From Chitinophagales bacterium (lineage in GTDB: Bacteria; Bacteroidota; Bacteroidia; Chitinophagales; JADJOU01), in the NCBI GenBank assembly GCA_030832185.1, contig JAURJQ010000016.1, positions 1 to 64,000 of the forward strand: a stretch of DNA of 64,000 nucleotides, in the 5' to 3' direction. The notes beneath the pieces were generated by a model, which did not search any database, was not told the origin of the DNA, and saw nothing but the letters and a program-made list of their open reading frames with translations. This document shows, piece by piece, positions 1 through 64,000 of this stretch (position 1 is the first letter of the stretch; each line of letters starts with the position of its first letter). The position numbers and the translations under genes are program-made.

Positions 1-35
1 ACATAAAATAAAAATTATGATTTTGAAAATAATAT

Positions 36-43
36 TATATTTG
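36..43 (+). promoter_or_regulatory. -7 promoter box of the CAU tRNA
   Basis: TATATTTG, a perfect match to the Bacteroidota -7 consensus TAnnTTTG, lies 22 bases before the tRNA. No clear -33 TTG element at the usual spacing is visible. Confidence 0.6.
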
Positions 44-65
44 CACTCCGATTTTTCGGACATCA

Positions 66-139
66 GGTCTCTTAGCTCAGTTGGTTAGAGCACCTGACTC
101 ATAATCAGGTGGTCGCTGGTTCGAGCCCAGCAGGGACCA
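66..139 (+). tRNA. tRNA with CAU anticodon, probably tRNA-Ile2 (lysidine-modified)
   Basis: A full cloverleaf can be folded: acceptor GGTCTCT/AGGGACC, D arm with GCTC/GAGC, anticodon stem CCTGA/TCAGG around loop CTCATAA, and T arm GCTGG/CCAGC. The anticodon is CAU, and CCA is not encoded. The variable loop and T arm (TGGTCGCTGGTTC) and the acceptor end resemble E. coli tRNA-Ile2 more than its elongator tRNA-Met, so I favour Ile2, which TilS would modify to read AUA. Elongator Met cannot be excluded from sequence alone. It has its own promoter box and terminator. Confidence 0.9.
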
Positions 140-141
140 CA

Positions 142-173
142 ATAGGACTCCTCTAAAAGGAGTCCTATTTTTT
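142..173 (+). terminator. Rho-independent terminator after the CAU tRNA
   Basis: A perfect 10-bp stem (ATAGGACTCC / GGAGTCCTAT) with a 7-base loop is followed by a run of T. Confidence 0.9.
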
Positions 174-250
174 ATAGTAGCACTTATATTTTCGTTTAGT
201 ACTTACCTTAGGATATTGAGTTCATAGCTGAACTATTTATGATATCTAGT

Positions 251-1009
251 TTATCCTACCTCTGTATTAAGCTCTTTATTCTTGAGCATTTTTATATAGG
301 TCCAGGTGATCCAGCCTAGCAGGGCATTGAAAAAATAAAACGTATATTTCAATAGCTGCGCAATATTTCCCATTTGAAGGTTTTGCGCAAACTTGATTAC
401 ATTATATACCTGCCATGTAAACCAATTTTCTTTATATCGTTTGGCTGTATTGAACTGGCCACCAAATGTGAGTCCAGCGATCAATACACTCGTGAGGTAG
501 AGCGGAAGATTCGATATAGGCTCGGATAGAAATTGGGTAAATCCAATGTAATTCAAGACAAGGGAAATAGAAAATCCATATATGAAATTGATATAAAAGC
601 CATTATCTATTGCCTTGGGGATAATTTCTTTCTGCTGACTCCATAGGTGGTAGGCATAGTAATTTCCTAGAAAGGAGATAGGATAGGTAAGTATTGCCGC
701 CTTGTTCCCAAACATATAATCGACCATACAGGCACTTAGGGTAGTAAAAAGACCTAGGAAATTTCCAAAATTATTTCGCTTAGTGACTAGTCTGGTGACC
801 ATCATAGATAGAGTGACACCTAGCACAGACTGTATACCTAGAGGATAGTTTTCTATACGATACCCAAATACATTGAGCGGAAGTATAGTTTTATGGAAAC
901 CTAGCGCTAGTGAGCCTCCTAATACGACAACGAGACCTATAAAATCCAAATATTTACTTTCAGTAAACCTCTTGATTCTCTCTAGATTCTGGGTATTGGT
1001 AAAAATCAT
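251..1009 (-). CDS. pnuC: PnuC-like nicotinamide riboside/mononucleotide transporter
   Basis: A 252-aa integral membrane protein with about seven hydrophobic segments and no signal peptide. The spacing of segments, the central stretch around residues 100-120 rich in aromatic residues (LGNYYAYHLW) and the C-terminal FFNALLGWITW segment resemble the PnuC family, which moves nicotinamide riboside across the inner membrane by facilitated diffusion for NAD salvage. Similarity is modest by eye, so the substrate is uncertain. No NAD salvage kinase lies beside it. It is a single-gene unit with a TACCTTTG box 18 bases before the ATG. Confidence 0.6.
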   Translation of the reverse strand: MIFTNTQNLERIKRFTESKYLDFIGLVVVLGGSLALGFHKTILPLNVFGYRIENYPLGIQSVLGVTLSMMVTRLVTKRNNFGNFLGLFTTLSACMVDYMFGNKAAILTYPISFLGNYYAYHLWSQQKEIIPKAIDNGFYINFIYGFSISLVLNYIGFTQFLSEPISNLPLYLTSVLIAGLTFGGQFNTAKRYKENWFTWQVYNVIKFAQNLQMGNIAQLLKYTFYFFNALLGWITWTYIKMLKNKELNTEVG

Positions 1010-1027
1010 TTTTTTATATTCGAGCTA

Positions 1028-1035
1028 CAAAGGTA
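1028..1035 (-). promoter_or_regulatory. -7 promoter box of the PnuC-like gene
   Basis: Reads TACCTTTG on the minus strand, 18 bases upstream of the ATG at 1009. Confidence 0.6.
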
Positions 1036-1154
1036 TGAAAATAGAAGAGTCTTTTGCTAATTATCATTTTTTCATGCTGCCTTTGCTAGCCGTTAACATT
1101 TGCAAATTTTGGGTTAAAATACTTTTAAATAGAGTCTACAATACTCAGTTTATT

Positions 1155-1162
1155 TATATTTG
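1155..1162 (+). promoter_or_regulatory. -7 promoter box of the envelope-folding operon
   Basis: TATATTTG lies 30 bases before the ATG at 1193. An in-frame TTG at 1160 sits inside this box, so it cannot be the start if the box is used. Confidence 0.65.
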
Positions 1163-1192
1163 CTTATAACATCAAAATTTGGGTTAAAGACT

Positions 1193-3124
1193 ATGTTTAG
1201 AATCATTATTTTAATTAGCTTCGCGTTCATAGCCAGTATATCATATGCGCAAGAACTTATGATAATAGGCCAAGAAAAAGTATCTGTGGATGAATTTCTT
1301 AGAATTTATCAGAAAAACAATCAATCAACTACGAGCTATTCAGAAAAGGATGTTCAAGAGTATGTAGAGCTTTTTACTTTATTCAAAATGAAACTGCAAG
1401 AGGCCAAACGCATGCGACTGGATACTCTGCCTATGCTGAAGGAAGATTATCAGAAGTACACAGACCAGCTGGTACAGAATCATTTTGTTGATAAAAATTA
1501 TATAGAGAATATCTGGAAAGCCCAGTATGAACATATGAAGTATGACGTGAAAGTAGCTCATATAATGGTAAAATGCGCTCCTAATGCGAATCCTTCGGAT
1601 ACCCTTATCGCCTACAATAAGCTCAATTATTTAAGGCAGCAGGCTACAAAAGACAATTTCGCTAAGTTGGCTACAGAAAATAGTGAAGATCAGTCAAGTG
1701 CGATTAAAGGTGGGTTACTCGGATATATTACTGCTTTTATGACCTTTCCAGAATTTGAGCAGCCTTGTTTTCAGACACCAATAGGGGCTATTAGCTCTAT
1801 TTTCCGCACTCAATATGGATACCATATCCTACATGTATTGGATAAGCGCGCAGCACGCGGTAAAATTAAGGTAGCACATATTTATTTAAAAAAATCGGAG
1901 AAGCCAGAAGTTGCAGAAAAACAGATTCAAGAGGCCTATAAGCAGATTATATCTAAGAAAATAACGTTTGAAAATGCGGTAAAGAAATATACAGAAGATG
2001 CCTCTACCAAAGAGAACTATGGTATACTGAATGAATTTGGAGTTAGTGAAATGGTCAATGATTTTGAAGAACAGTGTTTCGCTTTAAAAAATTCAGGCGA
2101 TTTATCAAGACCATTTATGACTGAGTATGGCTGGCATCTAGTAAAGTTAATAGAAAAAATACCAGTCAAAGGATATGAAGATTCAAAAGACTACATAAAA
2201 CAGCGTATGGCTAACGATCCTCGTGTAAATAATCTCAAGGGTATAGCTTATAATCGTATACTGGCTAAATATAAATTTACGGAGTCCCCTGCTAATCTCA
2301 GTCCTTTGATGGCTAATATGCCCGATACTTTTTTTATGATAAAAAACTGGGTACTCAAGCCAATGAAGGCTATAGAATCTAATACACTTTTTAGCTTCGC
2401 AGGCAAGTCCTTCAATTTGAAAGACTTTACTAACTATGTCAATACAAATTACCAAACTGCTAGTTCAAGAAGTAAAAAAGAAGCGCTCGATGCCATGTAT
2501 GCCGCCTATAAGGAGAAGGTTATATGGCAGATGGCCAAGGAGCTGCTAAGTGCAGAGGATAAGACATATAGTCAGCTGGAGTCTGAATACATGAATGGCT
2601 TACTTATATTTGAGATTATGGATAGGGAGGTATGGAAAAAAGCCTTAGCAGATACCCTAGAATCTATGAAAATGTATGAGGAGGTTAAGAGCAATTATTG
2701 GTTTAAAGATCGATTCATGCTAGAAGGTATAAAGACTAAAAAGACCGAAGGGCTAGACACTTATATCCAAAGCTTAACTAGTCTATCTGCTAAAGTTGTC
2801 TTCGAAAAAATAAAGCAGAGTAAGGATTCTAACGAATTCGTATACTATGAGCGCACCATAGAGAGAGGAGATTATCCTGAAATCGACAAGGCTATGGATG
2901 CAAAAGCCATCTCAGTTCAGTTTAAAGATGAAGATAAGTCTTCTATTCTAGCTAAGGTAGTTAAATTGCTACCTCCATCTATCAAGCCTTATTCTGAAAT
3001 CAGAGGTCGTATTCAGAATTTGTATCAAAATAAACTAGAGAAGGAATGGGGAGCAAATCTAAGGTCCAAATATCCTGTAAAAATCAACAATATAGAATTA
3101 TCTAAGATCATTAAAAAACAATAA
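1193..3124 (+). CDS. periplasmic parvulin-type peptidyl-prolyl isomerase (PpiC/SurA-like)
   Basis: A 643-aa exported protein. The ATG at 1193 gives a typical signal peptide (MFRIIILISFAFIASISYAQ) with cleavage after the Ala/Gln. Two PpiC rotamase domains follow at about residues 118-218 and 222-320; each has the family pattern of a VKVAHI or IKVAHI first strand, a GGxLG or YGILNEFG segment and a YGYHI/YGWHL final strand. The long N- and C-terminal helical parts are likely chaperone regions, as in SurA. SurA-type proteins help outer-membrane proteins fold in the periplasm. It starts an operon with a second SurA-like gene 12 bases downstream and a MoxR gene, an arrangement I know from other Bacteroidota. 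Confidence 0.88.
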   Translation: MFRIIILISFAFIASISYAQELMIIGQEKVSVDEFLRIYQKNNQSTTSYSEKDVQEYVELFTLFKMKLQEAKRMRLDTLPMLKEDYQKYTDQLVQNHFVDKNYIENIWKAQYEHMKYDVKVAHIMVKCAPNANPSDTLIAYNKLNYLRQQATKDNFAKLATENSEDQSSAIKGGLLGYITAFMTFPEFEQPCFQTPIGAISSIFRTQYGYHILHVLDKRAARGKIKVAHIYLKKSEKPEVAEKQIQEAYKQIISKKITFENAVKKYTEDASTKENYGILNEFGVSEMVNDFEEQCFALKNSGDLSRPFMTEYGWHLVKLIEKIPVKGYEDSKDYIKQRMANDPRVNNLKGIAYNRILAKYKFTESPANLSPLMANMPDTFFMIKNWVLKPMKAIESNTLFSFAGKSFNLKDFTNYVNTNYQTASSRSKKEALDAMYAAYKEKVIWQMAKELLSAEDKTYSQLESEYMNGLLIFEIMDREVWKKALADTLESMKMYEEVKSNYWFKDRFMLEGIKTKKTEGLDTYIQSLTSLSAKVVFEKIKQSKDSNEFVYYERTIERGDYPEIDKAMDAKAISVQFKDEDKSSILAKVVKLLPPSIKPYSEIRGRIQNLYQNKLEKEWGANLRSKYPVKINNIELSKIIKKQ

Positions 3125-3136
3125 GCCAACGCAATT

Positions 3137-4471
3137 ATGCATAAAATTTTTATTCTTTTTTTCCTATTTTCTGGATATTCTGTTTTTTCTCAGGGTAAAT
3201 CTTTAGATAGAATAGTAGCTCTAGTCAATGATCAAATGATCTTAGAATCTGATATCAATTTTTACAAGTTAAAAACTACTGATACAAATAGTGTCAGCTG
3301 CAAAGTGCTCTATCGTTTAATTTTAGATAAACTGCTATACAGTAAGGCTATAAAAGATAGTATTATCGTCAATGATGAAGAGATAGATGGCGAATTGGAG
3401 AATCGATTGCAGTATTTTATAAATGTTTTCGGTACACAGGAAAAATTTGAGAAGTATTACAACAAGACCTTATCAGAATTAAAGGTTGATTTTAGAGAAG
3501 ATTTGAAACAGCAAATGCTAGCCGATAGAGCTAAAGGTAAACTGCTTTCAGGTATGAATCCTACCCCGCGCGATGTTAAAGATTATTTTGAGTCACTCCA
3601 CATAGATAGTATTCCATACTATAACGCTGAGGTGCAGATGGCACAGATAGTATTTTTGCCGAAAATTACTAGAGAGGCTAAACGCGCAATGAAGAAAAAA
3701 GCGGAAAAAATTCGATTAGAATTATTGAACAAGGAGTCTGGCTTTTCCACACAGGCTATACTATACTCTGATGATCCAGGATCAGCATCCAATGGGGGAG
3801 AGCTAGGATGGGTAGAACCAGGTATGATGGTCCCAGAATTTGAACAGGCGTCATTTTCGCTCCCTATAGGTCAGATATCAGAATTGATAGAAACTAAATA
3901 TGGAGTACATATAATTGAGGTACTTGAGCGCAAAGGGGAGAAAGCACGTGTGCGTCATATCCTCATTGCGGCTAAACCAGATGAAGACGGAATAGTTAAA
4001 GCTGGGAAGCTAGCAGATTCTATACGCAATCAAATTTTAAGTAAAAAAATTAGTTTTCAAAAGGCTGTAGAGCTGTATTCTGATGACCAAATTTTTAAAT
4101 CTAATGGCGGTGTATTAATCAATTTAAAATCAAAGACGAGATCTCCTATTTTTGAGGTTGGTGAAATTGACCCACTATTAATCAATCAGATAAATAATAT
4201 GAATACAGGGGATATCACGCCAGCACAGCCATATAAGACTATGGATCAGAAGATAGGATATCGAATCGTGACTCTATTATCTGAAACGCCACCAAGAAAG
4301 GCAAGTTTAGAAACGGATTATAATAAAATAAAGGATGTGGTCTATGATAACTTGCGAGATAAGGCTATGGATAATTGGATAAAATTTTATAGAGGTTATG
4401 TTTTTGTAAAATTGATTGACGAATACAATTCCTGTGAAAATTTGAAGATATTTATGAACGAATTGAAATAA
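3137..4471 (+). CDS. surA: SurA-like periplasmic chaperone / peptidyl-prolyl isomerase
   Basis: A 444-aa protein, close to the usual length of SurA. A signal peptide (MHKIFILFFLFSGYSVFSQG) is followed by the SurA N-terminal motif LDRIVALVNDQMILESDI. Two parvulin domains lie at about residues 170-265 (ending YGVHIIEVLERK) and 275-380 (starting ARVRHILI). It lies 12 bases after the first isomerase gene and 6 bases before moxR, so all three are probably one transcript. SurA is known to escort outer-membrane barrel proteins such as LptD, whose gene lies at the other end of this window. Confidence 0.9.
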   Translation: MHKIFILFFLFSGYSVFSQGKSLDRIVALVNDQMILESDINFYKLKTTDTNSVSCKVLYRLILDKLLYSKAIKDSIIVNDEEIDGELENRLQYFINVFGTQEKFEKYYNKTLSELKVDFREDLKQQMLADRAKGKLLSGMNPTPRDVKDYFESLHIDSIPYYNAEVQMAQIVFLPKITREAKRAMKKKAEKIRLELLNKESGFSTQAILYSDDPGSASNGGELGWVEPGMMVPEFEQASFSLPIGQISELIETKYGVHIIEVLERKGEKARVRHILIAAKPDEDGIVKAGKLADSIRNQILSKKISFQKAVELYSDDQIFKSNGGVLINLKSKTRSPIFEVGEIDPLLINQINNMNTGDITPAQPYKTMDQKIGYRIVTLLSETPPRKASLETDYNKIKDVVYDNLRDKAMDNWIKFYRGYVFVKLIDEYNSCENLKIFMNELK

Positions 4472-4477
4472 AACAAT

Positions 4478-5431
4478 ATGAGCGATGTCAAAGCGGTAGA
4501 TTTATTTGCCGAACAGTTTTCAAAATTAAAATCAGAAATAGCTAAGGTCATTATAGGTCAAAATGATGTAGTGGAGCAAACCTTAATTTCCCTTTTTTGT
4601 GGTGGAAATTGCTTGCTAATTGGTGTGCCAGGATTGGCTAAAACCAAGCTGATTCAAAGTGTAGCTCAGGCTCTAGACCTTTCATTTAAGCGTATTCAGT
4701 TCACTCCAGATCTGATGCCATCGGATATTGTAGGTACTGAAATATTGGATTCCAATAAACAATTTATTTTCAACCAAGGGCCAATATTCGCTAATCTCAT
4801 CTTAGCGGATGAGATTAATCGCACTCCGCCTAAGACTCAGTCTGCTCTTCTGGAGGCTATGCAGGAAAAGGTAGTGACGGTATCAGGTCATCCATATAAA
4901 TTGCCCAATCCTTTCTTTGTGATGGCTACGCAGAATCCTATTGAGCAGGAAGGTACTTATCCACTGCCTGAGGCACAGTTGGATAGATTTATGTATAGCA
5001 TTCTACTAGATTATCCGAAATTTTCTGAGGAGATAGAAATCGTCAAATCTACCACAATAGAGAATGAGGCAACCATTCAGCCAGTGCTTAATGCTGCTGA
5101 AATTTTAGGAATACACCAGCTGGTTCGTAAAATACCAGTAACGGATAACGTATATGAATATGCTGTAGGACTCGTCACGCGAACTAGACCGAATAGTCCA
5201 TTGGCATCAGAAATAGCCAAGAAATATATCGCCTGGGGAGCTGGTCCGCGAGCCTCACAGTATTTGATTTTAGCTGCTAAATGTATCGCTATATGCAAAG
5301 GGAAATATTCTCCTGATATAGAAGATGTGCAGCAGGCTGCATTGCCTGTTTTGAATCATAGAATTTTTAAAAACTATCAAGCGGAAGCAGACGAATATAC
5401 TACAGAAATGATCATTAAAAACATTTTATAG
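4478..5431 (+). CDS. MoxR-family AAA+ ATPase
   Basis: A 317-aa cytoplasmic ATPase of normal MoxR length. Walker A GVPGLAKTK is at about residues 49-57, Walker B LILADEIN at 107-114 followed by the family stretch RTPPKTQSALLEAM, and sensor 1 MATQNPIEQEGTYPLPEAQLDR near 150-170. MoxR ATPases act as chaperones that mature protein complexes, often with von Willebrand-domain partners. Here the usual DUF58/VWA partner genes are absent, and the neighbours are SurA-like chaperones upstream and a CpcT-like protein whose ATG comes one base after the moxR stop. Confidence 0.92.
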   Translation: MSDVKAVDLFAEQFSKLKSEIAKVIIGQNDVVEQTLISLFCGGNCLLIGVPGLAKTKLIQSVAQALDLSFKRIQFTPDLMPSDIVGTEILDSNKQFIFNQGPIFANLILADEINRTPPKTQSALLEAMQEKVVTVSGHPYKLPNPFFVMATQNPIEQEGTYPLPEAQLDRFMYSILLDYPKFSEEIEIVKSTTIENEATIQPVLNAAEILGIHQLVRKIPVTDNVYEYAVGLVTRTRPNSPLASEIAKKYIAWGAGPRASQYLILAAKCIAICKGKYSPDIEDVQQAALPVLNHRIFKNYQAEADEYTTEMIIKNIL

Positions 5432-5432
5432 A

Positions 5433-6092
5433 ATGTTTAAATTTAGGTTCATTTATAATTGTTTTCTTTCATTATTTTTGATGACTTCCTATGGACAGGC
5501 AGAAATCATCGAAGATAGACCAGCTGAAACACCAGAAGTTAAAGAAAATTTATTAGATAAGTTTTGCAGTTTCTTGAAAGGTGAATATAATACTAAGAAT
5601 CAGAATGCTCAAGACTCCAATTATTTTAATATTTCTTTAGTCATGTTTCCAATTTGGGATAATGAAAGCGATGCTCGATATTTTTATGTAGAACAGGCCA
5701 TAGTAGGCAAAGAGGATAAGCCATACAGACAGCGCGTATATAAAGTATATCAGACAGGTCCTCAGACGATAGTGAGTGCTATTTATACCATTAAGAAACA
5801 AGAGGAATTTGTGAAACTACAGGAAAGTATTAAAAAACAAAAAACATTAAAAAAGGAGGATATCGATTATAAAGAAGGCTGCGATGTGTTTTTAGAATTT
5901 GATGGCGTATCCTTTCAGGGTGGTACGAATGGAAGAAAATGTCTGAGCAGTTTACGAGGAGCTAAATATACGACTACCGAGGTAAAGGTGGGAGAAGATA
6001 GACTGATAAGCTGGGATAGAGGGTTTACAGAAAATGGGATTCATGCATGGGGTGCTGTAGGCGGTGGATATGTATTTGACAAGGTGAAATGA
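5433..6092 (+). CDS. secreted CpcT/CpeT-like protein
   Basis: A 219-aa protein with a probable signal peptide (residues 1-23, ending TSYGQA). The mature part matches the CpcT/CpeT family by eye: LVMFPIW, YFYVEQA, PYRQRVYKV, EGCDVFLEFDG, CLSSLRGAKYTTTEV, SWDRGF and a GGGYVF ending. In cyanobacteria this family attaches bilins to phycobiliproteins, but homologues occur in non-photosynthetic bacteria with unknown roles. There is nothing here to suggest phycobilin use, and export would place it in the periplasm. It begins one base after moxR, so it is translated from the same message. A bilin-lyase function should not be assumed. Confidence 0.8.
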   Translation: MFKFRFIYNCFLSLFLMTSYGQAEIIEDRPAETPEVKENLLDKFCSFLKGEYNTKNQNAQDSNYFNISLVMFPIWDNESDARYFYVEQAIVGKEDKPYRQRVYKVYQTGPQTIVSAIYTIKKQEEFVKLQESIKKQKTLKKEDIDYKEGCDVFLEFDGVSFQGGTNGRKCLSSLRGAKYTTTEVKVGEDRLISWDRGFTENGIHAWGAVGGGYVFDKVK

Positions 6093-6159
6093 TGCTAATT
6101 TTTATAAAATATAACAAGAACAAAAGATACTATAATCCTATAACTTTAAACTAAACACC

Positions 6160-6486
6160 ATGATTTATATATCAGAAATAGCTAGTGAGCGAGTCAAAGA
6201 AATACTTCATGCCGAAGGGAAAGGAGGAGATTACTTTGTACGTATATCAGTTCAAGGCGGAGGTTGCAGTGGTTTGAGTTATGATATTAAGTTCGATAAT
6301 CAAATAAGTTCTGACGACCAGTTTTTTGAAGACAAGGGAATCAAGCTTTGCACGGACTTAATGAGCTTTCTATACGTCTGTAACTCTACTTTAGAATTTT
6401 CAGAGGGTCTCAATGGTAAAGGATTTCACTTTACGAATCCCAATGCAGCTAGAACATGCGCCTGTGGGGAGAGTTTTGCAGTTTAA
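6160..6486 (+). CDS. A-type iron-sulfur carrier protein (IscA/SufA/ErpA family)
   Basis: A 108-aa protein, the typical length for the family. The three conserved cysteines are visible: one in GGGCSGLSY (about residue 36) and two in the C-terminal CACGESF. These proteins receive Fe-S clusters from the scaffold and pass them to target enzymes. A near-consensus box TAACTTTA at 6141-6148 may be its promoter. Its stop overlaps the stop of the convergent prfC by four bases. No suf or isc genes are in the window, so I cannot say which subgroup it is. Confidence 0.92.
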
Positions 6487-8063
6487 ATCTTAAACTCACT
6501 CGTAGTATGGAATGTAATATCAGGATAGTCCTTGATAGCCACATCTAGCAGCCAATTGCTCTCCGCCATAAAGACTTTATTTTCATCCTTATCGTAGAAT
6601 ACATTATTCGATTTGTATTTTATAAATTCTTCTATTTTCTTTTCGTCTCCGGTCATCCAGCAGGCTTTGAAATAATTGACTGGAGCCATACGGCATTTTG
6701 CACCATATTCGTGTTCTAGTCTGTATTGTATTACTTCAAACTGGAGTTCTCCTACTGTACCTACTATTTGTCTGCTGCCATGATAGGAGCGGAATAGCTG
6801 CGCCACGCCTTCATCGGTGAGCTGTTCTAGCCCTTTCTGAAGTTGCTTGGTCTTCATTGGATCTAGATTGATAATTTCCTTAAATATCTCTGGAGAGAAA
6901 TTAGGTATACCTTTGAAGTAAAATTTTTCTCCTTCGGTCATCGTATCACCTATCTTGAAATTCCCAGAATCATAAAGCCCTACTACATCGCCAGGATAGG
7001 CATCGTCTATGATACTTTTCTGTGACGCCATAAAGGTAGTTGGATTATTAAATCGCAATTCCTTATTTTGTCGTACGTGATAGTAGAATTTATTGCGCTT
7101 AAATTCACCACTGCAGATACGCATAAAGGCTATACGATCTCTATGTTTGGGGTCTAAGTTGGCATGGATTTTAAAGATAAATCCTGAAAATTTAGATTCA
7201 GTAGGAGCTACCTCACGTTCACTTGTGAGTCGCGCTCTAGGATTGGGTGCTAACTGTACAAAGGTATCTAGCAATTCTTGTATGCCAAAATTATTGACTG
7301 CCGAACCGAAGTAAACTGGTGCGATAGCACTACTCAGATAGTCTTCGCGTTTGAGTTCTGGATAGACTCCATTGATTAAGTCTATATCTTCTCTCAGTTG
7401 ATTGGCTTCGATTTTCCCTACACGCCTATCCAATTCCTCTGACTTTAGATCATCTATGGAAATATAGTCGTCTGTCAATTTCTGCTGACTAGGACTAAAT
7501 AGATTGATTTTCTTTTCTGGTATATTATAGACTCCCTTGAAAAAAGTCCCTTGACCTATAGGCCAGCTCAGTGGCTGTACCTTGATACTTAGTTTTTTTT
7601 CCAATTCATCCAATAAGTCAAACGGGTCTTTACCATCTCTATCCATTTTATTGACAAATACAATGACAGGAGTGTCTCGCATACGACAGACTTCCATCAA
7701 TTTTTCGGTCTGCTCTTCGACTCCTTTCACACAGTCTATAACTAGTATGACACTATCTACTGCTGTTAGGGTGCGATAGGTGTCTTCAGCGAAATCCTTG
7801 TGACCAGGCGTATCGAGGATATTGATGAGTAAATTCTTATATTCAAAAGACATGACGGATGTAGCCACAGAAATTCCTCTCTGCTTTTCTATTTCCATAA
7901 AGTCAGATGTGGTAGACTTCTTGATTTTATTGGACTTTACGGCACCCGCAGTCTGTATTGCCCCTCCAAATAGAAGCAGCTTCTCTGTCAATGTCGTCTT
8001 ACCTGCATCCGGATGCGCTATGACGGCAAATGTTTTTCTTTTTGATATTTCTTCTTCAAACAT
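6483..8063 (-). CDS. prfC: peptide chain release factor 3
   Basis: A 526-aa translational GTPase of normal RF3 length. G1 AHPDAGKTT is at residues 16-24, G3 DTPGH at 84-88 and G4 NKMD at 138-141. The region after G1 ([18 protein letters not shown]) is the RF3-type switch I segment, which separates it from EF-G. RF3 drives RF1 and RF2 off the ribosome after peptide release. It is convergent with the Fe-S carrier gene and runs in the same direction as the methyltransferase upstream, 83 bases away. No consensus promoter box is seen directly upstream. Confidence 0.95.
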
Positions 8064-8146
8064 ATTTTAGTAGTCAGTCGTTAGTGGACGGGAATCAGTA
8101 TTTAGAAATAACTTATTAAACATTCAAAATTCAACATTAATAATTA

Positions 8147-9274
8147 TTAATACATTTCATATTTACAAAATTCACAATCCAGATTAGAATTCACTATGTG
8201 GTAACGAATGGATGATTTCAAACCAATTTTTTTCATAGCAGCCTTATTCGCTGATATAATCCATACATCAAAGCCCGTATAGTGTCTTTTGAGCATATCG
8301 CCTATATCCTTGTAGAATAGTACGATATCTTTCATCTCCAGACGCTCATCGTATGGTGGATTCAGAACTAAAATGCCTTTGGTATTGGGCGTTATTTCAA
8401 AAAAATTATCTCGGCTGAATTGAAGGCGAGAAGTATTGACCTTGAGATCAAACAAGTTCATCTTCGCTATATCAAACGCTTCATTAGCTTTTTCATTGAC
8501 ATAGAAATCTATTTCTGGAGTAGTAATCCGGTCCCTTATATCTTGTTGTAATTTTTTAAAAGCAGGCATAGAAAAGCCTTCCAACTGGAAAAATGGCCAT
8601 TTCTCCCTATGAATATTCACTGGGTAATTAGAAGCTATCATCAAGGCTTCAGCGGTCAAGGTGCCGGATCCTGCCATCATATCATAAAAATCTTTCTCCC
8701 CTTTCCAGCCTGTCATCAATATCAATCCAGCGGCGAGGCATTCATTAATAGAGGCCTCGGTCTGTCTTTTTTTATAGCCTCTTTTATAGAGTGGCTCCCC
8801 TGTAGTATCAATCGACACTACGCAGTTATGGGTTTTTGAGATGTAGACCTGTATCCGTATATCTGGCCATCGCACATCTACACTAGGTCTCTTTTTATAT
8901 TTGGCAAAGAAATAATCTGCTATCGCATCTTTGGCTTTGAGGCTTATAAAGTGTGAATTTTTTACAGCTTTAGTTACCACCACATTCTCTATCGCAAAGG
9001 TCTGCTCTATACCTATATATTTATCCCACGAAAAATTATTGAGGACTTTATACATCTGAGCCTCGTCTTTGAATTCAAAGTCAAAAAGAGGTTGGTAAAT
9101 TCGCAATCCTGTCCTGAGGCAGAGATTGGCTCGCATCATTTGCTCGAAATTAGCTTCAAAAGCTACACTGCGATTGAGCTGCTCTGTAGATTCTATACCT
9201 AAATCATGCAGTTCTTTTTCTAAAACGGCTTCTAAGCCTTGAAATGTCTTAACTATATACTTTGCCTTATCCAA
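8147..9274 (-). CDS. THUMP-domain class I RNA methyltransferase (RlmL N-terminal half type)
   Basis: A 375-aa protein. An N-terminal ferredoxin-like/THUMP region (about residues 1-155) is followed by a Rossmann methyltransferase domain with motif I DMMAGSGTL at 198-206 and catalytic motif IV NPPY at 305-308, typical of N2-guanine methylation. It matches the first half of E. coli RlmL, which makes m2G2445 in 23S rRNA; the RlmK half is absent, as in many Bacteroidota. The exact target base is inferred from the family only. A TACCTTTG box lies 16 bases before the ATG. Confidence 0.88.
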   Translation of the reverse strand: MDKAKYIVKTFQGLEAVLEKELHDLGIESTEQLNRSVAFEANFEQMMRANLCLRTGLRIYQPLFDFEFKDEAQMYKVLNNFSWDKYIGIEQTFAIENVVVTKAVKNSHFISLKAKDAIADYFFAKYKKRPSVDVRWPDIRIQVYISKTHNCVVSIDTTGEPLYKRGYKKRQTEASINECLAAGLILMTGWKGEKDFYDMMAGSGTLTAEALMIASNYPVNIHREKWPFFQLEGFSMPAFKKLQQDIRDRITTPEIDFYVNEKANEAFDIAKMNLFDLKVNTSRLQFSRDNFFEITPNTKGILVLNPPYDERLEMKDIVLFYKDIGDMLKRHYTGFDVWIISANKAAMKKIGLKSSIRYHIVNSNLDCEFCKYEMY

Positions 9275-9290
9275 ACCAAAAATTGAACTG

Positions 9291-9298
9291 CAAAGGTA
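9291..9298 (-). promoter_or_regulatory. -7 promoter box of the THUMP methyltransferase
   Basis: Reads TACCTTTG on the minus strand, 16 bases upstream of the start at 9274. Confidence 0.6.
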
Positions 9299-9366
9299 AG
9301 GTATTAGTGACTTGTAACTACTTAATTATTCAATTAAGTCCTTTAACTACAGGGATGATTTTGGAT

Positions 9367-10134
9367 TTATCTTATTCCACCGACGCCGTCTGCCTTTTGA
9401 ATTGACTTGGTCGTCATTTTATCACCTAGCTTTATGCGAACATAATAGTATAGACTTGATTCTGATGGCTTAGGGCTATAGGTATAGGTCAGTGGACCCA
9501 CAGGGAGTATTTTATTTTCTAGCACCTCTAGGATTCGACCTTGAATATCCATGATGTCAATATATACTACTTGACTTTTATCATTGTAAATAGAAATAGA
9601 GGTAGACTCCAAAAACGGGTTAGGGAAAATATTGATAGGATTGGCATTATCCTTGTCTGCTATTTCCTTGACTTCTCTTTCTGTGAGGTTAGGATTATCT
9701 TTAGAAAGACTAGTCACACCGCCAGTGCACTCGAAACCATAAATTTCCATAAACGAAGGTGTAGCTCCTTTGATTTCTATTTTGCCACCTTGTTCCTCAA
9801 TGGTGAGTACTCCTTTTTTAAGGCACCATACAAAGTTCTCCTCTTTCGTAGCGTTTAATACTTCATATTCTTCGAAATAAAATTGATTCCCTTCTACAAA
9901 GCCTCTCAACGCAAATTCACCAAATTTGCCACTTTTAGACTGAATAAATGCGGTCCCAGTAACTTGGTTGCCTTCTTGTTTTAAATTATATTTATAGCTA
10001 AATTCGGCTATGTATTCCGTTTTAGTTTCATTAAATTGATATCGCGTACCATTCCATTCGCCGCTTATATCGGTAGCGGATAGATTGAGCACAAAGAAAC
10101 TTAATAAGACCGCAATAAAAATAGAATTTTTCAT
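9367..10134 (-). CDS. secreted protein with type IX secretion C-terminal sorting domain
   Basis: A 255-aa protein with a Sec signal peptide (about residues 1-20, ending LSATDISG). The central part (about 24-150) is a beta-rich domain of unknown role that starts SGEWNGTRY. The last 85 residues are a type A type IX sorting domain: NPINIFPNPF, then VYIDIMDIQGR and a final YYYVRIKLGDKMTTKSI strand pair. The protein should cross the outer membrane by the type IX system and be released or anchored by the sortase PorU. The type IX machinery itself is not in this window. Confidence 0.85.
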   Translation of the reverse strand: MKNSIFIAVLLSFFVLNLSATDISGEWNGTRYQFNETKTEYIAEFSYKYNLKQEGNQVTGTAFIQSKSGKFGEFALRGFVEGNQFYFEEYEVLNATKEENFVWCLKKGVLTIEEQGGKIEIKGATPSFMEIYGFECTGGVTSLSKDNPNLTEREVKEIADKDNANPINIFPNPFLESTSISIYNDKSQVVYIDIMDIQGRILEVLENKILPVGPLTYTYSPKPSESSLYYYVRIKLGDKMTTKSIQKADGVGGIR

Positions 10135-10156
10135 TTATTATTATTATTTGTTAATG

Positions 10157-10164
10157 CAAATGTA
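10157..10164 (-). promoter_or_regulatory. -7 promoter box of the type IX cargo gene
   Basis: Reads TACATTTG on the minus strand, 22 bases before the ATG. A TTG about 20 bases further upstream fits the -33 element. Confidence 0.65.
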
Positions 10165-10260
10165 GTTTCATTTTCTGACATTAGCAAGAGTGGGGAGTGT
10201 TAAATTTTAGAGATATATAGGTAAATGAACCTTCACTAATCCTAGACTTTCCAACTAAAA

Positions 10261-12852
10261 CTAAATTCTACTCTTCCATTCATTCAATTTCATCAAAGCC
10301 TCCATCGGAGTCAATGCATTGACATCTATTTTTTCTAGTTCGTCTCGCAGGACTATGAGCCTAGGATCCGTCTGATCAAATATACTCAATTGATAAGTAG
10401 ATTTTTCCGCTATTTGTTTCATTTTTTTCTTAATAGATTCTTCAGCAAGAGATTTCTGTTCTAGCTCGTGCATGATATCTTCTGCACGCTTGACTATATC
10501 GTGCGGCATTCCAGCTAGCTTGGCTACATGGATTCCGAAACTATGCTCGCTACCGCCTTCTACCAATTTTCTAAGAAATATGATATGTCCATCTACTTCT
10601 TTGGTCTTGATGTGAAAGTTTTTTATGCGCTCATGTTTTAGCGCTAGTTCGTTCAGCTCATGATAGTGCGTAGCGAAAAGAGTTTTTGGTTTTTCTTTGG
10701 AGAAGTATAAAAATTCTGCCAAGCTCCACGCGATGGAAATACCGTCATAGGTGCTCGTACCGCGGCCTATTTCATCCAATAATATCAAACTGCGTTCGGA
10801 GAAATTATTGACGATACTGGCAGTCTCATTCATTTCTACCATGAAAGTAGATTCCCCCATACTGAGGTTATCGTTGGCTCCTACACGGGTAAATAACTTA
10901 TCAATATAGCCAATATTAGCTGAGCGCGCTGGCACGAAAGATCCCATCTGTGCCATGAGCACGATGAGCGCTGTCTGACGGAGCAGGGCAGACTTACCGC
11001 TCATATTAGGCCCTGTAAGCATAATGAGTTGTTGTTCTGAATTATTTAGATAAATATCATTGGGCACATAAGATTCACCTACAGCTAGCTGCTTTTCTAT
11101 CACAGGATGACGTCCTTCTTTGATCTCGATAATGAGCGAATCATTAATGGTCGGCCGTTTATAATCATTCTGCAGCGCTACAAGTGCAAAGGAGAGGAGG
11201 CAGTCGATTTCTGCTATAGTTTGCGCATTGAGCTGAATAGGTTCTATATACTCTAGGGCTTCTTGCATCAATTCTTGCCATAAGACCTCTTGAATTTGAT
11301 TGAGTTTTTCTTCCGCACCTAGTATCTTCGATTCATATTCTTTGAGTTCTGGTGTAATGTATCGCTCGGCATTACTCAAAGTCTGCTTCCGTATCCAGTT
11401 TTCGGGTACTTTATCTTTATGAGTATTGGTCACTTCAAGGTAGTAGCCGAATACATTATTAAATCCTATTTTCAAACTGGATATTTGAGTGGCTTGCTGC
11501 TCTCTAAATTGAATATCGAGCAAATATTGTTTCCCATCAGTGACTAGGGATAAATATTCATCAAATTCAGAATGAAATCCTTTCTTAAACGCAATACCTT
11601 TGGTTAATAAGGCAGGTGGTTCATCTAATAGTTTGCGCTCTATGGTTTCTATCAGGCTATGGCATGGCTGCAAAAAGTCATTGAATTTTTTATAGTCTGC
11701 AGAGTTTGATCTTAATATTAGGGCTATTAAGTCTTGTATTTTGAGCAGGGAGCGCTTGATCTGTACCAGGTCTCTTGGCTGCGCTTTGAGCATAGAAACT
11801 TTTGATATCAGACGCTCTAAATCGCCTATCTGATAAATTATATTTTTTAGATCGTCTCTAAAATCAATTTTATCGGTTAAATATTGGACAAGGGAAAATC
11901 GTCGCTCTATTTTTTCTATGGACACTAATGGGTGTAAAATCCAACGCTGGAGCATACGTGAACCCATGCTGCTCTGTGTTTGGTTGAGTATATCAAAAAG
12001 TGAGACCGCCTGTGCATGCTGACCCTGGACGAGTTCTAGATTTTTTATAGAAAAATTATCAAGCCAAACGACTTCTTTGGGTTTCAGTATGATTATTTTT
12101 TGAATATGCTCTAGTTTGTGCTGCTCATTGCTGTGCAGATAGTGCAGAATACTAGAGGCTGCTATCGTGGCTTCATCATAGGTCTCTATTCCGAATCCTT
12201 TGAGTGAATTCGTTTGAAATTTTTTAAGTAAGGTTTCTTTAGAATAGTCTTCGCCATAAATCCATTCCTCCATGCCATAGGTATAAAACTGCTGACTGAT
12301 GCGTTTTAGATAGATAGATTTATTTTGCTTTGGAATGAGTATCTCTGAAGGTCTATAGGAATGTAAAAGCTTGTCTATATAGGACTCATCGCCTGCACTG
12401 ATATAGAATTCTCCAGTACTAATGTCCATGAGCGCTATACCATTTTTCTTAGCTCCGACATAAATAGATGCGAGGTAGTTATTTTTTTTAGAATCTAAAA
12501 TATTATCCTGACTAGCTATCCCTGGAGTTATAATCTCTGTGACTCCTCTTTTGACGATGGTTTTCGTCATTTTAGGATCTTCCAATTGTTCACAAATAGC
12601 CACTCTGTAGCCCGCTTTGACCAGCTTAGGAAGATAATTATCAAGCGCATGGTAAGGAATACCAGCCAGAGGTATCTCACCAGCGGCACCATTACCTCTC
12701 TTAGTAAGCGTTATTCCTAAGCAAGAAGAAGCTTTAACTGCATCCTCTCCAAAAGTTTCATAAAAGTCACCAACCCGAAATAGTAAAATCGCATCAGGAT
12801 ATTTCGCCTTGATTTGGTTGAATTGTTTCATTAAGGGAGTCTCCTGGCTCAA
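10261..12852 (-). CDS. mutS: DNA mismatch repair protein MutS
   Basis: An 863-aa MutS1. The mismatch-reading Phe-x-Glu motif is in VGDFYETFGEDA (Phe30, Glu32). The core and lever domains follow, then the ABC ATPase with Walker A TGPNMSGKS near residue 612 and Walker B LILLDEIGRGTSTYDG near 690. It binds mispaired bases and recruits MutL. Length and ETPLMKQ N-terminus are normal. An ATG at the eighth codon is an alternative start, but the upstream residues are conserved in homologues I know. No MutL is nearby. Confidence 0.97.
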   Translation of the reverse strand: MSQETPLMKQFNQIKAKYPDAILLFRVGDFYETFGEDAVKASSCLGITLTKRGNGAAGEIPLAGIPYHALDNYLPKLVKAGYRVAICEQLEDPKMTKTIVKRGVTEIITPGIASQDNILDSKKNNYLASIYVGAKKNGIALMDISTGEFYISAGDESYIDKLLHSYRPSEILIPKQNKSIYLKRISQQFYTYGMEEWIYGEDYSKETLLKKFQTNSLKGFGIETYDEATIAASSILHYLHSNEQHKLEHIQKIIILKPKEVVWLDNFSIKNLELVQGQHAQAVSLFDILNQTQSSMGSRMLQRWILHPLVSIEKIERRFSLVQYLTDKIDFRDDLKNIIYQIGDLERLISKVSMLKAQPRDLVQIKRSLLKIQDLIALILRSNSADYKKFNDFLQPCHSLIETIERKLLDEPPALLTKGIAFKKGFHSEFDEYLSLVTDGKQYLLDIQFREQQATQISSLKIGFNNVFGYYLEVTNTHKDKVPENWIRKQTLSNAERYITPELKEYESKILGAEEKLNQIQEVLWQELMQEALEYIEPIQLNAQTIAEIDCLLSFALVALQNDYKRPTINDSLIIEIKEGRHPVIEKQLAVGESYVPNDIYLNNSEQQLIMLTGPNMSGKSALLRQTALIVLMAQMGSFVPARSANIGYIDKLFTRVGANDNLSMGESTFMVEMNETASIVNNFSERSLILLDEIGRGTSTYDGISIAWSLAEFLYFSKEKPKTLFATHYHELNELALKHERIKNFHIKTKEVDGHIIFLRKLVEGGSEHSFGIHVAKLAGMPHDIVKRAEDIMHELEQKSLAEESIKKKMKQIAEKSTYQLSIFDQTDPRLIVLRDELEKIDVNALTPMEALMKLNEWKSRI

Positions 12853-12907
12853 ACGTTATTAAATTTTGTCTTAACCAGCGAATTTAGTTAGATTTCTACG
12901 AGAAGTT

Positions 12908-12915
12908 TATCTTTG
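12908..12915 (+). promoter_or_regulatory. -7 promoter box upstream of the broken phnA-like gene
   Basis: TATCTTTG lies 80 bases before the first codon of the phnA-like reading frame. It is in the mutS-phnA divergent gap and points to the right. Confidence 0.45.
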
Positions 12916-12995
12916 TTTTTAACAGCAAAGAGATATTGTGGAAAAGTGCTATTTTATTAAGGATTGAATAGAATAGGCTAGCTATAAACTATAAC

Positions 12996-13559
12996 ATTGA
13001 AAAGTTAAATTTACGACCGAATCATAGTTGTGAATTGTGTGGAGTCAAAGGCGAATTATATGCTTTTACGGTATCTCCATAAGATGATGATAGCATGGAC
13101 TATCAAGTGGCTCTGTGTGGTGCATGTCAAGAAGGTATCGAATCCAATGATTTTTCAAATTCGAATCACTGGAGAGCATTGACAGGCAGTATATGGTCAG
13201 AAACGACATCTGTACAGGCTTTGTCTTATCGAATTTTAGACCAATTGAAATCTCATTACTGGGCTGCAGAGACCTTAGATAGTGTTTTTCTAGATGAATC
13301 TACCATATCATTGGCCTTGGCGGAGATGCACACCTCTGAAAATAAAGTGATACATAAAGATGCTTATGGCAATGTCTTACTCTCTGGCGACAATGAGGTC
13401 TTAATCGAAAATCTCAATGAGAAAGGAACTAATTATATGGCATCAAAAGGTACGCAGGTCATTAAAATTAGATTGGTAGCTGACAATGTAGAGCAAGTTG
13501 AAAGTAAGATAAATAGTGATACTATTGTCATCTTAACTAGATTTCTCAAAAAGGCCTAG
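12996..13559 (+). pseudogene. PhnA-like (YjdM family) zinc-ribbon protein, interrupted by an in-frame stop
   Basis: The reading frame starting near 12996 encodes LRPNHSCELCGVKGELYAF and then TVSP, after which codon 13080-13082 is TAA. The same frame continues without a shift as DDDSMDYQVALCGACQEG and runs to 13559. CELC and CGAC are the two halves of the PhnA zinc ribbon, so the stop splits the metal site. The C-terminal PhnA domain (DAYGNVLLSGD, ending VILTRFLKK) is intact. The expected start codon also reads ATT rather than ATG. Family members have an unknown role; the phosphonate link is historical. A shorter 154-aa product from the ATG at 13095 would lack half the zinc ribbon. Confidence 0.8.
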
Positions 13560-13681
13560 CCAATTTAAGTTGAACTAACTCTATGAACTTTATCTAAAAA
13601 AATACTTAACATTGAAATTATTTATTTTGATATACTATTGCTGTAAAAATACCAAAGTGTCACTTTAAATCATATAAAATT

Positions 13682-14653
13682 ATGTCTTTCGGTCGTTTGC
13701 GTTTTGAAGCACAATTAGTAGCTATAGAGACTCTGATTAAGGAGTCCAAGTTCCAAGAAAATAGGGTTTTTTGGCTCTACGAGAATAATTTAAGATCTTC
13801 ATTTTTCATGCTTGAAGGTTTAGCTCGTTTATATGCTCAAGCGCATAACAAAAAATTATTTACTAAAATAAAAGATAAAGCGAAAGAGTTAGAAGACGCA
13901 CTGGGTTGGTTAGATTTTTACTATCATTACTATCAAGTATTCTCCAAGAATAGAAAACTTTCGGCTGAAGTCAAAGCATACTTTACAAAGAAATTAGAAC
14001 AAAGTCAAGAAACCTGTCTTAAACTCTTAAAAAAAGAAGAATGGTTGAATGGCGATCGAATTAAAAAAATACGAAAGCAGTTGAAGTACGCAGATTGGAA
14101 AGAGGAGGCAGTGGAAGTAGAATTATTCTCTGGAATCTATCGCTCTGAAGCGAATGAGATACTTCAGTTTTTGAGAGATCACGAATTTCATTTTGCCGAT
14201 ATGGAGCACGATGTGCATGAGCTGCGAAGGAAACTTCGTTGGCTTAGTATCTATCCACAGGCATTGCAAGGTTTAGTTAAGTTGATCCACAAATCCAAGG
14301 ATAAAAATGCACTCCTACAATATCATACGGAAGCTATTTTGACTTCACCTTACAATCAGATTCAACCTTCTAAAAAACTAGCAGCGCATCTAAAGTTAGG
14401 CAAACCGCAATTCTTTGCTCTTAGCTGGCTGATAGCAGAATTAGGTGAACTAAAGGATAAAGGCCAGCATATTGAAATTCTAACCTTTGTTTTGATGAAA
14501 TTAGAGGGATTATCTGAGGAAGCGGCCTCTGAAAAAGCCTATACGATGCTAGCTAAGTCATTTCCAAAAGAAGAAGTTCTATTGAAAAAAGCTTCTGATA
14601 TGGCACAGCAGTTTGCTTCGCTCCATGTATTAGAGGAATTAGTGATAGATTAA
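13682..14653 (+). CDS. helix-rich protein of unknown function
   Basis: A 323-aa protein with no signal peptide and no membrane segment. It is rich in Lys, Glu, Leu and Ala and looks entirely helical. The stretch HDVHELRRKLRWLSIYPQAL near residues 180-198 recalls the basic helix of CHAD domains, which bind polyphosphate, but the match is short and I would not assign the family on it. The next gene starts 8 bases later, so they are probably co-transcribed. No consensus promoter box is seen in the 120 bases upstream. Confidence 0.75.
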   Translation: MSFGRLRFEAQLVAIETLIKESKFQENRVFWLYENNLRSSFFMLEGLARLYAQAHNKKLFTKIKDKAKELEDALGWLDFYYHYYQVFSKNRKLSAEVKAYFTKKLEQSQETCLKLLKKEEWLNGDRIKKIRKQLKYADWKEEAVEVELFSGIYRSEANEILQFLRDHEFHFADMEHDVHELRRKLRWLSIYPQALQGLVKLIHKSKDKNALLQYHTEAILTSPYNQIQPSKKLAAHLKLGKPQFFALSWLIAELGELKDKGQHIEILTFVLMKLEGLSEEAASEKAYTMLAKSFPKEEVLLKKASDMAQQFASLHVLEELVID

Positions 14654-14661
14654 AACTTAAT

Positions 14662-14892
14662 TTGACTCTAAATAAAGAATTACTCTTAGAATCCTTAACT
14701 TATTCTATGCCTTTTGGCAAATATAAAAGTATGCCTATATGCGATTTACCTATTTTCTATCTCGAATGGTTCATTCGAAAAGGTGGTTTCCCCATAGGAA
14801 AACTCGGCGATATGATGACGCTGATTTATCAAATCAAATTGAATGGGTTGGAGGAGATTATTGTGAAATTGAAAAAGGAGCAGGGGAAATAA
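14662..14892 (+). CDS. DUF3820 family protein
   Basis: A 76-aa protein. The motif MPFGKYKSMPICDLP, the segment YLEWFIRKGGFP and the ending KLGDMMTLIYQIKLNGLE match the DUF3820 family, whose function is unknown. I prefer the TTG start at 14662, 8 bases after the upstream stop, because homologues have residues before the MPFGKYK motif; an ATG at 14707 inside that motif would give a shorter protein. It probably shares a transcript with the helix-rich gene upstream. Confidence 0.75.
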   Translation: MTLNKELLLESLTYSMPFGKYKSMPICDLPIFYLEWFIRKGGFPIGKLGDMMTLIYQIKLNGLEEIIVKLKKEQGK

Positions 14893-14972
14893 ATACTTCA
14901 ACTTTTGTAGTGGCTTTTAAGTGTGCAGAGAAATTCCATACTAGAAAGAGCCAATAAGATTGCCCCCCCTTA

Positions 14973-15014
14973 AAACAAAAAAAGTCATCTCAAAAGAGAT
15001 GACTTTTTTTGTTT
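14973..15014 (-). terminator. bidirectional terminator between DUF3820 gene and tRNA-Val
   Basis: A perfect 19-bp inverted repeat around a 4-base loop (core GTCATCTC aaaa GAGATGAC) is bordered by A-rich and T-rich arms, so it can end transcription on both strands: the DUF3820 unit from the left and tRNA-Val from the right. Confidence 0.88.
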
Positions 15015-15017
15015 GGG

Positions 15018-15092
15018 TGGGCGCTGAGGGATTCGAACCCCCGACCCCCTCGGTGTAAACGAGATGCTCTGAACCAGCTGAGCTAAGCACCC
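15018..15092 (-). tRNA. tRNA-Val (UAC anticodon)
   Basis: On the minus strand the acceptor GGGTGCT pairs with AGCGCCC (one G-U), the D arm is GCTC/GAGC, the anticodon loop is TTTACAC giving anticodon UAC, and the T arm is GGGGG/CCCTC-like around TTCGAAT. CCA is not encoded. It is followed by the strong bidirectional terminator. Its promoter box lies about 170 bases upstream, so a long structured leader precedes the mature tRNA. Confidence 0.95.
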
Positions 15093-15115
15093 TTTTTTTA
15101 TGCATCAAAGTTCTT

Positions 15116-15206
15116 CGTGTAAACGAGTTGCTCTGATGCTGACGAAGCTTTGCTTGTCAGCATGCCGACATTTATCGTCGGCAACCAGCCTTGAAGCTAA
15201 GCGCCC
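15116..15206 (-). pseudogene. partial copy of the tRNA-Val 5' half, split by a double hairpin
   Basis: On the minus strand GGGCGCTTAGCTTC..GGCTGGTT is followed, after 47 inserted bases, by CAGAGCAACTCGTTTACACG. Aligned to the tRNA-Val just downstream, this is the acceptor 5' strand, the D arm and the anticodon arm with the UAC anticodon; the break is exactly in the D loop. The variable and T arms and 3' acceptor strand are missing. The acceptor strand here (GGGCGCT) would pair without a wobble to the 3' strand of the real tRNA. It lies between promoter and tRNA, so it should be transcribed. Confidence 0.75.
15136..15182 (-). repeat. double-hairpin insertion in the tRNA half copy
   Basis: Forty-seven bases made of two stems back to back: ATGCTGAC(G)AAGC with GCTTGTCAGCAT (12 bp, one bulged base), and GCCGAC with GTCGGC (6 bp, 7-base loop). 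The two parts of the tRNA half flank it on both sides. Confidence 0.8.
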
Positions 15207-15212
15207 TTTGAA

Positions 15213-15248
15213 TTTGTTCGTTTTTGCGAACAAAGGCGTACTGCCTTT
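15213..15248 (-). other. two further hairpins in the tRNA-Val leader
   Basis: TTTGTTCG / CGAACAAA (8 bp, 6-base loop, 15213-15234) and AAAGGC / GCCTTT (6 bp, 5-base loop, 15232-15248) share three bases, so they may be alternative folds. Both lie between the promoter box and the tRNA half copy. Confidence 0.6.
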
Positions 15249-15262
15249 TTCAAAAGCGAGTG

Positions 15263-15270
15263 CAAATATA
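15263..15270 (-). promoter_or_regulatory. -7 promoter box of the tRNA-Val unit
   Basis: Reads TATATTTG on the minus strand. It is the only consensus box between the YCII gene and tRNA-Val and implies a leader of about 165 bases. Confidence 0.6.
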
Positions 15271-15300
15271 AAGAGTTTTTTTAATTAGATTATCTTTTTT

Positions 15301-15636
15301 TTAAATTAATTCCCTCACCTCGATTTTATCGCCTATGGAGAAGGTCGGGCATTGTTTGCCTATCTCTAGAGCAGCTTCAAAACTCTCTGCTTTAATGACA
15401 TATAATCCACCAAAAGCCATTTCTGGATAAGGAATCGGTTTTGTGACGATATCTCCATCGATGAGTTCTAAAAGACAACCTTCGCCATTAAGCCCATAGC
15501 CATTGATAAATATTCCTTTTGCTGCGAGGTCTTTCGCCCATTGGATATGCAATTGAATGATTTCATTTAATTCTGTGTCTGGTCGTGACGTGCGAATATC
15601 TTCGCGTATAATGAGTATGTATTTATTCAATTCCAT
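15301..15636 (-). CDS. YCII-related domain protein
   Basis: A 111-aa protein with the YCII/DGPF ferredoxin-like fold: an N-terminal KYILIIRED strand, a central HIQWAKDLAAKGIFINGYGL segment and a FGGLYVIKAESFEAALEIGKQCP strand-helix-strand near the C-terminus. Members are small proteins of mostly unknown function, some possibly enzymes. It follows carA by 13 bases in the same direction, so it is likely in that transcript. Confidence 0.85.
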   Translation of the reverse strand: MELNKYILIIREDIRTSRPDTELNEIIQLHIQWAKDLAAKGIFINGYGLNGEGCLLELIDGDIVTKPIPYPEMAFGGLYVIKAESFEAALEIGKQCPTFSIGDKIEVRELI

Positions 15637-15649
15637 AGTTCTGATTTAA

Positions 15650-16732
15650 TCATCGAAGTATGGCCAAAAACTCATCGAACAGATAGGCACTGTCGTGCGG
15701 ACCTGGTGAACTCTCTGGGTGATACTGTACTGAGAAGGCTTTTTTTCCTTTAATACGAATGCCTTCGATAGTTTCATCGTTGAGATTGATATGAGTCACT
15801 TCCACATTGGATAGTGATTTTAAAGATTCTCCATCCACACCGAAACCATGATTTTGTGAAGTAATTTCGCTGATGTTTTTAATTATATTTTTTACAGGAT
15901 GATTGAGCCCTCTATGACCGTAATGGAGCTTATAAGTTTTAGCTCCAGCTGCTAAGGCCAATATTTGCTGTCCTAGACAGATACCGAATACGGGAATATC
16001 TTTTTCTAAAATCTCCTTCGTCATAGTGACCGCATAATCCATAGACGCTGGATCACCAGGACCATTGGAGAGAAATATTCCCTGCGGATTCCATGCTAAC
16101 ACTTGACTGAGAGGAGTCTTGGCAGGAAATACTTTGAGAAAACAATCCCGCTGCTCGAAATGATTTAGGATGTTTTTTTTGATTCCGAAATCATAAACCG
16201 CTATTCTATATTTTCCTTGTGGGTTGCCAAGTTCATAAGTTTCCGAGGTGCAAACTTTGCTAGAAAGCTCTTGCCCCTTCATTTTAGGTGCTGCAGCTAG
16301 TTGTTTTTTGAGTTCATCTATATCTTCCGTTTCAGATGAGATAATAGCATTCATAGCGCCCTGCTTTCGTATAATCTGAACCAGTTTACGTGTATCTACA
16401 TTTTTGATAGCAGGCACATTGTGGGCTTTGAAATAGTCGTGCAGTGACATAGTGGACTTAAAGCGTGAAGGCTTATCTGCAAATTCACGGCATATCATAC
16501 CAAAGATAGATGTCTTTTTATTTTCTTCATCTGCAACCATTGTACCGTAGTTGCCAATATGATTCGAAGTCATGACGAGCATTTGTCCATAATAACTAGG
16601 ATCTGTAAATAGCTCCTGATAGCCTGTCATGCCTGTATTGAAGCAGAGTTCTCCTACACGAGTTGTGTTGGCACCTACAGATACTCCTTCAAATACATCA
16701 CCGTTTTCTAAAACTAAAATTCCCTTACTCAA
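15650..16732 (-). CDS. carA: carbamoyl-phosphate synthase small subunit
   Basis: A 360-aa glutamine amidotransferase subunit of normal length. The N-terminal CarA domain (LVLENGDVFEG, CFNTGMTGYQE) is followed by a class I amidotransferase domain with the nucleophile in GICLGQQ (near residue 250) and His-Glu in YHPESSPGPHD. It supplies ammonia from glutamine to CarB for pyrimidine and arginine synthesis. CarB is not adjacent in this window. It lies 76 bases downstream of the thiolase, in the same direction. Confidence 0.96.
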   Translation of the reverse strand: MSKGILVLENGDVFEGVSVGANTTRVGELCFNTGMTGYQELFTDPSYYGQMLVMTSNHIGNYGTMVADEENKKTSIFGMICREFADKPSRFKSTMSLHDYFKAHNVPAIKNVDTRKLVQIIRKQGAMNAIISSETEDIDELKKQLAAAPKMKGQELSSKVCTSETYELGNPQGKYRIAVYDFGIKKNILNHFEQRDCFLKVFPAKTPLSQVLAWNPQGIFLSNGPGDPASMDYAVTMTKEILEKDIPVFGICLGQQILALAAGAKTYKLHYGHRGLNHPVKNIIKNISEITSQNHGFGVDGESLKSLSNVEVTHINLNDETIEGIRIKGKKAFSVQYHPESSPGPHDSAYLFDEFLAILR

Positions 16733-16808
16733 TTTAATTAGTTTGTTTAGTTAATACAGTTTAATTCACTCATCATCCAATCATCATATCGTCAAATCAT
16801 CACATTAA

Positions 16809-17987
16809 TTACATCTTCTCAAACACCACAGCTGTAGCGCCACCGCCACCATTACAGATACCAGCTACTCCGTATTTTCCATTTTTATTTTTCAAAACCG
16901 AAAGCAACGTACAGGCAATTCTAGCTCCTGAGCCACCGATAGGATGTCCTAGGGCTACCGCTCCTCCATAAACATTAACTTTGCTCGCATCGAGTTTCAT
17001 CTCTTGTAAATTAGCTAAAGCGACCACAGAGAAAGCTTCATTGATTTCATAAAAATCAATTTGATCCATAGTCAATCCAGCTCTTTTGACCGCTGCAGGT
17101 ATAGCTACAGAAGGCGCTGTGGTAAACCAATCAGGATCTTGTTCACTATCTGCATAGCCTACTACTTTCGCTATAGGTTTGAGGCCTAGACTTTCCATTT
17201 TACTTTTACTCATAAGTATCATGACTGCAGCACCATCATTGATTTTAGAAGCGTTGACTGCAGTGACCGTTCCATTTTTATCAAAAGCTGGTTTGACAGT
17301 CGCTACTTTATCCCATTTTACATTTTTATATTCATCATCTTCGGTGACTAGTTTAGGTTCACCACCTCTCTGTGGAATAGCTACTGGTATCAACTCATCT
17401 GCAAAGGCATTTTCTGCATAGGCTGCCTGAGCACGTTTGTAAGACTCGGTAGCATAGGCGTCTTGCTGTTCTCTTGTAATTTCATATTTAGCGGCACATA
17501 GCTCTGCTATGTTACCCATCATTCCTTTTTTAAATGGATCTTGTAGTCCGTCTCTTACGATAGCATCGACCAGTTCCCCATTGCCATATCTGTAGCCAGC
17601 TCTACCATTGGGTATGTAATAAGGAGCATTGGTCATCGACTCAAATCCGCCTACAAGCACTACCTCGTGATTTCCTAGTTGAATAGATTGCGCGCCTAAC
17701 GCAATAGACTTCAAACCCGAAGCACATACTTTATTGATCGTAGTACAAGCTGTCTGATAGGTCAATCCTGCTCCTAAAGCAGCCTGACGTGCAGGTGCCT
17801 GACCATTATTTGCCTGAAGTACATTGCCTAATATGGCTTCTTGGATTTCTTCTGCTTTGATACCAGACTTTTCCAATACACCTTTGATCACATCTACTCC
17901 TAATTCTACACCTGTCTTAGCAGCTAAGGAACCACTAAAAGCACCTATCGGCGTGCGACCATAGGCTACTACATATACTTCGTTCAT
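16809..17987 (-). CDS. acetyl-CoA C-acetyltransferase (thiolase)
   Basis: A 392-aa thiolase. The acyl-accepting Cys is in NKVCASGLKS (near residue 88), with the His in NEAFSVVALANLQE and GHPIGGSGAR segments, and the second Cys in GICNGGGGA near the C-terminus. It condenses or cleaves acetoacetyl-CoA in fatty-acid or ketone metabolism. I start it at the ATG at 17987 (MNEVYVVAYGRTP); an ATG 11 codons upstream at 18020 lies inside the TATCTTTG promoter box. An acyl-CoA dehydrogenase is encoded 11 kb away. Confidence 0.94.
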   Translation of the reverse strand: MNEVYVVAYGRTPIGAFSGSLAAKTGVELGVDVIKGVLEKSGIKAEEIQEAILGNVLQANNGQAPARQAALGAGLTYQTACTTINKVCASGLKSIALGAQSIQLGNHEVVLVGGFESMTNAPYYIPNGRAGYRYGNGELVDAIVRDGLQDPFKKGMMGNIAELCAAKYEITREQQDAYATESYKRAQAAYAENAFADELIPVAIPQRGGEPKLVTEDDEYKNVKWDKVATVKPAFDKNGTVTAVNASKINDGAAVMILMSKSKMESLGLKPIAKVVGYADSEQDPDWFTTAPSVAIPAAVKRAGLTMDQIDFYEINEAFSVVALANLQEMKLDASKVNVYGGAVALGHPIGGSGARIACTLLSVLKNKNGKYGVAGICNGGGGATAVVFEKM

Positions 17988-18017
17988 ATAAAATGGGTTA
18001 TTAATTTTTTTGTGGGA

Positions 18018-18025
18018 CAAAGATA
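18018..18025 (-). promoter_or_regulatory. -7 promoter box of the thiolase gene
   Basis: Reads TATCTTTG on the minus strand, 30 bases before the ATG at 17987, and overlaps the upstream in-frame ATG at 18018-18020. Confidence 0.6.
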
Positions 18026-18210
18026 GCTAGATGGGTTCAAGTCCTTGGAGCAATTATTAAGATTGTGGATAAGTTTTATTCCCTTATTTTTCAATCAGAT
18101 AAACGCCGTTTTTTGGCAATGTGGATTTTTATATTTGTCGCAAGTCAAATGAATGAACTACTTTAGTATAATAATTTTCTCATACCTTTAATTTATTGTA
18201 GACAGAGTTT

Positions 18211-19389
18211 ATGCAGCGCACGATTGCACATATGGATTTAGACACCTTTTTCGTCTCGGTAGAGCGGAAAAATCAGCCGCAGCTGATAGGCAAGCCTGTG
18301 CTGGTCGGTGGTACGAGTGACCGAGGTGTGGTGGCATCCTGTAGCTACGAAGCGCGCAGCTATGGAATACACTCGGGTATGTCTATGAAGCTCGCTCGCC
18401 AGCTCTGCCCAGAAGCCTTGGTGGTGCGGGGAGATCACGAGCAGTACAGCTATTATTCCAATATAATCACGGATATTATCCGCGAGCGCGTGCCGCTTTA
18501 TGAGAAGACATCGATAGATGAGTTTTATATCGACCTGACGGGTATGGATAAATTTTTTGGTTGCTTCAAATACGCAACCGAACTGCGCAGTGTGATTATG
18601 AAAGAGACGGGTCTGCCCATATCGCTTGCGATGTCTTGTAATAAGACGGTAGCCAAAATAGGCACAGGACAGGCCAAGCCCAATGGTCAGCTAGAGATCG
18701 TACTGGGTAATGAAAAAGAATTTCTAGCGCCCTTGTCTATCCGAAAGATACCGATGGTAGGGGAGAAGACCTATAGTCTGCTACGCAATATGGGTATAGA
18801 AAAAATCAAGACCATACAGGAAATGCCACTCGAAATGATGCAGCGTGTATTGGGGGAAAATGGAGTGGCTATCTGGCGAAAAGCCAATGGCATAGATCAT
18901 TCGCCACTGGTGCCTTATGTCGAAAATAAATCAATCTCCAGCGAGACAACGTTTGATAAAGATACCATCGATGTGCACTATTTACAGCAGGTGCTCACCA
19001 ATATGACGGAGAGCCTCGCTTATCAACTGCGAACCAAGAAAAAACTAACGGCCTGTGTGGCTATAAAAATTCGCTATTCGGACTTCAATACTTATACCAT
19101 GCAGTGCAAGATTCCCTACACGGCTATGGATCATGTGCTCATAGACAAGGTGAAGACCTTGTTTCATAAATTATTTCAGAAGCGACTCTTGATACGATTG
19201 ATTGGTATTCGATTTAGCCACTTGGTGCAGGGCTCATATCAGTTCGACCTCTTCGATGATATGACAGAAAAAGTCATGCTCTACAGCGCTATGGACAAGC
19301 TCCGCGACCGCTTCGGGGAAAATATCATCCAGCGCGCTTCGATAGTAGGAATGAAAAAGAGGGAGTTTTTGAATCCGTTTAAGGGATGA
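18211..19389 (+). CDS. dinB: DNA polymerase IV
   Basis: A 392-aa Y-family polymerase. Catalytic acidic residues are in MDLDTFFVS (Asp9) and TSIDEFYIDLTG. The palm, fingers, thumb (two helix-hairpin-helix segments near 180-225) and little-finger domain are all present, and QFDLF near residue 350 is a clamp-binding motif. It bypasses damaged template bases. A near-consensus TACCTTTA box is at 18183-18190. Base composition is unlike its neighbours: 32 of 60 bases are G or C at 18241-18300, against 22 of 60 at 13681-13740. A short DnaE and an SRAP gene lie 5-10 kb away. Confidence 0.96.
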   Translation: MQRTIAHMDLDTFFVSVERKNQPQLIGKPVLVGGTSDRGVVASCSYEARSYGIHSGMSMKLARQLCPEALVVRGDHEQYSYYSNIITDIIRERVPLYEKTSIDEFYIDLTGMDKFFGCFKYATELRSVIMKETGLPISLAMSCNKTVAKIGTGQAKPNGQLEIVLGNEKEFLAPLSIRKIPMVGEKTYSLLRNMGIEKIKTIQEMPLEMMQRVLGENGVAIWRKANGIDHSPLVPYVENKSISSETTFDKDTIDVHYLQQVLTNMTESLAYQLRTKKKLTACVAIKIRYSDFNTYTMQCKIPYTAMDHVLIDKVKTLFHKLFQKRLLIRLIGIRFSHLVQGSYQFDLFDDMTEKVMLYSAMDKLRDRFGENIIQRASIVGMKKREFLNPFKG

Positions 19390-19914
19390 GATGTGAAACA
19401 ATCCACTCATATCTAAACCATTATCGCATTTACTATACCTTTTTAATTATTATGAACGTATAGGGAGGGGGGTATTTTTAAACTATATTTGTGATTGAAG
19501 ATTTATAGTGGGACGAAATGGATAAATTTTCTAAAAAAATACAAAACGATTACCAGACAAAACCAAGATGATACGCTACTTAATCTCTTTAATCAAATTC
19601 TATTTAGTTCTAGTCAAGAATTTGAGAGCATATAGCATTATCTGTACACTAAGCATAAATAAAGTAACCATAGGAAAGCCTCGCTCTGGAAAAGTGGACT
19701 TATCCTATGGCTCTTCACACATTATACAGATGCCAATGAGGTATCCCACAGGCTTTGTGTAATGAATTATGGTGGCGAAACTAGATAAAATTTCGGTAAT
19801 CAGTCTTAAATTGTTTAAATTTACGCTGGGTTTTATCTAAGTGACCACCAACCTGAATTGAAGTTGCCTCAAAAACGATTTACAAACTTTTTACTTCAAT
19901 CTAAATTTTTTAAA
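19390..19914. other. intergenic stretch, probable gene remnant
   Basis: No intact gene is supported. After the promoter box at 19484, an ATG at 19518 opens a frame for only 17 codons (MDKFSKKIQNDYQTKPR). The neighbouring frame then reads DTLLNLFNQILFSSSQEFESI before a stop, and a third frame carries IGKPRSGKVDLSYGSSH. This pattern fits a decayed small gene with at least two frameshifts. I do not recognise the family. Confidence 0.4.
19484..19491 (+). promoter_or_regulatory. -7 promoter box ahead of the gene remnant
   Basis: TATATTTG lies 26 bases before the ATG at 19518, whose frame closes after 17 codons. Confidence 0.45.
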
Positions 19915-20306
19915 ATGAAAAAATTAATATTAATTATATCTTTATTTCAATTTCAAATGCATTCGGTCAAATAACTATAAATAATTCCACTGGAAATAAT
20001 ATAGAGGTGACATATAGAGAATTTGATACAGCCACTTGTAGTGCAACAAATATTATAGTCACCACAGTTGGTCCATTTGGAACTTATACTGCAGCTGTAT
20101 CGGCAGGTTCTACAAACTTTGCAAGTCTTGTGTCCAAATGCATCAATACTGGAAATACACAGAATCAAACTATAACCACCCCTATGGTAACTGGATCAAC
20201 TTGCTCTATAACTTCGAATCCAATTTCCAATTGTGTATTTTTAATCCCCTGCAATGTAACTTGGACTGAAACTGTTTTTGGTGTTGTTACTATAGATTTT
20301 TTTTAA
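19915..20306 (+). pseudogene. small secreted protein with a frameshift in the signal peptide
   Basis: The ATG at 19915 opens MKKLILIISLFQFQ and stops at a TAA after MHSVK. One frame over, the sequence reads ISNAFGQITINNSTGNNIEV and continues for about 110 codons to 20306. Adding one base in the short T run near 19945 would join the two into MKKLILIISLFSISNAFGQ, a normal signal peptide ending in FGQ, and a protein of about 130 aa rich in Thr, Ser and Asn with several Cys. It lies 11 bases before the 1333-aa surface-protein gene. This may be a true frameshift, a phase-variable run or a sequence error. Confidence 0.6.
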
Positions 20307-20317
20307 TGAGTTAAGCA

Positions 20318-23300
20318 ATGAAGCTATTTTTAAATTTACTAATAGTATTGACGATTAACATAAATGCAGCTAACCGTGGTTCAAACTTGCATAGTATTTA
20401 TTCAAATAGCTTCGAAGAAAACCTAGGCCAAATCAACTACCCCGACAATAAACCAGCCCCCGAAGTAAAGTATATATATCGACAGGGAAACCTTAAGATT
20501 TTTCTGCTAAATAAGGGCTTGGCTTATCAGATTGAGAATTACTTCACCCCGATCCTATCCAAAGGAGAAGGATGTATAGATTATCATCTTTCAGAACTAG
20601 CCTCGGCAGCCTCGGCTGGTTCTGAAAGATTTTTAGAAACCTACCGTATGGATATGGAGCTAATCGGAGCTAATCCAAATCCAGAAATCATAGCTGAAGG
20701 TAAAAGTCCAGACTATACGAACTATTATCTCCCCGTCTTGATACAAACACATTCATACCAAAAAATAATCTATAAAAACATCTATCCCGGTGTCGACTGG
20801 GTGATTTATATTGCACCACCATCACTCAATGGGGAGGGTAAGGGAGGGGTAAAATACGACTTCATCGTTCACCCCAGCGCTGACCCTGCTCTAATCAGAC
20901 TCAAATACAAAAACGCTGAACAAATCTACCTAGACCAATTTGGCAACCTTATTCTTCGAAACCGATTAGGTGATATAAGAGAAAATGCACCCGAAGTTTT
21001 TCAAAATCAAGCGAAACTAACAGCCAACTATCTGCTAAATGACAGTATAGTTCGCTTTGATATAAGAAACTATAATCCGAGTCAGTCAGTTATTATTGAC
21101 CCACAGCTGGAGTGGAGTTCTTATTATGGGGGAAATAGTTTAGATGATGGAAGATGTAATACTAATAATTTTGGGAGAATTTATTTATACGGTACAACAA
21201 GTTCCAACCTAAACATTTCCTATAATGGATTTCAAAATAATTTTACAAATGGAACTCACATGTTTCTCGCAAAATTTAATAGCAAGGGAGAGCGACTATG
21301 GGGAACCTACTATGGAGCTAAGTCATCTTCACAAGTAAGTGCTATGTATCCAGATGCAAGTATATTAATAGCAGGAACCGCGAACGATACATCTTCTATC
21401 TATTCCCACAATGGTTTTCAAAATACTTATGGTGGTGGAACTCAAGATGGATTCATGGTAAAATTTGATTCATCAGGGTTGCGGTTGTGGGCGAGTTTTT
21501 TTGGCGGTACTGGTGCGGATGCGATATCGGATATCAAAATAGACTCAAACAACCACATTTATTTGGCAGGGACTACTACGAGCTCCAATGCTATAGCGCA
21601 GAATGCATACCAAGACACACTCTATATCAAATACCATCCAACCACAGGTAGTCAAATAGCGAATAATTTTATAGCGAGATTGAATTCGAATGGAACCAGA
21701 GCATGGTCGAGTTATTTTGGATTAAATGGTTATTCCCCGTCTATAGCTATTCTTGGTTCAGAGTTGGTATTCTCCAATACCTATATTGACACCCATTTGC
21801 TATTTACTGATTATTCGAATCTATACTTTACAGGTCAACCTCTGTTTATGGCAAAGTTTTCTGCGTTGAATGGTAATCGGCTTGTGAGTAAATCTATAGC
21901 TTTGAATCTAATAAATTTTTCGACCTTTACTTACCGAGGTATGTTTTTACATAAGAATTCGATTTATGCACTATGTGGAATAGGTAGTCCTTTCGCACCT
22001 TTGTTATCAACTGGATTTAAACGAACGGCCTCTGGCGCATCTGATGTATTAATTTTGAGACTAGATACCAATTTTAATAATGTATGGTCATCCTATTTAG
22101 GAGGTAATTTTCCTGATATTCCAACGAGTATAGCCTTTGATAAGCGCAATAATTATTACATCTCTGGTGTTACTTCTTCAACTACTGGAATTCACTATCG
22201 TGGATTAAAAAGTACACTTCCTGGGACTCAAAGTTCATTTGTATATAAAATCTCAGCTAAGGATTCTTTGATATGGTCATCCTATATCGGTGGAGATAAT
22301 ATTACTAATCTTGTATCCATTATAGCGGATAAATCGGACAATATCTATCTTTCAGGTAATACCTCTTCCACTTCTGGATTAGCCTATCAAGGTCACCAGA
22401 ATACTTTTAGTGGAGGCGCATCTGACGCTTTCCTTATGAATATTTCCTGTGCTAAATTGGATACTATCAGACAGAGTATATGTAAAGGTGATAGTGTGTT
22501 TTTTAGAGCTAAATATTATAAAGAGATAGGATTTTATACTGATTCTTTGCTCACATGGGATATCTGCGACAGCTTGACCACCCTTCAACTCACCGCATTG
22601 AGAAAAGATACGACCTATCTCTATGATACCATCTGCTCGGGGACTAACTATGTCTGGAATGGAGTGAATAGACCCACGAGCGGAGTCTATCGAGATACCC
22701 TTATAAATAACGTAGGTTGCGATAGTTTTTTAGTCCTAAACCTGCACATCAAACTCACCGATACGATCCATCTTTACGATACAAGCTGTGCTAATCTGCC
22801 TAAGACCTTTAATAGTCAAAACCTCACGCTGGCAGGCGTCTATCGAGATACTCTAAAAAATATCGCAGGCTGCGATAGTCATATCTTTTATCATTTTATC
22901 CCTAAGCCTATTTATGAGACACCTCTCAGCCGATCTATCTGCGCAGGAGACTCCACCCTCTTCGGTGGAAAATATCGCAAGCTAGCCGGAACCTACTACG
23001 ATACCTTTAAAACCAAACCAGGCTGTGACTCGGTAATAAAAATGACCCTGACCCTAAACCCCCTCGATACGAATAGACAAAGCCAGACTATCTGTAGAGG
23101 AAAGTCTTACCTTTTCTTTAGTCAGACCCTCACCACCACAGGCACCTATTTCCATACCCTCAAAAACAAAAACAACTGCGATAGCACGATAATCTTAACC
23201 TTGTCGGTTATCGATAGTTCCACCTATAGCTTCAGCAGAATGCTGTGCAGTGGTCAGTCCTTTAACTTTAACAATCAAATCCTCACTCAAGCAGGCGTGT

Positions 23301-24319
23301 ATCGAGATACGTTTTCGAATTATCTAGGTTGTGATAGTTTCGTGACCTTAAATCTCAGTTTCGGTTTGGTGCTTTATGATACACTTCGTCAGACAGTCTG
23401 CGCTGGACAATCTTTTAGAGGCTATTTCAGCCCTGGCACTTATTATGAAACCTATATATCAAACCAAGGTTGCGATAGTATTTTGACTATTAATCTCAAA
23501 CATTTACCGGCTTCAGAATATAAGATTATTCAGCATAGTAAATGTGGTGCTTTCCGCTACGGCAGCAGCACCTATGCGCAGAATGATAGTTTTACGGAAA
23601 CGATTAAAAACTCCCTCAACTGTGATAGTATCGTGACGAAGCATATAGTCACTATCACTAAGCCGAATCCATTGGTCTTAGAGCCTAAGTCTATTCCATT
23701 CTGCGAAGAAATTATGCATAGAAGCCAAGCCAAGACACAGAGCTTCTATACCCAGGATACGGTAAAAAGTGCAGAGTACCCCTACTGTGATAGTCTCTAT
23801 CAGCCTATCTTCTATCAGCGAGAGATTCGACCAGACCTCGCTATTTATGCTGCTTCGGATACTGTAGTTCGTGGACAAACCATCCAGCTATCTGCTGCCC
23901 TAGCTAATAATTATCGCTGGAATACAGGTGAGCAAACCACCGTCATTCGCCCGAAAATAGAAGAATCGACCACCTTTACCGTTCGTGGTTGGAATCTCGA
24001 AAACTGCGAGGGCCAAGCTAGTATAGTTATTACCGCTGTTGAGCCATTGATTATTGATTTTCCTACCGCCTTTAGCCCGAATGGAGACGGATTGAACGAT
24101 TCCTTCTACCCGAATACCAATCAAAATGTAATCATTGAAAGCTTCGACATCTACAACCGTATAGGCGAGAAATTCTATAGCTACACTCCTCTATCTCCGA
24201 GTTGGAATGGATTCTATCTCGGTCAGCCTGCTGCTGCGGGAGTTTATTCCTATATTCTGAATTATCGATTTCTAGGAAATCGATTTACAAAGACGGGTGA
24301 GGTTATGGTGGCGAGGTAG
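20318..24319 (+). CDS. large secreted repeat protein with gliding-associated (CHU_C) type IX sorting domain
   Basis: A 1333-aa surface or secreted protein. A signal peptide (about residues 1-20) leads into an N-terminal domain starting ENLGQINYPDNKPAPEVKY and including YKNIYPGVDW, as in the DUF7948 family. Residues about 265-710 hold SBBP-type beta-propeller repeats (WSSYYGG, YLYGTTSS, FLAKFNSKGERLWGTYYGA). Residues about 715-1170 are some eight tandem units near 65 aa with the pattern C.G.S..F, GVY.DT and GCDS...L.L. The C-terminus (FPTAFSPNGDGLNDSF to the end) is the CHU_C sorting domain. Three palindromic elements sit in frame in the N-terminal domain. A role in adhesion is inference. Confidence 0.9.
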   Translation: MKLFLNLLIVLTININAANRGSNLHSIYSNSFEENLGQINYPDNKPAPEVKYIYRQGNLKIFLLNKGLAYQIENYFTPILSKGEGCIDYHLSELASAASAGSERFLETYRMDMELIGANPNPEIIAEGKSPDYTNYYLPVLIQTHSYQKIIYKNIYPGVDWVIYIAPPSLNGEGKGGVKYDFIVHPSADPALIRLKYKNAEQIYLDQFGNLILRNRLGDIRENAPEVFQNQAKLTANYLLNDSIVRFDIRNYNPSQSVIIDPQLEWSSYYGGNSLDDGRCNTNNFGRIYLYGTTSSNLNISYNGFQNNFTNGTHMFLAKFNSKGERLWGTYYGAKSSSQVSAMYPDASILIAGTANDTSSIYSHNGFQNTYGGGTQDGFMVKFDSSGLRLWASFFGGTGADAISDIKIDSNNHIYLAGTTTSSNAIAQNAYQDTLYIKYHPTTGSQIANNFIARLNSNGTRAWSSYFGLNGYSPSIAILGSELVFSNTYIDTHLLFTDYSNLYFTGQPLFMAKFSALNGNRLVSKSIALNLINFSTFTYRGMFLHKNSIYALCGIGSPFAPLLSTGFKRTASGASDVLILRLDTNFNNVWSSYLGGNFPDIPTSIAFDKRNNYYISGVTSSTTGIHYRGLKSTLPGTQSSFVYKISAKDSLIWSSYIGGDNITNLVSIIADKSDNIYLSGNTSSTSGLAYQGHQNTFSGGASDAFLMNISCAKLDTIRQSICKGDSVFFRAKYYKEIGFYTDSLLTWDICDSLTTLQLTALRKDTTYLYDTICSGTNYVWNGVNRPTSGVYRDTLINNVGCDSFLVLNLHIKLTDTIHLYDTSCANLPKTFNSQNLTLAGVYRDTLKNIAGCDSHIFYHFIPKPIYETPLSRSICAGDSTLFGGKYRKLAGTYYDTFKTKPGCDSVIKMTLTLNPLDTNRQSQTICRGKSYLFFSQTLTTTGTYFHTLKNKNNCDSTIILTLSVIDSSTYSFSRMLCSGQSFNFNNQILTQAGVYRDTFSNYLGCDSFVTLNLSFGLVLYDTLRQTVCAGQSFRGYFSPGTYYETYISNQGCDSILTINLKHLPASEYKIIQHSKCGAFRYGSSTYAQNDSFTETIKNSLNCDSIVTKHIVTITKPNPLVLEPKSIPFCEEIMHRSQAKTQSFYTQDTVKSAEYPYCDSLYQPIFYQREIRPDLAIYAASDTVVRGQTIQLSAALANNYRWNTGEQTTVIRPKIEESTTFTVRGWNLENCEGQASIVITAVEPLIIDFPTAFSPNGDGLNDSFYPNTNQNVIIESFDIYNRIGEKFYSYTPLSPSWNGFYLGQPAAAGVYSYILNYRFLGNRFTKTGEVMVAR
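20542..20574 (+). repeat. in-frame palindromic element 1 in the surface-protein gene
   Basis: An imperfect hairpin (ATCCTATCC / GGAGAAGGAT around AAA) next to a CTTCACCCC segment. Read on the minus strand it runs CTTCTCCTTTGGATAGGATC and then GGGGTGAAG, resembling the CTCCTTTGGAG..GGGGTGAGG repeats I know from many Bacteroidota genomes. It encodes FTPILSKGEG. Confidence 0.5.
20586..20630 (+). repeat. in-frame palindromic element 2 in the surface-protein gene
   Basis: Arms ATCTTTCAGAACTAGCC and GGCTGGTTCTGAAAGAT pair over 17 bases with one mismatch around an 11-base loop. The element is 45 bases, exactly 15 codons, and encodes LSELASAASAGSERF without breaking the frame. Confidence 0.75.
20823..20850 (+). 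repeat. in-frame G-rich element 3 in the surface-protein gene
   Basis: The stretch AATGGGGAGGGTAAGGGAGG followed by GGT matches one half of a common Bacteroidota repeat of the form TTTGGGGAGGGTTAGGGAGG. It encodes SLNGEGKGGV between WVIYI and KYDFIVHP, which would otherwise join smoothly. Confidence 0.5.
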
Positions 24320-24394
24320 TGCTTAATTTCATAAATACATAGATTTGAAAACAAAAAAAGACTAATTACTATCTACTCTTGACTTACGATTTCA

Positions 24395-25003
24395 ATGTGC
24401 TACACCATAAAACAAACTGCCAATGAACGTCTTTTAGAAGGGAGATTTAGAGCACGGGTTAAGTATCCGCCGCAGCTGGAGCAGATAGAAAAATCTTCTG
24501 GCTTTGCTTTTCCCTTGGTGCCCGTGGTGACGAATAAAGAAATGGATAGTATTCATCTATATCATTGGGGCTTGATTCCTCACTGGGCGAAGGATAAGGA
24601 GTTACGAAAAAATACCCTCAATGCTCGAATAGAAACTATTGAAGAAAAACCGAGTTTTCGATCTTATGTAAAGAATCGCTGTTTGGTTTTAATAGACGGT
24701 TTCTACGAGTACCAATGGCAAGACCCCAAAGGGAAGGTCAAAAAACCATTTCTCATGACTATGCCCGATGGGGAACCTTTTGCCTTAGGTGGTTTATTTA
24801 GTGTCTGGACAGATAGAGTGACTGGTGAACTCGTGCCGACATTTACCATACTCACCACCGAAGCCAATGAGCAGATGGCCATCATACACAATACTAAGAA
24901 GAGAATGCCACTAATCTTGACCAAAGAAAATGAAAGAGAATGGCTGGAAGGAAAACTGGATAAATTGAGTTTTGAGGAGAAATTGGTCACGACAGAATTG
25001 TAA
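24395..25003 (+). CDS. yedK: SRAP-domain protein (YedK/HMCES family)
   Basis: A 202-aa protein. The Met is followed directly by the catalytic Cys2 (MCYTIKQ), which becomes the N-terminal nucleophile. The conserved Asn is in LNARIET, the Glu in DGFYEYQW, and the His in AIIHNTKKRMPLIL. SRAP proteins crosslink to abasic sites in single-stranded DNA and protect them during replication. It lies near dinB and the short dnaE, consistent with DNA-damage tolerance. No LexA-like operator was recognised upstream. It converges with the RAYT gene, 4 bases apart. Confidence 0.95.
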   Translation: MCYTIKQTANERLLEGRFRARVKYPPQLEQIEKSSGFAFPLVPVVTNKEMDSIHLYHWGLIPHWAKDKELRKNTLNARIETIEEKPSFRSYVKNRCLVLIDGFYEYQWQDPKGKVKKPFLMTMPDGEPFALGGLFSVWTDRVTGELVPTFTILTTEANEQMAIIHNTKKRMPLILTKENEREWLEGKLDKLSFEEKLVTTEL

Positions 25004-25007
25004 TCAA

Positions 25008-25586
25008 TTATTCTCCATAAAATTTATCCTTATCCCAGTTCTGAGGATTGTTGCGAATATAGTCTTGAATTTGAAGATATGATTTATCATCACGAATAAT
25101 GTGATCGTGAAATCTGGGTTGCCATTTAAAATCAAATCCTAATCGATTACAATGTTTGGTCACAGCAGATTTGTATGAACCAACGATAGATGATATCGTG
25201 TTTTTGCCTTTATTTTGGAATCGTTTTTGTCCGGGCGATAAATCGTTCCCATGTTGTAGAGAAAAGACATGCCTTGTCTCTTCGTTATTGCCATTGTCGC
25301 CATTATTCCTATCATTTCCATGCAATATCAATATCCCATGAATATGATTCGGCATGACCACAAATTCGTCCAATTCTATATTTTTGGCATGATTTTTTAC
25401 TTCATACCATAGAATATGGGCAATGGTTCCTGTATTGGATAACACCATTTTATCGTCCACAATTTCACCGAAATAATGTTCTCGATTTTTTGTGCAAATT
25501 GTGATGAAATATACCCCATCCCAGGCATAATCCCAATCTTGCCAGCGAGCGGATGTAATTCTATATTTGTTCTGATATTTATCCAT
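25008..25586 (-). CDS. REP-associated tyrosine transposase (RAYT, IS200-like Y1 family)
   Basis: A 192-aa single-domain Y1 transposase. The HUH metal motif is in MPNHIHGIL (near residue 80), and the catalytic Tyr is in SIVGSYKSAVTKH. The ending WQPRFHDHIIRDDKSY and IRNNPQNWDKDKF is typical of RAYT proteins. These process palindromic REP-type sequences and are usually kept as single-copy genes. I start at the ATG at 25586, because an upstream in-frame ATG at 25622 precedes the TAAATTTG promoter box. No terminal inverted or palindromic repeats flank it directly. Confidence 0.92.
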   Translation of the reverse strand: MDKYQNKYRITSARWQDWDYAWDGVYFITICTKNREHYFGEIVDDKMVLSNTGTIAHILWYEVKNHAKNIELDEFVVMPNHIHGILILHGNDRNNGDNGNNEETRHVFSLQHGNDLSPGQKRFQNKGKNTISSIVGSYKSAVTKHCNRLGFDFKWQPRFHDHIIRDDKSYLQIQDYIRNNPQNWDKDKFYGE

Positions 25587-25609
25587 GTTAGAATGTTCAC
25601 ATTTCGTTT

Positions 25610-25617
25610 CAAATTTA
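25610..25617 (-). promoter_or_regulatory. -7 promoter box of the RAYT gene
   Basis: Reads TAAATTTG on the minus strand, 23 bases before the ATG at 25586. It argues against the in-frame ATG at 25622. Confidence 0.5.
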
Positions 25618-25637
25618 TCCAAAAATAAATATTAAAT

Positions 25638-28580
25638 CTAAAAATTTTCCCGATTGATAGTCTCCAATCGTTTCATTTCTTTTACTTCGATATAGTTAAA
25701 GTCGAATTCTACAACGACCTTGCCTCGCAAGCTATAGCAGCCTTGTCCTCTGAAGGGGAAGGCCGCCGCAGATGGCGGGAAATGAACGGTATCGATCCAT
25801 TCGCCTTCGCGGTCTATAAAGGTGCCGAAATACATTTTATTTCCCTGTGCTGTTCGCGTACTTTTTATGGCAGCTAAATATCCTATGATGGTAATCTCTT
25901 GATTTAATTTTTCTTTAAAATTTTTAGCGACAAGATTTTCATCGGGCATATTTTTTAGCAGCTGAAAAGGCGAACAGAGCGGAAAACCCAGTAGTTCTAT
26001 TTCATCGAGCGCATCATCGAGCCAGCTGTGTTCGAGTTTTGGGAATTTATAATCAATTATTTCTTTTTTGAATAACTCCTGATGTTGAATTTCTTGCTTG
26101 GGATTGATTTCTAAATGCGCCTGCCAGAGCAATTCTTTTTTATTAATACCGCTAAAACTAAATGCCCCAATGCGAATGAGAAGAATGATTTGCTCTAAAG
26201 AAATTTTCACTCGCGATATAAAGTCTGTCAAGTTTACAAAAAAGCCTCGACCTCTTTCTGACAATATCGCCCGCACCGTATTGGCTTCGAGATTTTGTAT
26301 CATCTGAAAGCCTAAATAAATATCGTTTCCATCTATGGTGGTCATCACATGACTTCGATTAATACAAGGAGCTTTGATAATTCCTCCGTGCATGCGCGCT
26401 TCATGCACATAGATTTCTGTTCGATAATAACCTCCACCATTATTGAGCGTGGCTACCATATATTCCAGAGGATAATAGGCTTTGAGATAGAGTGCTTGAA
26501 AGCTCTCTACCGCATAGCTGGCGGAGTGTGCTTTGGAAAAAGCGTAGTTGGCAAAACTCTCAATCTGATACCAGATATCTTGAATAGTTTTTTGCGAATA
26601 GCCTTTTTGTACGCAGTTTTGAAAGAAATTTTCCTTGACTTTGTGAAATTCATTTCGCTGCTTAAATTTCCAACTCATCCCCCTTCGCAAATAATCAGCA
26701 TCGGCTAAACTCAAACCCGCAAAGTAATGCGCTACTTTGATCACATCCTCTTGATAAACCATGACCCCATAGGTTTCTTCCAGTATTTCATAGAGATGTG
26801 GAATGGCTTTTTGTGCTTTTTCTCTTTTTACTGGGTCGCGGTAGCGCTGAATATACTCATTCATCATACCACTTTTACTTACTCCAGGGCGTATGATAGA
26901 ACTCGCCGCTACGAGTCTCAAATAGTCATCAGCTTGTAATTTGGTCAAAAGCATGCGCATGGCAGGGGACTCGATATAAAAGCAGCCAATACACTTTCCT
27001 TCTTTCAATAATTCTTTGACGCGCTTATCTTCTTTAAATTTATCTACCTGATGTATATCAATATCAATGGCGCGATTGGCAGCTAATATGTCCACAGTCT
27101 CTTTGATTTTAGCGAGGCCTCGCTGACTTAGAATATCGAATTTGGCCAAGCCAATATCTTCCGCTTCGATCATACTGAAATGAGCAGTTGGATAGCCCTT
27201 TGGTGGCATAAAGGTGGCCGTATAACTATGAATAGGCTCTTCGGATATGATGATTCCACTGGCATGAATACTGAGATGGCTTGGGAATCCAGAGATGAGT
27301 TGGCTGTATTGCAGCACTAGTTGACTCATAGAATCTAAATTCTGTACTTCCTTTTCTCTCTGTAACTTGTCAATTTCAAATGCAGGTAAGCCAAATACCT
27401 TACCTAGTTCTCTTATTACTGCATCCTTTTGAAATGTATTATAGCTGCCAAGCAGTGCAGTATGTTGGTGACCAAATCGTTCGAAGATATACCTTGTGAT
27501 ATCATCTCTATCGGTCCACGAAAAATCAATATCAAAGTCCGGAGGATTATTTCGAAAGGGATTGATAAAGCGCTCAAAGTATAAATCTAATTCGATAGGG
27601 TCTACATCTGTGATGCGCAGAAGATAAGCCACTATACTATTCGCCCCGCTGCCTCTTCCCACATAGAAGTAATCTTTAGAACGGGCATAGTTGACGATAT
27701 CCCAGTTGATGAGAAAATAGGAGGCAAATTTCATCGATTGTATGACTGACAATTCCTTTTTTATTCTTTGTATAATTTCATCATTGACCTCTGAATAGCG
27801 ATACGGAAGACCTTCCATACAGAGACGTCGTAGCATTTGATTATCTTCATCAAAGCTAGTCGTGTAGAATTGTTTGTTTTTAAAACTCATTTTCCCCATC
27901 TCAATTTTGACTTTAGACTGGGCTAGGAGATTCTTAGTATTTTCTACAATAATAGGGTAGTCATGAAAAATCTCTTCCAGTTTTGATTTCGGCAAAGGCA
28001 TTTCTTCTACGCTAGCTTGCTCATAATGTTCTAAGCGACTTAACAGGATATTTTTATCTATGGCTCTTAATAAACGGTGAGCATTAAAGTCTCGTTTTTG
28101 TGTAAAACTAAGGGGTTGAAAGATGATACATTTACTTAAATCTAAATCCTTATATAAAAAAGGTAGTATTGATACTTCTTTTGCTGAAATGCCTATAAAT
28201 TCATAGTTTTTGAGCTTACGCTTCCTATACTTACTTAAAGGATAAATTATACTTACGTGCTCAAAATTGGGAGCTGATTGGAGAAAAGGTTGACCTTTAT
28301 GCGCATATTCTGAGAGGTGTTGATTGAGTTCGCGATACCCCTCATTGTTTTTAGCAATGCCCACATAACACTGATCTATACCATTCCGAAAATCGATACC
28401 TATGCTGAGTTTAATCCCAATTTCCTCCGCTAATCGAAGGGAATCTATGGTAGCTGAAGTATTATTGATATCGGTGAGAGCTAGTGCTTTGTAACCATTC
28501 TGTGCAGCGGCCTCCAATAGCTGACTAGGAGACAATGTCCCATATCGCAGACTAAAATAGGTATGGCAGCAAAGCAGCAC
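25638..28580 (-). CDS. DNA polymerase III alpha-type polymerase, short form (DnaE2-like)
   Basis: A 980-aa C-family polymerase, shorter than a replicative DnaE (usually above 1100). The PHP domain starts LLCCHTYFSLRYGT: the first His of the usual HxH pair is replaced by Cys. The catalytic aspartates are in PPDFDIDFSW (near residue 345), and the third acidic region lies further on. A helix-hairpin-helix region and an OB fold (ITIIGYLAAIKST) follow. Such second alpha subunits act with DinB-type factors in damage tolerance; dinB and SRAP genes are nearby. The start is GTG at 28580, 4 bases after a TAAGTTTG box. Confidence 0.9.
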   Translation of the reverse strand: MLLCCHTYFSLRYGTLSPSQLLEAAAQNGYKALALTDINNTSATIDSLRLAEEIGIKLSIGIDFRNGIDQCYVGIAKNNEGYRELNQHLSEYAHKGQPFLQSAPNFEHVSIIYPLSKYRKRKLKNYEFIGISAKEVSILPFLYKDLDLSKCIIFQPLSFTQKRDFNAHRLLRAIDKNILLSRLEHYEQASVEEMPLPKSKLEEIFHDYPIIVENTKNLLAQSKVKIEMGKMSFKNKQFYTTSFDEDNQMLRRLCMEGLPYRYSEVNDEIIQRIKKELSVIQSMKFASYFLINWDIVNYARSKDYFYVGRGSGANSIVAYLLRITDVDPIELDLYFERFINPFRNNPPDFDIDFSWTDRDDITRYIFERFGHQHTALLGSYNTFQKDAVIRELGKVFGLPAFEIDKLQREKEVQNLDSMSQLVLQYSQLISGFPSHLSIHASGIIISEEPIHSYTATFMPPKGYPTAHFSMIEAEDIGLAKFDILSQRGLAKIKETVDILAANRAIDIDIHQVDKFKEDKRVKELLKEGKCIGCFYIESPAMRMLLTKLQADDYLRLVAASSIIRPGVSKSGMMNEYIQRYRDPVKREKAQKAIPHLYEILEETYGVMVYQEDVIKVAHYFAGLSLADADYLRRGMSWKFKQRNEFHKVKENFFQNCVQKGYSQKTIQDIWYQIESFANYAFSKAHSASYAVESFQALYLKAYYPLEYMVATLNNGGGYYRTEIYVHEARMHGGIIKAPCINRSHVMTTIDGNDIYLGFQMIQNLEANTVRAILSERGRGFFVNLTDFISRVKISLEQIILLIRIGAFSFSGINKKELLWQAHLEINPKQEIQHQELFKKEIIDYKFPKLEHSWLDDALDEIELLGFPLCSPFQLLKNMPDENLVAKNFKEKLNQEITIIGYLAAIKSTRTAQGNKMYFGTFIDREGEWIDTVHFPPSAAAFPFRGQGCYSLRGKVVVEFDFNYIEVKEMKRLETINRENF

Positions 28581-28584
28581 GGTA

Positions 28585-28592
28585 CAAACTTA
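28585..28592 (-). promoter_or_regulatory. -7 promoter box abutting the short dnaE start
   Basis: Reads TAAGTTTG on the minus strand; only 4 bases separate it from the GTG start, predicting a leaderless mRNA. Confidence 0.55.
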
Positions 28593-28617
28593 TTTAATAT
28601 GTGGTATAAATGAACTT

Positions 28618-28649
28618 AAAAAAAATCCCCTCACGATTGTGAAGGGATT
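28618..28649 (-). terminator. Rho-independent terminator of rpsU
   Basis: On the minus strand AATCCCTTCAC pairs with GTGAGGGGATT (11 bp, one G-U, 4-base loop) and is followed by eight T. It lies 28 bases after the rpsU stop. Confidence 0.9.
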
Positions 28650-28677
28650 CTAACTTATATAAAAAAAATACTTAGTA

Positions 28678-28872
28678 TTATCCTTCTAAGCTCTTTAAAT
28701 AGGATTGAGTGTAAGCAGCTTTTAATCTTTGGTTTCTGCTAGAAACAGACTTCTTTGTAAAATGCTGTCTCGCTCGTAATTGTTTTACAGTCCCTGTCTG
28801 ATCAAATTTTTTCTTATATTTTTTAAGCAATTTGTCTATTGAATCTGCTTCTCTTGAATCTATGATTAACAT
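28678..28872 (-). CDS. rpsU: 30S ribosomal protein bS21
   Basis: A 64-aa basic protein (MLIIDSREADSIDKLLKKYK, then KKFDQTGTVKQLRARQHFTK), matching bS21 in length and pattern. The ATG at 28872 is chosen because it has a strong Shine-Dalgarno 8 bases upstream; an in-frame ATG 11 codons earlier lies inside the promoter region. In Bacteroidota bS21 helps hide the anti-Shine-Dalgarno of 16S rRNA, so ribosomes lacking bS21 can favour this mRNA, giving autoregulation. It is a single-gene unit with its own promoter box and terminator. Confidence 0.97.
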   Translation of the reverse strand: MLIIDSREADSIDKLLKKYKKKFDQTGTVKQLRARQHFTKKSVSSRNQRLKAAYTQSYLKSLEG

Positions 28873-28880
28873 ATTAAAAT

Positions 28881-28889
28881 ACCTCCTTT
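28881..28889 (-). promoter_or_regulatory. strong Shine-Dalgarno of rpsU
   Basis: AAAGGAGGT on the minus strand, 8 bases before the ATG. It is fully complementary to the 16S 3' end and is the strongest such site I saw in a window that otherwise lacks them. Confidence 0.85.
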
Positions 28890-28902
28890 TTTTATGAGCC
28901 CA

Positions 28903-28910
28903 CAAATATA
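28903..28910 (-). promoter_or_regulatory. -7 promoter box of rpsU
   Basis: Reads TATATTTG on the minus strand, 30 bases before the ATG; the predicted leader of about 25 bases is mostly the Shine-Dalgarno region. Confidence 0.65.
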
Positions 28911-28918
28911 ATGAGTTT

Positions 28919-29005
28919 AAGTTAAAAGTTAAAGGTAAAAAGTTTAAAGAATTAAAATTATGATTATGAGTTTATTAGACTTAATGGCTTTCAACTTTTA
29001 ACTTT
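28919..29005. repeat. AT-rich inverted repeat between rpsU and the acyl-CoA dehydrogenase
   Basis: Left arm 28919-28935 (AAGTTAAAAGTTAAAGG) and right arm 28988-29005 (CTTTCAACTTTTAACTTT) are near-complementary, with about 50 bases between. It could help end transcription of the acyl-CoA dehydrogenase unit, but the long loop makes this weak. Confidence 0.45.
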
Positions 29006-29015
29006 AGCCTTTCAA

Positions 29016-30155
29016 CTATTTAAGTAACTCTCTGGCGATAACTAATTTCTGTATTTCGGAAGTTCCTTCACCGATAGTACATAGTTTGATATCACGATAA
29101 AACTTCTCTACTGGGAATTCTTTGATATAACCATAGCCCCCAAAGATTTGTACAGCTTCATTGGCTACTTTACAGCCTATTTCGCTGGCATATAATTTAG
29201 CTATAGCGGATTCTTTGGTTATTTTGAGACCTCGGGCCTTCATATCAGAACATTGGTAAATAAGCAGCTCTGCAGCTTCTATCTGAGTCGCCATATCGGC
29301 TAGTTTGAATGCAATAGCTTGATTTTCGCATATTGGCTTGCCGAATTGCTGTCTTTCTTTACTATATTTGATAGAAGCTTCAAAAGCTCCTTTGGCTATG
29401 CCTAAGGCTAGAGCGGCTATAGATATTCTACCACCATCTAAAATTTTCATCGATTGAATAAAACCTTCACCTACTTTGCCTAATATCGCGTCTTTAGATA
29501 CCACACAGTTATCAAATATAACTTCTCCAGTCTCAGAAGCTCGCATACCGAGCTTGTCTTCCTTTTTACCACATTTAAGGCCAGGATTTCCACGCTCTAC
29601 TATGAAGGCTGTCATACCATGACTATCTAGTAAATCTCCTGTTCTAGCGATGACTACCATGACATCTCCTGTGAGACCATGGGTGATAAATATCTTAGTG
29701 CCATTGATAATCCAATTATCACCATCCTGCTTGGCTGTGCAGAGCATTCTCATGGCATCCGAACCTGTATTGGGTTCTGTGAGCCCCCATGCACCAATGA
29801 ATTCTCCACTGGCTAATTTTGGGGTATATTTTCTTCGTTGCTCTTCTGTTCCAAAGCTATATAGATGCATAGAACATAGTGAATTGTGCGCAGCATAGGA
29901 TAATCCTACGGAACCACAAACCTTGGCTAATTCTTCTATTGCTACGATATATTCTTCGTATCCCATTCCTGCACCTCCATATTCCTCTGGTATGAGCATG
30001 CCCATAAACCCAAGTTCACCTAATTGCTTGAATATATGGCGAGGAAACTCTTGGGATTCATCCCATTTCATTACATTGGGAAGGATTTCTTTCTTAGCAA
30101 ATTCCGCGATAGTAGATCTTACTAAATTTTGATTCTCTGATTGACTAAAGTTCAT
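29016..30155 (-). CDS. acyl-CoA dehydrogenase
   Basis: A 379-aa flavoenzyme of normal length. Signature 1 is GAWGLTEPNTGSDA, the substrate/FAD region is KIFITHG, and the C-terminal QIFGGYGYIKEFPVEKFYRD leads to GEGTSEIQ, which holds the catalytic Glu of the short/medium-chain class. It performs the first step of beta-oxidation of a CoA ester; the exact chain length cannot be read. It follows tatC by 24 bases, so SRPBCC, tatC and this gene are probably one transcript. Confidence 0.95.
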   Translation of the reverse strand: MNFSQSENQNLVRSTIAEFAKKEILPNVMKWDESQEFPRHIFKQLGELGFMGMLIPEEYGGAGMGYEEYIVAIEELAKVCGSVGLSYAAHNSLCSMHLYSFGTEEQRRKYTPKLASGEFIGAWGLTEPNTGSDAMRMLCTAKQDGDNWIINGTKIFITHGLTGDVMVVIARTGDLLDSHGMTAFIVERGNPGLKCGKKEDKLGMRASETGEVIFDNCVVSKDAILGKVGEGFIQSMKILDGGRISIAALALGIAKGAFEASIKYSKERQQFGKPICENQAIAFKLADMATQIEAAELLIYQCSDMKARGLKITKESAIAKLYASEIGCKVANEAVQIFGGYGYIKEFPVEKFYRDIKLCTIGEGTSEIQKLVIARELLK

Positions 30156-30179
30156 TTCAATTAATATTAAATTTTAAAA

Positions 30180-30965
30180 TTAGGATTGATTTACACCTCT
30201 AAATCTCTGCACACGGGCTACCACTATGACACTTATCTCAAATAGAATAAATAAAGGAATGGCTACCATAATTTGACTAAATATATCTGGGGAAGGTGTT
30301 ATAGCTGCTGCTATAATAAGAATAGCTATATATAAGTGTTTTCGATAAGTATGCATAAAGTCTGTTGTCAAAATTCCTATCTTAGATAAGAAATAAGCTA
30401 TGATAGGCAGTTCGAACATGATACCCGTCCACAGCACAGTATCAGAAAGATTTTCAAAATAGTTAGAAATATTGGGCATATTAACAATGTCATCACTTAC
30501 CGTATAGCCAGTCAAGAATAATAAGGTAATAGGGAAAATAATAAAATATCCAAACGAGGAGCCGATGAGGAAGAGTAAAAAGCCAAAACCTAGTAGAACT
30601 TGTGCATAGTTTCGCTCATCCTTGTGAAGTGCGGGTAGAATAAAACGCCAAATTTCCCATAAAAAATATGGTATGGATGCTATGACACCAAGCATAAAAG
30701 CAGTCTTAATATGCAGAAAAAATTGTCCTGCTATTTCCGTATTGATGAGCTTGACAGGAATCTCATTAACACAAAAATCTTGTGCTATTTTACATAGCAC
30801 TTTATATGACCAGAAATTGACATCGAGTGGACCGAAGATAACATCTTCAAAAATAAATTTACTAAAAAAGAAAAGTGAAAGAGTAACAATAAGCAGAAAA
30901 ACTACAGAGCGGAGAATATGCCAACGTAATTCTTCAATGTGCTCAAAAAAATTTAAGTCTTTCAT
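30180..30965 (-). CDS. tatC: Sec-independent protein translocase TatC
   Basis: A 261-aa inner-membrane protein with six hydrophobic segments. The N-terminal FFEHIEELRWHILRS motif with its conserved Glu and Arg binds the twin-arginine signal, and the ITPSPDIFSQ segment near residue 225 is typical. It forms the substrate receptor of the Tat system. ActB, encoded in this window, has a twin-arginine motif and is a likely client. TatA is not adjacent. It lies 20 bases after the SRPBCC gene. Confidence 0.96.
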   Translation of the reverse strand: MKDLNFFEHIEELRWHILRSVVFLLIVTLSLFFFSKFIFEDVIFGPLDVNFWSYKVLCKIAQDFCVNEIPVKLINTEIAGQFFLHIKTAFMLGVIASIPYFLWEIWRFILPALHKDERNYAQVLLGFGFLLFLIGSSFGYFIIFPITLLFLTGYTVSDDIVNMPNISNYFENLSDTVLWTGIMFELPIIAYFLSKIGILTTDFMHTYRKHLYIAILIIAAAITPSPDIFSQIMVAIPLFILFEISVIVVARVQRFRGVNQS

Positions 30966-30985
30966 GTACGTTTTATACCAATTTC

Positions 30986-31528
30986 TTACTGACAGCTCTT
31001 ATTAATATTATCTAATCCGCGATTAAAATCTTTTTCTAGAAAATGTTTCATCATGACATATTTGTACCCGTTCAAAAACTTTGATAACATAGCCGACTCA
31101 CTTCCATGAATGTCCATGGACCATGTAATTTTAGTTCCCTCTGCTACAGGCTTTAGCGTAAAGGAACAATTCGCAGGTTTCTCGTCTCCAAAATTTAATA
31201 CCATATTTATTTTCTCATTTTCCTTACAGTCAAGAATGGTTAATTTACCCTTAGCTGGGTCCATATTTCCATCCCATGTATACCAAGCGTCTTTACCGCT
31301 GCTAACTTCACTGTAGTTTAGTTTCATATTAGGGTCATATTCTTGCCACGGGCTCCATGTTTCCCAATTCTTCAATTCATTTATCAAAGTAAATGCTCTA
31401 TCTGGAGAGCACTTGACAGACTTTGATACTTGGAAATTATTCTCCCTAGGCAGCAGAAATCCCACCACTGTGAATGCAAGGATAAAAAGTGCAAATAAAG
31501 AGAGTGATGTCTTCCATAAAGAACCCAT
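30986..31528 (-). CDS. membrane-anchored SRPBCC-family protein
   Basis: A 180-aa protein: an N-terminal membrane segment (about residues 5-25, LSLFALFILAFTVVGFLL) and an SRPBCC/polyketide-cyclase domain with VSKSVKCSPDRAFTLINE, NWETWSPW and a final amphipathic helix. The ligand is unknown. I start at the ATG at 31528 because the TACATTTG box covers the region of an upstream in-frame ATG at 31555. It leads the unit with tatC and the acyl-CoA dehydrogenase. Confidence 0.85.
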   Translation of the reverse strand: MGSLWKTSLSLFALFILAFTVVGFLLPRENNFQVSKSVKCSPDRAFTLINELKNWETWSPWQEYDPNMKLNYSEVSSGKDAWYTWDGNMDPAKGKLTILDCKENEKINMVLNFGDEKPANCSFTLKPVAEGTKITWSMDIHGSESAMLSKFLNGYKYVMMKHFLEKDFNRGLDNINKSCQ

Positions 31529-31544
31529 AATTTTCTGTTTTGAG

Positions 31545-31552
31545 CAAATGTA
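31545..31552 (-). promoter_or_regulatory. -7 promoter box of the SRPBCC-tatC unit
   Basis: Reads TACATTTG on the minus strand, 16 bases before the ATG at 31528. Confidence 0.6.
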
Positions 31553-31686
31553 CAATTGTTTCTATTAAATGAAAGAAGGAGGTTAATTAAAAAATATAAA
31601 TAATTGTAAAATAGGCAATTAAACATTGTAGATATAATTTTTGTCCTAAATTTAAGTTTTAAATAAAAACTTCTTAGTAAAAATCA

Positions 31687-31694
31687 TATATTTG
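31687..31694 (+). promoter_or_regulatory. -7 promoter box of the 460-aa secreted protein gene
   Basis: TATATTTG lies 29 bases before the ATG at 31724. Confidence 0.6.
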
Positions 31695-31723
31695 TACATA
31701 TTTATAATAACTAAAATATCCAT

Positions 31724-33106
31724 ATGTTAAGAATTCTTTTATGTCTACTATTAGTTTTAGGCTTGACATCTGCCTCTTATTCACAAAAGGGTAAATCGAA
31801 CCCTGCTAATGCACCAAAGCTAGACCAGAAAAAATTGGCCAAGGCCAATACAATGATAGCTCAGGCTATGAAGGAAAAGGATAAAGGCAAGCAAGGTGAA
31901 CTTATAAACAATGCCTTAGAACTTTATCGCGACATGAAAATGTTCAAAGAAGGAAATATAGCGGTTGGAGACGCTTTCTATAATAAAGGTGACTTTAAAA
32001 CAGCTGATAGGTTTTACGCCAAAGGAGGCAAGGAGAATAAAACTGAAATGAAAGATAAGATAGGCAAAGCTTATCTTGAAGACGCATTCAAAGAATCTGA
32101 CCCTAAGCTTCAGAAAAAAGCTTTTGAGAATGCATTTAAAGCACTTTCTAAGGCTTATACACCTGCAGAGGCGAATAGAATGATAGGAAATGAATTCTTT
32201 GATATGGGAATAGATTACTATCCGCAAGCACTAAGTTATTATGAAAAAGCAGGCTATAATGAAGGAATCTATCTCATCGGTGATCTCTACGCTGCTAAGC
32301 CTGAAAATATTGAGCAAGGCGCTGCTACCTATATAATGCTGAAAGAAAGAGAAGGTTATAAAAAAGCAGGAGATTTATATTACAATAGAGGTGATTTGGT
32401 CAAAGCAATGGAATACTACGCTACAGGTGGAGTTATAGAGGGATATCAAAAATTTGCTACAGAGCTCAAAAAGGCAGATAAGATGAAAGAATATATCCAG
32501 GTGGTAGAAATCATAACAGATACATTGAGAAAACGCAATGATATGGACGCTATTAGTGAATATGCAATTCAGGCAGAGCGCGATAATAATTATACTTTAG
32601 CTTCTAGCCTCTATGCTAAACTTGGCAATACTAAGTTGGAAAAACAATATGCTGCCTATAATCATATGATGGGTTTAGAAGTAATACTAGCTAAAGAAAT
32701 CTTCAATTCTAATGGAAATGAAGATATAGCAGAAGATATAGATAGAAATATCATAGTATTAACTGATATGCAACAAAGTTTATTTGTGCTTAAAGAATTA
32801 GAGAAAAGTGTGCCTAAAGTGTCATCTAAAGTGAATATTAACACCGGTGTATTAGAATATGATAAGAATGATTTGAAACTAAGAAGCCAGCACTATGCTA
32901 ATCCGGCAACCCAGAAATCTATTGCAGATGTAGTCTATGGCGTAAGTGCAAACTATGCTAAATTGAAGTGTAAAAATGCTAAATTACAAGGATTAACAAG
33001 AGAAGCTATGTTGAAATTCAGACCCGTAAAGAATATTTTGGATAATTATGATTTCACAAAGAAAATCATACCTATTAATATCACACCAGCAGCAGTTACT
33101 TTCTAG
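31724..33106 (+). CDS. secreted helical-repeat protein of unknown function
   Basis: A 460-aa protein with a clear signal peptide (MLRILLCLLLVLGLTSASYSQ). Residues about 30-330 contain imperfect TPR- or Sel1-like helical units, for example MFKEGNIAVGDAFYNKGDF, KTADRFYAKGG, YKKAGDLYYNRGDLVKAMEYY and ALSYYEKAGY, which repeat a pattern of Tyr-Ala-Lys-Gly turns. The last 130 residues differ and end without a type IX sorting domain, so it is probably periplasmic. Repeats suggest a protein-binding scaffold; no partner is evident from neighbours. Confidence 0.8.
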   Translation: MLRILLCLLLVLGLTSASYSQKGKSNPANAPKLDQKKLAKANTMIAQAMKEKDKGKQGELINNALELYRDMKMFKEGNIAVGDAFYNKGDFKTADRFYAKGGKENKTEMKDKIGKAYLEDAFKESDPKLQKKAFENAFKALSKAYTPAEANRMIGNEFFDMGIDYYPQALSYYEKAGYNEGIYLIGDLYAAKPENIEQGAATYIMLKEREGYKKAGDLYYNRGDLVKAMEYYATGGVIEGYQKFATELKKADKMKEYIQVVEIITDTLRKRNDMDAISEYAIQAERDNNYTLASSLYAKLGNTKLEKQYAAYNHMMGLEVILAKEIFNSNGNEDIAEDIDRNIIVLTDMQQSLFVLKELEKSVPKVSSKVNINTGVLEYDKNDLKLRSQHYANPATQKSIADVVYGVSANYAKLKCKNAKLQGLTREAMLKFRPVKNILDNYDFTKKIIPINITPAAVTF

Positions 33107-33127
33107 TTCGTAGCGAATTCTCTTCTG

Positions 33128-36100
33128 GTGAAAATTCATGATTTTCTAGAAAGAGTCGAGTTTCATACTAAACCTAACTTTAAAAAATGGCTCGATGTTT
33201 CATCGAGTCATTTTTCATTAACAAAAGATTCTACTGAGCATTACGGGGCTATAAGAAGGATTTTTCGACATGCCAAGGAAGTATTTTTAGAGTCTGGAAG
33301 GCACCTAGTTTTTGTTTCTACGGGTCATTATTTTACTAATTCACAGGGAGAAAAGATTCCAATTTTTCTACTTCCAGTTCATTTGGACATCCAGTCTAAA
33401 GAAAAAAGTATTTCTTGGTCGAGATTGAATGATACATTTATATTAAATCCAGAGTTGAATCAAGGACAAGCGGAGTTGTCTAAAGCAGAAATAGAAACTT
33501 GGCTAGAGCAGACTCATCTTGGGTATAGCAAAGATACCCTTGCGCTGTACTTTGATCTCAGTCATAATGCATACATTCATAGAGATTTGCAGACAATAAA
33601 GAGGGAAAAATGGTCTAGTTCGGCCCTAGATTCGCTATGGAATGATGCTATTTTCCTCAATCAAAATAATCACAATACTCCTGATTTTCTAAGTCTGACA
33701 CACAGTTTAGCTATGGATGATAGTCAGGCCAGGGCTATTCAAAGAGCGAGAGAAGGCTCCTGCGTTATAGTGGGCCCTCCAGGTACAGGTAAAAGTCAGA
33801 CAATTATCAATCTTGCGATTCAGGAAGTATTAGATGGTAAAAAAGTGGCTATAATTTCTCAGAAAAAAGCTGCATTGGATGTTATACTTCAGCGTTTGAA
33901 TCATCTAAGTTTAGACTCTTTACATTTGAATTTATTAGATGAACAAGCCAATGTTAATTTGTTTTCATCTACTGAGCAGTCTATTGAATTTTATCTTTCA
34001 GATAGGACAGAGGAATCTATAGAGACATTTAACTTGTCTTATTTCAAACATTGTGTGCGAACAATAGCAGACTATTTTGAAGCCAGAGATAAAAAGGTAC
34101 ACATGAAAAATAGCACTCAGAAGTCGGATCTATCAAGTGCTTTTCAGCATCCAATTTTTGATTTTATCTATCCTCATGCCAAGCTTCTAAAAATAGAACC
34201 AACAGATCTTCTAATGAGGTGGAGAGAACTTCATCAAATATTGAATAATCAGCCAATACTATCGGGATATAACCTAGAATTTATAAAATCTCTCGAACAA
34301 CCACTGCGACTATTATCTACTATTAACTTAGTAGAATTAAGAAAACTTCTAAAGAAGAAAAAGATAAATCCTGCATTGAAAGCCTTAGAGCTAAAAAAAA
34401 AATCTACTCTTCTAACTAAGCCAAAAGAGTCAATGTTAGAAATAGTCGGGGAGGAAAGATTGATCTACTACCATGATTATTTAATGAGTACCAACTTTTG
34501 GACTAAAATTTATAATCCAAAGGCTAAGGAAATTGCATTGGATATTTCCAAAATATATTTAAAATGGAATGCAAAAAAAACATGGGATAGAATAGCTTTA
34601 GTTAGAGAGGCACTAGATAGCCTAGCATGGAGAAAACAAATGGATAAAATTCAGATTGAGGAAAATACGATTCGTATCGAAAATCTTGGTGAGGTAGCTT
34701 CAGAAAGCTTGATTTATATCCAGAATAAAATTAAATCTAGATTGCCTGTCTGGCTTTTTGTGCAGGAGCATTTTATTTTAAATGCTGCATTTGACTTGAT
34801 GTATTGGAAAATACTCATTTCAAATGTGAAAGAGATTCTGAATTTCAATCCAGAACTAGCTAATTCGCCTATTAAGGATATTATATCTAGAGACTTTTCA
34901 GAAAACTTAATGCTACCAAAAATAGATTGGGAAAAGTATTGCTGCATGGACTTTGAGAATTACCACTCATGGATGGTCTATAAAAATGCATCATATAACG
35001 AGTCGATAACTAATCGGGTTTTAAAAAATTATTCAGCTCGAGAAATCGTGACCATGTCCAATTTTGTGCGAAAGCATTACGCAGAATATGTTTCATATAG
35101 TTTAAAATATGAAATGCAAAAAAGGGAGACAGAAAAACGTAATGAGTTCAGTTCTGTTTTAAATTCTCGCAAAACAGAATCTGAGGAAAGAAGGGATAAA
35201 TGGAAAAAATCTATACAATTTATTCAAAAAAAATGGTCGAAAAAGCGCAATAAGCCTAGTCTATTTCAATGGTTGAAAACAGTGGATATCGGGTTTCTTT
35301 TATGGTTAAAGCCTCTAACAATAGCTACCTTGGATAAATTTTCACAGTATCTTCCGCTTGAATCAGAACTTTACGATACTATCATTATTGATGAAGCAAG
35401 TCAAGTGGAATTGAGAGATAGTATTCCTGCTCTTCTACGTGCAAAAAAGCTCATAGTCGTTGGAGATAGTCAGCAATTGACACCTAGTAGATTTTTCAAA
35501 TACCAAAACTATAGTTTAGAAGATCCACATGAGAGCCTTTTGGAACTCGCAGAAGAGAAGATGGAATCTAATATACTTTTAGGTCATTATCGTTCAAGAT
35601 ATAGAGAATTAATTCATTTTTCAAATTTCTATTTCTACCAAAACAATTTATCTGTTCGGTCTCCATCTTCTGATTTTGCCATTGAGCGTATCTATCTAAG
35701 TAATGGTATTTATCATCAACGCAAAAATAAGGAGGAAGCAATAAAGATAGTAGAAGCATTAACAGATGTTTTGCTAAAATTTGGAACATCTAAATCTGTA
35801 GGAATAATAAGTTTTTCTTTACAGCAGAAGGATATGATTATGTACGTACTCGATGAGGCTATAGTAACTAATAGAAATCTTCACAATGCAATTCAAAAAT
35901 GGGATGCTAGCCATGAACCATTTTTCGTCAAAAGTATAGAGCAGGTGCAAGGTGATGAACGAGATATCATTCTAATTAGCACAGGTTATGCTAAAAATAT
36001 AAATGGTCAGCTTTATCATTTCTTTGGACCCCTATTAAAATTTAAAGGAGAGAATAGATTGAACGTATTGATGTCTCGTGCACGTGAAAAAATTATTTGG

Positions 36101-36265
36101 GTTACCTCCCTCTTGAGTTCAGATATAAATACTTCAGCGTCTTCTCCTTCTGGACTTCTTCGCTTTCAGCAGTTACTGGCTTATATGGAAAATCCAACTG
36201 CTAGTATACAGGTGACAAGTAGGAAAGCTAAGAATTATTGGGAATATCTTCTTCGCCCTTTGTAG
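33128..36265 (+). CDS. superfamily 1 (Upf1-like) helicase with DUF4011-like N-terminus
   Basis: A 1045-aa protein. The N-terminal part (about 1-95, with SGRHLVFVSTGHYF and IPIFLLPVHLDI) resembles DUF4011-type regions of large SF1 helicases. A Q motif MDDSQARAI is at 196-204, Walker A GPPGTGKS at 216-223, DEAS near 755, GDSQQLTPSRFF near 778, and motif VI NVLMSRAREK near 980. About 500 residues of helical insert separate motifs I and II. No C-terminal nuclease domain is seen. The start is GTG at 33128. Its 3' end overlaps ribE by 38 bases. Role in repair, RNA turnover or defence cannot be decided. Confidence 0.88.
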   Translation: MKIHDFLERVEFHTKPNFKKWLDVSSSHFSLTKDSTEHYGAIRRIFRHAKEVFLESGRHLVFVSTGHYFTNSQGEKIPIFLLPVHLDIQSKEKSISWSRLNDTFILNPELNQGQAELSKAEIETWLEQTHLGYSKDTLALYFDLSHNAYIHRDLQTIKREKWSSSALDSLWNDAIFLNQNNHNTPDFLSLTHSLAMDDSQARAIQRAREGSCVIVGPPGTGKSQTIINLAIQEVLDGKKVAIISQKKAALDVILQRLNHLSLDSLHLNLLDEQANVNLFSSTEQSIEFYLSDRTEESIETFNLSYFKHCVRTIADYFEARDKKVHMKNSTQKSDLSSAFQHPIFDFIYPHAKLLKIEPTDLLMRWRELHQILNNQPILSGYNLEFIKSLEQPLRLLSTINLVELRKLLKKKKINPALKALELKKKSTLLTKPKESMLEIVGEERLIYYHDYLMSTNFWTKIYNPKAKEIALDISKIYLKWNAKKTWDRIALVREALDSLAWRKQMDKIQIEENTIRIENLGEVASESLIYIQNKIKSRLPVWLFVQEHFILNAAFDLMYWKILISNVKEILNFNPELANSPIKDIISRDFSENLMLPKIDWEKYCCMDFENYHSWMVYKNASYNESITNRVLKNYSAREIVTMSNFVRKHYAEYVSYSLKYEMQKRETEKRNEFSSVLNSRKTESEERRDKWKKSIQFIQKKWSKKRNKPSLFQWLKTVDIGFLLWLKPLTIATLDKFSQYLPLESELYDTIIIDEASQVELRDSIPALLRAKKLIVVGDSQQLTPSRFFKYQNYSLEDPHESLLELAEEKMESNILLGHYRSRYRELIHFSNFYFYQNNLSVRSPSSDFAIERIYLSNGIYHQRKNKEEAIKIVEALTDVLLKFGTSKSVGIISFSLQQKDMIMYVLDEAIVTNRNLHNAIQKWDASHEPFFVKSIEQVQGDERDIILISTGYAKNINGQLYHFFGPLLKFKGENRLNVLMSRAREKIIWVTSLLSSDINTSASSPSGLLRFQQLLAYMENPTASIQVTSRKAKNYWEYLLRPL

Positions 36266-36848
36266 TTAACCTCCATTGACGTTGGAGATATTTACCTAAT
36301 AAATCAAATTCTAAATTGACCTTACTCCCTTTTAACCAATACTGTGCGCAGGTATGAGCCCATGTAAAGGGAATGATAGAAACAGTAAATTCATGATTAG
36401 CGAGACTGTGACATGTTAAACTAATACCGTCTATCGCTATAGATCCTTTTTCAATAATTAAAGCTCCAAACTCTGGGGTGTAAGAAAATCTTACATTATA
36501 GCTGCCATTTTTTTCTATTATTTCCTCACAGTATCCGATGGTATCTATATGGCCCTGCACTATATGTCCATCTAGTCGGTCACCTAGCTTGAGGCATAGT
36601 TCTAGATTGATTGATTGACCTATTTCCCAATCTGCAATAGAAGTTTTTTGAATAGTTTCAGCTATGGAGGTCACTCTATAAAGCTTTCCATTGAGTGCAT
36701 CGACTGTCAGACAGATGCCATTATGCGCTATACTCTGGTCTATTTGGATTTCATCCATTATATCTGCTAAAATCCATAGAGAAATATTACCTTCATAATG
36801 CTCTATGCTATCTATACGACCTATATGTTTAATGATTCCTGTGAACAT
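36228..36848 (-). CDS. ribE: riboflavin synthase, alpha subunit
   Basis: A 206-aa protein with the two lumazine-binding domains in tandem: MFTGIIKHIGRI and HNGICLTV in the first half, then LDGHIVQGHID and IAIDGISLTC in the second. It joins two lumazine molecules to form riboflavin. The last 38 bases lie opposite the end of the helicase gene. A TAGCTTTG box is 23 bases before the ATG. The upstream region has no FMN riboswitch fold. Confidence 0.95.
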   Translation of the reverse strand: MFTGIIKHIGRIDSIEHYEGNISLWILADIMDEIQIDQSIAHNGICLTVDALNGKLYRVTSIAETIQKTSIADWEIGQSINLELCLKLGDRLDGHIVQGHIDTIGYCEEIIEKNGSYNVRFSYTPEFGALIIEKGSIAIDGISLTCHSLANHEFTVSIIPFTWAHTCAQYWLKGSKVNLEFDLLGKYLQRQWRLTTKGEEDIPNNS

Positions 36849-36871
36849 GGCTATGCGTGTTTTTTCGGGAG

Positions 36872-36879
36872 CAAAGCTA
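36872..36879 (-). promoter_or_regulatory. -7 promoter box of ribE
   Basis: Reads TAGCTTTG on the minus strand, 23 bases before the ATG at 36848. Confidence 0.55.
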
Positions 36880-37045
36880 CATGAATATGAATAAGTAATT
36901 GAATCAAAATAGACCTTGTTTTATAGATTTTGAGATTTTGTTTAGACTAGTCTTTCCGTCTATTCCTGGCTTGCTAATCTTAATAGTGTGCATCCCTAGT
37001 TCATCTATACGCATAGGAAAGACTGTTTAAAGGACAGAAATTTAT

Positions 37046-37053
37046 TAACTTTG
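37046..37053 (+). promoter_or_regulatory. -7 promoter box abutting the rluB-like start
   Basis: TAACTTTG ends 4 bases before the ATG at 37058, so transcription should start at or next to the start codon. Confidence 0.55.
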
Positions 37054-37057
37054 CAGT

Positions 37058-37849
37058 ATGCGATTAAATCAATACATAGCACATTCGGGTATTTGCAGCC
37101 GACGTGAGGCAGATAAGCTTATAAAAAGTGGACAAATCACGGTTAATGACAAACCTGTAGAAAATATAGCCACTCCTATCGAGCACGATGACCGTGTAAA
37201 GCTGAATGGTAAAATGATTAAACCTGAAAATAAGGTCTATATTTTGCTTAATAAGCCCAAGGATTTTATTACCACGACAGATGATGAAAAGGAGCGTAAA
37301 ACAGTGCTAGATTTAGTAAAGCCTGCATTGAAAAATCCTGCCTACAAAGATTTGCGTATTTACCCTGTAGGACGTCTTGATAGGAATACATCTGGACTTC
37401 TTCTCTTGACTAATGATGGGGAGCTTACGCAGCAACTGACTCATCCAAAATATGAGATAGAGAAAATATATATAGCCACTCTGGATAGAAAACTCAGCAC
37501 AAAAGACGAAGAAGAAATAATCAACGGTATAGAGTTGGAGGATGGTCTTATGAAAGTGGATGAATTGGCTTTTCCAGACCCGTTAAATCGGTTTAAGATA
37601 GGGATAAAAATACATAGCGGCAAAAATAGAATCGTTCGTAGGATATTTGAAAAGCTAGACTATGAAGTGAAACAGCTAGATAGAATCGTATATGCAGGGC
37701 TTACCAAAAAGGATTTAGAACGCGGAAAATGGCGCATGCTCAAACCACATGAGATAACAATGTTGCAAAACAAAGGAAAAAAAACACCGCATATTTCTAT
37801 ACAAGAAAATAAGCGCAACTATAAACCAAGAAGACCTATTAAAAGATGA
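37058..37849 (+). CDS. rRNA pseudouridine synthase, RluB/RsuA family
   Basis: A 263-aa protein. An S4 RNA-binding domain (residues 1-60, LNQYIAHSGICSRREADKLI) is followed by the catalytic domain with GRLDRNTSGLLLLTNDG, whose Asp is the nucleophile, and KNRIVRRIFE near the end of the domain. A basic tail (KRNYKPRRPIKR) closes the protein. The family modifies uridines in 23S or 16S rRNA. The S4 domain begins right after the ATG, supporting this start. Its stop overlaps the next gene's ATG by four bases. Confidence 0.93.
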   Translation: MRLNQYIAHSGICSRREADKLIKSGQITVNDKPVENIATPIEHDDRVKLNGKMIKPENKVYILLNKPKDFITTTDDEKERKTVLDLVKPALKNPAYKDLRIYPVGRLDRNTSGLLLLTNDGELTQQLTHPKYEIEKIYIATLDRKLSTKDEEEIINGIELEDGLMKVDELAFPDPLNRFKIGIKIHSGKNRIVRRIFEKLDYEVKQLDRIVYAGLTKKDLERGKWRMLKPHEITMLQNKGKKTPHISIQENKRNYKPRRPIKR

Positions 37850-38310
37850 GGATTTTAATGGTATGTTTGGGGAATATATGTCGATCACCACTGGCAGAGG
37901 GTATCTTAAAACATAAATTGAAGGCTAAAAATATCGAAGCATTTGTGGATAGTGCTGGCACAGGTGGCTACCATATAGATGCGCTGCCTGATGAGCGGTC
38001 AATAGCTATTGCTAAAAAGTATGATATAGATATTACTGATCAACGGGCGAGAAAGTTGCGAAGTGTTGATTTTACTGATTTTGATTTGATATTCGCTATG
38101 GATACCTATAACTATCAGGACCTAAAAAAAATGACAAAGGATGGTGAAGAGGTCAAGGTGAAAATGATATTAAATGAATCTCACCCTGGTAAAAATATGA
38201 GCGTGCCTGACCCTTACTACGGTGGAAAAGATGGCTTTGAGAATGTATATCAAATGTTAAATTTAGCATGTGATAAAATTTTAGAAAACTACTTTAAACT
38301 TAAAATGTAA
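37846..38310 (+). CDS. low-molecular-weight protein-tyrosine phosphatase
   Basis: A 154-aa phosphatase. The P-loop CLGNICRSPLAEG is at residues 7-19 with the nucleophilic Cys7 and Arg13, and the general acid is in VPDPYYGG near residue 122. These remove phosphate from tyrosine, in many bacteria on kinases for polysaccharide export. The ATG overlaps the rluB-like stop. The glycan genes that follow make a role in envelope sugar control possible, but this is only context. Confidence 0.93.
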   Translation: MRILMVCLGNICRSPLAEGILKHKLKAKNIEAFVDSAGTGGYHIDALPDERSIAIAKKYDIDITDQRARKLRSVDFTDFDLIFAMDTYNYQDLKKMTKDGEEVKVKMILNESHPGKNMSVPDPYYGGKDGFENVYQMLNLACDKILENYFKLKM

Positions 38311-38313
38311 TTT

Positions 38314-38766
38314 ATGAAATCATGGTCTCTATGTATATTTCTACTTGCGGCTGCACTAGGAATAAGTGTCAGTAGTTTTAAAGGTAAATCCTTTAAAGGA
38401 AACTATATCTGGCAGTACACAATGCAGGAAAATGAAGCACTACTCATACGTCAAAAAACAGACGACGAGACGAATGGCACTAGAATAGAGTTTAAATCCA
38501 ATTTTACTTTTAAGGATGTGCGAACAGCCAGATGCGGCAACGATATCACCTATGCAAAAACAGGGAGATATTATCTATCTAATTCGAAGATGATTCTCAA
38601 TTATAGAGGCGGAAAATTTGATGATAATGTAGGTGGAAATTCAAGGCAGGTCTATGTCTTAGGAAAAGTTTATTATACTATTACACGCCAAACCACCGAT
38701 ACCATCTTTCTGCTAAAGACGAAGGGGGATAGCGAGAAAAAAGTGAGTCTATTAGAAAAAAAATAA
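38314..38766 (+). CDS. small exported protein of unknown function
   Basis: A 150-aa protein with a hydrophobic N-terminus (about residues 4-20, LCIFLLAAALGISVSS). The rest is beta-rich and may be a lipocalin-like barrel (NYIWQYTM, TGRYYLSNSKMILNYRG, YTITRQTTDTIFLLK), but I recognise no family. It starts 3 bases after the phosphatase stop and 14 before gmhA, so it is in the same transcript. Confidence 0.7.
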   Translation: MKSWSLCIFLLAAALGISVSSFKGKSFKGNYIWQYTMQENEALLIRQKTDDETNGTRIEFKSNFTFKDVRTARCGNDITYAKTGRYYLSNSKMILNYRGGKFDDNVGGNSRQVYVLGKVYYTITRQTTDTIFLLKTKGDSEKKVSLLEKK

Positions 38767-38780
38767 ACGATAAAATTTAT

Positions 38781-39365
38781 ATGTCCAAAGAACTAATAAA
38801 AACAAGATTCGAAGAAAGTATAGCTACTAAACAAAAGACACTGTCAGATGTTAGCCTGATGAGCAAAGTAGAGGAAATCGCAGACCTCTGTATTCAATCT
38901 ATACGAAATGGTGGCAAAATAATTTTCTGTGGAAATGGTGGCAGCGCAGTAGATAGTATGCACCTAGCTGCAGAGCTATCTGGCAGGTACTATGTGGATA
39001 GACCTCCACTCAACGCAGAATCTATGAGTGCAGATAATGCCTTCATTACGGCGGTAGCCAATGATTATGGCTATGAATATATCTTTTCTCGTTTATTAAA
39101 AGCTAAAGGGAAAAAAGGAGATATCCTCATCGGCATGTCTACATCCGGCAATTCTAAAAATATTGTTGAGGCCTTTGCTGTGGCCAAAGAACTTGGTGTG
39201 AAATCTATCGGTTGGACAGGAGCCAAACCCTGTCTCATGGACGTTTGCGATGTGCTTCTCAAAGTGCCAAGTACTGATACTCCTCGTATTCAGGAGACTC
39301 AAATGCTCATAGGGCATATAATTTGTGAAATTATAGAAAAACATTTTCTAGAGAATCCTCTATGA
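38781..39365 (+). CDS. gmhA: sedoheptulose-7-phosphate isomerase
   Basis: A 194-aa SIS-domain enzyme of normal length. FCGNGGSAVDSMHLAAEL holds the sugar-phosphate loop, with GMSTSGNSKN and PRIQETQMLIGHIICE following, the latter with active-site residues. It converts sedoheptulose 7-phosphate to D-glycero-D-manno-heptose 7-phosphate. Its stop overlaps the next ATG by four bases, coupling it to the guanylyltransferase-phosphatase fusion that carries two later steps. Confidence 0.94.
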   Translation: MSKELIKTRFEESIATKQKTLSDVSLMSKVEEIADLCIQSIRNGGKIIFCGNGGSAVDSMHLAAELSGRYYVDRPPLNAESMSADNAFITAVANDYGYEYIFSRLLKAKGKKGDILIGMSTSGNSKNIVEAFAVAKELGVKSIGWTGAKPCLMDVCDVLLKVPSTDTPRIQETQMLIGHIICEIIEKHFLENPL

Positions 39366-40582
39366 TCAGAAAAGCTTTGATACTAGCTGGTGGCAAAGGC
39401 ACTAGACTAGCCTCTGTCGTACAGGATAAGCCCAAGCCAATGGCGGATATAGCAGGATTGCCATTTCTCCACTATATGATTCTGACACTAAAAAAAAATG
39501 GTATAGAGGAAGTCGTTTTCCTAGTAGGTCACTTGCGTGAAGTGATTATGGATTATTTCCAATCTTCTTATCACGGGGTTGTTATTTCTTATGAGATAGA
39601 AGCCGAACCTAGAGGAACAGGAGGATTGATTTATGAGTTAGCCAAACAATGGCAAGAACCTATTCTCCTCATCAATGGTGACACCTATTTTGATGTAGAT
39701 ATTCAGGCGCTAGTAGCAAAAACAGAGCAGAGTGAAATTATTATAGCGGTGCGCGCAGTGGAGCATTCAGATCGATACGGAGTCTTGGAAATAAATGATG
39801 ATAGAATCGTAGGTTTCAAAGAGAAAACATGGATAGATCAAGGATATATCAACGGAGGCATCTATATGCTGCCTGCTGGAGTTTTTAATGATTTTGATTT
39901 GCCATTTAGCTTTTCCCTAGAGAAAGATTTTTTTGAAGCATATAAAGATAGCCTCCACATCAAACCATTTTATAGTCAGGGTTATTTCATAGATATAGGT
40001 ATTCCCGATGATTATCAAAAAGCACAGACCACGATTCCAAGTCAGCTGTTACCAAAATTAGATAAAAGCTGGACGTTATTTTTAGATAGAGATGGTGTGA
40101 TCAATACACATAGACCCGATGATTATGTAAAAAACGAAACAGAATTCGAATGGATAGCAGGTAGTAAAGAAGCTATAAGAGATTTATCTCAAATAGTAGG
40201 AAGAGTGCTGGTGGTAACCAATCAGCAGGGTATAGGTAAGGGCATGATGACAGAGTATGATCTAGATAAAATACACTGGAAAATGCAAACCGAACTAGAA
40301 GCCATTGGAGGGCGAATAGATAGAGTATATTACTGTCCGCACCTAGCAGCTATTAAGCCTAAATGCCGAAAACCCAATACGGGTATGGCAGAGCAGGCTC
40401 AGCAGGACTTTCCTGAAATCAGTTTTTCAAAATCCATCATGATTGGAGATTCAGACTCTGACATCGAGTTTGGATGTAGACTAGGCATGTTCACAGTAAG
40501 AGTGGGTGCTAACACTATCAACAAAGGTGAAAAACTTCGAGTAAAATGTTTAGCTGATTTTAGGGCATTATTTTCCTGCTAA
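39362..40582 (+). CDS. fusion of heptose-1-phosphate guanylyltransferase (HddC-like) and heptose bisphosphate phosphatase (GmhB-like)
   Basis: A 406-aa two-domain protein. Residues 1 to about 230 form a nucleotidyltransferase with LILAGGKGTRL, DKPKPMADI, RGTGGLI and LINGDTYFDVD, closest by eye to HddC. Residues about 238-400 form a HAD phosphatase with LFLDRDGVIN (nucleophile Asp), VVTNQQGIGKG, the zinc-type CPH..KPKCRKP loop of GmhB and MIGDSDSDIEFG. Together with GmhA this gives GDP-heptose. The kinase HddA that must act between isomerase and phosphatase is not in the window. Confidence 0.9.
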   Translation: MIRKALILAGGKGTRLASVVQDKPKPMADIAGLPFLHYMILTLKKNGIEEVVFLVGHLREVIMDYFQSSYHGVVISYEIEAEPRGTGGLIYELAKQWQEPILLINGDTYFDVDIQALVAKTEQSEIIIAVRAVEHSDRYGVLEINDDRIVGFKEKTWIDQGYINGGIYMLPAGVFNDFDLPFSFSLEKDFFEAYKDSLHIKPFYSQGYFIDIGIPDDYQKAQTTIPSQLLPKLDKSWTLFLDRDGVINTHRPDDYVKNETEFEWIAGSKEAIRDLSQIVGRVLVVTNQQGIGKGMMTEYDLDKIHWKMQTELEAIGGRIDRVYYCPHLAAIKPKCRKPNTGMAEQAQQDFPEISFSKSIMIGDSDSDIEFGCRLGMFTVRVGANTINKGEKLRVKCLADFRALFSC

Positions 40583-40845
40583 ATGACTCTTCTAATAAAG
40601 TGATTTTAATTGCATTTATAGGTATATCATAAAGCTACGTTTTTTCTTTAATTAAATAAATTCTCAGTTTGACTTTTTTCTTGATTTGAATGAGTTTTAA
40701 AACTTGTAATAAACAACTTAGAAAACGTCAAAATTTATTTCCTTTGTACTTTAAATAAGTCATATGAATGAAGGCATTAAATTGACTTTAGTGAACTGTT
40801 AACTTATAAGTAGATACTTTTTTACCCTATATTCCGTCTTTAGTC

Positions 40846-40853
40846 TAATTTTG
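40846..40853 (+). promoter_or_regulatory. -7 promoter box abutting the O-antigen ligase start
   Basis: TAATTTTG ends 5 bases before the ATG at 40859. The 260 bases upstream of it hold no gene or strong hairpin that I can see. Confidence 0.5.
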
Positions 40854-40858
40854 TTTTT

Positions 40859-42070
40859 ATGAACGAGCACTTGAATAGGATGATGGGTCAGGATAAATGG
40901 CATGTAGGGCTTGTGATTTCTATTTTTTTTGTCTTGTTTTTTCCTTCGCACATTCTTTGGACGCTAACTGCCATCCTTTTCATTGTCTATACTTTGATTT
41001 ATTTTTTTCAAAATAGATCTTGGCATCTTAACAATGGGTTAGCGCTATCAATCATAGTACTTTATGCTATAGCTGTTCTATCTGGTCTATGGGCAGAGGA
41101 AAAGTCAATGTATATAGGCGCTATTCGTATGAAGGCTATTCTTTTAGGTATACCTTTTTGTTTCATGGTACTGCCTAGATGGTCGCTTATACAGTTTAGA
41201 TGGTTTTCAATAGCATTGCTTATGGCTGTCGGTCTTTCCGCACTGTATGTAGGTATTCATTATTTTCAATATCAGCAGGAGATACTTAAGAGTATTTCAC
41301 TAGGTCAGCCTATTCCAGTTCCATACAAGGATCATATTCGCTATGCCATTTTGATTAATTTTTGTCTTATCCTCGCCTTGTTTCATTTGGATTTTTATCG
41401 AAAAGAAGATCAGACACTTCCTTTTCTATGCTGGGCAGGGGTTAGTGCTGCTTTGTTTTTTTATATTCAATTTCTAGCTGTGAAGACGGGTATGATTTTA
41501 TCTATTTTAATCTTTATCATATTTATAAGCTATAAGATTATCGAAAAGCGATTGTACCTAAAAGGGCTATTAGGTATCTTCTTTATGCTTATCGTTCTTT
41601 ATACTGCGGTGCACTATTTTCCTACTGTGAAAAATAAACTATCGTATTTCTCATGGGATATAGCAAAATATAAAGAGCGCAATTTTAAAAACTACTCTGA
41701 TGGAGAACGAATAGAATCTATCCTGCAGGGCATCGAGGTAATCAAAAAGCACTATTTATTGGGAGTAGGGGAGGGTCAGCTGGTAAATTACGTTTCCAAT
41801 ATAGACCATAAGGCTGCAAAATTGCCGCACAATCAATTTGTCGTAGTTTGGGCACAGAATGGTCTGCTGGGCCTGGTTTGCATGCTAGCTGTTTTCATCA
41901 TCTCTTTTACCTCTGCTTATAGCACACGTAATTGGCTAGCGGGTGCGTATACTTTGGCTATGTTGGTGGCTAATATGTTAGAGCCCATGCTAGAAACTCA
42001 GCTCGGATTGACTCTTTTTATTATACCTTTGCTCTTATTGAATTCGGTAGATATATATAAAAAGACTTGA
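40859..42070 (+). CDS. O-antigen ligase / polymerase family membrane protein
   Basis: A 403-aa protein with about ten to twelve hydrophobic segments. Before the last segments is a long periplasmic loop containing DGERIESILQGIEVIKKHYLLGVGEGQ and then LPHNQFVVVWAQNGLLG; the H-N pair and Arg are typical of the WaaL/Wzy_C family. It would transfer glycans to lipid A core or polymerise repeat units at the periplasmic face. It is followed by a glycosyltransferase whose TTG start overlaps its stop. Confidence 0.88.
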   Translation: MNEHLNRMMGQDKWHVGLVISIFFVLFFPSHILWTLTAILFIVYTLIYFFQNRSWHLNNGLALSIIVLYAIAVLSGLWAEEKSMYIGAIRMKAILLGIPFCFMVLPRWSLIQFRWFSIALLMAVGLSALYVGIHYFQYQQEILKSISLGQPIPVPYKDHIRYAILINFCLILALFHLDFYRKEDQTLPFLCWAGVSAALFFYIQFLAVKTGMILSILIFIIFISYKIIEKRLYLKGLLGIFFMLIVLYTAVHYFPTVKNKLSYFSWDIAKYKERNFKNYSDGERIESILQGIEVIKKHYLLGVGEGQLVNYVSNIDHKAAKLPHNQFVVVWAQNGLLGLVCMLAVFIISFTSAYSTRNWLAGAYTLAMLVANMLEPMLETQLGLTLFIIPLLLLNSVDIYKKT

Positions 42071-42816
42071 GTATAACTAGTGTTATTATTACTAAGAATG
42101 AAGCGGAGAATATAGCCCTTTGCATAGAATCTGTATCGTCCTTCTCAGATGAAATAATTATCCTAGATAGTTATTCCCAGGATGATACGGAGAAAATAGC
42201 CCGCTCCTTTTCGAAGGTGAAATTCTATCAACGACATTTTGACAACTATATAGCGCAGAAAAATTTTGCTAATGAACTTGTATCCTCAAACTATATTTTA
42301 AGTCTCGATGCCGATGAATATGCTGATCCTAGTTTGATTTCATTTATTCAGACACAGACCTATCAAAACTTTCAAGCAATATCCTTTCGTCGGATAAATT
42401 ATATAGGGAATCAATCAATACAATATGGATTATGGAGTCGAGATGTGAAAATTAGGCTTTGGAAAAAGGGTTCAGCTCATTGGGCAGGGACTATTCCACA
42501 TGAACATTTAGTCTTGAAGGCTGGTAAACAAATTTATAAGTCTTCTGCTACTATTCGGCATAGGGCTTATAAAAATGAAGACTCTCTTTATTTAAAGTCT
42601 ATGAATTATGCAAGGCTAGCTGCGCAGCTTTACACCTCTCGTTTTTTCTTGCTACTGATTATTTCCATCATAATCAATCCTGTCTTTAAATTTTTCAAAG
42701 GTTATATCTGGCTTCAAGGATATCGAGATGGCTCAATGGGATGGGCTATTGCAAAAGTTTCAGCTTTAGAAACGTTTTATAAGTATTTTTACGCCTTAAA
42801 ATGGAAATGGCGATAA
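42067..42816 (+). CDS. family 2 glycosyltransferase (WaaE/KdtX-like)
   Basis: A 249-aa protein. The GT-A fold shows SVIITKNEAENIALCIESV at the N-terminus, IILDSYSQDDT and the metal-binding DADEY in SLDADEY near residue 80. The C-terminal part has one hydrophobic segment (FFLLLIISIIINPVFKFF). It resembles lipopolysaccharide core glucosyltransferases. The start is TTG at 42067, overlapping the TGA of the ligase gene, which fits translational coupling; there is no ATG before the first strand. Confidence 0.88.
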   Translation: MSITSVIITKNEAENIALCIESVSSFSDEIIILDSYSQDDTEKIARSFSKVKFYQRHFDNYIAQKNFANELVSSNYILSLDADEYADPSLISFIQTQTYQNFQAISFRRINYIGNQSIQYGLWSRDVKIRLWKKGSAHWAGTIPHEHLVLKAGKQIYKSSATIRHRAYKNEDSLYLKSMNYARLAAQLYTSRFFLLLIISIIINPVFKFFKGYIWLQGYRDGSMGWAIAKVSALETFYKYFYALKWKWR

Positions 42817-42826
42817 GACTGGTTAC

Positions 42827-43516
42827 ATGATGAATTATTTTAGTTTTTTTCTTAAGAAGCTTTGGCACTGGACTAAGTGGTTTTTTATACTTTCCATAGT
42901 ATCCGTTTTACTATTTCGTTTTATTCCACTTCCTATAACACCTACCATGCTCTATTTTCTTGGGGAGCAGGCACTGGATAGCAAGCGTGATATAGTTTTG
43001 AAAAAAGACTGGGAATCCTTATCTAATATTTCTCCTAATATGAGACTAGCGGTAATTGGATCAGAGGACCAATTGTTTTATGATCACTTTGGTTTTGACC
43101 TGACCGCGATAAAAAAAGCTATTCGCAATAATGAAAAAGGACGTCGATTGAAAGGTGGGAGCACTATCACGCAACAGACAGCTAAAAATGCCTTTTTGCT
43201 ACCTCATAGAAATTACTTGAGAAAAGGGCTGGAGGCATATTTCACTCTGCTCATAGAATTATTATGGTCTAAAGAGCGCATCATCGAAGTCTATCTCAAT
43301 GTCATTGAATTTGGTAACGGTATCTATGGCGCAGAGGCCGCTTCGCAGCAATATTTCAAAAAATCAGCGTCCAAGCTTACTAGAGGAGAAGCCGCTCTCT
43401 TGGCTGCCGTTTTACCCAATCCTATTCGGTATAGAGTGGATAAGCCTTCGAGCTATGTTATCCGCAGAAAGAATTGGATTAAACGACAAATGGGGCGAAT
43501 GTCATTGCCAGAGTGA
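42827..43516 (+). CDS. mtgA: monofunctional peptidoglycan transglycosylase
   Basis: A 229-aa GT51 enzyme. One N-terminal membrane anchor (about residues 17-35) is followed by the family motifs: SEDQLFYDHFGFD with the catalytic Glu, KGGSTITQQTAKN, KERIIEVYLNVIEFG and RGEAALLAAVLPNP. There is no transpeptidase domain. It polymerises lipid II into glycan strands. It follows the glycosyltransferase by 10 bases, so it is in the same envelope transcript. Confidence 0.94.
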   Translation: MMNYFSFFLKKLWHWTKWFFILSIVSVLLFRFIPLPITPTMLYFLGEQALDSKRDIVLKKDWESLSNISPNMRLAVIGSEDQLFYDHFGFDLTAIKKAIRNNEKGRRLKGGSTITQQTAKNAFLLPHRNYLRKGLEAYFTLLIELLWSKERIIEVYLNVIEFGNGIYGAEAASQQYFKKSASKLTRGEAALLAAVLPNPIRYRVDKPSSYVIRRKNWIKRQMGRMSLPE

Positions 43517-43575
43517 TGGAATTGGCTAATGGGCATGTTTTCAAAATTTACTTTGAATTTCCATAGCTTCCGCTT

Positions 43576-43583
43576 TATATTTG
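43576..43583 (+). promoter_or_regulatory. -7 promoter box of the small membrane protein
   Basis: TATATTTG ends 6 bases before the ATG at 43590 and covers a possible TTG start at 43581. Confidence 0.55.
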
Positions 43584-43589
43584 CAGCTT

Positions 43590-43823
43590 ATGAGCATTTT
43601 GGTCAAATTATTATCTTTTCTCAATCTCATTTTTGCCGCAGCTTGTCTTAACATTCTATCATGGTTAGATTATTTATTGGTGATAAGCTTAGCTATATCC
43701 TTAAGTTTATTTTTCCTGAATATTAGATTATTAATCATGGCAGATGAGGAGGTTTTTACTATAAATTCAAATCTGATTTTAAATACCATTTCTGTAGCTT
43801 TGATTCTTTGGAAATTTTTATAA
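43590..43823 (+). CDS. small membrane protein of unknown function
   Basis: A 77-aa protein (MSILVKLLSFLNLIFAAACL at the start) with two or three hydrophobic segments spanning most of its length and a short polar loop ADEEVFTINSN near residue 50. It has a perfect promoter box immediately upstream and lies 27 bases before smpB, so it may be the first gene of the smpB message. No family is recognised. Confidence 0.6.
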   Translation: MSILVKLLSFLNLIFAAACLNILSWLDYLLVISLAISLSLFFLNIRLLIMADEEVFTINSNLILNTISVALILWKFL

Positions 43824-43850
43824 AGAAAGAGGGTGTGCGGTCAATAATAT

Positions 43851-44324
43851 ATGAATAAGGATATCAAAGGACAATTTCGGGTAGCAAATAAAAAAGCGGG
43901 ATTTCTTTATAATTTAATTAAGAAATATTCAACGGGCATTATTCTTAGAGGTACAGAGGTCAAGGCTATACGTATGGGAAAAGTTAGTATCAATGAGGCC
44001 TTTTGCTATTTTAAAAAATCGGAGCTCTATGTGAAGAATATGAATATTGGAGAATATGATTTCGGAACATATCTCAATCATGTTCCGAATCGTGAGCGTA
44101 AATTGTTACTAAAGAAATCAGAAATCAATCAACTTCTGAGTAAAGTGAAGGAGCGTGGATTGACGATAGTTCCGGTAGAATTATCTATCAACGAAAGAGG
44201 ATATGTAAAATTAGAAGTATCTTTAGCGCAGGGAAAAAAGGTTTTCGATAAGCGCGATGCATTAAAAACTAAAGATAACAAAAGAGAGATGGAACGAATG
44301 AAGAAAAAATTACACATACGATGA
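43851..44324 (+). CDS. smpB: SsrA-binding protein SmpB
   Basis: A 157-aa protein. VANKKAGFLYNLIKKYSTGIIL and GTEVKAIRMGKVSINEAFC match the SmpB beta-barrel, with the conserved DKRDALKTKDNKREMER helical tail at the C-terminus that enters the decoding centre. SmpB carries tmRNA to stalled ribosomes. The tmRNA gene is not in this window. Confidence 0.96.
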   Translation: MNKDIKGQFRVANKKAGFLYNLIKKYSTGIILRGTEVKAIRMGKVSINEAFCYFKKSELYVKNMNIGEYDFGTYLNHVPNRERKLLLKKSEINQLLSKVKERGLTIVPVELSINERGYVKLEVSLAQGKKVFDKRDALKTKDNKREMERMKKKLHIR

Positions 44325-44428
44325 ATGCTAAACCTTTGGTATTCAATTCGCCTTATTTGTAATAATTCTAAATAAGTTAATTGTTGATAATTTTTTTTAC
44401 ATCTATCATAATTTAAAGGACAAATCCC

Positions 44429-44436
44429 TATATTTG
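44429..44436 (+). promoter_or_regulatory. -7 promoter box of the act-cox operon
   Basis: TATATTTG lies 37 bases before the actA ATG. It is the only consensus box I found ahead of the run of twelve respiratory genes. Confidence 0.65.
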
Positions 44437-44473
44437 CAACGCTTAAAGTTCAAATTCAATTCATATTTATATA

Positions 44474-45748
44474 ATGATACACAATATTAAAAAGCTAGGT
44501 TTATTCCTGTCTTTCACGGTTTTATCTCTAGGAATTATGTATTCCCAAGACGCAAAAGCTGGTAAGGCTACGTTCAGAAGCAAATGTGGAAGCTGTCACG
44601 ATGTTTCTCTAAAACAGAAAATGACAGGACCCGCCCTAGAAGGGGTTATAGACCGGTGGAATACTGCAGGTGCGTTCAAAGGTAAATCGGGAGAAGAATG
44701 GCTGAAAACATGGATTTATAACTGGAATGATGCTGTGGCAGCTGGTTACCCATATGCTGCAAAAATGAAGGATTTTGACGCAAGTGCTATGAGTGTATTC
44801 ACTGGTCAAATCACAGAAAACGATTATGCCAATATAATAGCCTATATAAAAGATCCTGCTTCGGCAGCGCCTACAGTTGCAGCAGCTCCAGCTGGAGTAG
44901 TCGATGCGTCTAAAGCTGGTGATAGTAAATCTTCTTATACTGTTACTATATTTGGAGCTTTTATTATTTTACTTATTCTAGCTTATTTCTTAGGTAAGAC
45001 ATCCAGAAGTCTAAATCTAATTACTCTTGACAAGTCAGCAGAGGGTGAGTACAAACTTAACGTTGGCGAAGAGGATAAGACTCCTTTTTATTCCAAGTCT
45101 AGTTTTAAATCCTTCCTATTATTATCTACGGTTTTACTATTTGTTTTTGCATTAGGTAAAAGTGCTATTGGATTAGGAAGACAGCAAGGCTATCAACCTA
45201 CACAACCAATTAAATTCTCTCATGCTCTGCATGCTGGTAAAAATAAAATTGAATGTCAATACTGTCATTTTACCGCAGCAGAGAGTAAGCATGCGAATAT
45301 TCCATCTGTTAGCACCTGTATGAACTGTCATGCTGCCGTTCAGAGTGGTCCTCAGTATGGTAAAACGGAAATTCAAAAAATCTACAATGCTGTAGGCTGG
45401 GATCCTGCCACTAATACCTATTCAAAAGAGCCTAAAAAAGTAGAGTGGGTTAGAATCCATAATCTTCCTGATCACGTTTACTTCAATCATGCTCAGCATG
45501 TGACCGCTGGTAAGGTAGAGTGTCAGACTTGTCATGGTCCTATAGAAACGATGGATGAGGTTTATCAGTATTCTCCTTTATCTATGGGCTGGTGTATTAA
45601 CTGCCATAGAAATCATGATGTACAGTTTGTAGATAATGCCTACTACAATACATTTAAAAAATTCCATGATGATATGAAGGCAGGAGAAAGAACTAGAGTA
45701 ACTGTAGAAGATATAGGTGGAACAGAGTGCCAAAAATGTCATTATTAA
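44474..45748 (+). CDS. actA: alternative complex III subunit A, multihaem cytochrome c
   Basis: A 424-aa protein with six CxxCH sites. A signal or anchor segment (residues 5-24) precedes a mono-haem domain with CGSCH at 38-42 and a methionine-rich end. Two membrane segments follow (about 157-178 and 212-232). The C-terminal half carries the five ActA haems: CQYCH, CMNCH, CQTCH, CINCH and a final CQKCH. ActA passes electrons out of complex III toward cytochrome c or the oxidase. The N-terminal mono-haem domain is additional to the pentahaem core. Confidence 0.93.
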   Translation: MIHNIKKLGLFLSFTVLSLGIMYSQDAKAGKATFRSKCGSCHDVSLKQKMTGPALEGVIDRWNTAGAFKGKSGEEWLKTWIYNWNDAVAAGYPYAAKMKDFDASAMSVFTGQITENDYANIIAYIKDPASAAPTVAAAPAGVVDASKAGDSKSSYTVTIFGAFIILLILAYFLGKTSRSLNLITLDKSAEGEYKLNVGEEDKTPFYSKSSFKSFLLLSTVLLFVFALGKSAIGLGRQQGYQPTQPIKFSHALHAGKNKIECQYCHFTAAESKHANIPSVSTCMNCHAAVQSGPQYGKTEIQKIYNAVGWDPATNTYSKEPKKVEWVRIHNLPDHVYFNHAQHVTAGKVECQTCHGPIETMDEVYQYSPLSMGWCINCHRNHDVQFVDNAYYNTFKKFHDDMKAGERTRVTVEDIGGTECQKCHY

Positions 45749-45786
45749 TTAATCTCATAGTAAAGAAATCTAAGTGATATAATCCA

Positions 45787-48700
45787 ATGAATAAGATAGA
45801 TAGCATCATAATTCAAAATAAAGAAGAAATGAATTCGAATATTAATAATGAGTTTGGAGAGGAATTGCCACTACTTCAGGGTATTTTAGAGCCAATAACT
45901 GATAAAGATACTAATAGAAGAGATTTCCTAAAAACATTAGGATTTACTGTGAGTGCGGCTAGTATAGCAGCCTCATGTTCTATTCCTGAGAAGAAATCGA
46001 TTCCATATATTTCTAGACCGGAAGAATTGGTGCCAGGCATAGCGTCTTATTATGCTTCAGTTTATGCTCAAGGAGGTCAGTATAACAGTATACTAGTAAA
46101 GAATAGAGATGGAAGACCTATCAAAATTGAAGGTAATCCTGATTCTGCTTTATCAGCAGGGGGTACTACAGCCCTTGCGCAGGCTTCTGTGGTATCGCTA
46201 TATGATTCTAATAGATATCAAAACCCGAAGAAAGGTGGAAAAGATTCAGATTGGAAAACAGTAGATGAGGAGATTATACTCAAGTTAAACGAATTAAAGG
46301 CTTCGAATAGCAAAGTTGCTTTAGTTACTTCATCTATTATGAGCCCTTCTACGAATGCTGTTGTTTTTGATTTTTTAACTAAGTATCCAAATGCAGTGCA
46401 TGTGACTCACGATGCTGTATCTATGTCTGGTTTGATTACAGCTACGGAGGAGTCATTTGGCATTAAGACTTTACCTCAGTATAGATTTGATAATGCAGAT
46501 GTAATTTTATCCATTGGTGCAGATTTTGCAGCTACATGGTTAAATCCAGTAGGCTTTTCAAAACAATATATCAAAAGAAGAAAAGTAAGTAAGGACAATA
46601 CAGATATGAGTTTGCATATTCAAGTAGAGTCTATCCCTAGTCCTACCAGTGCTACCGCAGACTATAAAGTTCTGGTTTCCGCCTCGGAAGAAGCAAGATT
46701 TATAGCTGATTTGTATAATGCAGTTACTACAGGTACTGCATCAAATATTAATGGATTAGAGGATGTAAAAAATACTTTAGTAAAAGCCAAAGGTGAAGGT
46801 AAATCTATCCTTATAGTCAATGGAGTCAATGATGTCAATGTTCAGAAGTTGACTTATGCTTTAAATAATTATTTCGGAGCGATAGGGAGTACTGTAAAAG
46901 TGGGTTCCAAAGTTAATTATAAAAAAGGTACTCAAGCAGAGGTTGGAGCATTTGCTGCTGAATTGATAAATGGAACAATAAAAGGCGCTTTGTTTCTCGA
47001 TGCGAATCCAGTTTATTCTATGGCTGGTGGTGAAACTTTCGCTGATAAAATCAAAGGCTTATTACTCAGTGTTTCTTTTTCGGATAGAATAGATGAGACA
47101 GCAGAACTCTGCCAATATATCTGCCCAAACAATCACTATCTAGAGAGTTGGAATGATTATGAACCAGAACAAGGCATCTATGCTATAGCTCAGCCTGTCA
47201 TAACTCCACTATTCAATACTCGTCAATTTCAGCATAGCTTGATGACGTGGATGGGAAACACTGGATCATATTATGACTTTATAAGAAATACAGCAGCATC
47301 CTATAACTCTGGATCTAGTTATCATAATTTTGACGCTTTCTGGTCTTATACACTCCAAAAAGGAGAGTTTGTAAGTCCTTCTTATGGTGACGGAGGATCT
47401 TCTTCCTTTAATGGAGGTGACTTAAGTGTTGCTATAGCTCAAACAAATGCAAATTATACTAAAGGTGACAAATTCGAAGTTCGTTTTTATGAGTCTGTAC
47501 ATGGCGATGGTTCTTCTTCTGATAATCCATTTATACAAGAGCTACCAGATCCTATATCTAGAATGACTTGGAGTAATTATTTCTTAGGAAATCCTGCGGA
47601 TGTATCTAAGTTAGGTGCTGATGCCATTATCAACGAAAAGAAATATTGTATTATCACTGCGAAGATTAATGGTAAAGATGTATCCTTACCTGTGGTGCCT
47701 ATGGCAGGTGTAGCCGCAGGAACTTTAGGAATTAAGTTTGGTTGGGGTAGAACTAAAACAGCTAGCGAAGAATATCAGTATGGATTCAATGCATACAGTG
47801 CATTGCCTAACACAGGTAGTAATATAGTATCCAAAGTAGATGTTATTAGTGCTAAAAAAATGGAGGAAATGGCTTCGGTTCAGTCTTACTTTACTTTAAA
47901 GCACATGGGCTTAGGAGGAGAGAAGACAAGGAATCTAATCAAGGAGACTACTCTAGCTGAATATAAGGCAAACCCTGAAGCAGGAAACACAATAGGTGGT
48001 CAAAGTAGAAAAGAATGGATAGAACACCATTTGGTAACGCTTTATCCTAAAATTGAATTCCCTGGACATAAGTGGGGAATGGCTATAGATCTAAACTCAT
48101 GTGTAGGTTGTGGAGCTTGTGTAGTAGCATGTAATGTGGAGAATAATGTACCCGTAGTTGGCAGAAAAGAGGTATTTCGTTCCCATGATATGCACTGGAT
48201 GAGAATTGATAAATACCATACAGGAGTAGATGTGGATGGAAATCCTGATATTACTTTTCAGCCTATGCTTTGTCAGCACTGTGACAATGCTCCTTGTGAG
48301 AACGTTTGTCCGGTAAGTGCTACAAATCATAGTTCAGATGGTATTAATCAAATGGCTTATAATCGCTGTATTGGTACTAGATATTGTGCGAATAACTGTC
48401 CTTATAAAGTAAGAAGATTTAATTGGTTTGATTATACAGGTGCGGATTCTTTTGGAGCTTTGAATGACAATGATCCATTGAATAGAACTGATGAAATAGC
48501 ACGAATGGTCTTAAATCCTGATGTAACAGTTCGTTCAAGAGGAGTTATAGAGAAATGTAGTTTCTGCTACCAACGTGTTCAGGCGAGTAAGCTGGAAGCC
48601 AAGAAAGAGAATAGACAAGTGAAAGACGGCGATGTAGTCACTGCATGCCAGTCTGCTTGTTCTACAGGTGCAATTGTCTTCGGAGATATAAACAATCCTG

Positions 48701-48825
48701 ATTCATTAGTTTCTAAATTGGCCAATGATGAAAGAACCTTTGGTGTTGTAGAGGAGATTTATACTAAACCTTCGGTAAACTATATGACCAAGATTAGAAA
48801 TAGAGATACCAATCATATATCTTAA
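45787..48825 (+). CDS. actB: alternative complex III subunit B, molybdopterin-oxidoreductase-like and Fe-S fusion
   Basis: A 1012-aa protein. A twin-arginine motif RRDFLK is at residues 44-49, with a possible lipobox Cys in IAASCS at 64. The large middle part resembles the molybdopterin oxidoreductase fold but carries no obvious cofactor site, as known for ActB. The C-terminal part (from about 770) has ferredoxin-like cysteine sets: CVGCGACVVACN, CQHCDNAPCENVCP, CIGTRYCANNCP and CSFCYQRV..CQSAC. It is exported folded by Tat, whose TatC gene is in this window. Confidence 0.95.
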   Translation: MNKIDSIIIQNKEEMNSNINNEFGEELPLLQGILEPITDKDTNRRDFLKTLGFTVSAASIAASCSIPEKKSIPYISRPEELVPGIASYYASVYAQGGQYNSILVKNRDGRPIKIEGNPDSALSAGGTTALAQASVVSLYDSNRYQNPKKGGKDSDWKTVDEEIILKLNELKASNSKVALVTSSIMSPSTNAVVFDFLTKYPNAVHVTHDAVSMSGLITATEESFGIKTLPQYRFDNADVILSIGADFAATWLNPVGFSKQYIKRRKVSKDNTDMSLHIQVESIPSPTSATADYKVLVSASEEARFIADLYNAVTTGTASNINGLEDVKNTLVKAKGEGKSILIVNGVNDVNVQKLTYALNNYFGAIGSTVKVGSKVNYKKGTQAEVGAFAAELINGTIKGALFLDANPVYSMAGGETFADKIKGLLLSVSFSDRIDETAELCQYICPNNHYLESWNDYEPEQGIYAIAQPVITPLFNTRQFQHSLMTWMGNTGSYYDFIRNTAASYNSGSSYHNFDAFWSYTLQKGEFVSPSYGDGGSSSFNGGDLSVAIAQTNANYTKGDKFEVRFYESVHGDGSSSDNPFIQELPDPISRMTWSNYFLGNPADVSKLGADAIINEKKYCIITAKINGKDVSLPVVPMAGVAAGTLGIKFGWGRTKTASEEYQYGFNAYSALPNTGSNIVSKVDVISAKKMEEMASVQSYFTLKHMGLGGEKTRNLIKETTLAEYKANPEAGNTIGGQSRKEWIEHHLVTLYPKIEFPGHKWGMAIDLNSCVGCGACVVACNVENNVPVVGRKEVFRSHDMHWMRIDKYHTGVDVDGNPDITFQPMLCQHCDNAPCENVCPVSATNHSSDGINQMAYNRCIGTRYCANNCPYKVRRFNWFDYTGADSFGALNDNDPLNRTDEIARMVLNPDVTVRSRGVIEKCSFCYQRVQASKLEAKKENRQVKDGDVVTACQSACSTGAIVFGDINNPDSLVSKLANDERTFGVVEEIYTKPSVNYMTKIRNRDTNHIS

Positions 48826-48913
48826 GGGAGAATTAATTTTAAAGTAAAAATAATTAAGACGTCGGCCAAAAGTTTTAAAACTAGCATCTGACAACTGAAA
48901 AAACTAAATTGAT

Positions 48914-50308
48914 ATGTCAAAAGTAGATTCATTATTGAGAGAACCATTGATAAATGGTGTAGACAAGACCTACGGAAAAATTACAGAAGACATTGTAAGA
49001 AATACGGAAGGAAACCCACCAAAAGATTGGTGGATAGCGTTCGGTTTTGCCTTAGCTGGTCTACTTTTATATGTTACAGCTGTTAGCTGGACAATATTTA
49101 AAGGTATAGGTGTATGGGGACTTCAAAAAACAGTTAACTGGGCATGGGATATCACTAACTTCGTATGGTGGGTGGGTATCGGTCATGCAGGAACGCTAAT
49201 CTCAGCAGTTCTTCTTTTATTCAAACAAAAATGGAGAACAGGAATCAACAGAGCTGCCGAAGCTATGACTATTTTTGCGGTTATTTGTGCAGGCCAATTT
49301 CCTTTGATTCACATGGGTCGCATTTGGCAGGGTTTTTTCATATTTCCCTATGCTAATACAAGAGGTCCTCTTTGGGTTAACTTTAACTCACCACTTCTAT
49401 GGGATGTTTTCGCAATTTCTACTTATTTTACTGTTTCGTGTCTTTTTTGGTATTCTGGATTGATGCCTGATTTTGGAACTATAAGAGATAAGGCTAAGAC
49501 CGCCAAGAGAAAAAAATTATATAATTTACTAAGTTTCGGATGGAGAGGTACGGCGATTCAGTGGTCAAGATTTGAAAGTCTTTCCTTAGTATTAGCAGGA
49601 TTGTCTACGCCACTTGTTCTTTCTGTTCACTCTGTGGTATCATTTGACTTTGCTACCTCTGTCATTCCAGGTTGGCATACGACTATCTTCCCTCCATACT
49701 TTGTAGCAGGAGCTATATTTTCTGGTTTTGCCATGGTGCAGACGCTGATGTTAATTACACGTAAAGTTCAGAAGTTAGAGGACTATATTACAATAGCGCA
49801 CATAGAATCAATGAATAAGGTCATTGTATTGACGGGATCCATTGTGGGAATAGCTTACATTACCGAGTTATTTATTGCATGGTATTCTGGGTATCTTTAC
49901 GAGCAATATGCTTTTTACAATAGAGCATTCGGTGATTATTGGTGGGCTTATTGGTCTATGATGACATGTAACGTTTTATCACCTCAATTGTTTTGGTTTA
50001 AAAAGTTTAGAAGAAGCATATTTGTTAGTTTCATTATGTCTATCTTCGTGAATGTAGGTATGTGGTTCGAGCGTTTCGTGATTATCGTAACCTCCCTTCA
50101 CAAGGATTTCCTTGTATCAAGTTGGAACTACTTCACACCTACCTGGGTGGATATGTCTATATTCATAGGTAGTTTGGGCCTATTCTTCACTTGTTTCTTA
50201 TTGTTTACTCGTATATTCCCTGTTATAGCTATCGCAGAGGTCAAAGCTATTTTTTCTTCTATATCAGAAGCCGCGCAGGTAAAGGCAAAAAAAGAAGGTT
50301 CGCATTAA
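48914..50308 (+). CDS. actC: alternative complex III subunit C, NrfD-like membrane protein
   Basis: A 464-aa membrane protein with about ten hydrophobic segments. The NrfD/PsrC pattern is visible in NFVWWVGIGHAGTLISAVLLLF, FPLIHMGRIWQGFFIFPYAN and VWWVGIGHAG. It is the quinol-binding membrane subunit that pairs with ActB. It lies 88 bases after actB and 29 before actD. Confidence 0.95.
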   Translation: MSKVDSLLREPLINGVDKTYGKITEDIVRNTEGNPPKDWWIAFGFALAGLLLYVTAVSWTIFKGIGVWGLQKTVNWAWDITNFVWWVGIGHAGTLISAVLLLFKQKWRTGINRAAEAMTIFAVICAGQFPLIHMGRIWQGFFIFPYANTRGPLWVNFNSPLLWDVFAISTYFTVSCLFWYSGLMPDFGTIRDKAKTAKRKKLYNLLSFGWRGTAIQWSRFESLSLVLAGLSTPLVLSVHSVVSFDFATSVIPGWHTTIFPPYFVAGAIFSGFAMVQTLMLITRKVQKLEDYITIAHIESMNKVIVLTGSIVGIAYITELFIAWYSGYLYEQYAFYNRAFGDYWWAYWSMMTCNVLSPQLFWFKKFRRSIFVSFIMSIFVNVGMWFERFVIIVTSLHKDFLVSSWNYFTPTWVDMSIFIGSLGLFFTCFLLFTRIFPVIAIAEVKAIFSSISEAAQVKAKKEGSH

Positions 50309-50337
50309 TTTAGATAAAACACAAATATTATAATAAT

Positions 50338-50880
50338 ATGAGTCAAGGAAAAATAGAACAGAAAAAATATGTTTATGGAGTGTATTCCCATGAGACAAAT
50401 TTTCTAGATGCTATCAAGAGTGTTCAGGCTGATGGATTGACAGTAGATGATGCTTATTCGCCTTTTCCAGTGCATGGAATAGATGATTTACTAGGTATAA
50501 AAGAAACAAGTTTACATAAAGCTGGTTTTACACTCGGATTTACAGGTTTGGTTACAGCTTTTAGTGTTATGACTTACGTTAATACTATGGGTTATCCTAC
50601 TGTATTTGGTGGAAAGCCATTCTTTTCTCTACCTGCATTTATTCCAGTTATGTTTGAAACGACGGTTCTAATGGCTGCAGTTGGTATGTTTTTTGTCTAT
50701 ATTAAGAGAAATGAACTATTCCCAGGTAAGATACCAATGATAATCGATGAGCGCACAACAGATGATAAATTTGCTCTAGCTTTTGGTATAGATGGAAAAT
50801 CAGATAGTGAGATATCAGTAATAAAATCTTCACTGCAGAAAAGTGGGGCAGAAGAGGTGAATATAAAATCATTCGAATAA
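50338..50880 (+). CDS. actD: alternative complex III subunit D (DUF3341)
   Basis: A 180-aa protein with two membrane segments (about residues 62-82 and 98-122) and the DUF3341 motifs: DDAYSPFPVHGIDDLLGIK near the N-terminus, YPTVFGGKPFFSLPAFIPVMFE between the helices, and DDKFALAF near the end. It belongs to the alternative complex III core by family and by position between actC and actE. Confidence 0.95.
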   Translation: MSQGKIEQKKYVYGVYSHETNFLDAIKSVQADGLTVDDAYSPFPVHGIDDLLGIKETSLHKAGFTLGFTGLVTAFSVMTYVNTMGYPTVFGGKPFFSLPAFIPVMFETTVLMAAVGMFFVYIKRNELFPGKIPMIIDERTTDDKFALAFGIDGKSDSEISVIKSSLQKSGAEEVNIKSFE

Positions 50881-50905
50881 AGTAAAAATATAATTTCAAG
50901 TTAAG

Positions 50906-51580
50906 ATGGATCGTCAAAATAAAAAGTTTTATTTAAAAATTGGAGTAGCAGTTCTCCTAGCTGCGTTTTTACTTTATAAAAGTCCAAAATCTCCAGGTAG
51001 TATTTATGCTCCAGATATGGCTTTTTCTAGAGCATATGAAACATATACCGATAATAACCCGAGAGGTACGATGCTTCCTGTGGCTAATACAATATCTAGG
51101 CATGCCTTACCTAGCATTGAATTATACCAAAAGGAAAAATCAGTGATATATTCATATAATTATACTCGATTTTTTCAAAATACAGATGCCGATAAAGTTA
51201 GAGCAGGAGTGGAATTGAAAAATCCTTATGAGCCCAGTGAATCTGTATTAGCGAGAGGTAAAGTAGTTTATGATAAGCAGTGTGCTATTTGTCATGGTGA
51301 AAAAGGCCTTGGTAATGGTAAATTAATTATTAGAGAAGATGGCAGTGAAGGCGCTTACAAGGCTATACCACCTGCATACGCAGATAGATTAGCTCCTATG
51401 AAAGACGGAGAAATTTTCCATTCAATAACATATGGTAAAAATTTAATGGGACCTCACAAATCTCATGTAAAAGCAGATGATCGGTGGAAAGTAGTTTGCT
51501 ATATTAAAGAATTGGCAGGCTTAAATGGTGGTGGAGCGTTAGCAAGTGCAGCGTTAGCAGTAGATTCTACAAAAAAATAA
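50906..51580 (+). CDS. actE: alternative complex III subunit E, mono-haem cytochrome c
   Basis: A 224-aa protein. An N-terminal hydrophobic segment (residues 8-22) anchors or exports it. One haem site CAICHGEKGLGNG is near residue 126, with a likely Met ligand in YGKNLMGPHKSHV. RGTMLPVANTISRHALP before the haem domain is typical of ActE. It is the second cytochrome of the complex. Confidence 0.94.
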   Translation: MDRQNKKFYLKIGVAVLLAAFLLYKSPKSPGSIYAPDMAFSRAYETYTDNNPRGTMLPVANTISRHALPSIELYQKEKSVIYSYNYTRFFQNTDADKVRAGVELKNPYEPSESVLARGKVVYDKQCAICHGEKGLGNGKLIIREDGSEGAYKAIPPAYADRLAPMKDGEIFHSITYGKNLMGPHKSHVKADDRWKVVCYIKELAGLNGGGALASAALAVDSTKK

Positions 51581-51614
51581 TCTGATAAAGAAAATTATAT
51601 AAAAGAAAATAATA

Positions 51615-53060
51615 ATGGGACACGATAAAGTACATTTCGATTTAGATAAAGAGCATTATAAGTTCGAAGGGAGCATAAAAACTATGACCATCGTATTTAT
51701 GGCCTTGGGATTACTAGGTGCTATTTGGGCGTTTTTCGATAATGGAGGTTGGAATCATCATGCTAGATTTTGGTCTAATTTCCTCTTAAATTCTTATTAT
51801 TTTAATGCTATGGCGTTGACTGCTGTATTCTTTATAGCGGCGCACACTATAGGTTATGGAGGTTGGATAGCTTCAGTAAAAAGAATTTTTGAAAGCTTTA
51901 GCAGTTTTATTCTTATTGGTTTTATATGTTTTTTAATCATTATTGCAGGACTTTGGTTTGACTGGCATAGTCTTTATCACCATTGGACGCACCCTGCGCC
52001 AGGCGACACGATAGTTGGAGATAAGATAGCATTCTTAAATAAAGGAATGTATACTGCCTTAGCATTGTTGTTTTTTGCAGGTTGGATTTTATTTTCACAG
52101 TGGTTTAGAAAGCACTCCTTGGAATCAGACTACATGGTAGATGAGATTTCTTATAACCAAAAGTCTAAGTATATCGCTGCAGGCTACATTGTTTTTTTTG
52201 GTGTAGGAACTTCGGTATTTAGTTGGTTGGCTCTAATGTCTTTAGATCCTCATTGGTATTCTACCTTATTTGGTTGGTATAATTTTGCAAGCTATATGTG
52301 TGGCTTTCTTTGTATGACTATTCTTATAATTCTAATTTTAAAAGCTAAAGGTCAACTAACATATGTGAATGATAGTCATATGCACAATATTGTATTGTTT
52401 TTATTCGGCTTTAGTGTATTTTGGACTTATTTGTGGTTTTCTCAATTTATGCTTCAGTGGTATGGTAATATACCAGAGGATACCATGTGGTTTGTCAAAA
52501 GATTTGAGGTGCCAATGTTTAAAGCTTTTTTCTGGGTTGCCTTTATCATTAATTTCATTTTTCCGTTCTTATTTTTAATGAAAAGAACTGCTAAGAGAAA
52601 TCCTTGGATATATGGTATAGCCGCAGTGATACTTTTATTTGGTCATTACCTAGATTTTTATTCTATGGTTATGTTCGAGCCTAATGCAGTTCCACATCAT
52701 CATGAAGAAGCTAAGCACGATGCTAGTCATGCCTCTTCAAAAACTTCTACATTAAAATTATATGCTGATAATCATACAACTGACTCAAGTCATTCAGTTA
52801 TCCCCGCGGTAGATGCTGCAGCCCCTGTAACTGAATCTTCTGCCCATGCAAACATAGCCTCATCAGATCATAAGACTGATGCTCATGCTGACGGACATGC
52901 AGTGGAAGGTCATCACGCTACCTTGGGTTTAATTGAGATACTTATGTTTATCGGATTTATCGGACTATTTTTGTTTGTTATTTTGTCTACATTAAGTAAA
53001 AATAGATTAGTGCCATTGAAATCTCCATTTTTGGAAGAGAGTTTAAATTATCACACTTAA
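51615..53060 (+). CDS. actF: alternative complex III subunit F, NrfD-like membrane protein
   Basis: A 481-aa protein with about ten membrane segments, related in pattern to ActC (WFDWHSLYHHWTHPAP, YMCGFLCMTILIILIL, GHYLDFYSMVM). Between about residues 355 and 430 is a loop rich in His, Ala, Ser and Asp (for example HHHEEAKHDASHAS), then one more membrane segment. The loop could bind metal, but I know of no assigned function. It is the last act gene, 34 bases before coxB. Confidence 0.93.
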   Translation: MGHDKVHFDLDKEHYKFEGSIKTMTIVFMALGLLGAIWAFFDNGGWNHHARFWSNFLLNSYYFNAMALTAVFFIAAHTIGYGGWIASVKRIFESFSSFILIGFICFLIIIAGLWFDWHSLYHHWTHPAPGDTIVGDKIAFLNKGMYTALALLFFAGWILFSQWFRKHSLESDYMVDEISYNQKSKYIAAGYIVFFGVGTSVFSWLALMSLDPHWYSTLFGWYNFASYMCGFLCMTILIILILKAKGQLTYVNDSHMHNIVLFLFGFSVFWTYLWFSQFMLQWYGNIPEDTMWFVKRFEVPMFKAFFWVAFIINFIFPFLFLMKRTAKRNPWIYGIAAVILLFGHYLDFYSMVMFEPNAVPHHHEEAKHDASHASSKTSTLKLYADNHTTDSSHSVIPAVDAAAPVTESSAHANIASSDHKTDAHADGHAVEGHHATLGLIEILMFIGFIGLFLFVILSTLSKNRLVPLKSPFLEESLNYHT

Positions 53061-53094
53061 GATATAGAATTATTTAAAGAAAAAATAAAAGAAG

Positions 53095-54312
53095 ATGTTA
53101 AATATATTATTAACCCTCGCAGTCATCATATTATTCTATACCGTAGCTCTCTTCTTGGGAGGTATTGTTGAGAGAGTTAGAGCCTTGAAGGGTGAAGAGC
53201 TCGATTACACAAAAAACAATCAAACACATGGAAAGTTATTCCTGATATATGGAGTCTTCTTTTTGCTCATGTTTGCTTTCAGTTTTAAATATATGGACTT
53301 CGCTAGTTTGCCAAAAGCAGCTTCAAATTGGGGGGTTGAAATTGACGAATTATTTGTTATAACGGCATGGATAACTGGTATAATTTTTGTGGTAACTCAT
53401 ATAGCTTTATTCTATTTTGTATGGAAATATCGAGGAGAAAAGGATAAGAAAGCTACTTTTTTTGCGCATAGTAGTACATTAGAACTAGTGTGGACTTCAA
53501 TACCTGCATTAGCTATGGCAGTTTTAGTTGTAATGGGATTAAAAACTTGGTTTAATGTTTTTCCGAACAAAAAAACTTTGCCAGCCAATCAACTAACAAT
53601 TGAAGCTACTGGTAAGCAGTTTAATTGGATGCTAAGATATCCAGGGCCAGATGGTGTTTTCGGCAGACGAGTTTTATCTAAAGAATTTGTAAGCCCAGAT
53701 AATGAACTGGGTATAGATTGGACAGATCCTGCTAGTCATGATGATTTTTTTGCATCAGAGCTCTACATGGTGAAAGGTAGACCTGTTCGTTTCAATTTGG
53801 GAGCTTTGGATGTGCTGCATAGTTTTTATTTACCTCATTTTCGAATGAAGATGGACTGCGTTCCTGGTGTGCCTACTGGTATAGGGTTTACGCCTACCAT
53901 GACTGACGATGAGACGAGAGAATTATTAAAATCCAATTCTCATTGGGCTTCTATAGACCCAGAGACGAATGAGCCTAGATATGTCAAATTCAATTATGAA
54001 CTAGCTTGTGCTGAACTTTGTGGAAAGTCTCACTATGGTATGATGATGCCAGCACACGTAGTATCTCAGTCTAAATTTGAAGAATGGACTAAGACCCAAA
54101 AACCTTTCTTTGAGGTCAATAAGGATAGGATTCAAGCTTGGTTAGCAGCAAGAAATTTATCCGCTGGTGCTTCTAAAGGTAGTAATAATTATGCTGCTTT
54201 TAATGGGGGAGATACATCTAAGAAAGCTCTCAAACTAGATAGCAATATGACTAAAGTAGAGGGTGCGACTCATAACATAGCAGATAATAAGGCCACGGAA
54301 GGAAAACAATAG
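53095..54312 (+). CDS. coxB: cytochrome c oxidase subunit II
   Basis: A 405-aa subunit with four hydrophobic segments near the N-terminus (about 3-24, 49-67, 87-110 and 130-150), two more than the usual pair. The CuA domain holds HSFYLPHFRMKMDCVPG, then CAELCGKSHYGMMM with the two Cys, Glu carbonyl, His and Met ligands. There is no fused cytochrome c domain, so electrons must come from ActA/ActE or a separate cytochrome. The last 60 residues are Ser/Lys/Asn-rich. Confidence 0.94.
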   Translation: MLNILLTLAVIILFYTVALFLGGIVERVRALKGEELDYTKNNQTHGKLFLIYGVFFLLMFAFSFKYMDFASLPKAASNWGVEIDELFVITAWITGIIFVVTHIALFYFVWKYRGEKDKKATFFAHSSTLELVWTSIPALAMAVLVVMGLKTWFNVFPNKKTLPANQLTIEATGKQFNWMLRYPGPDGVFGRRVLSKEFVSPDNELGIDWTDPASHDDFFASELYMVKGRPVRFNLGALDVLHSFYLPHFRMKMDCVPGVPTGIGFTPTMTDDETRELLKSNSHWASIDPETNEPRYVKFNYELACAELCGKSHYGMMMPAHVVSQSKFEEWTKTQKPFFEVNKDRIQAWLAARNLSAGASKGSNNYAAFNGGDTSKKALKLDSNMTKVEGATHNIADNKATEGKQ

Positions 54313-54385
54313 ATTAAAAAATAGAGTTAGATTTTGTTAATTCAATAGTTTAAAAGTACAGAAAGTAGATAATAAAAAAAGAAAT

Positions 54386-56164
54386 ATGGCAACTATAGCA
54401 CACGGCGATCACGGACATCATGAGGAATCATTCTTGGAAAAATATATTTTCAGCCAGGATCATAAAATGATAGCTAGACAATTTTTATTTACAGGAATTT
54501 TTTGGTCTATAGTAGGTGCGGCTATGTCTGTCCTCTTTAGATTGCAACTTGGATGGCCTAATGAAACCTTCCCTTTCTTAGAGACACTCTTAGGCAAATG
54601 GGCAGAAGGTGGTCGAATTTCAAATGAATTTTATTATTCTTTGGTCACCATGCATGGTACTATTTTGGTGTTTTTTGTATTGACGGCAGGATTATCAGGT
54701 ACGTTTGCTAATCTTTTAATTCCATATCAAATAGGAGCTAGAGACATGGCTTCTCCGTTTATGAATATGCTATCTTACTGGTTCTTTTTATTGGCTGGAT
54801 TGTTGATGTTATTTTCTTTGTTTCTCCAAACAGGAGCTGCTTCGGGTGGTTGGACTATGTATCCTCCATTGAGTGGTATTCGTGACGCTAAAGTTAATGC
54901 TGGTTCAATGTGGGGAACGGATTTATGGTTCTTTAGTATGTCTATGTTTATTGTTTCTTCTTTGCTAGGCGGTCTCAATTATATTGCTACCATCTTAAAT
55001 CTTAGAACCAAGGGTATGACTATGTGGAGACTTCCATTGCCTGTATGGGCTTTATTATTTACCGCAATATTGGGAGTATTAGCATTTCCACCATTATTGA
55101 GTGCGGCTTTATTATTAGAATTTGATAGAATTTTTGATACTTCATTTTATTTGTCAGATATAGTTGTAGGAGGAAATTTATTGGACTATAAAGGGGGCTC
55201 TCCCATCTTATATCAGCATTTGTTCTGGTTCTTAGGTCACCCTGAGGTATATATTATTATTCTACCTGCTTTTGGTATTACTTCTGAAGTGCTTTCTGTT
55301 AACTCTAGAAAGCCAGTCTTTGGATATAAGGCGATGGTTTATGCTATCGGAATAATAGTTTTACTAGGATTCTTAGTATGGGCCCATCATATGTATATGT
55401 CTGGTATGAATCCATTCCTTGGATCTATTTTTACCTTATTTACCTTACTTATAGCTGTACCATCGGCCGTTAAAGTATTTAATTGGTTAACTACTATCTG
55501 GAAAGGGAATTTAAGATTGACACCAGCTATGATGTTTGCTCTAGGTTTCGTATCTTTATTTATTTCAGGTGGTTTAACAGGTTTATTTCTTGGAAATTCT
55601 GCTATAGATATTCCATTACATGATACTTATTTTGTGGTAGCCCATTTTCACATTGTTATGGGAGTGGCGGCCTTTTTTGCTATGTTTGCTGGTGTTTATC
55701 ATTGGTTTCCTAAAATGTTTGGAAGGTATATCAATGATACATTAGGTTACGTGCATTTTTATACTACTATCATCAGTGCCTATGCTATTTTTATTCCTAT
55801 GCACTTTATGTTAAGTCTTCCTAGACGATATTATGTTTTTTCAAATTATCAGACCTTCAATATTTTTGAAGATGTATCCAAATTTATCTCTGTATTTGCT
55901 ATTATATCATTTATGGCGCAGATATTATTTGTAGTAAATATAGTATACAGTGCTCTTAAAGGTAGGAAGTTCACCAGTGAAAATTTGAATCCATGGGGTT
56001 CAAATACATTAGAGTGGACGACACCTGCTGAGCATATACATGGAAACTGGCCTGGTGAAATTCCTGAAGTATATAGATGGCCTTATGATTATTCTACAGG
56101 TCATGGAAATACAGATTTTAGACCACAAACAGAGCCTTTACAAGAAGGAGAAGACGCTCATTAA
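54386..56164 (+). CDS. coxA: cytochrome c oxidase subunit I
   Basis: A 592-aa haem-copper oxidase core with twelve or more membrane helices. The haem and CuB ligands are in VTMHGTILVFF, FWFLGHPEVYIIILPAFG (His-Tyr crosslink pair), HHMYMSGMN and DTYFVVAHFHIVMG. The His-Glu of GHPEVY indicates an A-type oxidase with a D-channel. It reduces oxygen to water. It sits 73 bases after coxB. Confidence 0.97.
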   Translation: MATIAHGDHGHHEESFLEKYIFSQDHKMIARQFLFTGIFWSIVGAAMSVLFRLQLGWPNETFPFLETLLGKWAEGGRISNEFYYSLVTMHGTILVFFVLTAGLSGTFANLLIPYQIGARDMASPFMNMLSYWFFLLAGLLMLFSLFLQTGAASGGWTMYPPLSGIRDAKVNAGSMWGTDLWFFSMSMFIVSSLLGGLNYIATILNLRTKGMTMWRLPLPVWALLFTAILGVLAFPPLLSAALLLEFDRIFDTSFYLSDIVVGGNLLDYKGGSPILYQHLFWFLGHPEVYIIILPAFGITSEVLSVNSRKPVFGYKAMVYAIGIIVLLGFLVWAHHMYMSGMNPFLGSIFTLFTLLIAVPSAVKVFNWLTTIWKGNLRLTPAMMFALGFVSLFISGGLTGLFLGNSAIDIPLHDTYFVVAHFHIVMGVAAFFAMFAGVYHWFPKMFGRYINDTLGYVHFYTTIISAYAIFIPMHFMLSLPRRYYVFSNYQTFNIFEDVSKFISVFAIISFMAQILFVVNIVYSALKGRKFTSENLNPWGSNTLEWTTPAEHIHGNWPGEIPEVYRWPYDYSTGHGNTDFRPQTEPLQEGEDAH

Positions 56165-56188
56165 CAAACTTATAAACGAGATTTTTTA

Positions 56189-57076
56189 GTGCCTAACTTA
56201 AATGTTCTTTCGATTCAAAATAGTTTTCAAGCTAGACTTGCAAATTATGTGGCGCTGTCAAAGTTTAGGTTATCATCATTTGTTATCCTTTCTTCTGCTA
56301 TTGGATTTATCATAGGATCTAGCTCGATTTCCTTTGATTGGATAAAGTTCTTGCTCTTTACTGCTGGGGGCTCATTAGTTACTTTTGCTGCCAATGCCAT
56401 AAATCAAGTGATAGAAAAGGACTCTGATAAATTGATGTCGCGCACACAGAATAGGCCGTTACCGACTATGTCAATGACACAAATGGATGCGGTTCTTTTT
56501 ATAGGATTGACTGCATTATCGGGTATTCTGATCTTGACCTTTGCCGTAAATGCAACTTCTGGTTTGTTATCAGCATTATCATTGATTATTTATGGATTCA
56601 TTTACACTCCACTAAAAAAAGTCTCTTCGATAGCGGTTTTTGTTGGGGCTATTCCCGGGGCTTTGCCACCTTTATTAGGTTATGTGGCTGCCACCAATGA
56701 ATTAAATCACTATGCTTTATGGTTATTTGTGGTTCAGTTTTTTTGGCAATTCCCTCATTTCTGGGCTATTGCTTGGTTGAGCTATGATGATTATTTAAAA
56801 GCAAATATTATGCTTCTTCCTAGTAAAGATGGCAAGTCAAAACAAAGCGCTTTTATCACTTTGTTATACACCGTAGTTTTAATTCCATTGTCTTTTTATC
56901 CTTCATATTTAAATGGTAGTCTTACTATTGGTAGTATTATTTTAGCTTTGACTAGTATTGGTTTTACTTATTTAGCCGTTCAGTTTTACCGCACATGTCA
57001 AGATGAAGATGCTCGAAAGCTTATGTTTGGTTCGTTTGCTTATTTGCTTATTTTTCTTATTTCTTTATTTTTCTAA
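56189..57076 (+). CDS. ctaB: protohaem IX farnesyltransferase
   Basis: A 295-aa UbiA-superfamily enzyme with about eight membrane segments. The first Asp-rich motif is NAINQVIEKDSDKLMSRTQNRPLP and the second is WLSYDDYLKANIMLLP. It makes haem O, the precursor of haem A for the oxidase. The start is GTG at 56189, 24 bases after coxA; the first ATG in this frame lies inside the protein. Haem A synthase CtaA is not in this window. Confidence 0.94.
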   Translation: MPNLNVLSIQNSFQARLANYVALSKFRLSSFVILSSAIGFIIGSSSISFDWIKFLLFTAGGSLVTFAANAINQVIEKDSDKLMSRTQNRPLPTMSMTQMDAVLFIGLTALSGILILTFAVNATSGLLSALSLIIYGFIYTPLKKVSSIAVFVGAIPGALPPLLGYVAATNELNHYALWLFVVQFFWQFPHFWAIAWLSYDDYLKANIMLLPSKDGKSKQSAFITLLYTVVLIPLSFYPSYLNGSLTIGSIILALTSIGFTYLAVQFYRTCQDEDARKLMFGSFAYLLIFLISLFF

Positions 57077-57079
57077 TAT

Positions 57080-57661
57080 ATGAGTGAGGTTTCGAGTATG
57101 AGTCAAAATAGTAACAGTAGAATACATCCAAAGTTGTTTCTACTTTATCTCTCTTTCGGCAGTATGGTGATGCTATTTTCTGCTTTTTGTAGTGCACTTA
57201 TAGTGCGGAAAGGAGATGTTCGCCAATCTTGGTTAGACACGCCATTGCCTTCACCTTTTTTATATAGTACTATTATTATTATTATATCTAGTATAACTAT
57301 TCATTTGGCATACAAATTCATTGCAGATAAGAAAAAATTTAAATTATATAGCCTTCTTACTTTATTTCTTGCATTAGTTTTTGTTTATTTCCAATGGATG
57401 GGTTGGTCTGAATTACAAAGCAAAAATATATTCCTAAGCGGCAATCCTAGTGGTTCATATATTTATGTAATTTCTTGGGTGCATGGATTGCATTATTTAG
57501 GAGGAATTGTTGTTCTAACAATTCTAATTTTAAAGTTTAGAAAGATTCAAATTGAAATTGGCAACAAAATGAGTTTCAATATTCTGATGCAATATTGGCA
57601 TTTCATAGGAATGGTTTGGGTTTTCTTGTATTTATTTTTTAAATTTATTATTTATAATTAG
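57080..57661 (+). CDS. haem-copper oxidase subunit III-like protein
   Basis: A 193-aa membrane protein with about five hydrophobic segments. The subunit III pattern is seen in LFLLYLSFGSMVMLFSAFCSALIVRK, SYIYVISWVHGLHYLGGIVVL and YWHFIGMVWVFLYLFF. It is one of two adjacent subunit III-type genes and is the shorter. It starts 3 bases after ctaB and ends 6 before the larger coxC. Confidence 0.88.
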   Translation: MSEVSSMSQNSNSRIHPKLFLLYLSFGSMVMLFSAFCSALIVRKGDVRQSWLDTPLPSPFLYSTIIIIISSITIHLAYKFIADKKKFKLYSLLTLFLALVFVYFQWMGWSELQSKNIFLSGNPSGSYIYVISWVHGLHYLGGIVVLTILILKFRKIQIEIGNKMSFNILMQYWHFIGMVWVFLYLFFKFIIYN

Positions 57662-57667
57662 TCCTTT

Positions 57668-58363
57668 ATGTCAGCAGAAACAGTTGAAAATTTAAAAGAA
57701 TCTCATTGGGGTGGTGGTGTACCACCTATGAAATCGAGCTATGGAAAGACCATGATGTGGTTTTTTTTAATATCAGATACCTTTACATTCGTGGCTTTTC
57801 TCGTTTCATATGCCACTGTGCGAATGATAAATGCGGATTCTTGGCCTAAGGCATCCAATGTCTTTAGTTCTATTCCTGTTCCAGGGTTGGATCATTTTCA
57901 TAATTTGCCTTTAGTCTTTGTAAGTTTCATGACTTTTGTGCTTATTATTAGTTCTGTGACTATGGTGCGTGCAGTGCAGGAAGGTGCCATGATGAATAGA
58001 AAGGGCGTCATTCGCTATCTTCTGCCGACAATTGGTTTTGGAATTTTATTTCTTCTTTGTCAATATTTTGAGTGGACTCACTTAATACACCAAGGTATGA
58101 CTTTAACTACAATGCCTTCTATCTTTGCAGGGCCCAATGGCCTAGTAGCATATGAATTTGGATCCTTCTTTTTTATAATTACAGGCTTTCACGGTTTGCA
58201 CGTATTAGGAGGTGTGATTTTAAATTTATATCTTTTATTGAGAACAGCTAAGGGTGATTTCGATAAAATAGGTCACTATGAGATGGTAGAGAAGATTGGT
58301 CTTTACTGGCACTTTGTAGATTTAGTGTGGGTATATGTATTTTTGGCATTCTACCTAATGTAA
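57668..58363 (+). CDS. coxC: cytochrome c oxidase subunit III
   Basis: A 231-aa protein with about five to six membrane segments. The family motifs are WFFLISDTFTFVAFLVSYATVR, FFFIITGFHGLHVLGGVILN and GLYWHFVDLVWVYVFLAFYL. It stabilises the oxidase core. A run GGGVPPMKSSYGK precedes the first helix. Confidence 0.94.
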   Translation: MSAETVENLKESHWGGGVPPMKSSYGKTMMWFFLISDTFTFVAFLVSYATVRMINADSWPKASNVFSSIPVPGLDHFHNLPLVFVSFMTFVLIISSVTMVRAVQEGAMMNRKGVIRYLLPTIGFGILFLLCQYFEWTHLIHQGMTLTTMPSIFAGPNGLVAYEFGSFFFIITGFHGLHVLGGVILNLYLLLRTAKGDFDKIGHYEMVEKIGLYWHFVDLVWVYVFLAFYLM

Positions 58364-58403
58364 AAAAATAATATTGTTAATAGAAAATTTGAACAAATAG
58401 AAT

Positions 58404-58844
58404 ATGGGACATAATCATAATGAAAAGTATCCGAAGAATGATAATCACTTAGCAATGAGTGAGGCTGACTATAAGCATCATAAAGCAGATGTATTCAAAA
58501 CAACCATTTTATTGTCTGTAGTCACAATTATTGAGGTAATAGTTGCTATTTTTTATGAGAATACTTTAATTCCAGCAGGCTGGCCTTTAGGTCTTCTGCG
58601 TATCTTTCTTATAGTAGCTTCATTGGTTAAAGCTGTATATATTATGGCAGTATTTATGCATGTAAAGCACGAAACGCGTGCGTTCATTTTATGTATTTCG
58701 ATTCCATTTGCATTGTTTATTTGGATGATTATATCCTTCTTATATGATGGCGATGATTGGAATGGAAGAAATAAAGCGCGATTTTCTGAAAAACCCCATC
58801 CTAGCGTTATAAAGCAACACGGAGGTGTAGAATCTCACCATTAA
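58404..58844 (+). CDS. cytochrome c oxidase subunit IV-like protein
   Basis: A 146-aa protein with three hydrophobic segments (about 31-50, 62-85, 92-112), as in the small prokaryotic subunit IV/CyoD group. FKTTILLSVVTIIEVIVAIFY and IMAVFMHVKHETRAFILCI fit the family. It is the last gene of the act-cox run and is followed by a terminator. Confidence 0.88.
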   Translation: MGHNHNEKYPKNDNHLAMSEADYKHHKADVFKTTILLSVVTIIEVIVAIFYENTLIPAGWPLGLLRIFLIVASLVKAVYIMAVFMHVKHETRAFILCISIPFALFIWMIISFLYDGDDWNGRNKARFSEKPHPSVIKQHGGVESHH

Positions 58845-58856
58845 TAAAATATAAAA

Positions 58857-58882
58857 GGCGGCTTGTTAGCCGTCTTTTTTTT
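58857..58882 (+). terminator. terminator of the act-cox operon
   Basis: GGCGGCT / AGCCGTC (7 bp, one G-U, loop TGTT) is followed by nine T. It begins 12 bases after the subunit IV stop, and its T run leads directly into the next promoter box. Confidence 0.85.
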
Positions 58883-58890
58883 TATATTTG
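58883..58890 (+). promoter_or_regulatory. -7 promoter box of the sco gene
   Basis: TATATTTG starts at the end of the terminator T run and lies 16 bases before the sco ATG. Confidence 0.6.
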
Positions 58891-58906
58891 TTTTTTTAAA
58901 TTATAC

Positions 58907-59593
58907 ATGAAGAATAAATCATTATTATGGATTATAGTATTTATTGCAGTAACTGCGGTTCCTGCTGTAATAATATACTATACGAAATTAAATAATAATT
59001 TTAGAAATTCTGCGGCCCCGAGACCTATGTGGCCTGTGGGTTTAGCTGAAAATGGAAAAGACACCTTGTTCTTTAAATTGCCAGACTATTCTGCCTTGAA
59101 TGCGGATAGCACAATAGCTAGCACAATTGAGCTGGATGGCAAGGTAACAGTCATAGAGACATTTTTTTCTAAATGTCAGTCGATTTGCCCTATTATGAAT
59201 AAAAATTTAACCCGAGTTTTTGAGCAGCTGGGGCAGAATAGACAGTTTCAAATTTTCTCTTATAGTGTAGACTACGAAAGGGATGACCTTACTACACTTC
59301 GTACTTTTGCAACTAATCATGGTGCAGATCTGGTGCAATGGAAATTTCTGAGATCTCCTCAAGATTCAATTTTTAATTTTGGACGCTGGGGATTAAAAAT
59401 ACCAGTAGGTCCTGATGAGGAGGAAGGAAATTTTCTCCACAGTGAGCGCTTTATCCTAGTTGACTGGAATAGAAATATTCGAGGCTATTATGATGGCACA
59501 GATTCTGCTAGTGTCAATAAAATGATGAATCATATTGTATTATTGATGAGCGAGAAAGATAGAATAGAGCGAAAGAAAAATAGAGCTAAATAA
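58907..59593 (+). CDS. SCO1/SenC-family copper chaperone
   Basis: A 228-aa protein anchored by an N-terminal helix (residues 6-25). The thioredoxin-like domain has the copper-binding FFSKCQSICPIMN (C-x3-C) and the distal His in NFLHSERFILVDW. SCO proteins load the CuA site of oxidase subunit II, so it fits directly downstream of the oxidase operon, although it has its own promoter box. Confidence 0.94.
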   Translation: MKNKSLLWIIVFIAVTAVPAVIIYYTKLNNNFRNSAAPRPMWPVGLAENGKDTLFFKLPDYSALNADSTIASTIELDGKVTVIETFFSKCQSICPIMNKNLTRVFEQLGQNRQFQIFSYSVDYERDDLTTLRTFATNHGADLVQWKFLRSPQDSIFNFGRWGLKIPVGPDEEEGNFLHSERFILVDWNRNIRGYYDGTDSASVNKMMNHIVLLMSEKDRIERKKNRAK

Positions 59594-59601
59594 GAATAAA
59601 A

Positions 59602-60144
59602 ATGAGTAATAGCAAGGCAAAACAGTTTATCGGAGTCTTGACCCTAGTGGTTATGGGCTTGGTATTCCTAATGTATAGCGGCTTTGGGGTGCGAGCATGG
59701 TTTGACAATCAATTTCCTGTATTTGATAAATCTATTTTGCCATTTATGAATGCCCTATTCAATTCACTCGTTTTTATTTGTTTATTGAGTGCATTTAGAG
59801 CTATTAAAGCTAAAAATATAGCAGTCCACAGACGATTTATTTACATAGCTTGTATACTCTCCACTTTATTTTTATTAAACTATGTTTTTTACCACATGAT
59901 ATCTGAAACCACCAAATATGGAGGTGAAGGTTTCATGCGAGGAGTTTATTTTTTAATACTAGCCACACATGTTCTCTTAGCAGCTTTGAGCTTCCCTTTT
60001 ATTGTCTATACTGCATTTTTGGGCCAAACTATGCAGGTAGAATCGCATAGAAGACTAGCCAAATTCGTATTTCCCGTATGGCTTTATGTTGCCTTGACTG
60101 GGGTAATCGTTTATTTAATGATTTCTCCCTACTATATTCATTAG
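59602..60144 (+). CDS. DUF420 membrane protein
   Basis: A 180-aa protein with five membrane segments. LPFMNALFNSLVFICLLSAF, HRRFIYIACILSTLFLLNYVF and ATHVLLAALSFPFIV with three conserved-type His residues match DUF420 (YozB-like), often found beside oxidase assembly genes. Its function is unknown. It follows sco by 8 bases. Its stop overlaps the convergent lptD stop by four bases. Confidence 0.9.
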   Translation: MSNSKAKQFIGVLTLVVMGLVFLMYSGFGVRAWFDNQFPVFDKSILPFMNALFNSLVFICLLSAFRAIKAKNIAVHRRFIYIACILSTLFLLNYVFYHMISETTKYGGEGFMRGVYFLILATHVLLAALSFPFIVYTAFLGQTMQVESHRRLAKFVFPVWLYVALTGVIVYLMISPYYIH

Positions 60145-62720
60145 AAGAAGTTTTCTATAGCAGGTTTATTTCTAGTGAGTTTGAGGTCCTGCAGTAAGGC
60201 TGACTTCGGTCGTATTTCTATAAGATAAGCTTGTCCTATATTCGAAATGGGCGTATAGCTCACTCTAAACTCCCAGCAATGCATATCTCGGATAGCACTA
60301 ATCGTAGTAATTCCTAGCTGTTTAGCAGTGAAGTCATAGCCAGAGGATACGCCTATTTTCCATTTAGGGGTTAGGTTAAAATCAAAATTATTTAGCAGAA
60401 TAGATGCGGAGACTATTGATGTATCGTTTAGCTTATTTGTGGTAAATTGATTTTGCACATTCACATTAAAAGACATAGCTAGATTCCAAGGACTGTTGAA
60501 GTCATAGAAATAGTGGTAATTTCTATAGATAAAGTTTCGTTCATATTCATTGCCCTTTTTAGAGTTCAGTATGTTCCTTGAAAAATTATTAGAACTCAAT
60601 GCTAAGTTAGCTGTGGCATTCATATTAAGGAATCTAAACAATCCTTGTCCTTCAGAGAATTTGAATTTATCTTTTCTAACCCCATTTTCATAAACATAGG
60701 GATCGAACAACATGTTGCCACTAAAGGTTAAAAATCCTAAGGTAGAATTACTAAATCCAACAGCAAAATTGTTCATTTTAAAGCTATCCAAGTTGAAATT
60801 ATAGCTACTATTGATACTCAATGCATCTAATAACATCATTTTTTTAGATCCTAACGCTGTATCTTTTTTATTTCTAAACTTTCCTTCTATAGCATTGTTA
60901 ATTCCAAAATTGATGATAGCACTTGAATTAGCACCAATAGTGCTAGGAGTGCCTAGATACTGATAATATTTTATTTCTCTATTGGCAGTATCGTTATATC
61001 TCTTATAATAACCCCAGAAGTCGGCACTAAAGTCAGGTGTATATGTGAAATTTACAATGGGGCTCACTTGATGCCTAATCCCCTGAACTATACCACGCTT
61101 TGAAATAGGGTAAAGGCCTATAACAACTGTATTTAAACTGAGTCCTGTGTTAAAGTTTCTTGATGTAAAAATACCTTCAGAAATAATAGAGTCTGGCTTT
61201 ACTTTTCCGGAATCACGGGTAATATTAATTTTCTTAAAATACATTCTATCTGTATAATTAAGATTGGGAACTAAATTGAAATATTTAAATAAACGTATAT
61301 TTTGAAAACTAAATATAGCATTATGTTCAATGCCTAAACTCAATTTGTTAAAAAGATTTCCGTTAAATAGGTTGCTATCTGCAGTGCTAGGTAGCTGTGC
61401 TAAAGCATTAGTCGAGTATTGAAGACCGATAACGACCGAGTTTTGTTTATTGGTGTTTTGGTATATGTTTCCGTTATAGTTAATTCTTAAACTAGGAAGG
61501 GTTCCACTGACAGTCTCAGTTCTGAGGTCTTGGTTATAACTGATACCTGCATTAAGGAAAATAGGAAGTTTTCTAAAACGTTTGGTAGCATTGAGATTAG
61601 AGACTATTTGACCAGTGATGCGTCTTTGATCTAAGGTAAGAGACCTATTAATAGCACCCTGTGTCATATAGCGTAGGTCTGAGTTAAAGGTAAACGTAGG
61701 ATGTGCTTTGGCGCTTTGTGTATGCCGCCAGTTAAATATATAATTGACCGGAGTATTATCTGTTACCGCCGGATTATCTGCATCGCCAGTAAATATTCTA
61801 TTGGTCTCAGCTGTGAATTCTCCATCATATTTATAAAGCTTATTATATCGCATATTTCCTGCGAACTTATAGCTACCATTAAAATAGATATCCGCTAGAA
61901 ATCTAGCATCTATATAGTCATTGATCCCTAAATAGATCCCCATATTTTGGACATTGAAGAATGGACTAAAACCATATTGCTGAGGAAAAATGATACCACT
62001 TCGTCTTCCTTTTTGGGCTGGAAAAATACCAAAAGGCAGATAAATAGGAGTTTGAACGTCACTAATAACCAGATTAGTAGGGCCAGTGACTATCGATTTC
62101 TTCGTTGTAAGTTTCAGTTTTTTGGCATTAAAATAAAAATGGGGATGCTCATGGTCGCATGTGGTATACTTAGCTTTAGAAATAAACCAGTTACCTATAC
62201 TGTCTTTTTTCACTTCATGCCCATGCAGGAGGGCTTCTTCTTCTTTAGTTACAATGTCGTATACTTTGCCCTTTTTTGTTTTAAAATTATAGAGTAATCT
62301 GTCCGTAAAATAGTCTTTCTTATCTTGCTGCATATAGGGCCTTCCTAGCACTGTGTCGCCTTTTTTCAATTGATTTCCAGCTAGTACACCACTCGTCCAA
62401 TCATAATCTATGAAGTAGGATTCAATAAGCATATCCGTATACGAAATTTTAGATTCGTTAAAGAGATGCAGCATCTTGGTTCTTATATTGTAAATGATGC
62501 TATCCTTAGCCTTATATTCTATTTTAGATCCTATGTCATCATTTGCAGAAATAATAAGACTGGAGTCCATTTGATTTTTAACGGAGTCTTTCGGCTTTAT
62601 ACTTTGCGCTTGACTTTGACCTTTAAGATTTGTAAAAATGACAAGAAATGAACAAAATAGTATTAACTTTGTGTTTAAACTAAGAATAAAGCATATAAAT
62701 CTTTTGGAGGCAGTAAACAA
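60141..62720 (-). CDS. lptD: LPS-assembly outer-membrane protein LptD
   Basis: An approximately 859-aa protein. A signal segment (LILFCSFLVIFTNLKGQ) is followed by an OstA/LptA-like jelly-roll region (about residues 60-230, KDSIIYNIRTKMLHLFNE to SIVTGPTNLVISDVQTPIYL) and a large beta-barrel with many alternating aromatic strands. It inserts lipopolysaccharide into the outer leaflet. I start at the TTG at 62720; the ATG at 62804 lies upstream of a TATATTTG box and opposite the amidase signal peptide. No other ATG, GTG or TTG in frame precedes the signal segment, so the start is uncertain. Confidence 0.88.
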   Translation of the reverse strand: MFTASKRFICFILSLNTKLILFCSFLVIFTNLKGQSQAQSIKPKDSVKNQMDSSLIISANDDIGSKIEYKAKDSIIYNIRTKMLHLFNESKISYTDMLIESYFIDYDWTSGVLAGNQLKKGDTVLGRPYMQQDKKDYFTDRLLYNFKTKKGKVYDIVTKEEEALLHGHEVKKDSIGNWFISKAKYTTCDHEHPHFYFNAKKLKLTTKKSIVTGPTNLVISDVQTPIYLPFGIFPAQKGRRSGIIFPQQYGFSPFFNVQNMGIYLGINDYIDARFLADIYFNGSYKFAGNMRYNKLYKYDGEFTAETNRIFTGDADNPAVTDNTPVNYIFNWRHTQSAKAHPTFTFNSDLRYMTQGAINRSLTLDQRRITGQIVSNLNATKRFRKLPIFLNAGISYNQDLRTETVSGTLPSLRINYNGNIYQNTNKQNSVVIGLQYSTNALAQLPSTADSNLFNGNLFNKLSLGIEHNAIFSFQNIRLFKYFNLVPNLNYTDRMYFKKINITRDSGKVKPDSIISEGIFTSRNFNTGLSLNTVVIGLYPISKRGIVQGIRHQVSPIVNFTYTPDFSADFWGYYKRYNDTANREIKYYQYLGTPSTIGANSSAIINFGINNAIEGKFRNKKDTALGSKKMMLLDALSINSSYNFNLDSFKMNNFAVGFSNSTLGFLTFSGNMLFDPYVYENGVRKDKFKFSEGQGLFRFLNMNATANLALSSNNFSRNILNSKKGNEYERNFIYRNYHYFYDFNSPWNLAMSFNVNVQNQFTTNKLNDTSIVSASILLNNFDFNLTPKWKIGVSSGYDFTAKQLGITTISAIRDMHCWEFRVSYTPISNIGQAYLIEIRPKSALLQDLKLTRNKPAIENFF
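62664..62671 (+). promoter_or_regulatory. -7 promoter box of the amidase gene
   Basis: TAACTTTG lies 50 bases before the GTG start at 62722 and inside the 5' end of lptD. Confidence 0.45.
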
Positions 62721-62721
62721 A

Positions 62722-64000
62722 GTGGTAGAGATAATTAAATCTAAATATTTCAGTTTAATAGAGCGGAATATAAATGGCAAATATATTACTAAAATCGCAA
62801 TCATTCTTCTTTTTACTCCTCAGCTCTTTGCCCAGGTCGAAGTAGGTAGTCGTAAGATAAAAACCGTGGTCATAGACCCGGGCCATGGCGGAAGAGATCC
62901 AGGGGCAGTAGGTAAGATGTCAAAAGAAAAGGAAATTGCTTTAGGAATCTCTCAAAAATTAGGTAAACTGATTAATCAGAGATTTCCTGAGGTTAAAGTA
63001 ATTTATACGCGTAATGATGATCGATTCATAGAACTCTATCAAAGAGCGGAAATAGCGAATAAATCAAAAGCAGATTTATTTATTTCTATTCACGCGAACT
63101 CCTCTGTAAAACAGAGCCCGAGCGGTGTGGAGTTCTGGGTACTAGGTCTGCACAAGTCAGATGAAAATCTAGAGGTGGTTAAAAAAGAGAATGCTGCTCT
63201 ACAGTTTGAGCAAGACGTTCGAAAAAACTATGGATTCGATCCCAATTCGCCTGAAGGATCTATTATTATGACTATGCAGCAGAGTTTATACTTAGATCAG
63301 AGTATACAGCTAGCTAAGCTTATGGAAGCTCGTTTTGTCAAGGAAGATAATCAACTAAATAGAGGTTCAAAGCAAGCAGGCTTTATAGTGCTCTACAAGA
63401 CTTCTATGCCAAGTGTGCTCGTAGAAGTTGGCTTTATTTCTAATGCTGATGAAGAACAATATATATCCAATGAGACAGGACAAAACAAAATAGCTGCCAA
63501 TTTATCTCTAGCTTTTGCAGATTATAAACTGAAATATGAAAGTGGAGCTATAAAGCCGATAGAAGTGTTCAAAAAAACAAAACCTCTAGAATTATCTCCT
63601 CCTATGGAATCTAAAAACTCGGGGCTCTCTTCTACTATCGGTAACAAGTTTTCTCTGGAGTCAAAAGAATATAAACCGATATATGCCGACACTTCAATTG
63701 AGAAATTAAGTAATTCTGAAAACTCAAAGCAACTTTCCTTAATTATCGATGAAACTGATGACAAGAAAAAAAACATAATAGATGAGGATATTGAAAAGTA
63801 CAATGAAGTTAAAAGTTCCTCAATAGAATCAATTAGTCCTAAGACTAATATTGTTCCCGATACAATACCTTCTAGCGGAAAAAAGGTCACAAACATTTCT
63901 CAACCCAAAAAGTCTAATGTCAGTGCAGCTAATTTAGAAGCCAATTCAGATGCGAAAATAATTGTAACTGATGCTGAAATAGAAAGACAAATTAGAAAAA
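62722..64000 (+). CDS. N-acetylmuramoyl-L-alanine amidase (Amidase_3), cut by the window end
   Basis: An open frame runs to the end of the window. The signal segment TKIAIILLFTPQLFAQ is followed by the amidase_3 domain: VVIDPGHGGRDPGAVGK (zinc His), TRNDDRFIELYQRAEIAN, FISIHANSS (zinc His) and SVLVEVGFISNADEE (catalytic Glu). A Ser/Lys/Glu-rich tail of at least 140 residues follows. It cleaves stem peptides from peptidoglycan in the periplasm. No ATG is available; GTG at 62722 (GGAGG 11 bases upstream) or TTG at 62704 are candidates. Its 5' region overlaps that of lptD. Confidence 0.9.
   Translation, partial: MVEIIKSKYFSLIERNINGKYITKIAIILLFTPQLFAQVEVGSRKIKTVVIDPGHGGRDPGAVGKMSKEKEIALGISQKLGKLINQRFPEVKVIYTRNDDRFIELYQRAEIANKSKADLFISIHANSSVKQSPSGVEFWVLGLHKSDENLEVVKKENAALQFEQDVRKNYGFDPNSPEGSIIMTMQQSLYLDQSIQLAKLMEARFVKEDNQLNRGSKQAGFIVLYKTSMPSVLVEVGFISNADEEQYISNETGQNKIAANLSLAFADYKLKYESGAIKPIEVFKKTKPLELSPPMESKNSGLSSTIGNKFSLESKEYKPIYADTSIEKLSNSENSKQLSLIIDETDDKKKNIIDEDIEKYNEVKSSSIESISPKTNIVPDTIPSSGKKVTNISQPKKSNVSAANLEANSDAKIIVTDAEIERQIRK
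62778..62785 (-). promoter_or_regulatory. -7 promoter box of lptD
   Basis: Reads TATATTTG on the minus strand, inside the amidase signal-peptide codons and 57 bases before the TTG at 62720. Confidence 0.5.

Follow-up and report, generated by a model that had tools for sequence, protein, structure and literature searches.

A hairpin-broken half copy of tRNA-Val as the likely footprint of a palindrome and GIY-YIG nuclease element associated with tRNA genes in the Bacteroidota

The broken tRNA copy in front of a valine tRNA gene in a Chitinophagales bacterium is best read as the footprint of an apparently undescribed kind of small mobile element, found across the Bacteroidota, that places short palindromic hairpins, and often a tiny GIY-YIG nuclease gene, into tRNA genes while leaving one intact tRNA behind. 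We hold this reading with reasonable confidence from comparative evidence, although cleavage and mobility are inferred. The window analysed is the 64,000 nucleotide stretch at positions 1 to 64,000 of contig JAURJQ010000016.1 (assembly GCA_030832185.1, genome G000 below), and all coordinates of the locus refer to it.

Structure of the tRNA-Val leader

An earlier note, made from the sequence alone, described a structured leader before tRNA-Val that contains the 5’ half of the same tRNA, broken in the D-loop by 47 bases forming two hairpins, with two more hairpins upstream. Everything it described is present, and lies on the minus strand. The unit begins with a promoter-type box of the Bacteroidota -7 type, TATATTTG, at 15270-15263, whose promoter role is inferred. 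The same box and the same following bases (CACTCGCTTTTGAAAAAGG) are found in the related genomes G001, G002 and G003 and before tRNA-Asn, and the box and first 18 nt of leader (TATATTTGCACTCGCTTTTGAAAAAG) are the same before tRNA-Val (15207-15270) and tRNA-Asn (loci L003 and L022), suggesting a shared stable-RNA promoter and leader element. A leader with two small predicted hairpins follows at 15262-15207, outside the inserted cassette; it has diverged between species and is also present in G003, which lacks the cassette.

The displaced copy of the 5’ half of tRNA-Val occupies 15206-15113. Its first part, the acceptor 5’ strand and the D arm up to GGT, lies at 15206-15184 (GGGCGCTTAGCTTCAAGGCTGGT) and has homologous copies in the retrieved loci L010 and L011. 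The interruption at 15183-15137 is exactly 47 bp and consists of two tandem hairpins of the form TGCYGAC..GTCRGCA: hairpin 1, TGCCGACGATAAATGTCGGCA, at 15183-15163, and hairpin 2, TGCTGACAAGCAAAGCTTCGTCAGCA, at 15162-15137. A hairpin identical to hairpin 2 lies in the D-loop of a tRNA-Val(GAC) copy in G002 (locus L015). The half copy resumes at 15136-15113 (TCAGAGCAACTCGTTTACACGAAG) with the rest of the D arm and the anticodon arm with UAC, including a 20-nt match to tRNA positions 21-40 at 95%. The insertion is clean, standing between GGT and TCAGAGC against GGTTCAGAGC in the intact gene, with no duplication or loss of target bases. A 20-nt spacer at 15112-15093, with one difference among G000, G001 and G002, leads to the intact tRNA-Val(UAC) at 15092-15016, which was identified by ARAGORN and by Rfam (RF00005, 64.3 bits) and is identical in G001, G002 and G003. 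A terminator-like hairpin, AAAGTCATCTC..GAGATGACTTTTTTT, follows at 15013-14980.

The half copy is not exact, having three extra bases in the D arm (AGCTTCAAGGCTGG for AGCTCAGCTGG) and a damaged 3’ anticodon strand (CGAAG for CGAGG). Chance is excluded as the source of this arrangement: a GCCGAC..TCGGC hairpin has an expectation of 0.07 in the window, the leader folds at z = -4.6 with 0 of 200 shuffles as good, and the same half copy stands before the same tRNA in two other species.

The same locus in related genomes

Two sister species, G001 and G002 (G002 is MAG JAJTHM01, Sphingobacteriales bacterium CoA8_V48), carry the half copy before the same tRNA, with a further palindrome, TCCCGATWATTATCGGGA, nested in the loop of hairpin 1. 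Outside hairpin 1, the cassette differs from that of G002 at 3 of 97 sites and from that of G001 at 5 of 97 (counted by hand), while fourfold sites of neighbouring genes differ by 51% and 57% (Fisher P = 2e-11 and 4e-19). The note had set decay of the stems in related genomes as a ground for rejecting its idea, and by this test the stems are kept rather than decayed. The closest relative of G000, G003, lacks the half copy: its leader joins the intact tRNA directly, TTCAAA being followed at once by GGGTGCTTAGC. The cassette is thus either under constraint or has spread recently, and its absence from the closest relative favors spread or instability, although G003 could also represent a precise deletion between the two tRNA repeats rather than an empty site, so that gain and loss are not polarized.

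The note further proposed that the half copy, whose acceptor GGGCGCT pairs without a wobble with the 3’ acceptor strand of the real tRNA, could compete during folding, feed RNase P or RNase Z processing, or act as a stable small RNA; this interpretation is only partly supported. Folding of the isolated transcript does let the half copy take the 3’ acceptor strand of the real tRNA in G000 (P about 0.97) and in G001 (0.92), but not in G002 (0.05), and such calculations are weak for tRNAs, the tRNA’s own acceptor pairing reaching only 0.65 even in G003. The wobble-free acceptor is private to G000, being GGGTGCT in G001 and GGGTACT in G002, and G003 has the same promoter leader and tRNA with no half copy, so acceptor competition is neither needed nor conserved. 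We therefore consider a functional leader RNA, kept for tRNA-Val folding or processing or as a small RNA, to be unlikely, despite the strong conservation of the cassette against diverged neighbors, which could also mean a function. RNA-level roles are not needed to explain the anatomy, and no tRNA-Val-specific regulator explains why the same kind of hairpin-broken copy occurs at many unrelated tRNA genes, as 3’ pieces downstream as well as 5’ pieces upstream. This recurrent arrangement at many different tRNA genes and in 5S copies, tied to a nuclease family, points to a mobile element rather than a regulator or small RNA of this tRNA.

Partial tRNA copies with palindromes flank many tRNA genes

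The window locus is one case of a widespread pattern. In this genus, partial copies of the same tRNA flank Val-TAC, Val-GAC, Asn, Ala, Arg, Met, His and Ile genes, with palindromes at the D-loop, anticodon arm, variable region or T-loop. In two genomes, the pieces upstream were 19 from the 5’ part and 0 from the 3’ part, and the pieces downstream were 1 from the 5’ part and 11 from the 3’ part (Fisher P = 1.4e-7). The outer ends keep the original promoter or terminator, and one intact tRNA remains. A control comparison between different tRNAs also gave hits (37 in 335, against 31 in 67 for self), because tRNAs share motifs, and the claim therefore rests on this side rule and on gene-specific pieces rather than on raw hit counts.

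The double hairpin, or a near relative of it, occurs in the D-loop of the Val-GAC copy in G002, in two tandem Arg copies in G001 in the opposite orientation, and in T-loop pieces of Val-TAC. The presence of both orientations points to movement as DNA. A strict pattern for the exact double hairpin found only this genome among 395 of the phylum, so the exact double hairpin is local while the palindrome families and the nuclease are broad. The hairpins are not limited to tRNA genes: in G001, 5S rRNA copies (Rfam 5S, 85.6 bits; locus L225, positions 32-144 and 270-295, 628-653) carry a TCCCTACACAGTGTAGGGA hairpin and type B hairpins (defined below) at or near their 3’ end, in two tandem units, and in G002 (locus L235, near 1501) type B hairpins abut what looks like a 5S 3’ end, although this was not found by Rfam.

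Partial copies are common after tandem duplication of a tRNA gene, and tandem arrays of tRNA pieces, by whatever cause, were seen for His, Val-GAC, Ala and Pro, including six units of about 80 bp, each the first 25 nt of tRNA-His plus TCCCGCAGGTGCGGGA, upstream of the intact tRNA-His in G001 (locus L113, contig C8, about 73274-73692). Ordinary tandem duplication followed by decay, with the hairpins as unrelated chance or slippage products, is nonetheless very unlikely, since the inserts are members of two palindrome families shared between different tRNA genes, species and both orientations, they track the nuclease clade, they are concentrated near the nuclease ORF, and their stems covary.

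A small GIY-YIG nuclease gene lies beside the tRNA in relatives

In G000, tRNA-Asn, and in G001 and G002, Val, Met, Lys, Phe and other tRNAs, are followed within about 60 bp by a small GIY-YIG ORF, often with the displaced 3’ piece of the tRNA beyond it. Where a related element carries its gene, the ORF of roughly 80-100 aa stands 30-60 bp from an intact tRNA on the same strand, and the displaced piece of that tRNA lies beyond it with the palindrome at or near the junction. Among 80 named loci found by searching with these proteins, 61 lie within 400 bp of a tRNA, all on the same strand (42 tRNA then ORF, 19 ORF then tRNA), against about 1% expected by a rough estimate. In evenly drawn genomes of the phylum, 14 of 18 further loci lie within about 260 bp. 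Same-tRNA pieces with palindromes flank most of these loci; loci with the ORF before the tRNA mostly have 5’ pieces before the ORF, and loci with the tRNA before the ORF mostly have 3’ pieces after it. These counts rest on sequence searches and on the loci retrieved by them. Loci labelled Parcubacteria, Terrybacteria, Kerfeldbacteria and one further bacterium (L153, L156, L191, L196) carry a related GIY-YIG ORF about 35 bp before tRNA-Met, with a 5’ piece of the same tRNA upstream in three of them, which may indicate transfer between phyla.

Three of the ORFs matched PF01541 (E 6.7e-15, 2.8e-14 and 2.4e-9), which fixes the fold, while NCBIfam gave no curated name, only a sub-threshold group I intron endonuclease hit. 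Residues of catalytic type, with roles assigned from those of I-TevI, are invariant wherever aligned (Y5, in 98 of 98 aligned rows, Y16, G18, R26, H30 and E62), and dN is well below dS, so the enzymes look active from sequence. The ORFs are little more than the GIY-YIG domain, with no recognizable DNA-binding domain. In G000, a GIY-YIG ORF follows tRNA-Asn (loci L003 and L040, contig C6, 32003-32560) and its C-terminus (LAQLVRVPHVRD) is encoded by a hairpin-bearing tRNA-Asn copy, so that a tRNA copy supplies coding sequence and stop codon.

Palindrome type follows nuclease clade

Two palindrome types occur, type A, TCCCG..CGGGA, and type B, TGCNGAY..RTCNGCA, both of which were defined after looking at the loci. 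Within about 700 bp of the ORF there are 113 type A and 20 type B palindromes in 111 kb, and beyond about 1 kb there are 1 and 1 in 192 kb, so that palindromes are about 195 times denser near the ORF. On a tree of 101 nucleases all type B loci form one branch, types A and B needing one change (shuffle mean 11.4, 0 of 500 shuffles; branch support 98). Type A hairpins at one position of tRNA-Asn copies covary fully in the inner stem, with compensatory changes (14 of 14 paired, covariation 0 of 500 shuffles).

The hairpins in the window are type B, and a type B GIY-YIG insert sits downstream of this same tRNA-Val in G001 and G002. In G002, a hairpin nearly identical to the terminator-like hairpin of the window stands after the displaced 3’ copy, beyond the GIY-YIG insert, as an insertion into the tRNA predicts. 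No type B nuclease was found in G000, where only the Asn-type GIY-YIG gene and UvrC were detected, and the window copy would thus be an ORF-less relic or a non-autonomous copy.

The tie between palindrome and nuclease is not exclusive. Type A palindromes (21 in G000, against 1 for a reversed-pattern control; loci L240-L254) also lie in intergenic DNA away from tRNAs, often next to terminator-like hairpins. It is therefore possible, though we think it unlikely, that the palindromes move by themselves, as a REP/RPE/DHE-like repeat served by another enzyme, and that the GIY-YIG genes are separate hitchhikers that also prefer tRNA genes; the type B hairpins in 5S copies and the lack of an ORF in the window copy fit this view. 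Against it stand the perfect clade-wise match of palindrome type and nuclease, and the position of the palindromes at or near the junction of displaced tRNA pieces beside the ORF.

Proposed mechanism and comparison with known systems

The comparisons establish the anatomy of the insertions, their association with the nuclease, the side rule, the covariation and the patchy presence, whereas what follows is inference, including the cleavage, the mobility, the target and any transcription or processing of the leader. We propose that the nuclease acts at its cognate palindrome, or at the tRNA loop it occupies, and makes a break, and that recombination with a tRNA-bearing copy then inserts or amplifies the cassette and regenerates the tRNA. 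In this view, a tRNA gene is a safe site because RNase P and 3’ processing trim any leader or trailer off the intact tRNA, and the outcome tolerated by selection is one intact tRNA with broken halves outside it. No movement was observed. A difficulty is that the intact tRNA next to each ORF has an uninterrupted sequence, for Val identical to that of element-free relatives, so a classical homing enzyme that cuts intact tRNA genes would cut its own host, which argues for recognition of the palindrome or of DNA structure rather than of the intact tRNA.

The experimental precedent is phage T4/T6 SegB (PMC13096335, PMC2988022), a free-standing GIY-YIG homing endonuclease that lies next to tRNA genes of many isotypes and whose nuclease activity is required for tandem amplification of a tRNA segment by recombination (PMC13096335). 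The ORFs described here likewise lie next to tRNA genes, which are inferred to be their target, and would work like SegB-type homing by analogy. SegB is a phage protein, and no palindromes, hairpin-broken tRNA pieces or rule of 5’ pieces upstream and 3’ pieces downstream came up for it in the accounts consulted, whereas these ORFs are chromosomal and tied to palindromes. A phage source was not supported: no phage record matched the Val-type protein, and only two weak viral-contig hits were found.

Rickettsia palindromic elements (RPE; cited in PMC6649704) are also selfish palindromes inserted inside genes without destroying the host function. They are described as insertions inside protein-coding sequence, while here 16-26 bp palindromes sit in loops of displaced tRNA and 5S copies and are linked to a nuclease clade; the window copy lies in a non-coding tRNA piece, although in relatives one palindrome ends a nuclease ORF by way of the tRNA copy. 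Mitochondrial double-hairpin or repetitive hairpin-forming elements (PMC2800124) share the two adjacent, repeated hairpins, as seen here with further copies in G001 and G002, and are also found near tRNA genes and inside rRNA genes. They are organellar, with no associated nuclease and no displaced host-tRNA pieces in the account consulted, while the window is from a chromosomal contig of a Bacteroidota genome with MutS, CarA and thiolase neighbors. REP/RAYT (TnpA-REP) systems also combine an enzyme with dispersed palindromes in bacterial chromosomes, but the REP enzyme is a Y1 tyrosine transposase, and here the linked enzyme is GIY-YIG and the sites are tRNA loops.

Conventional integrative elements of the tyrosine-recombinase type also bring a tRNA piece and regenerate the gene, but a scar of such an island at tRNA-Val is very unlikely. 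No integrase was found among the ORFs around the site, which are MutS, PhnA-domain, PF12843, YCII, CarA, thiolase and DinB-type genes; the pieces are 5’ as well as 3’, the breaks hold palindromes, and in relatives the neighboring ORF is a GIY-YIG nuclease.

Significance

Literature searches, limited to open-access papers, found no description of bacterial tRNA/GIY-YIG/palindrome elements. The inferred element would work like SegB-type homing combined with selfish palindromes, without being established as a member of any of the named families. A more far-reaching reading, which we consider possible but slightly less likely than not, is that it represents a new class of minimal mobile element, widespread in Bacteroidota and seen in a few CPR bacteria, in which a single-domain GIY-YIG nuclease recognizes its own clade-specific palindrome, as cruciform or hairpin DNA, and uses it to enter the loops of tRNA and 5S genes, regenerating one intact RNA gene at each insertion and leaving hairpin-broken tRNA halves, such as the one in this window, as footprints.

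The finding would explain a recurrent but apparently undescribed feature of Bacteroidota genomes, namely tRNA genes flanked by broken copies of themselves, tiny GIY-YIG genes beside them, and dispersed TCCCG..CGGGA palindromes. It gives a testable nuclease-palindrome pair and extends the recent finding that a phage GIY-YIG homing endonuclease amplifies tRNA segments to bacterial chromosomes. It also warns that tRNA-like hairpin leaders and small ORFs next to tRNAs, some with C-termini encoded by tRNA copies, should not be annotated as regulators or host proteins without this check.
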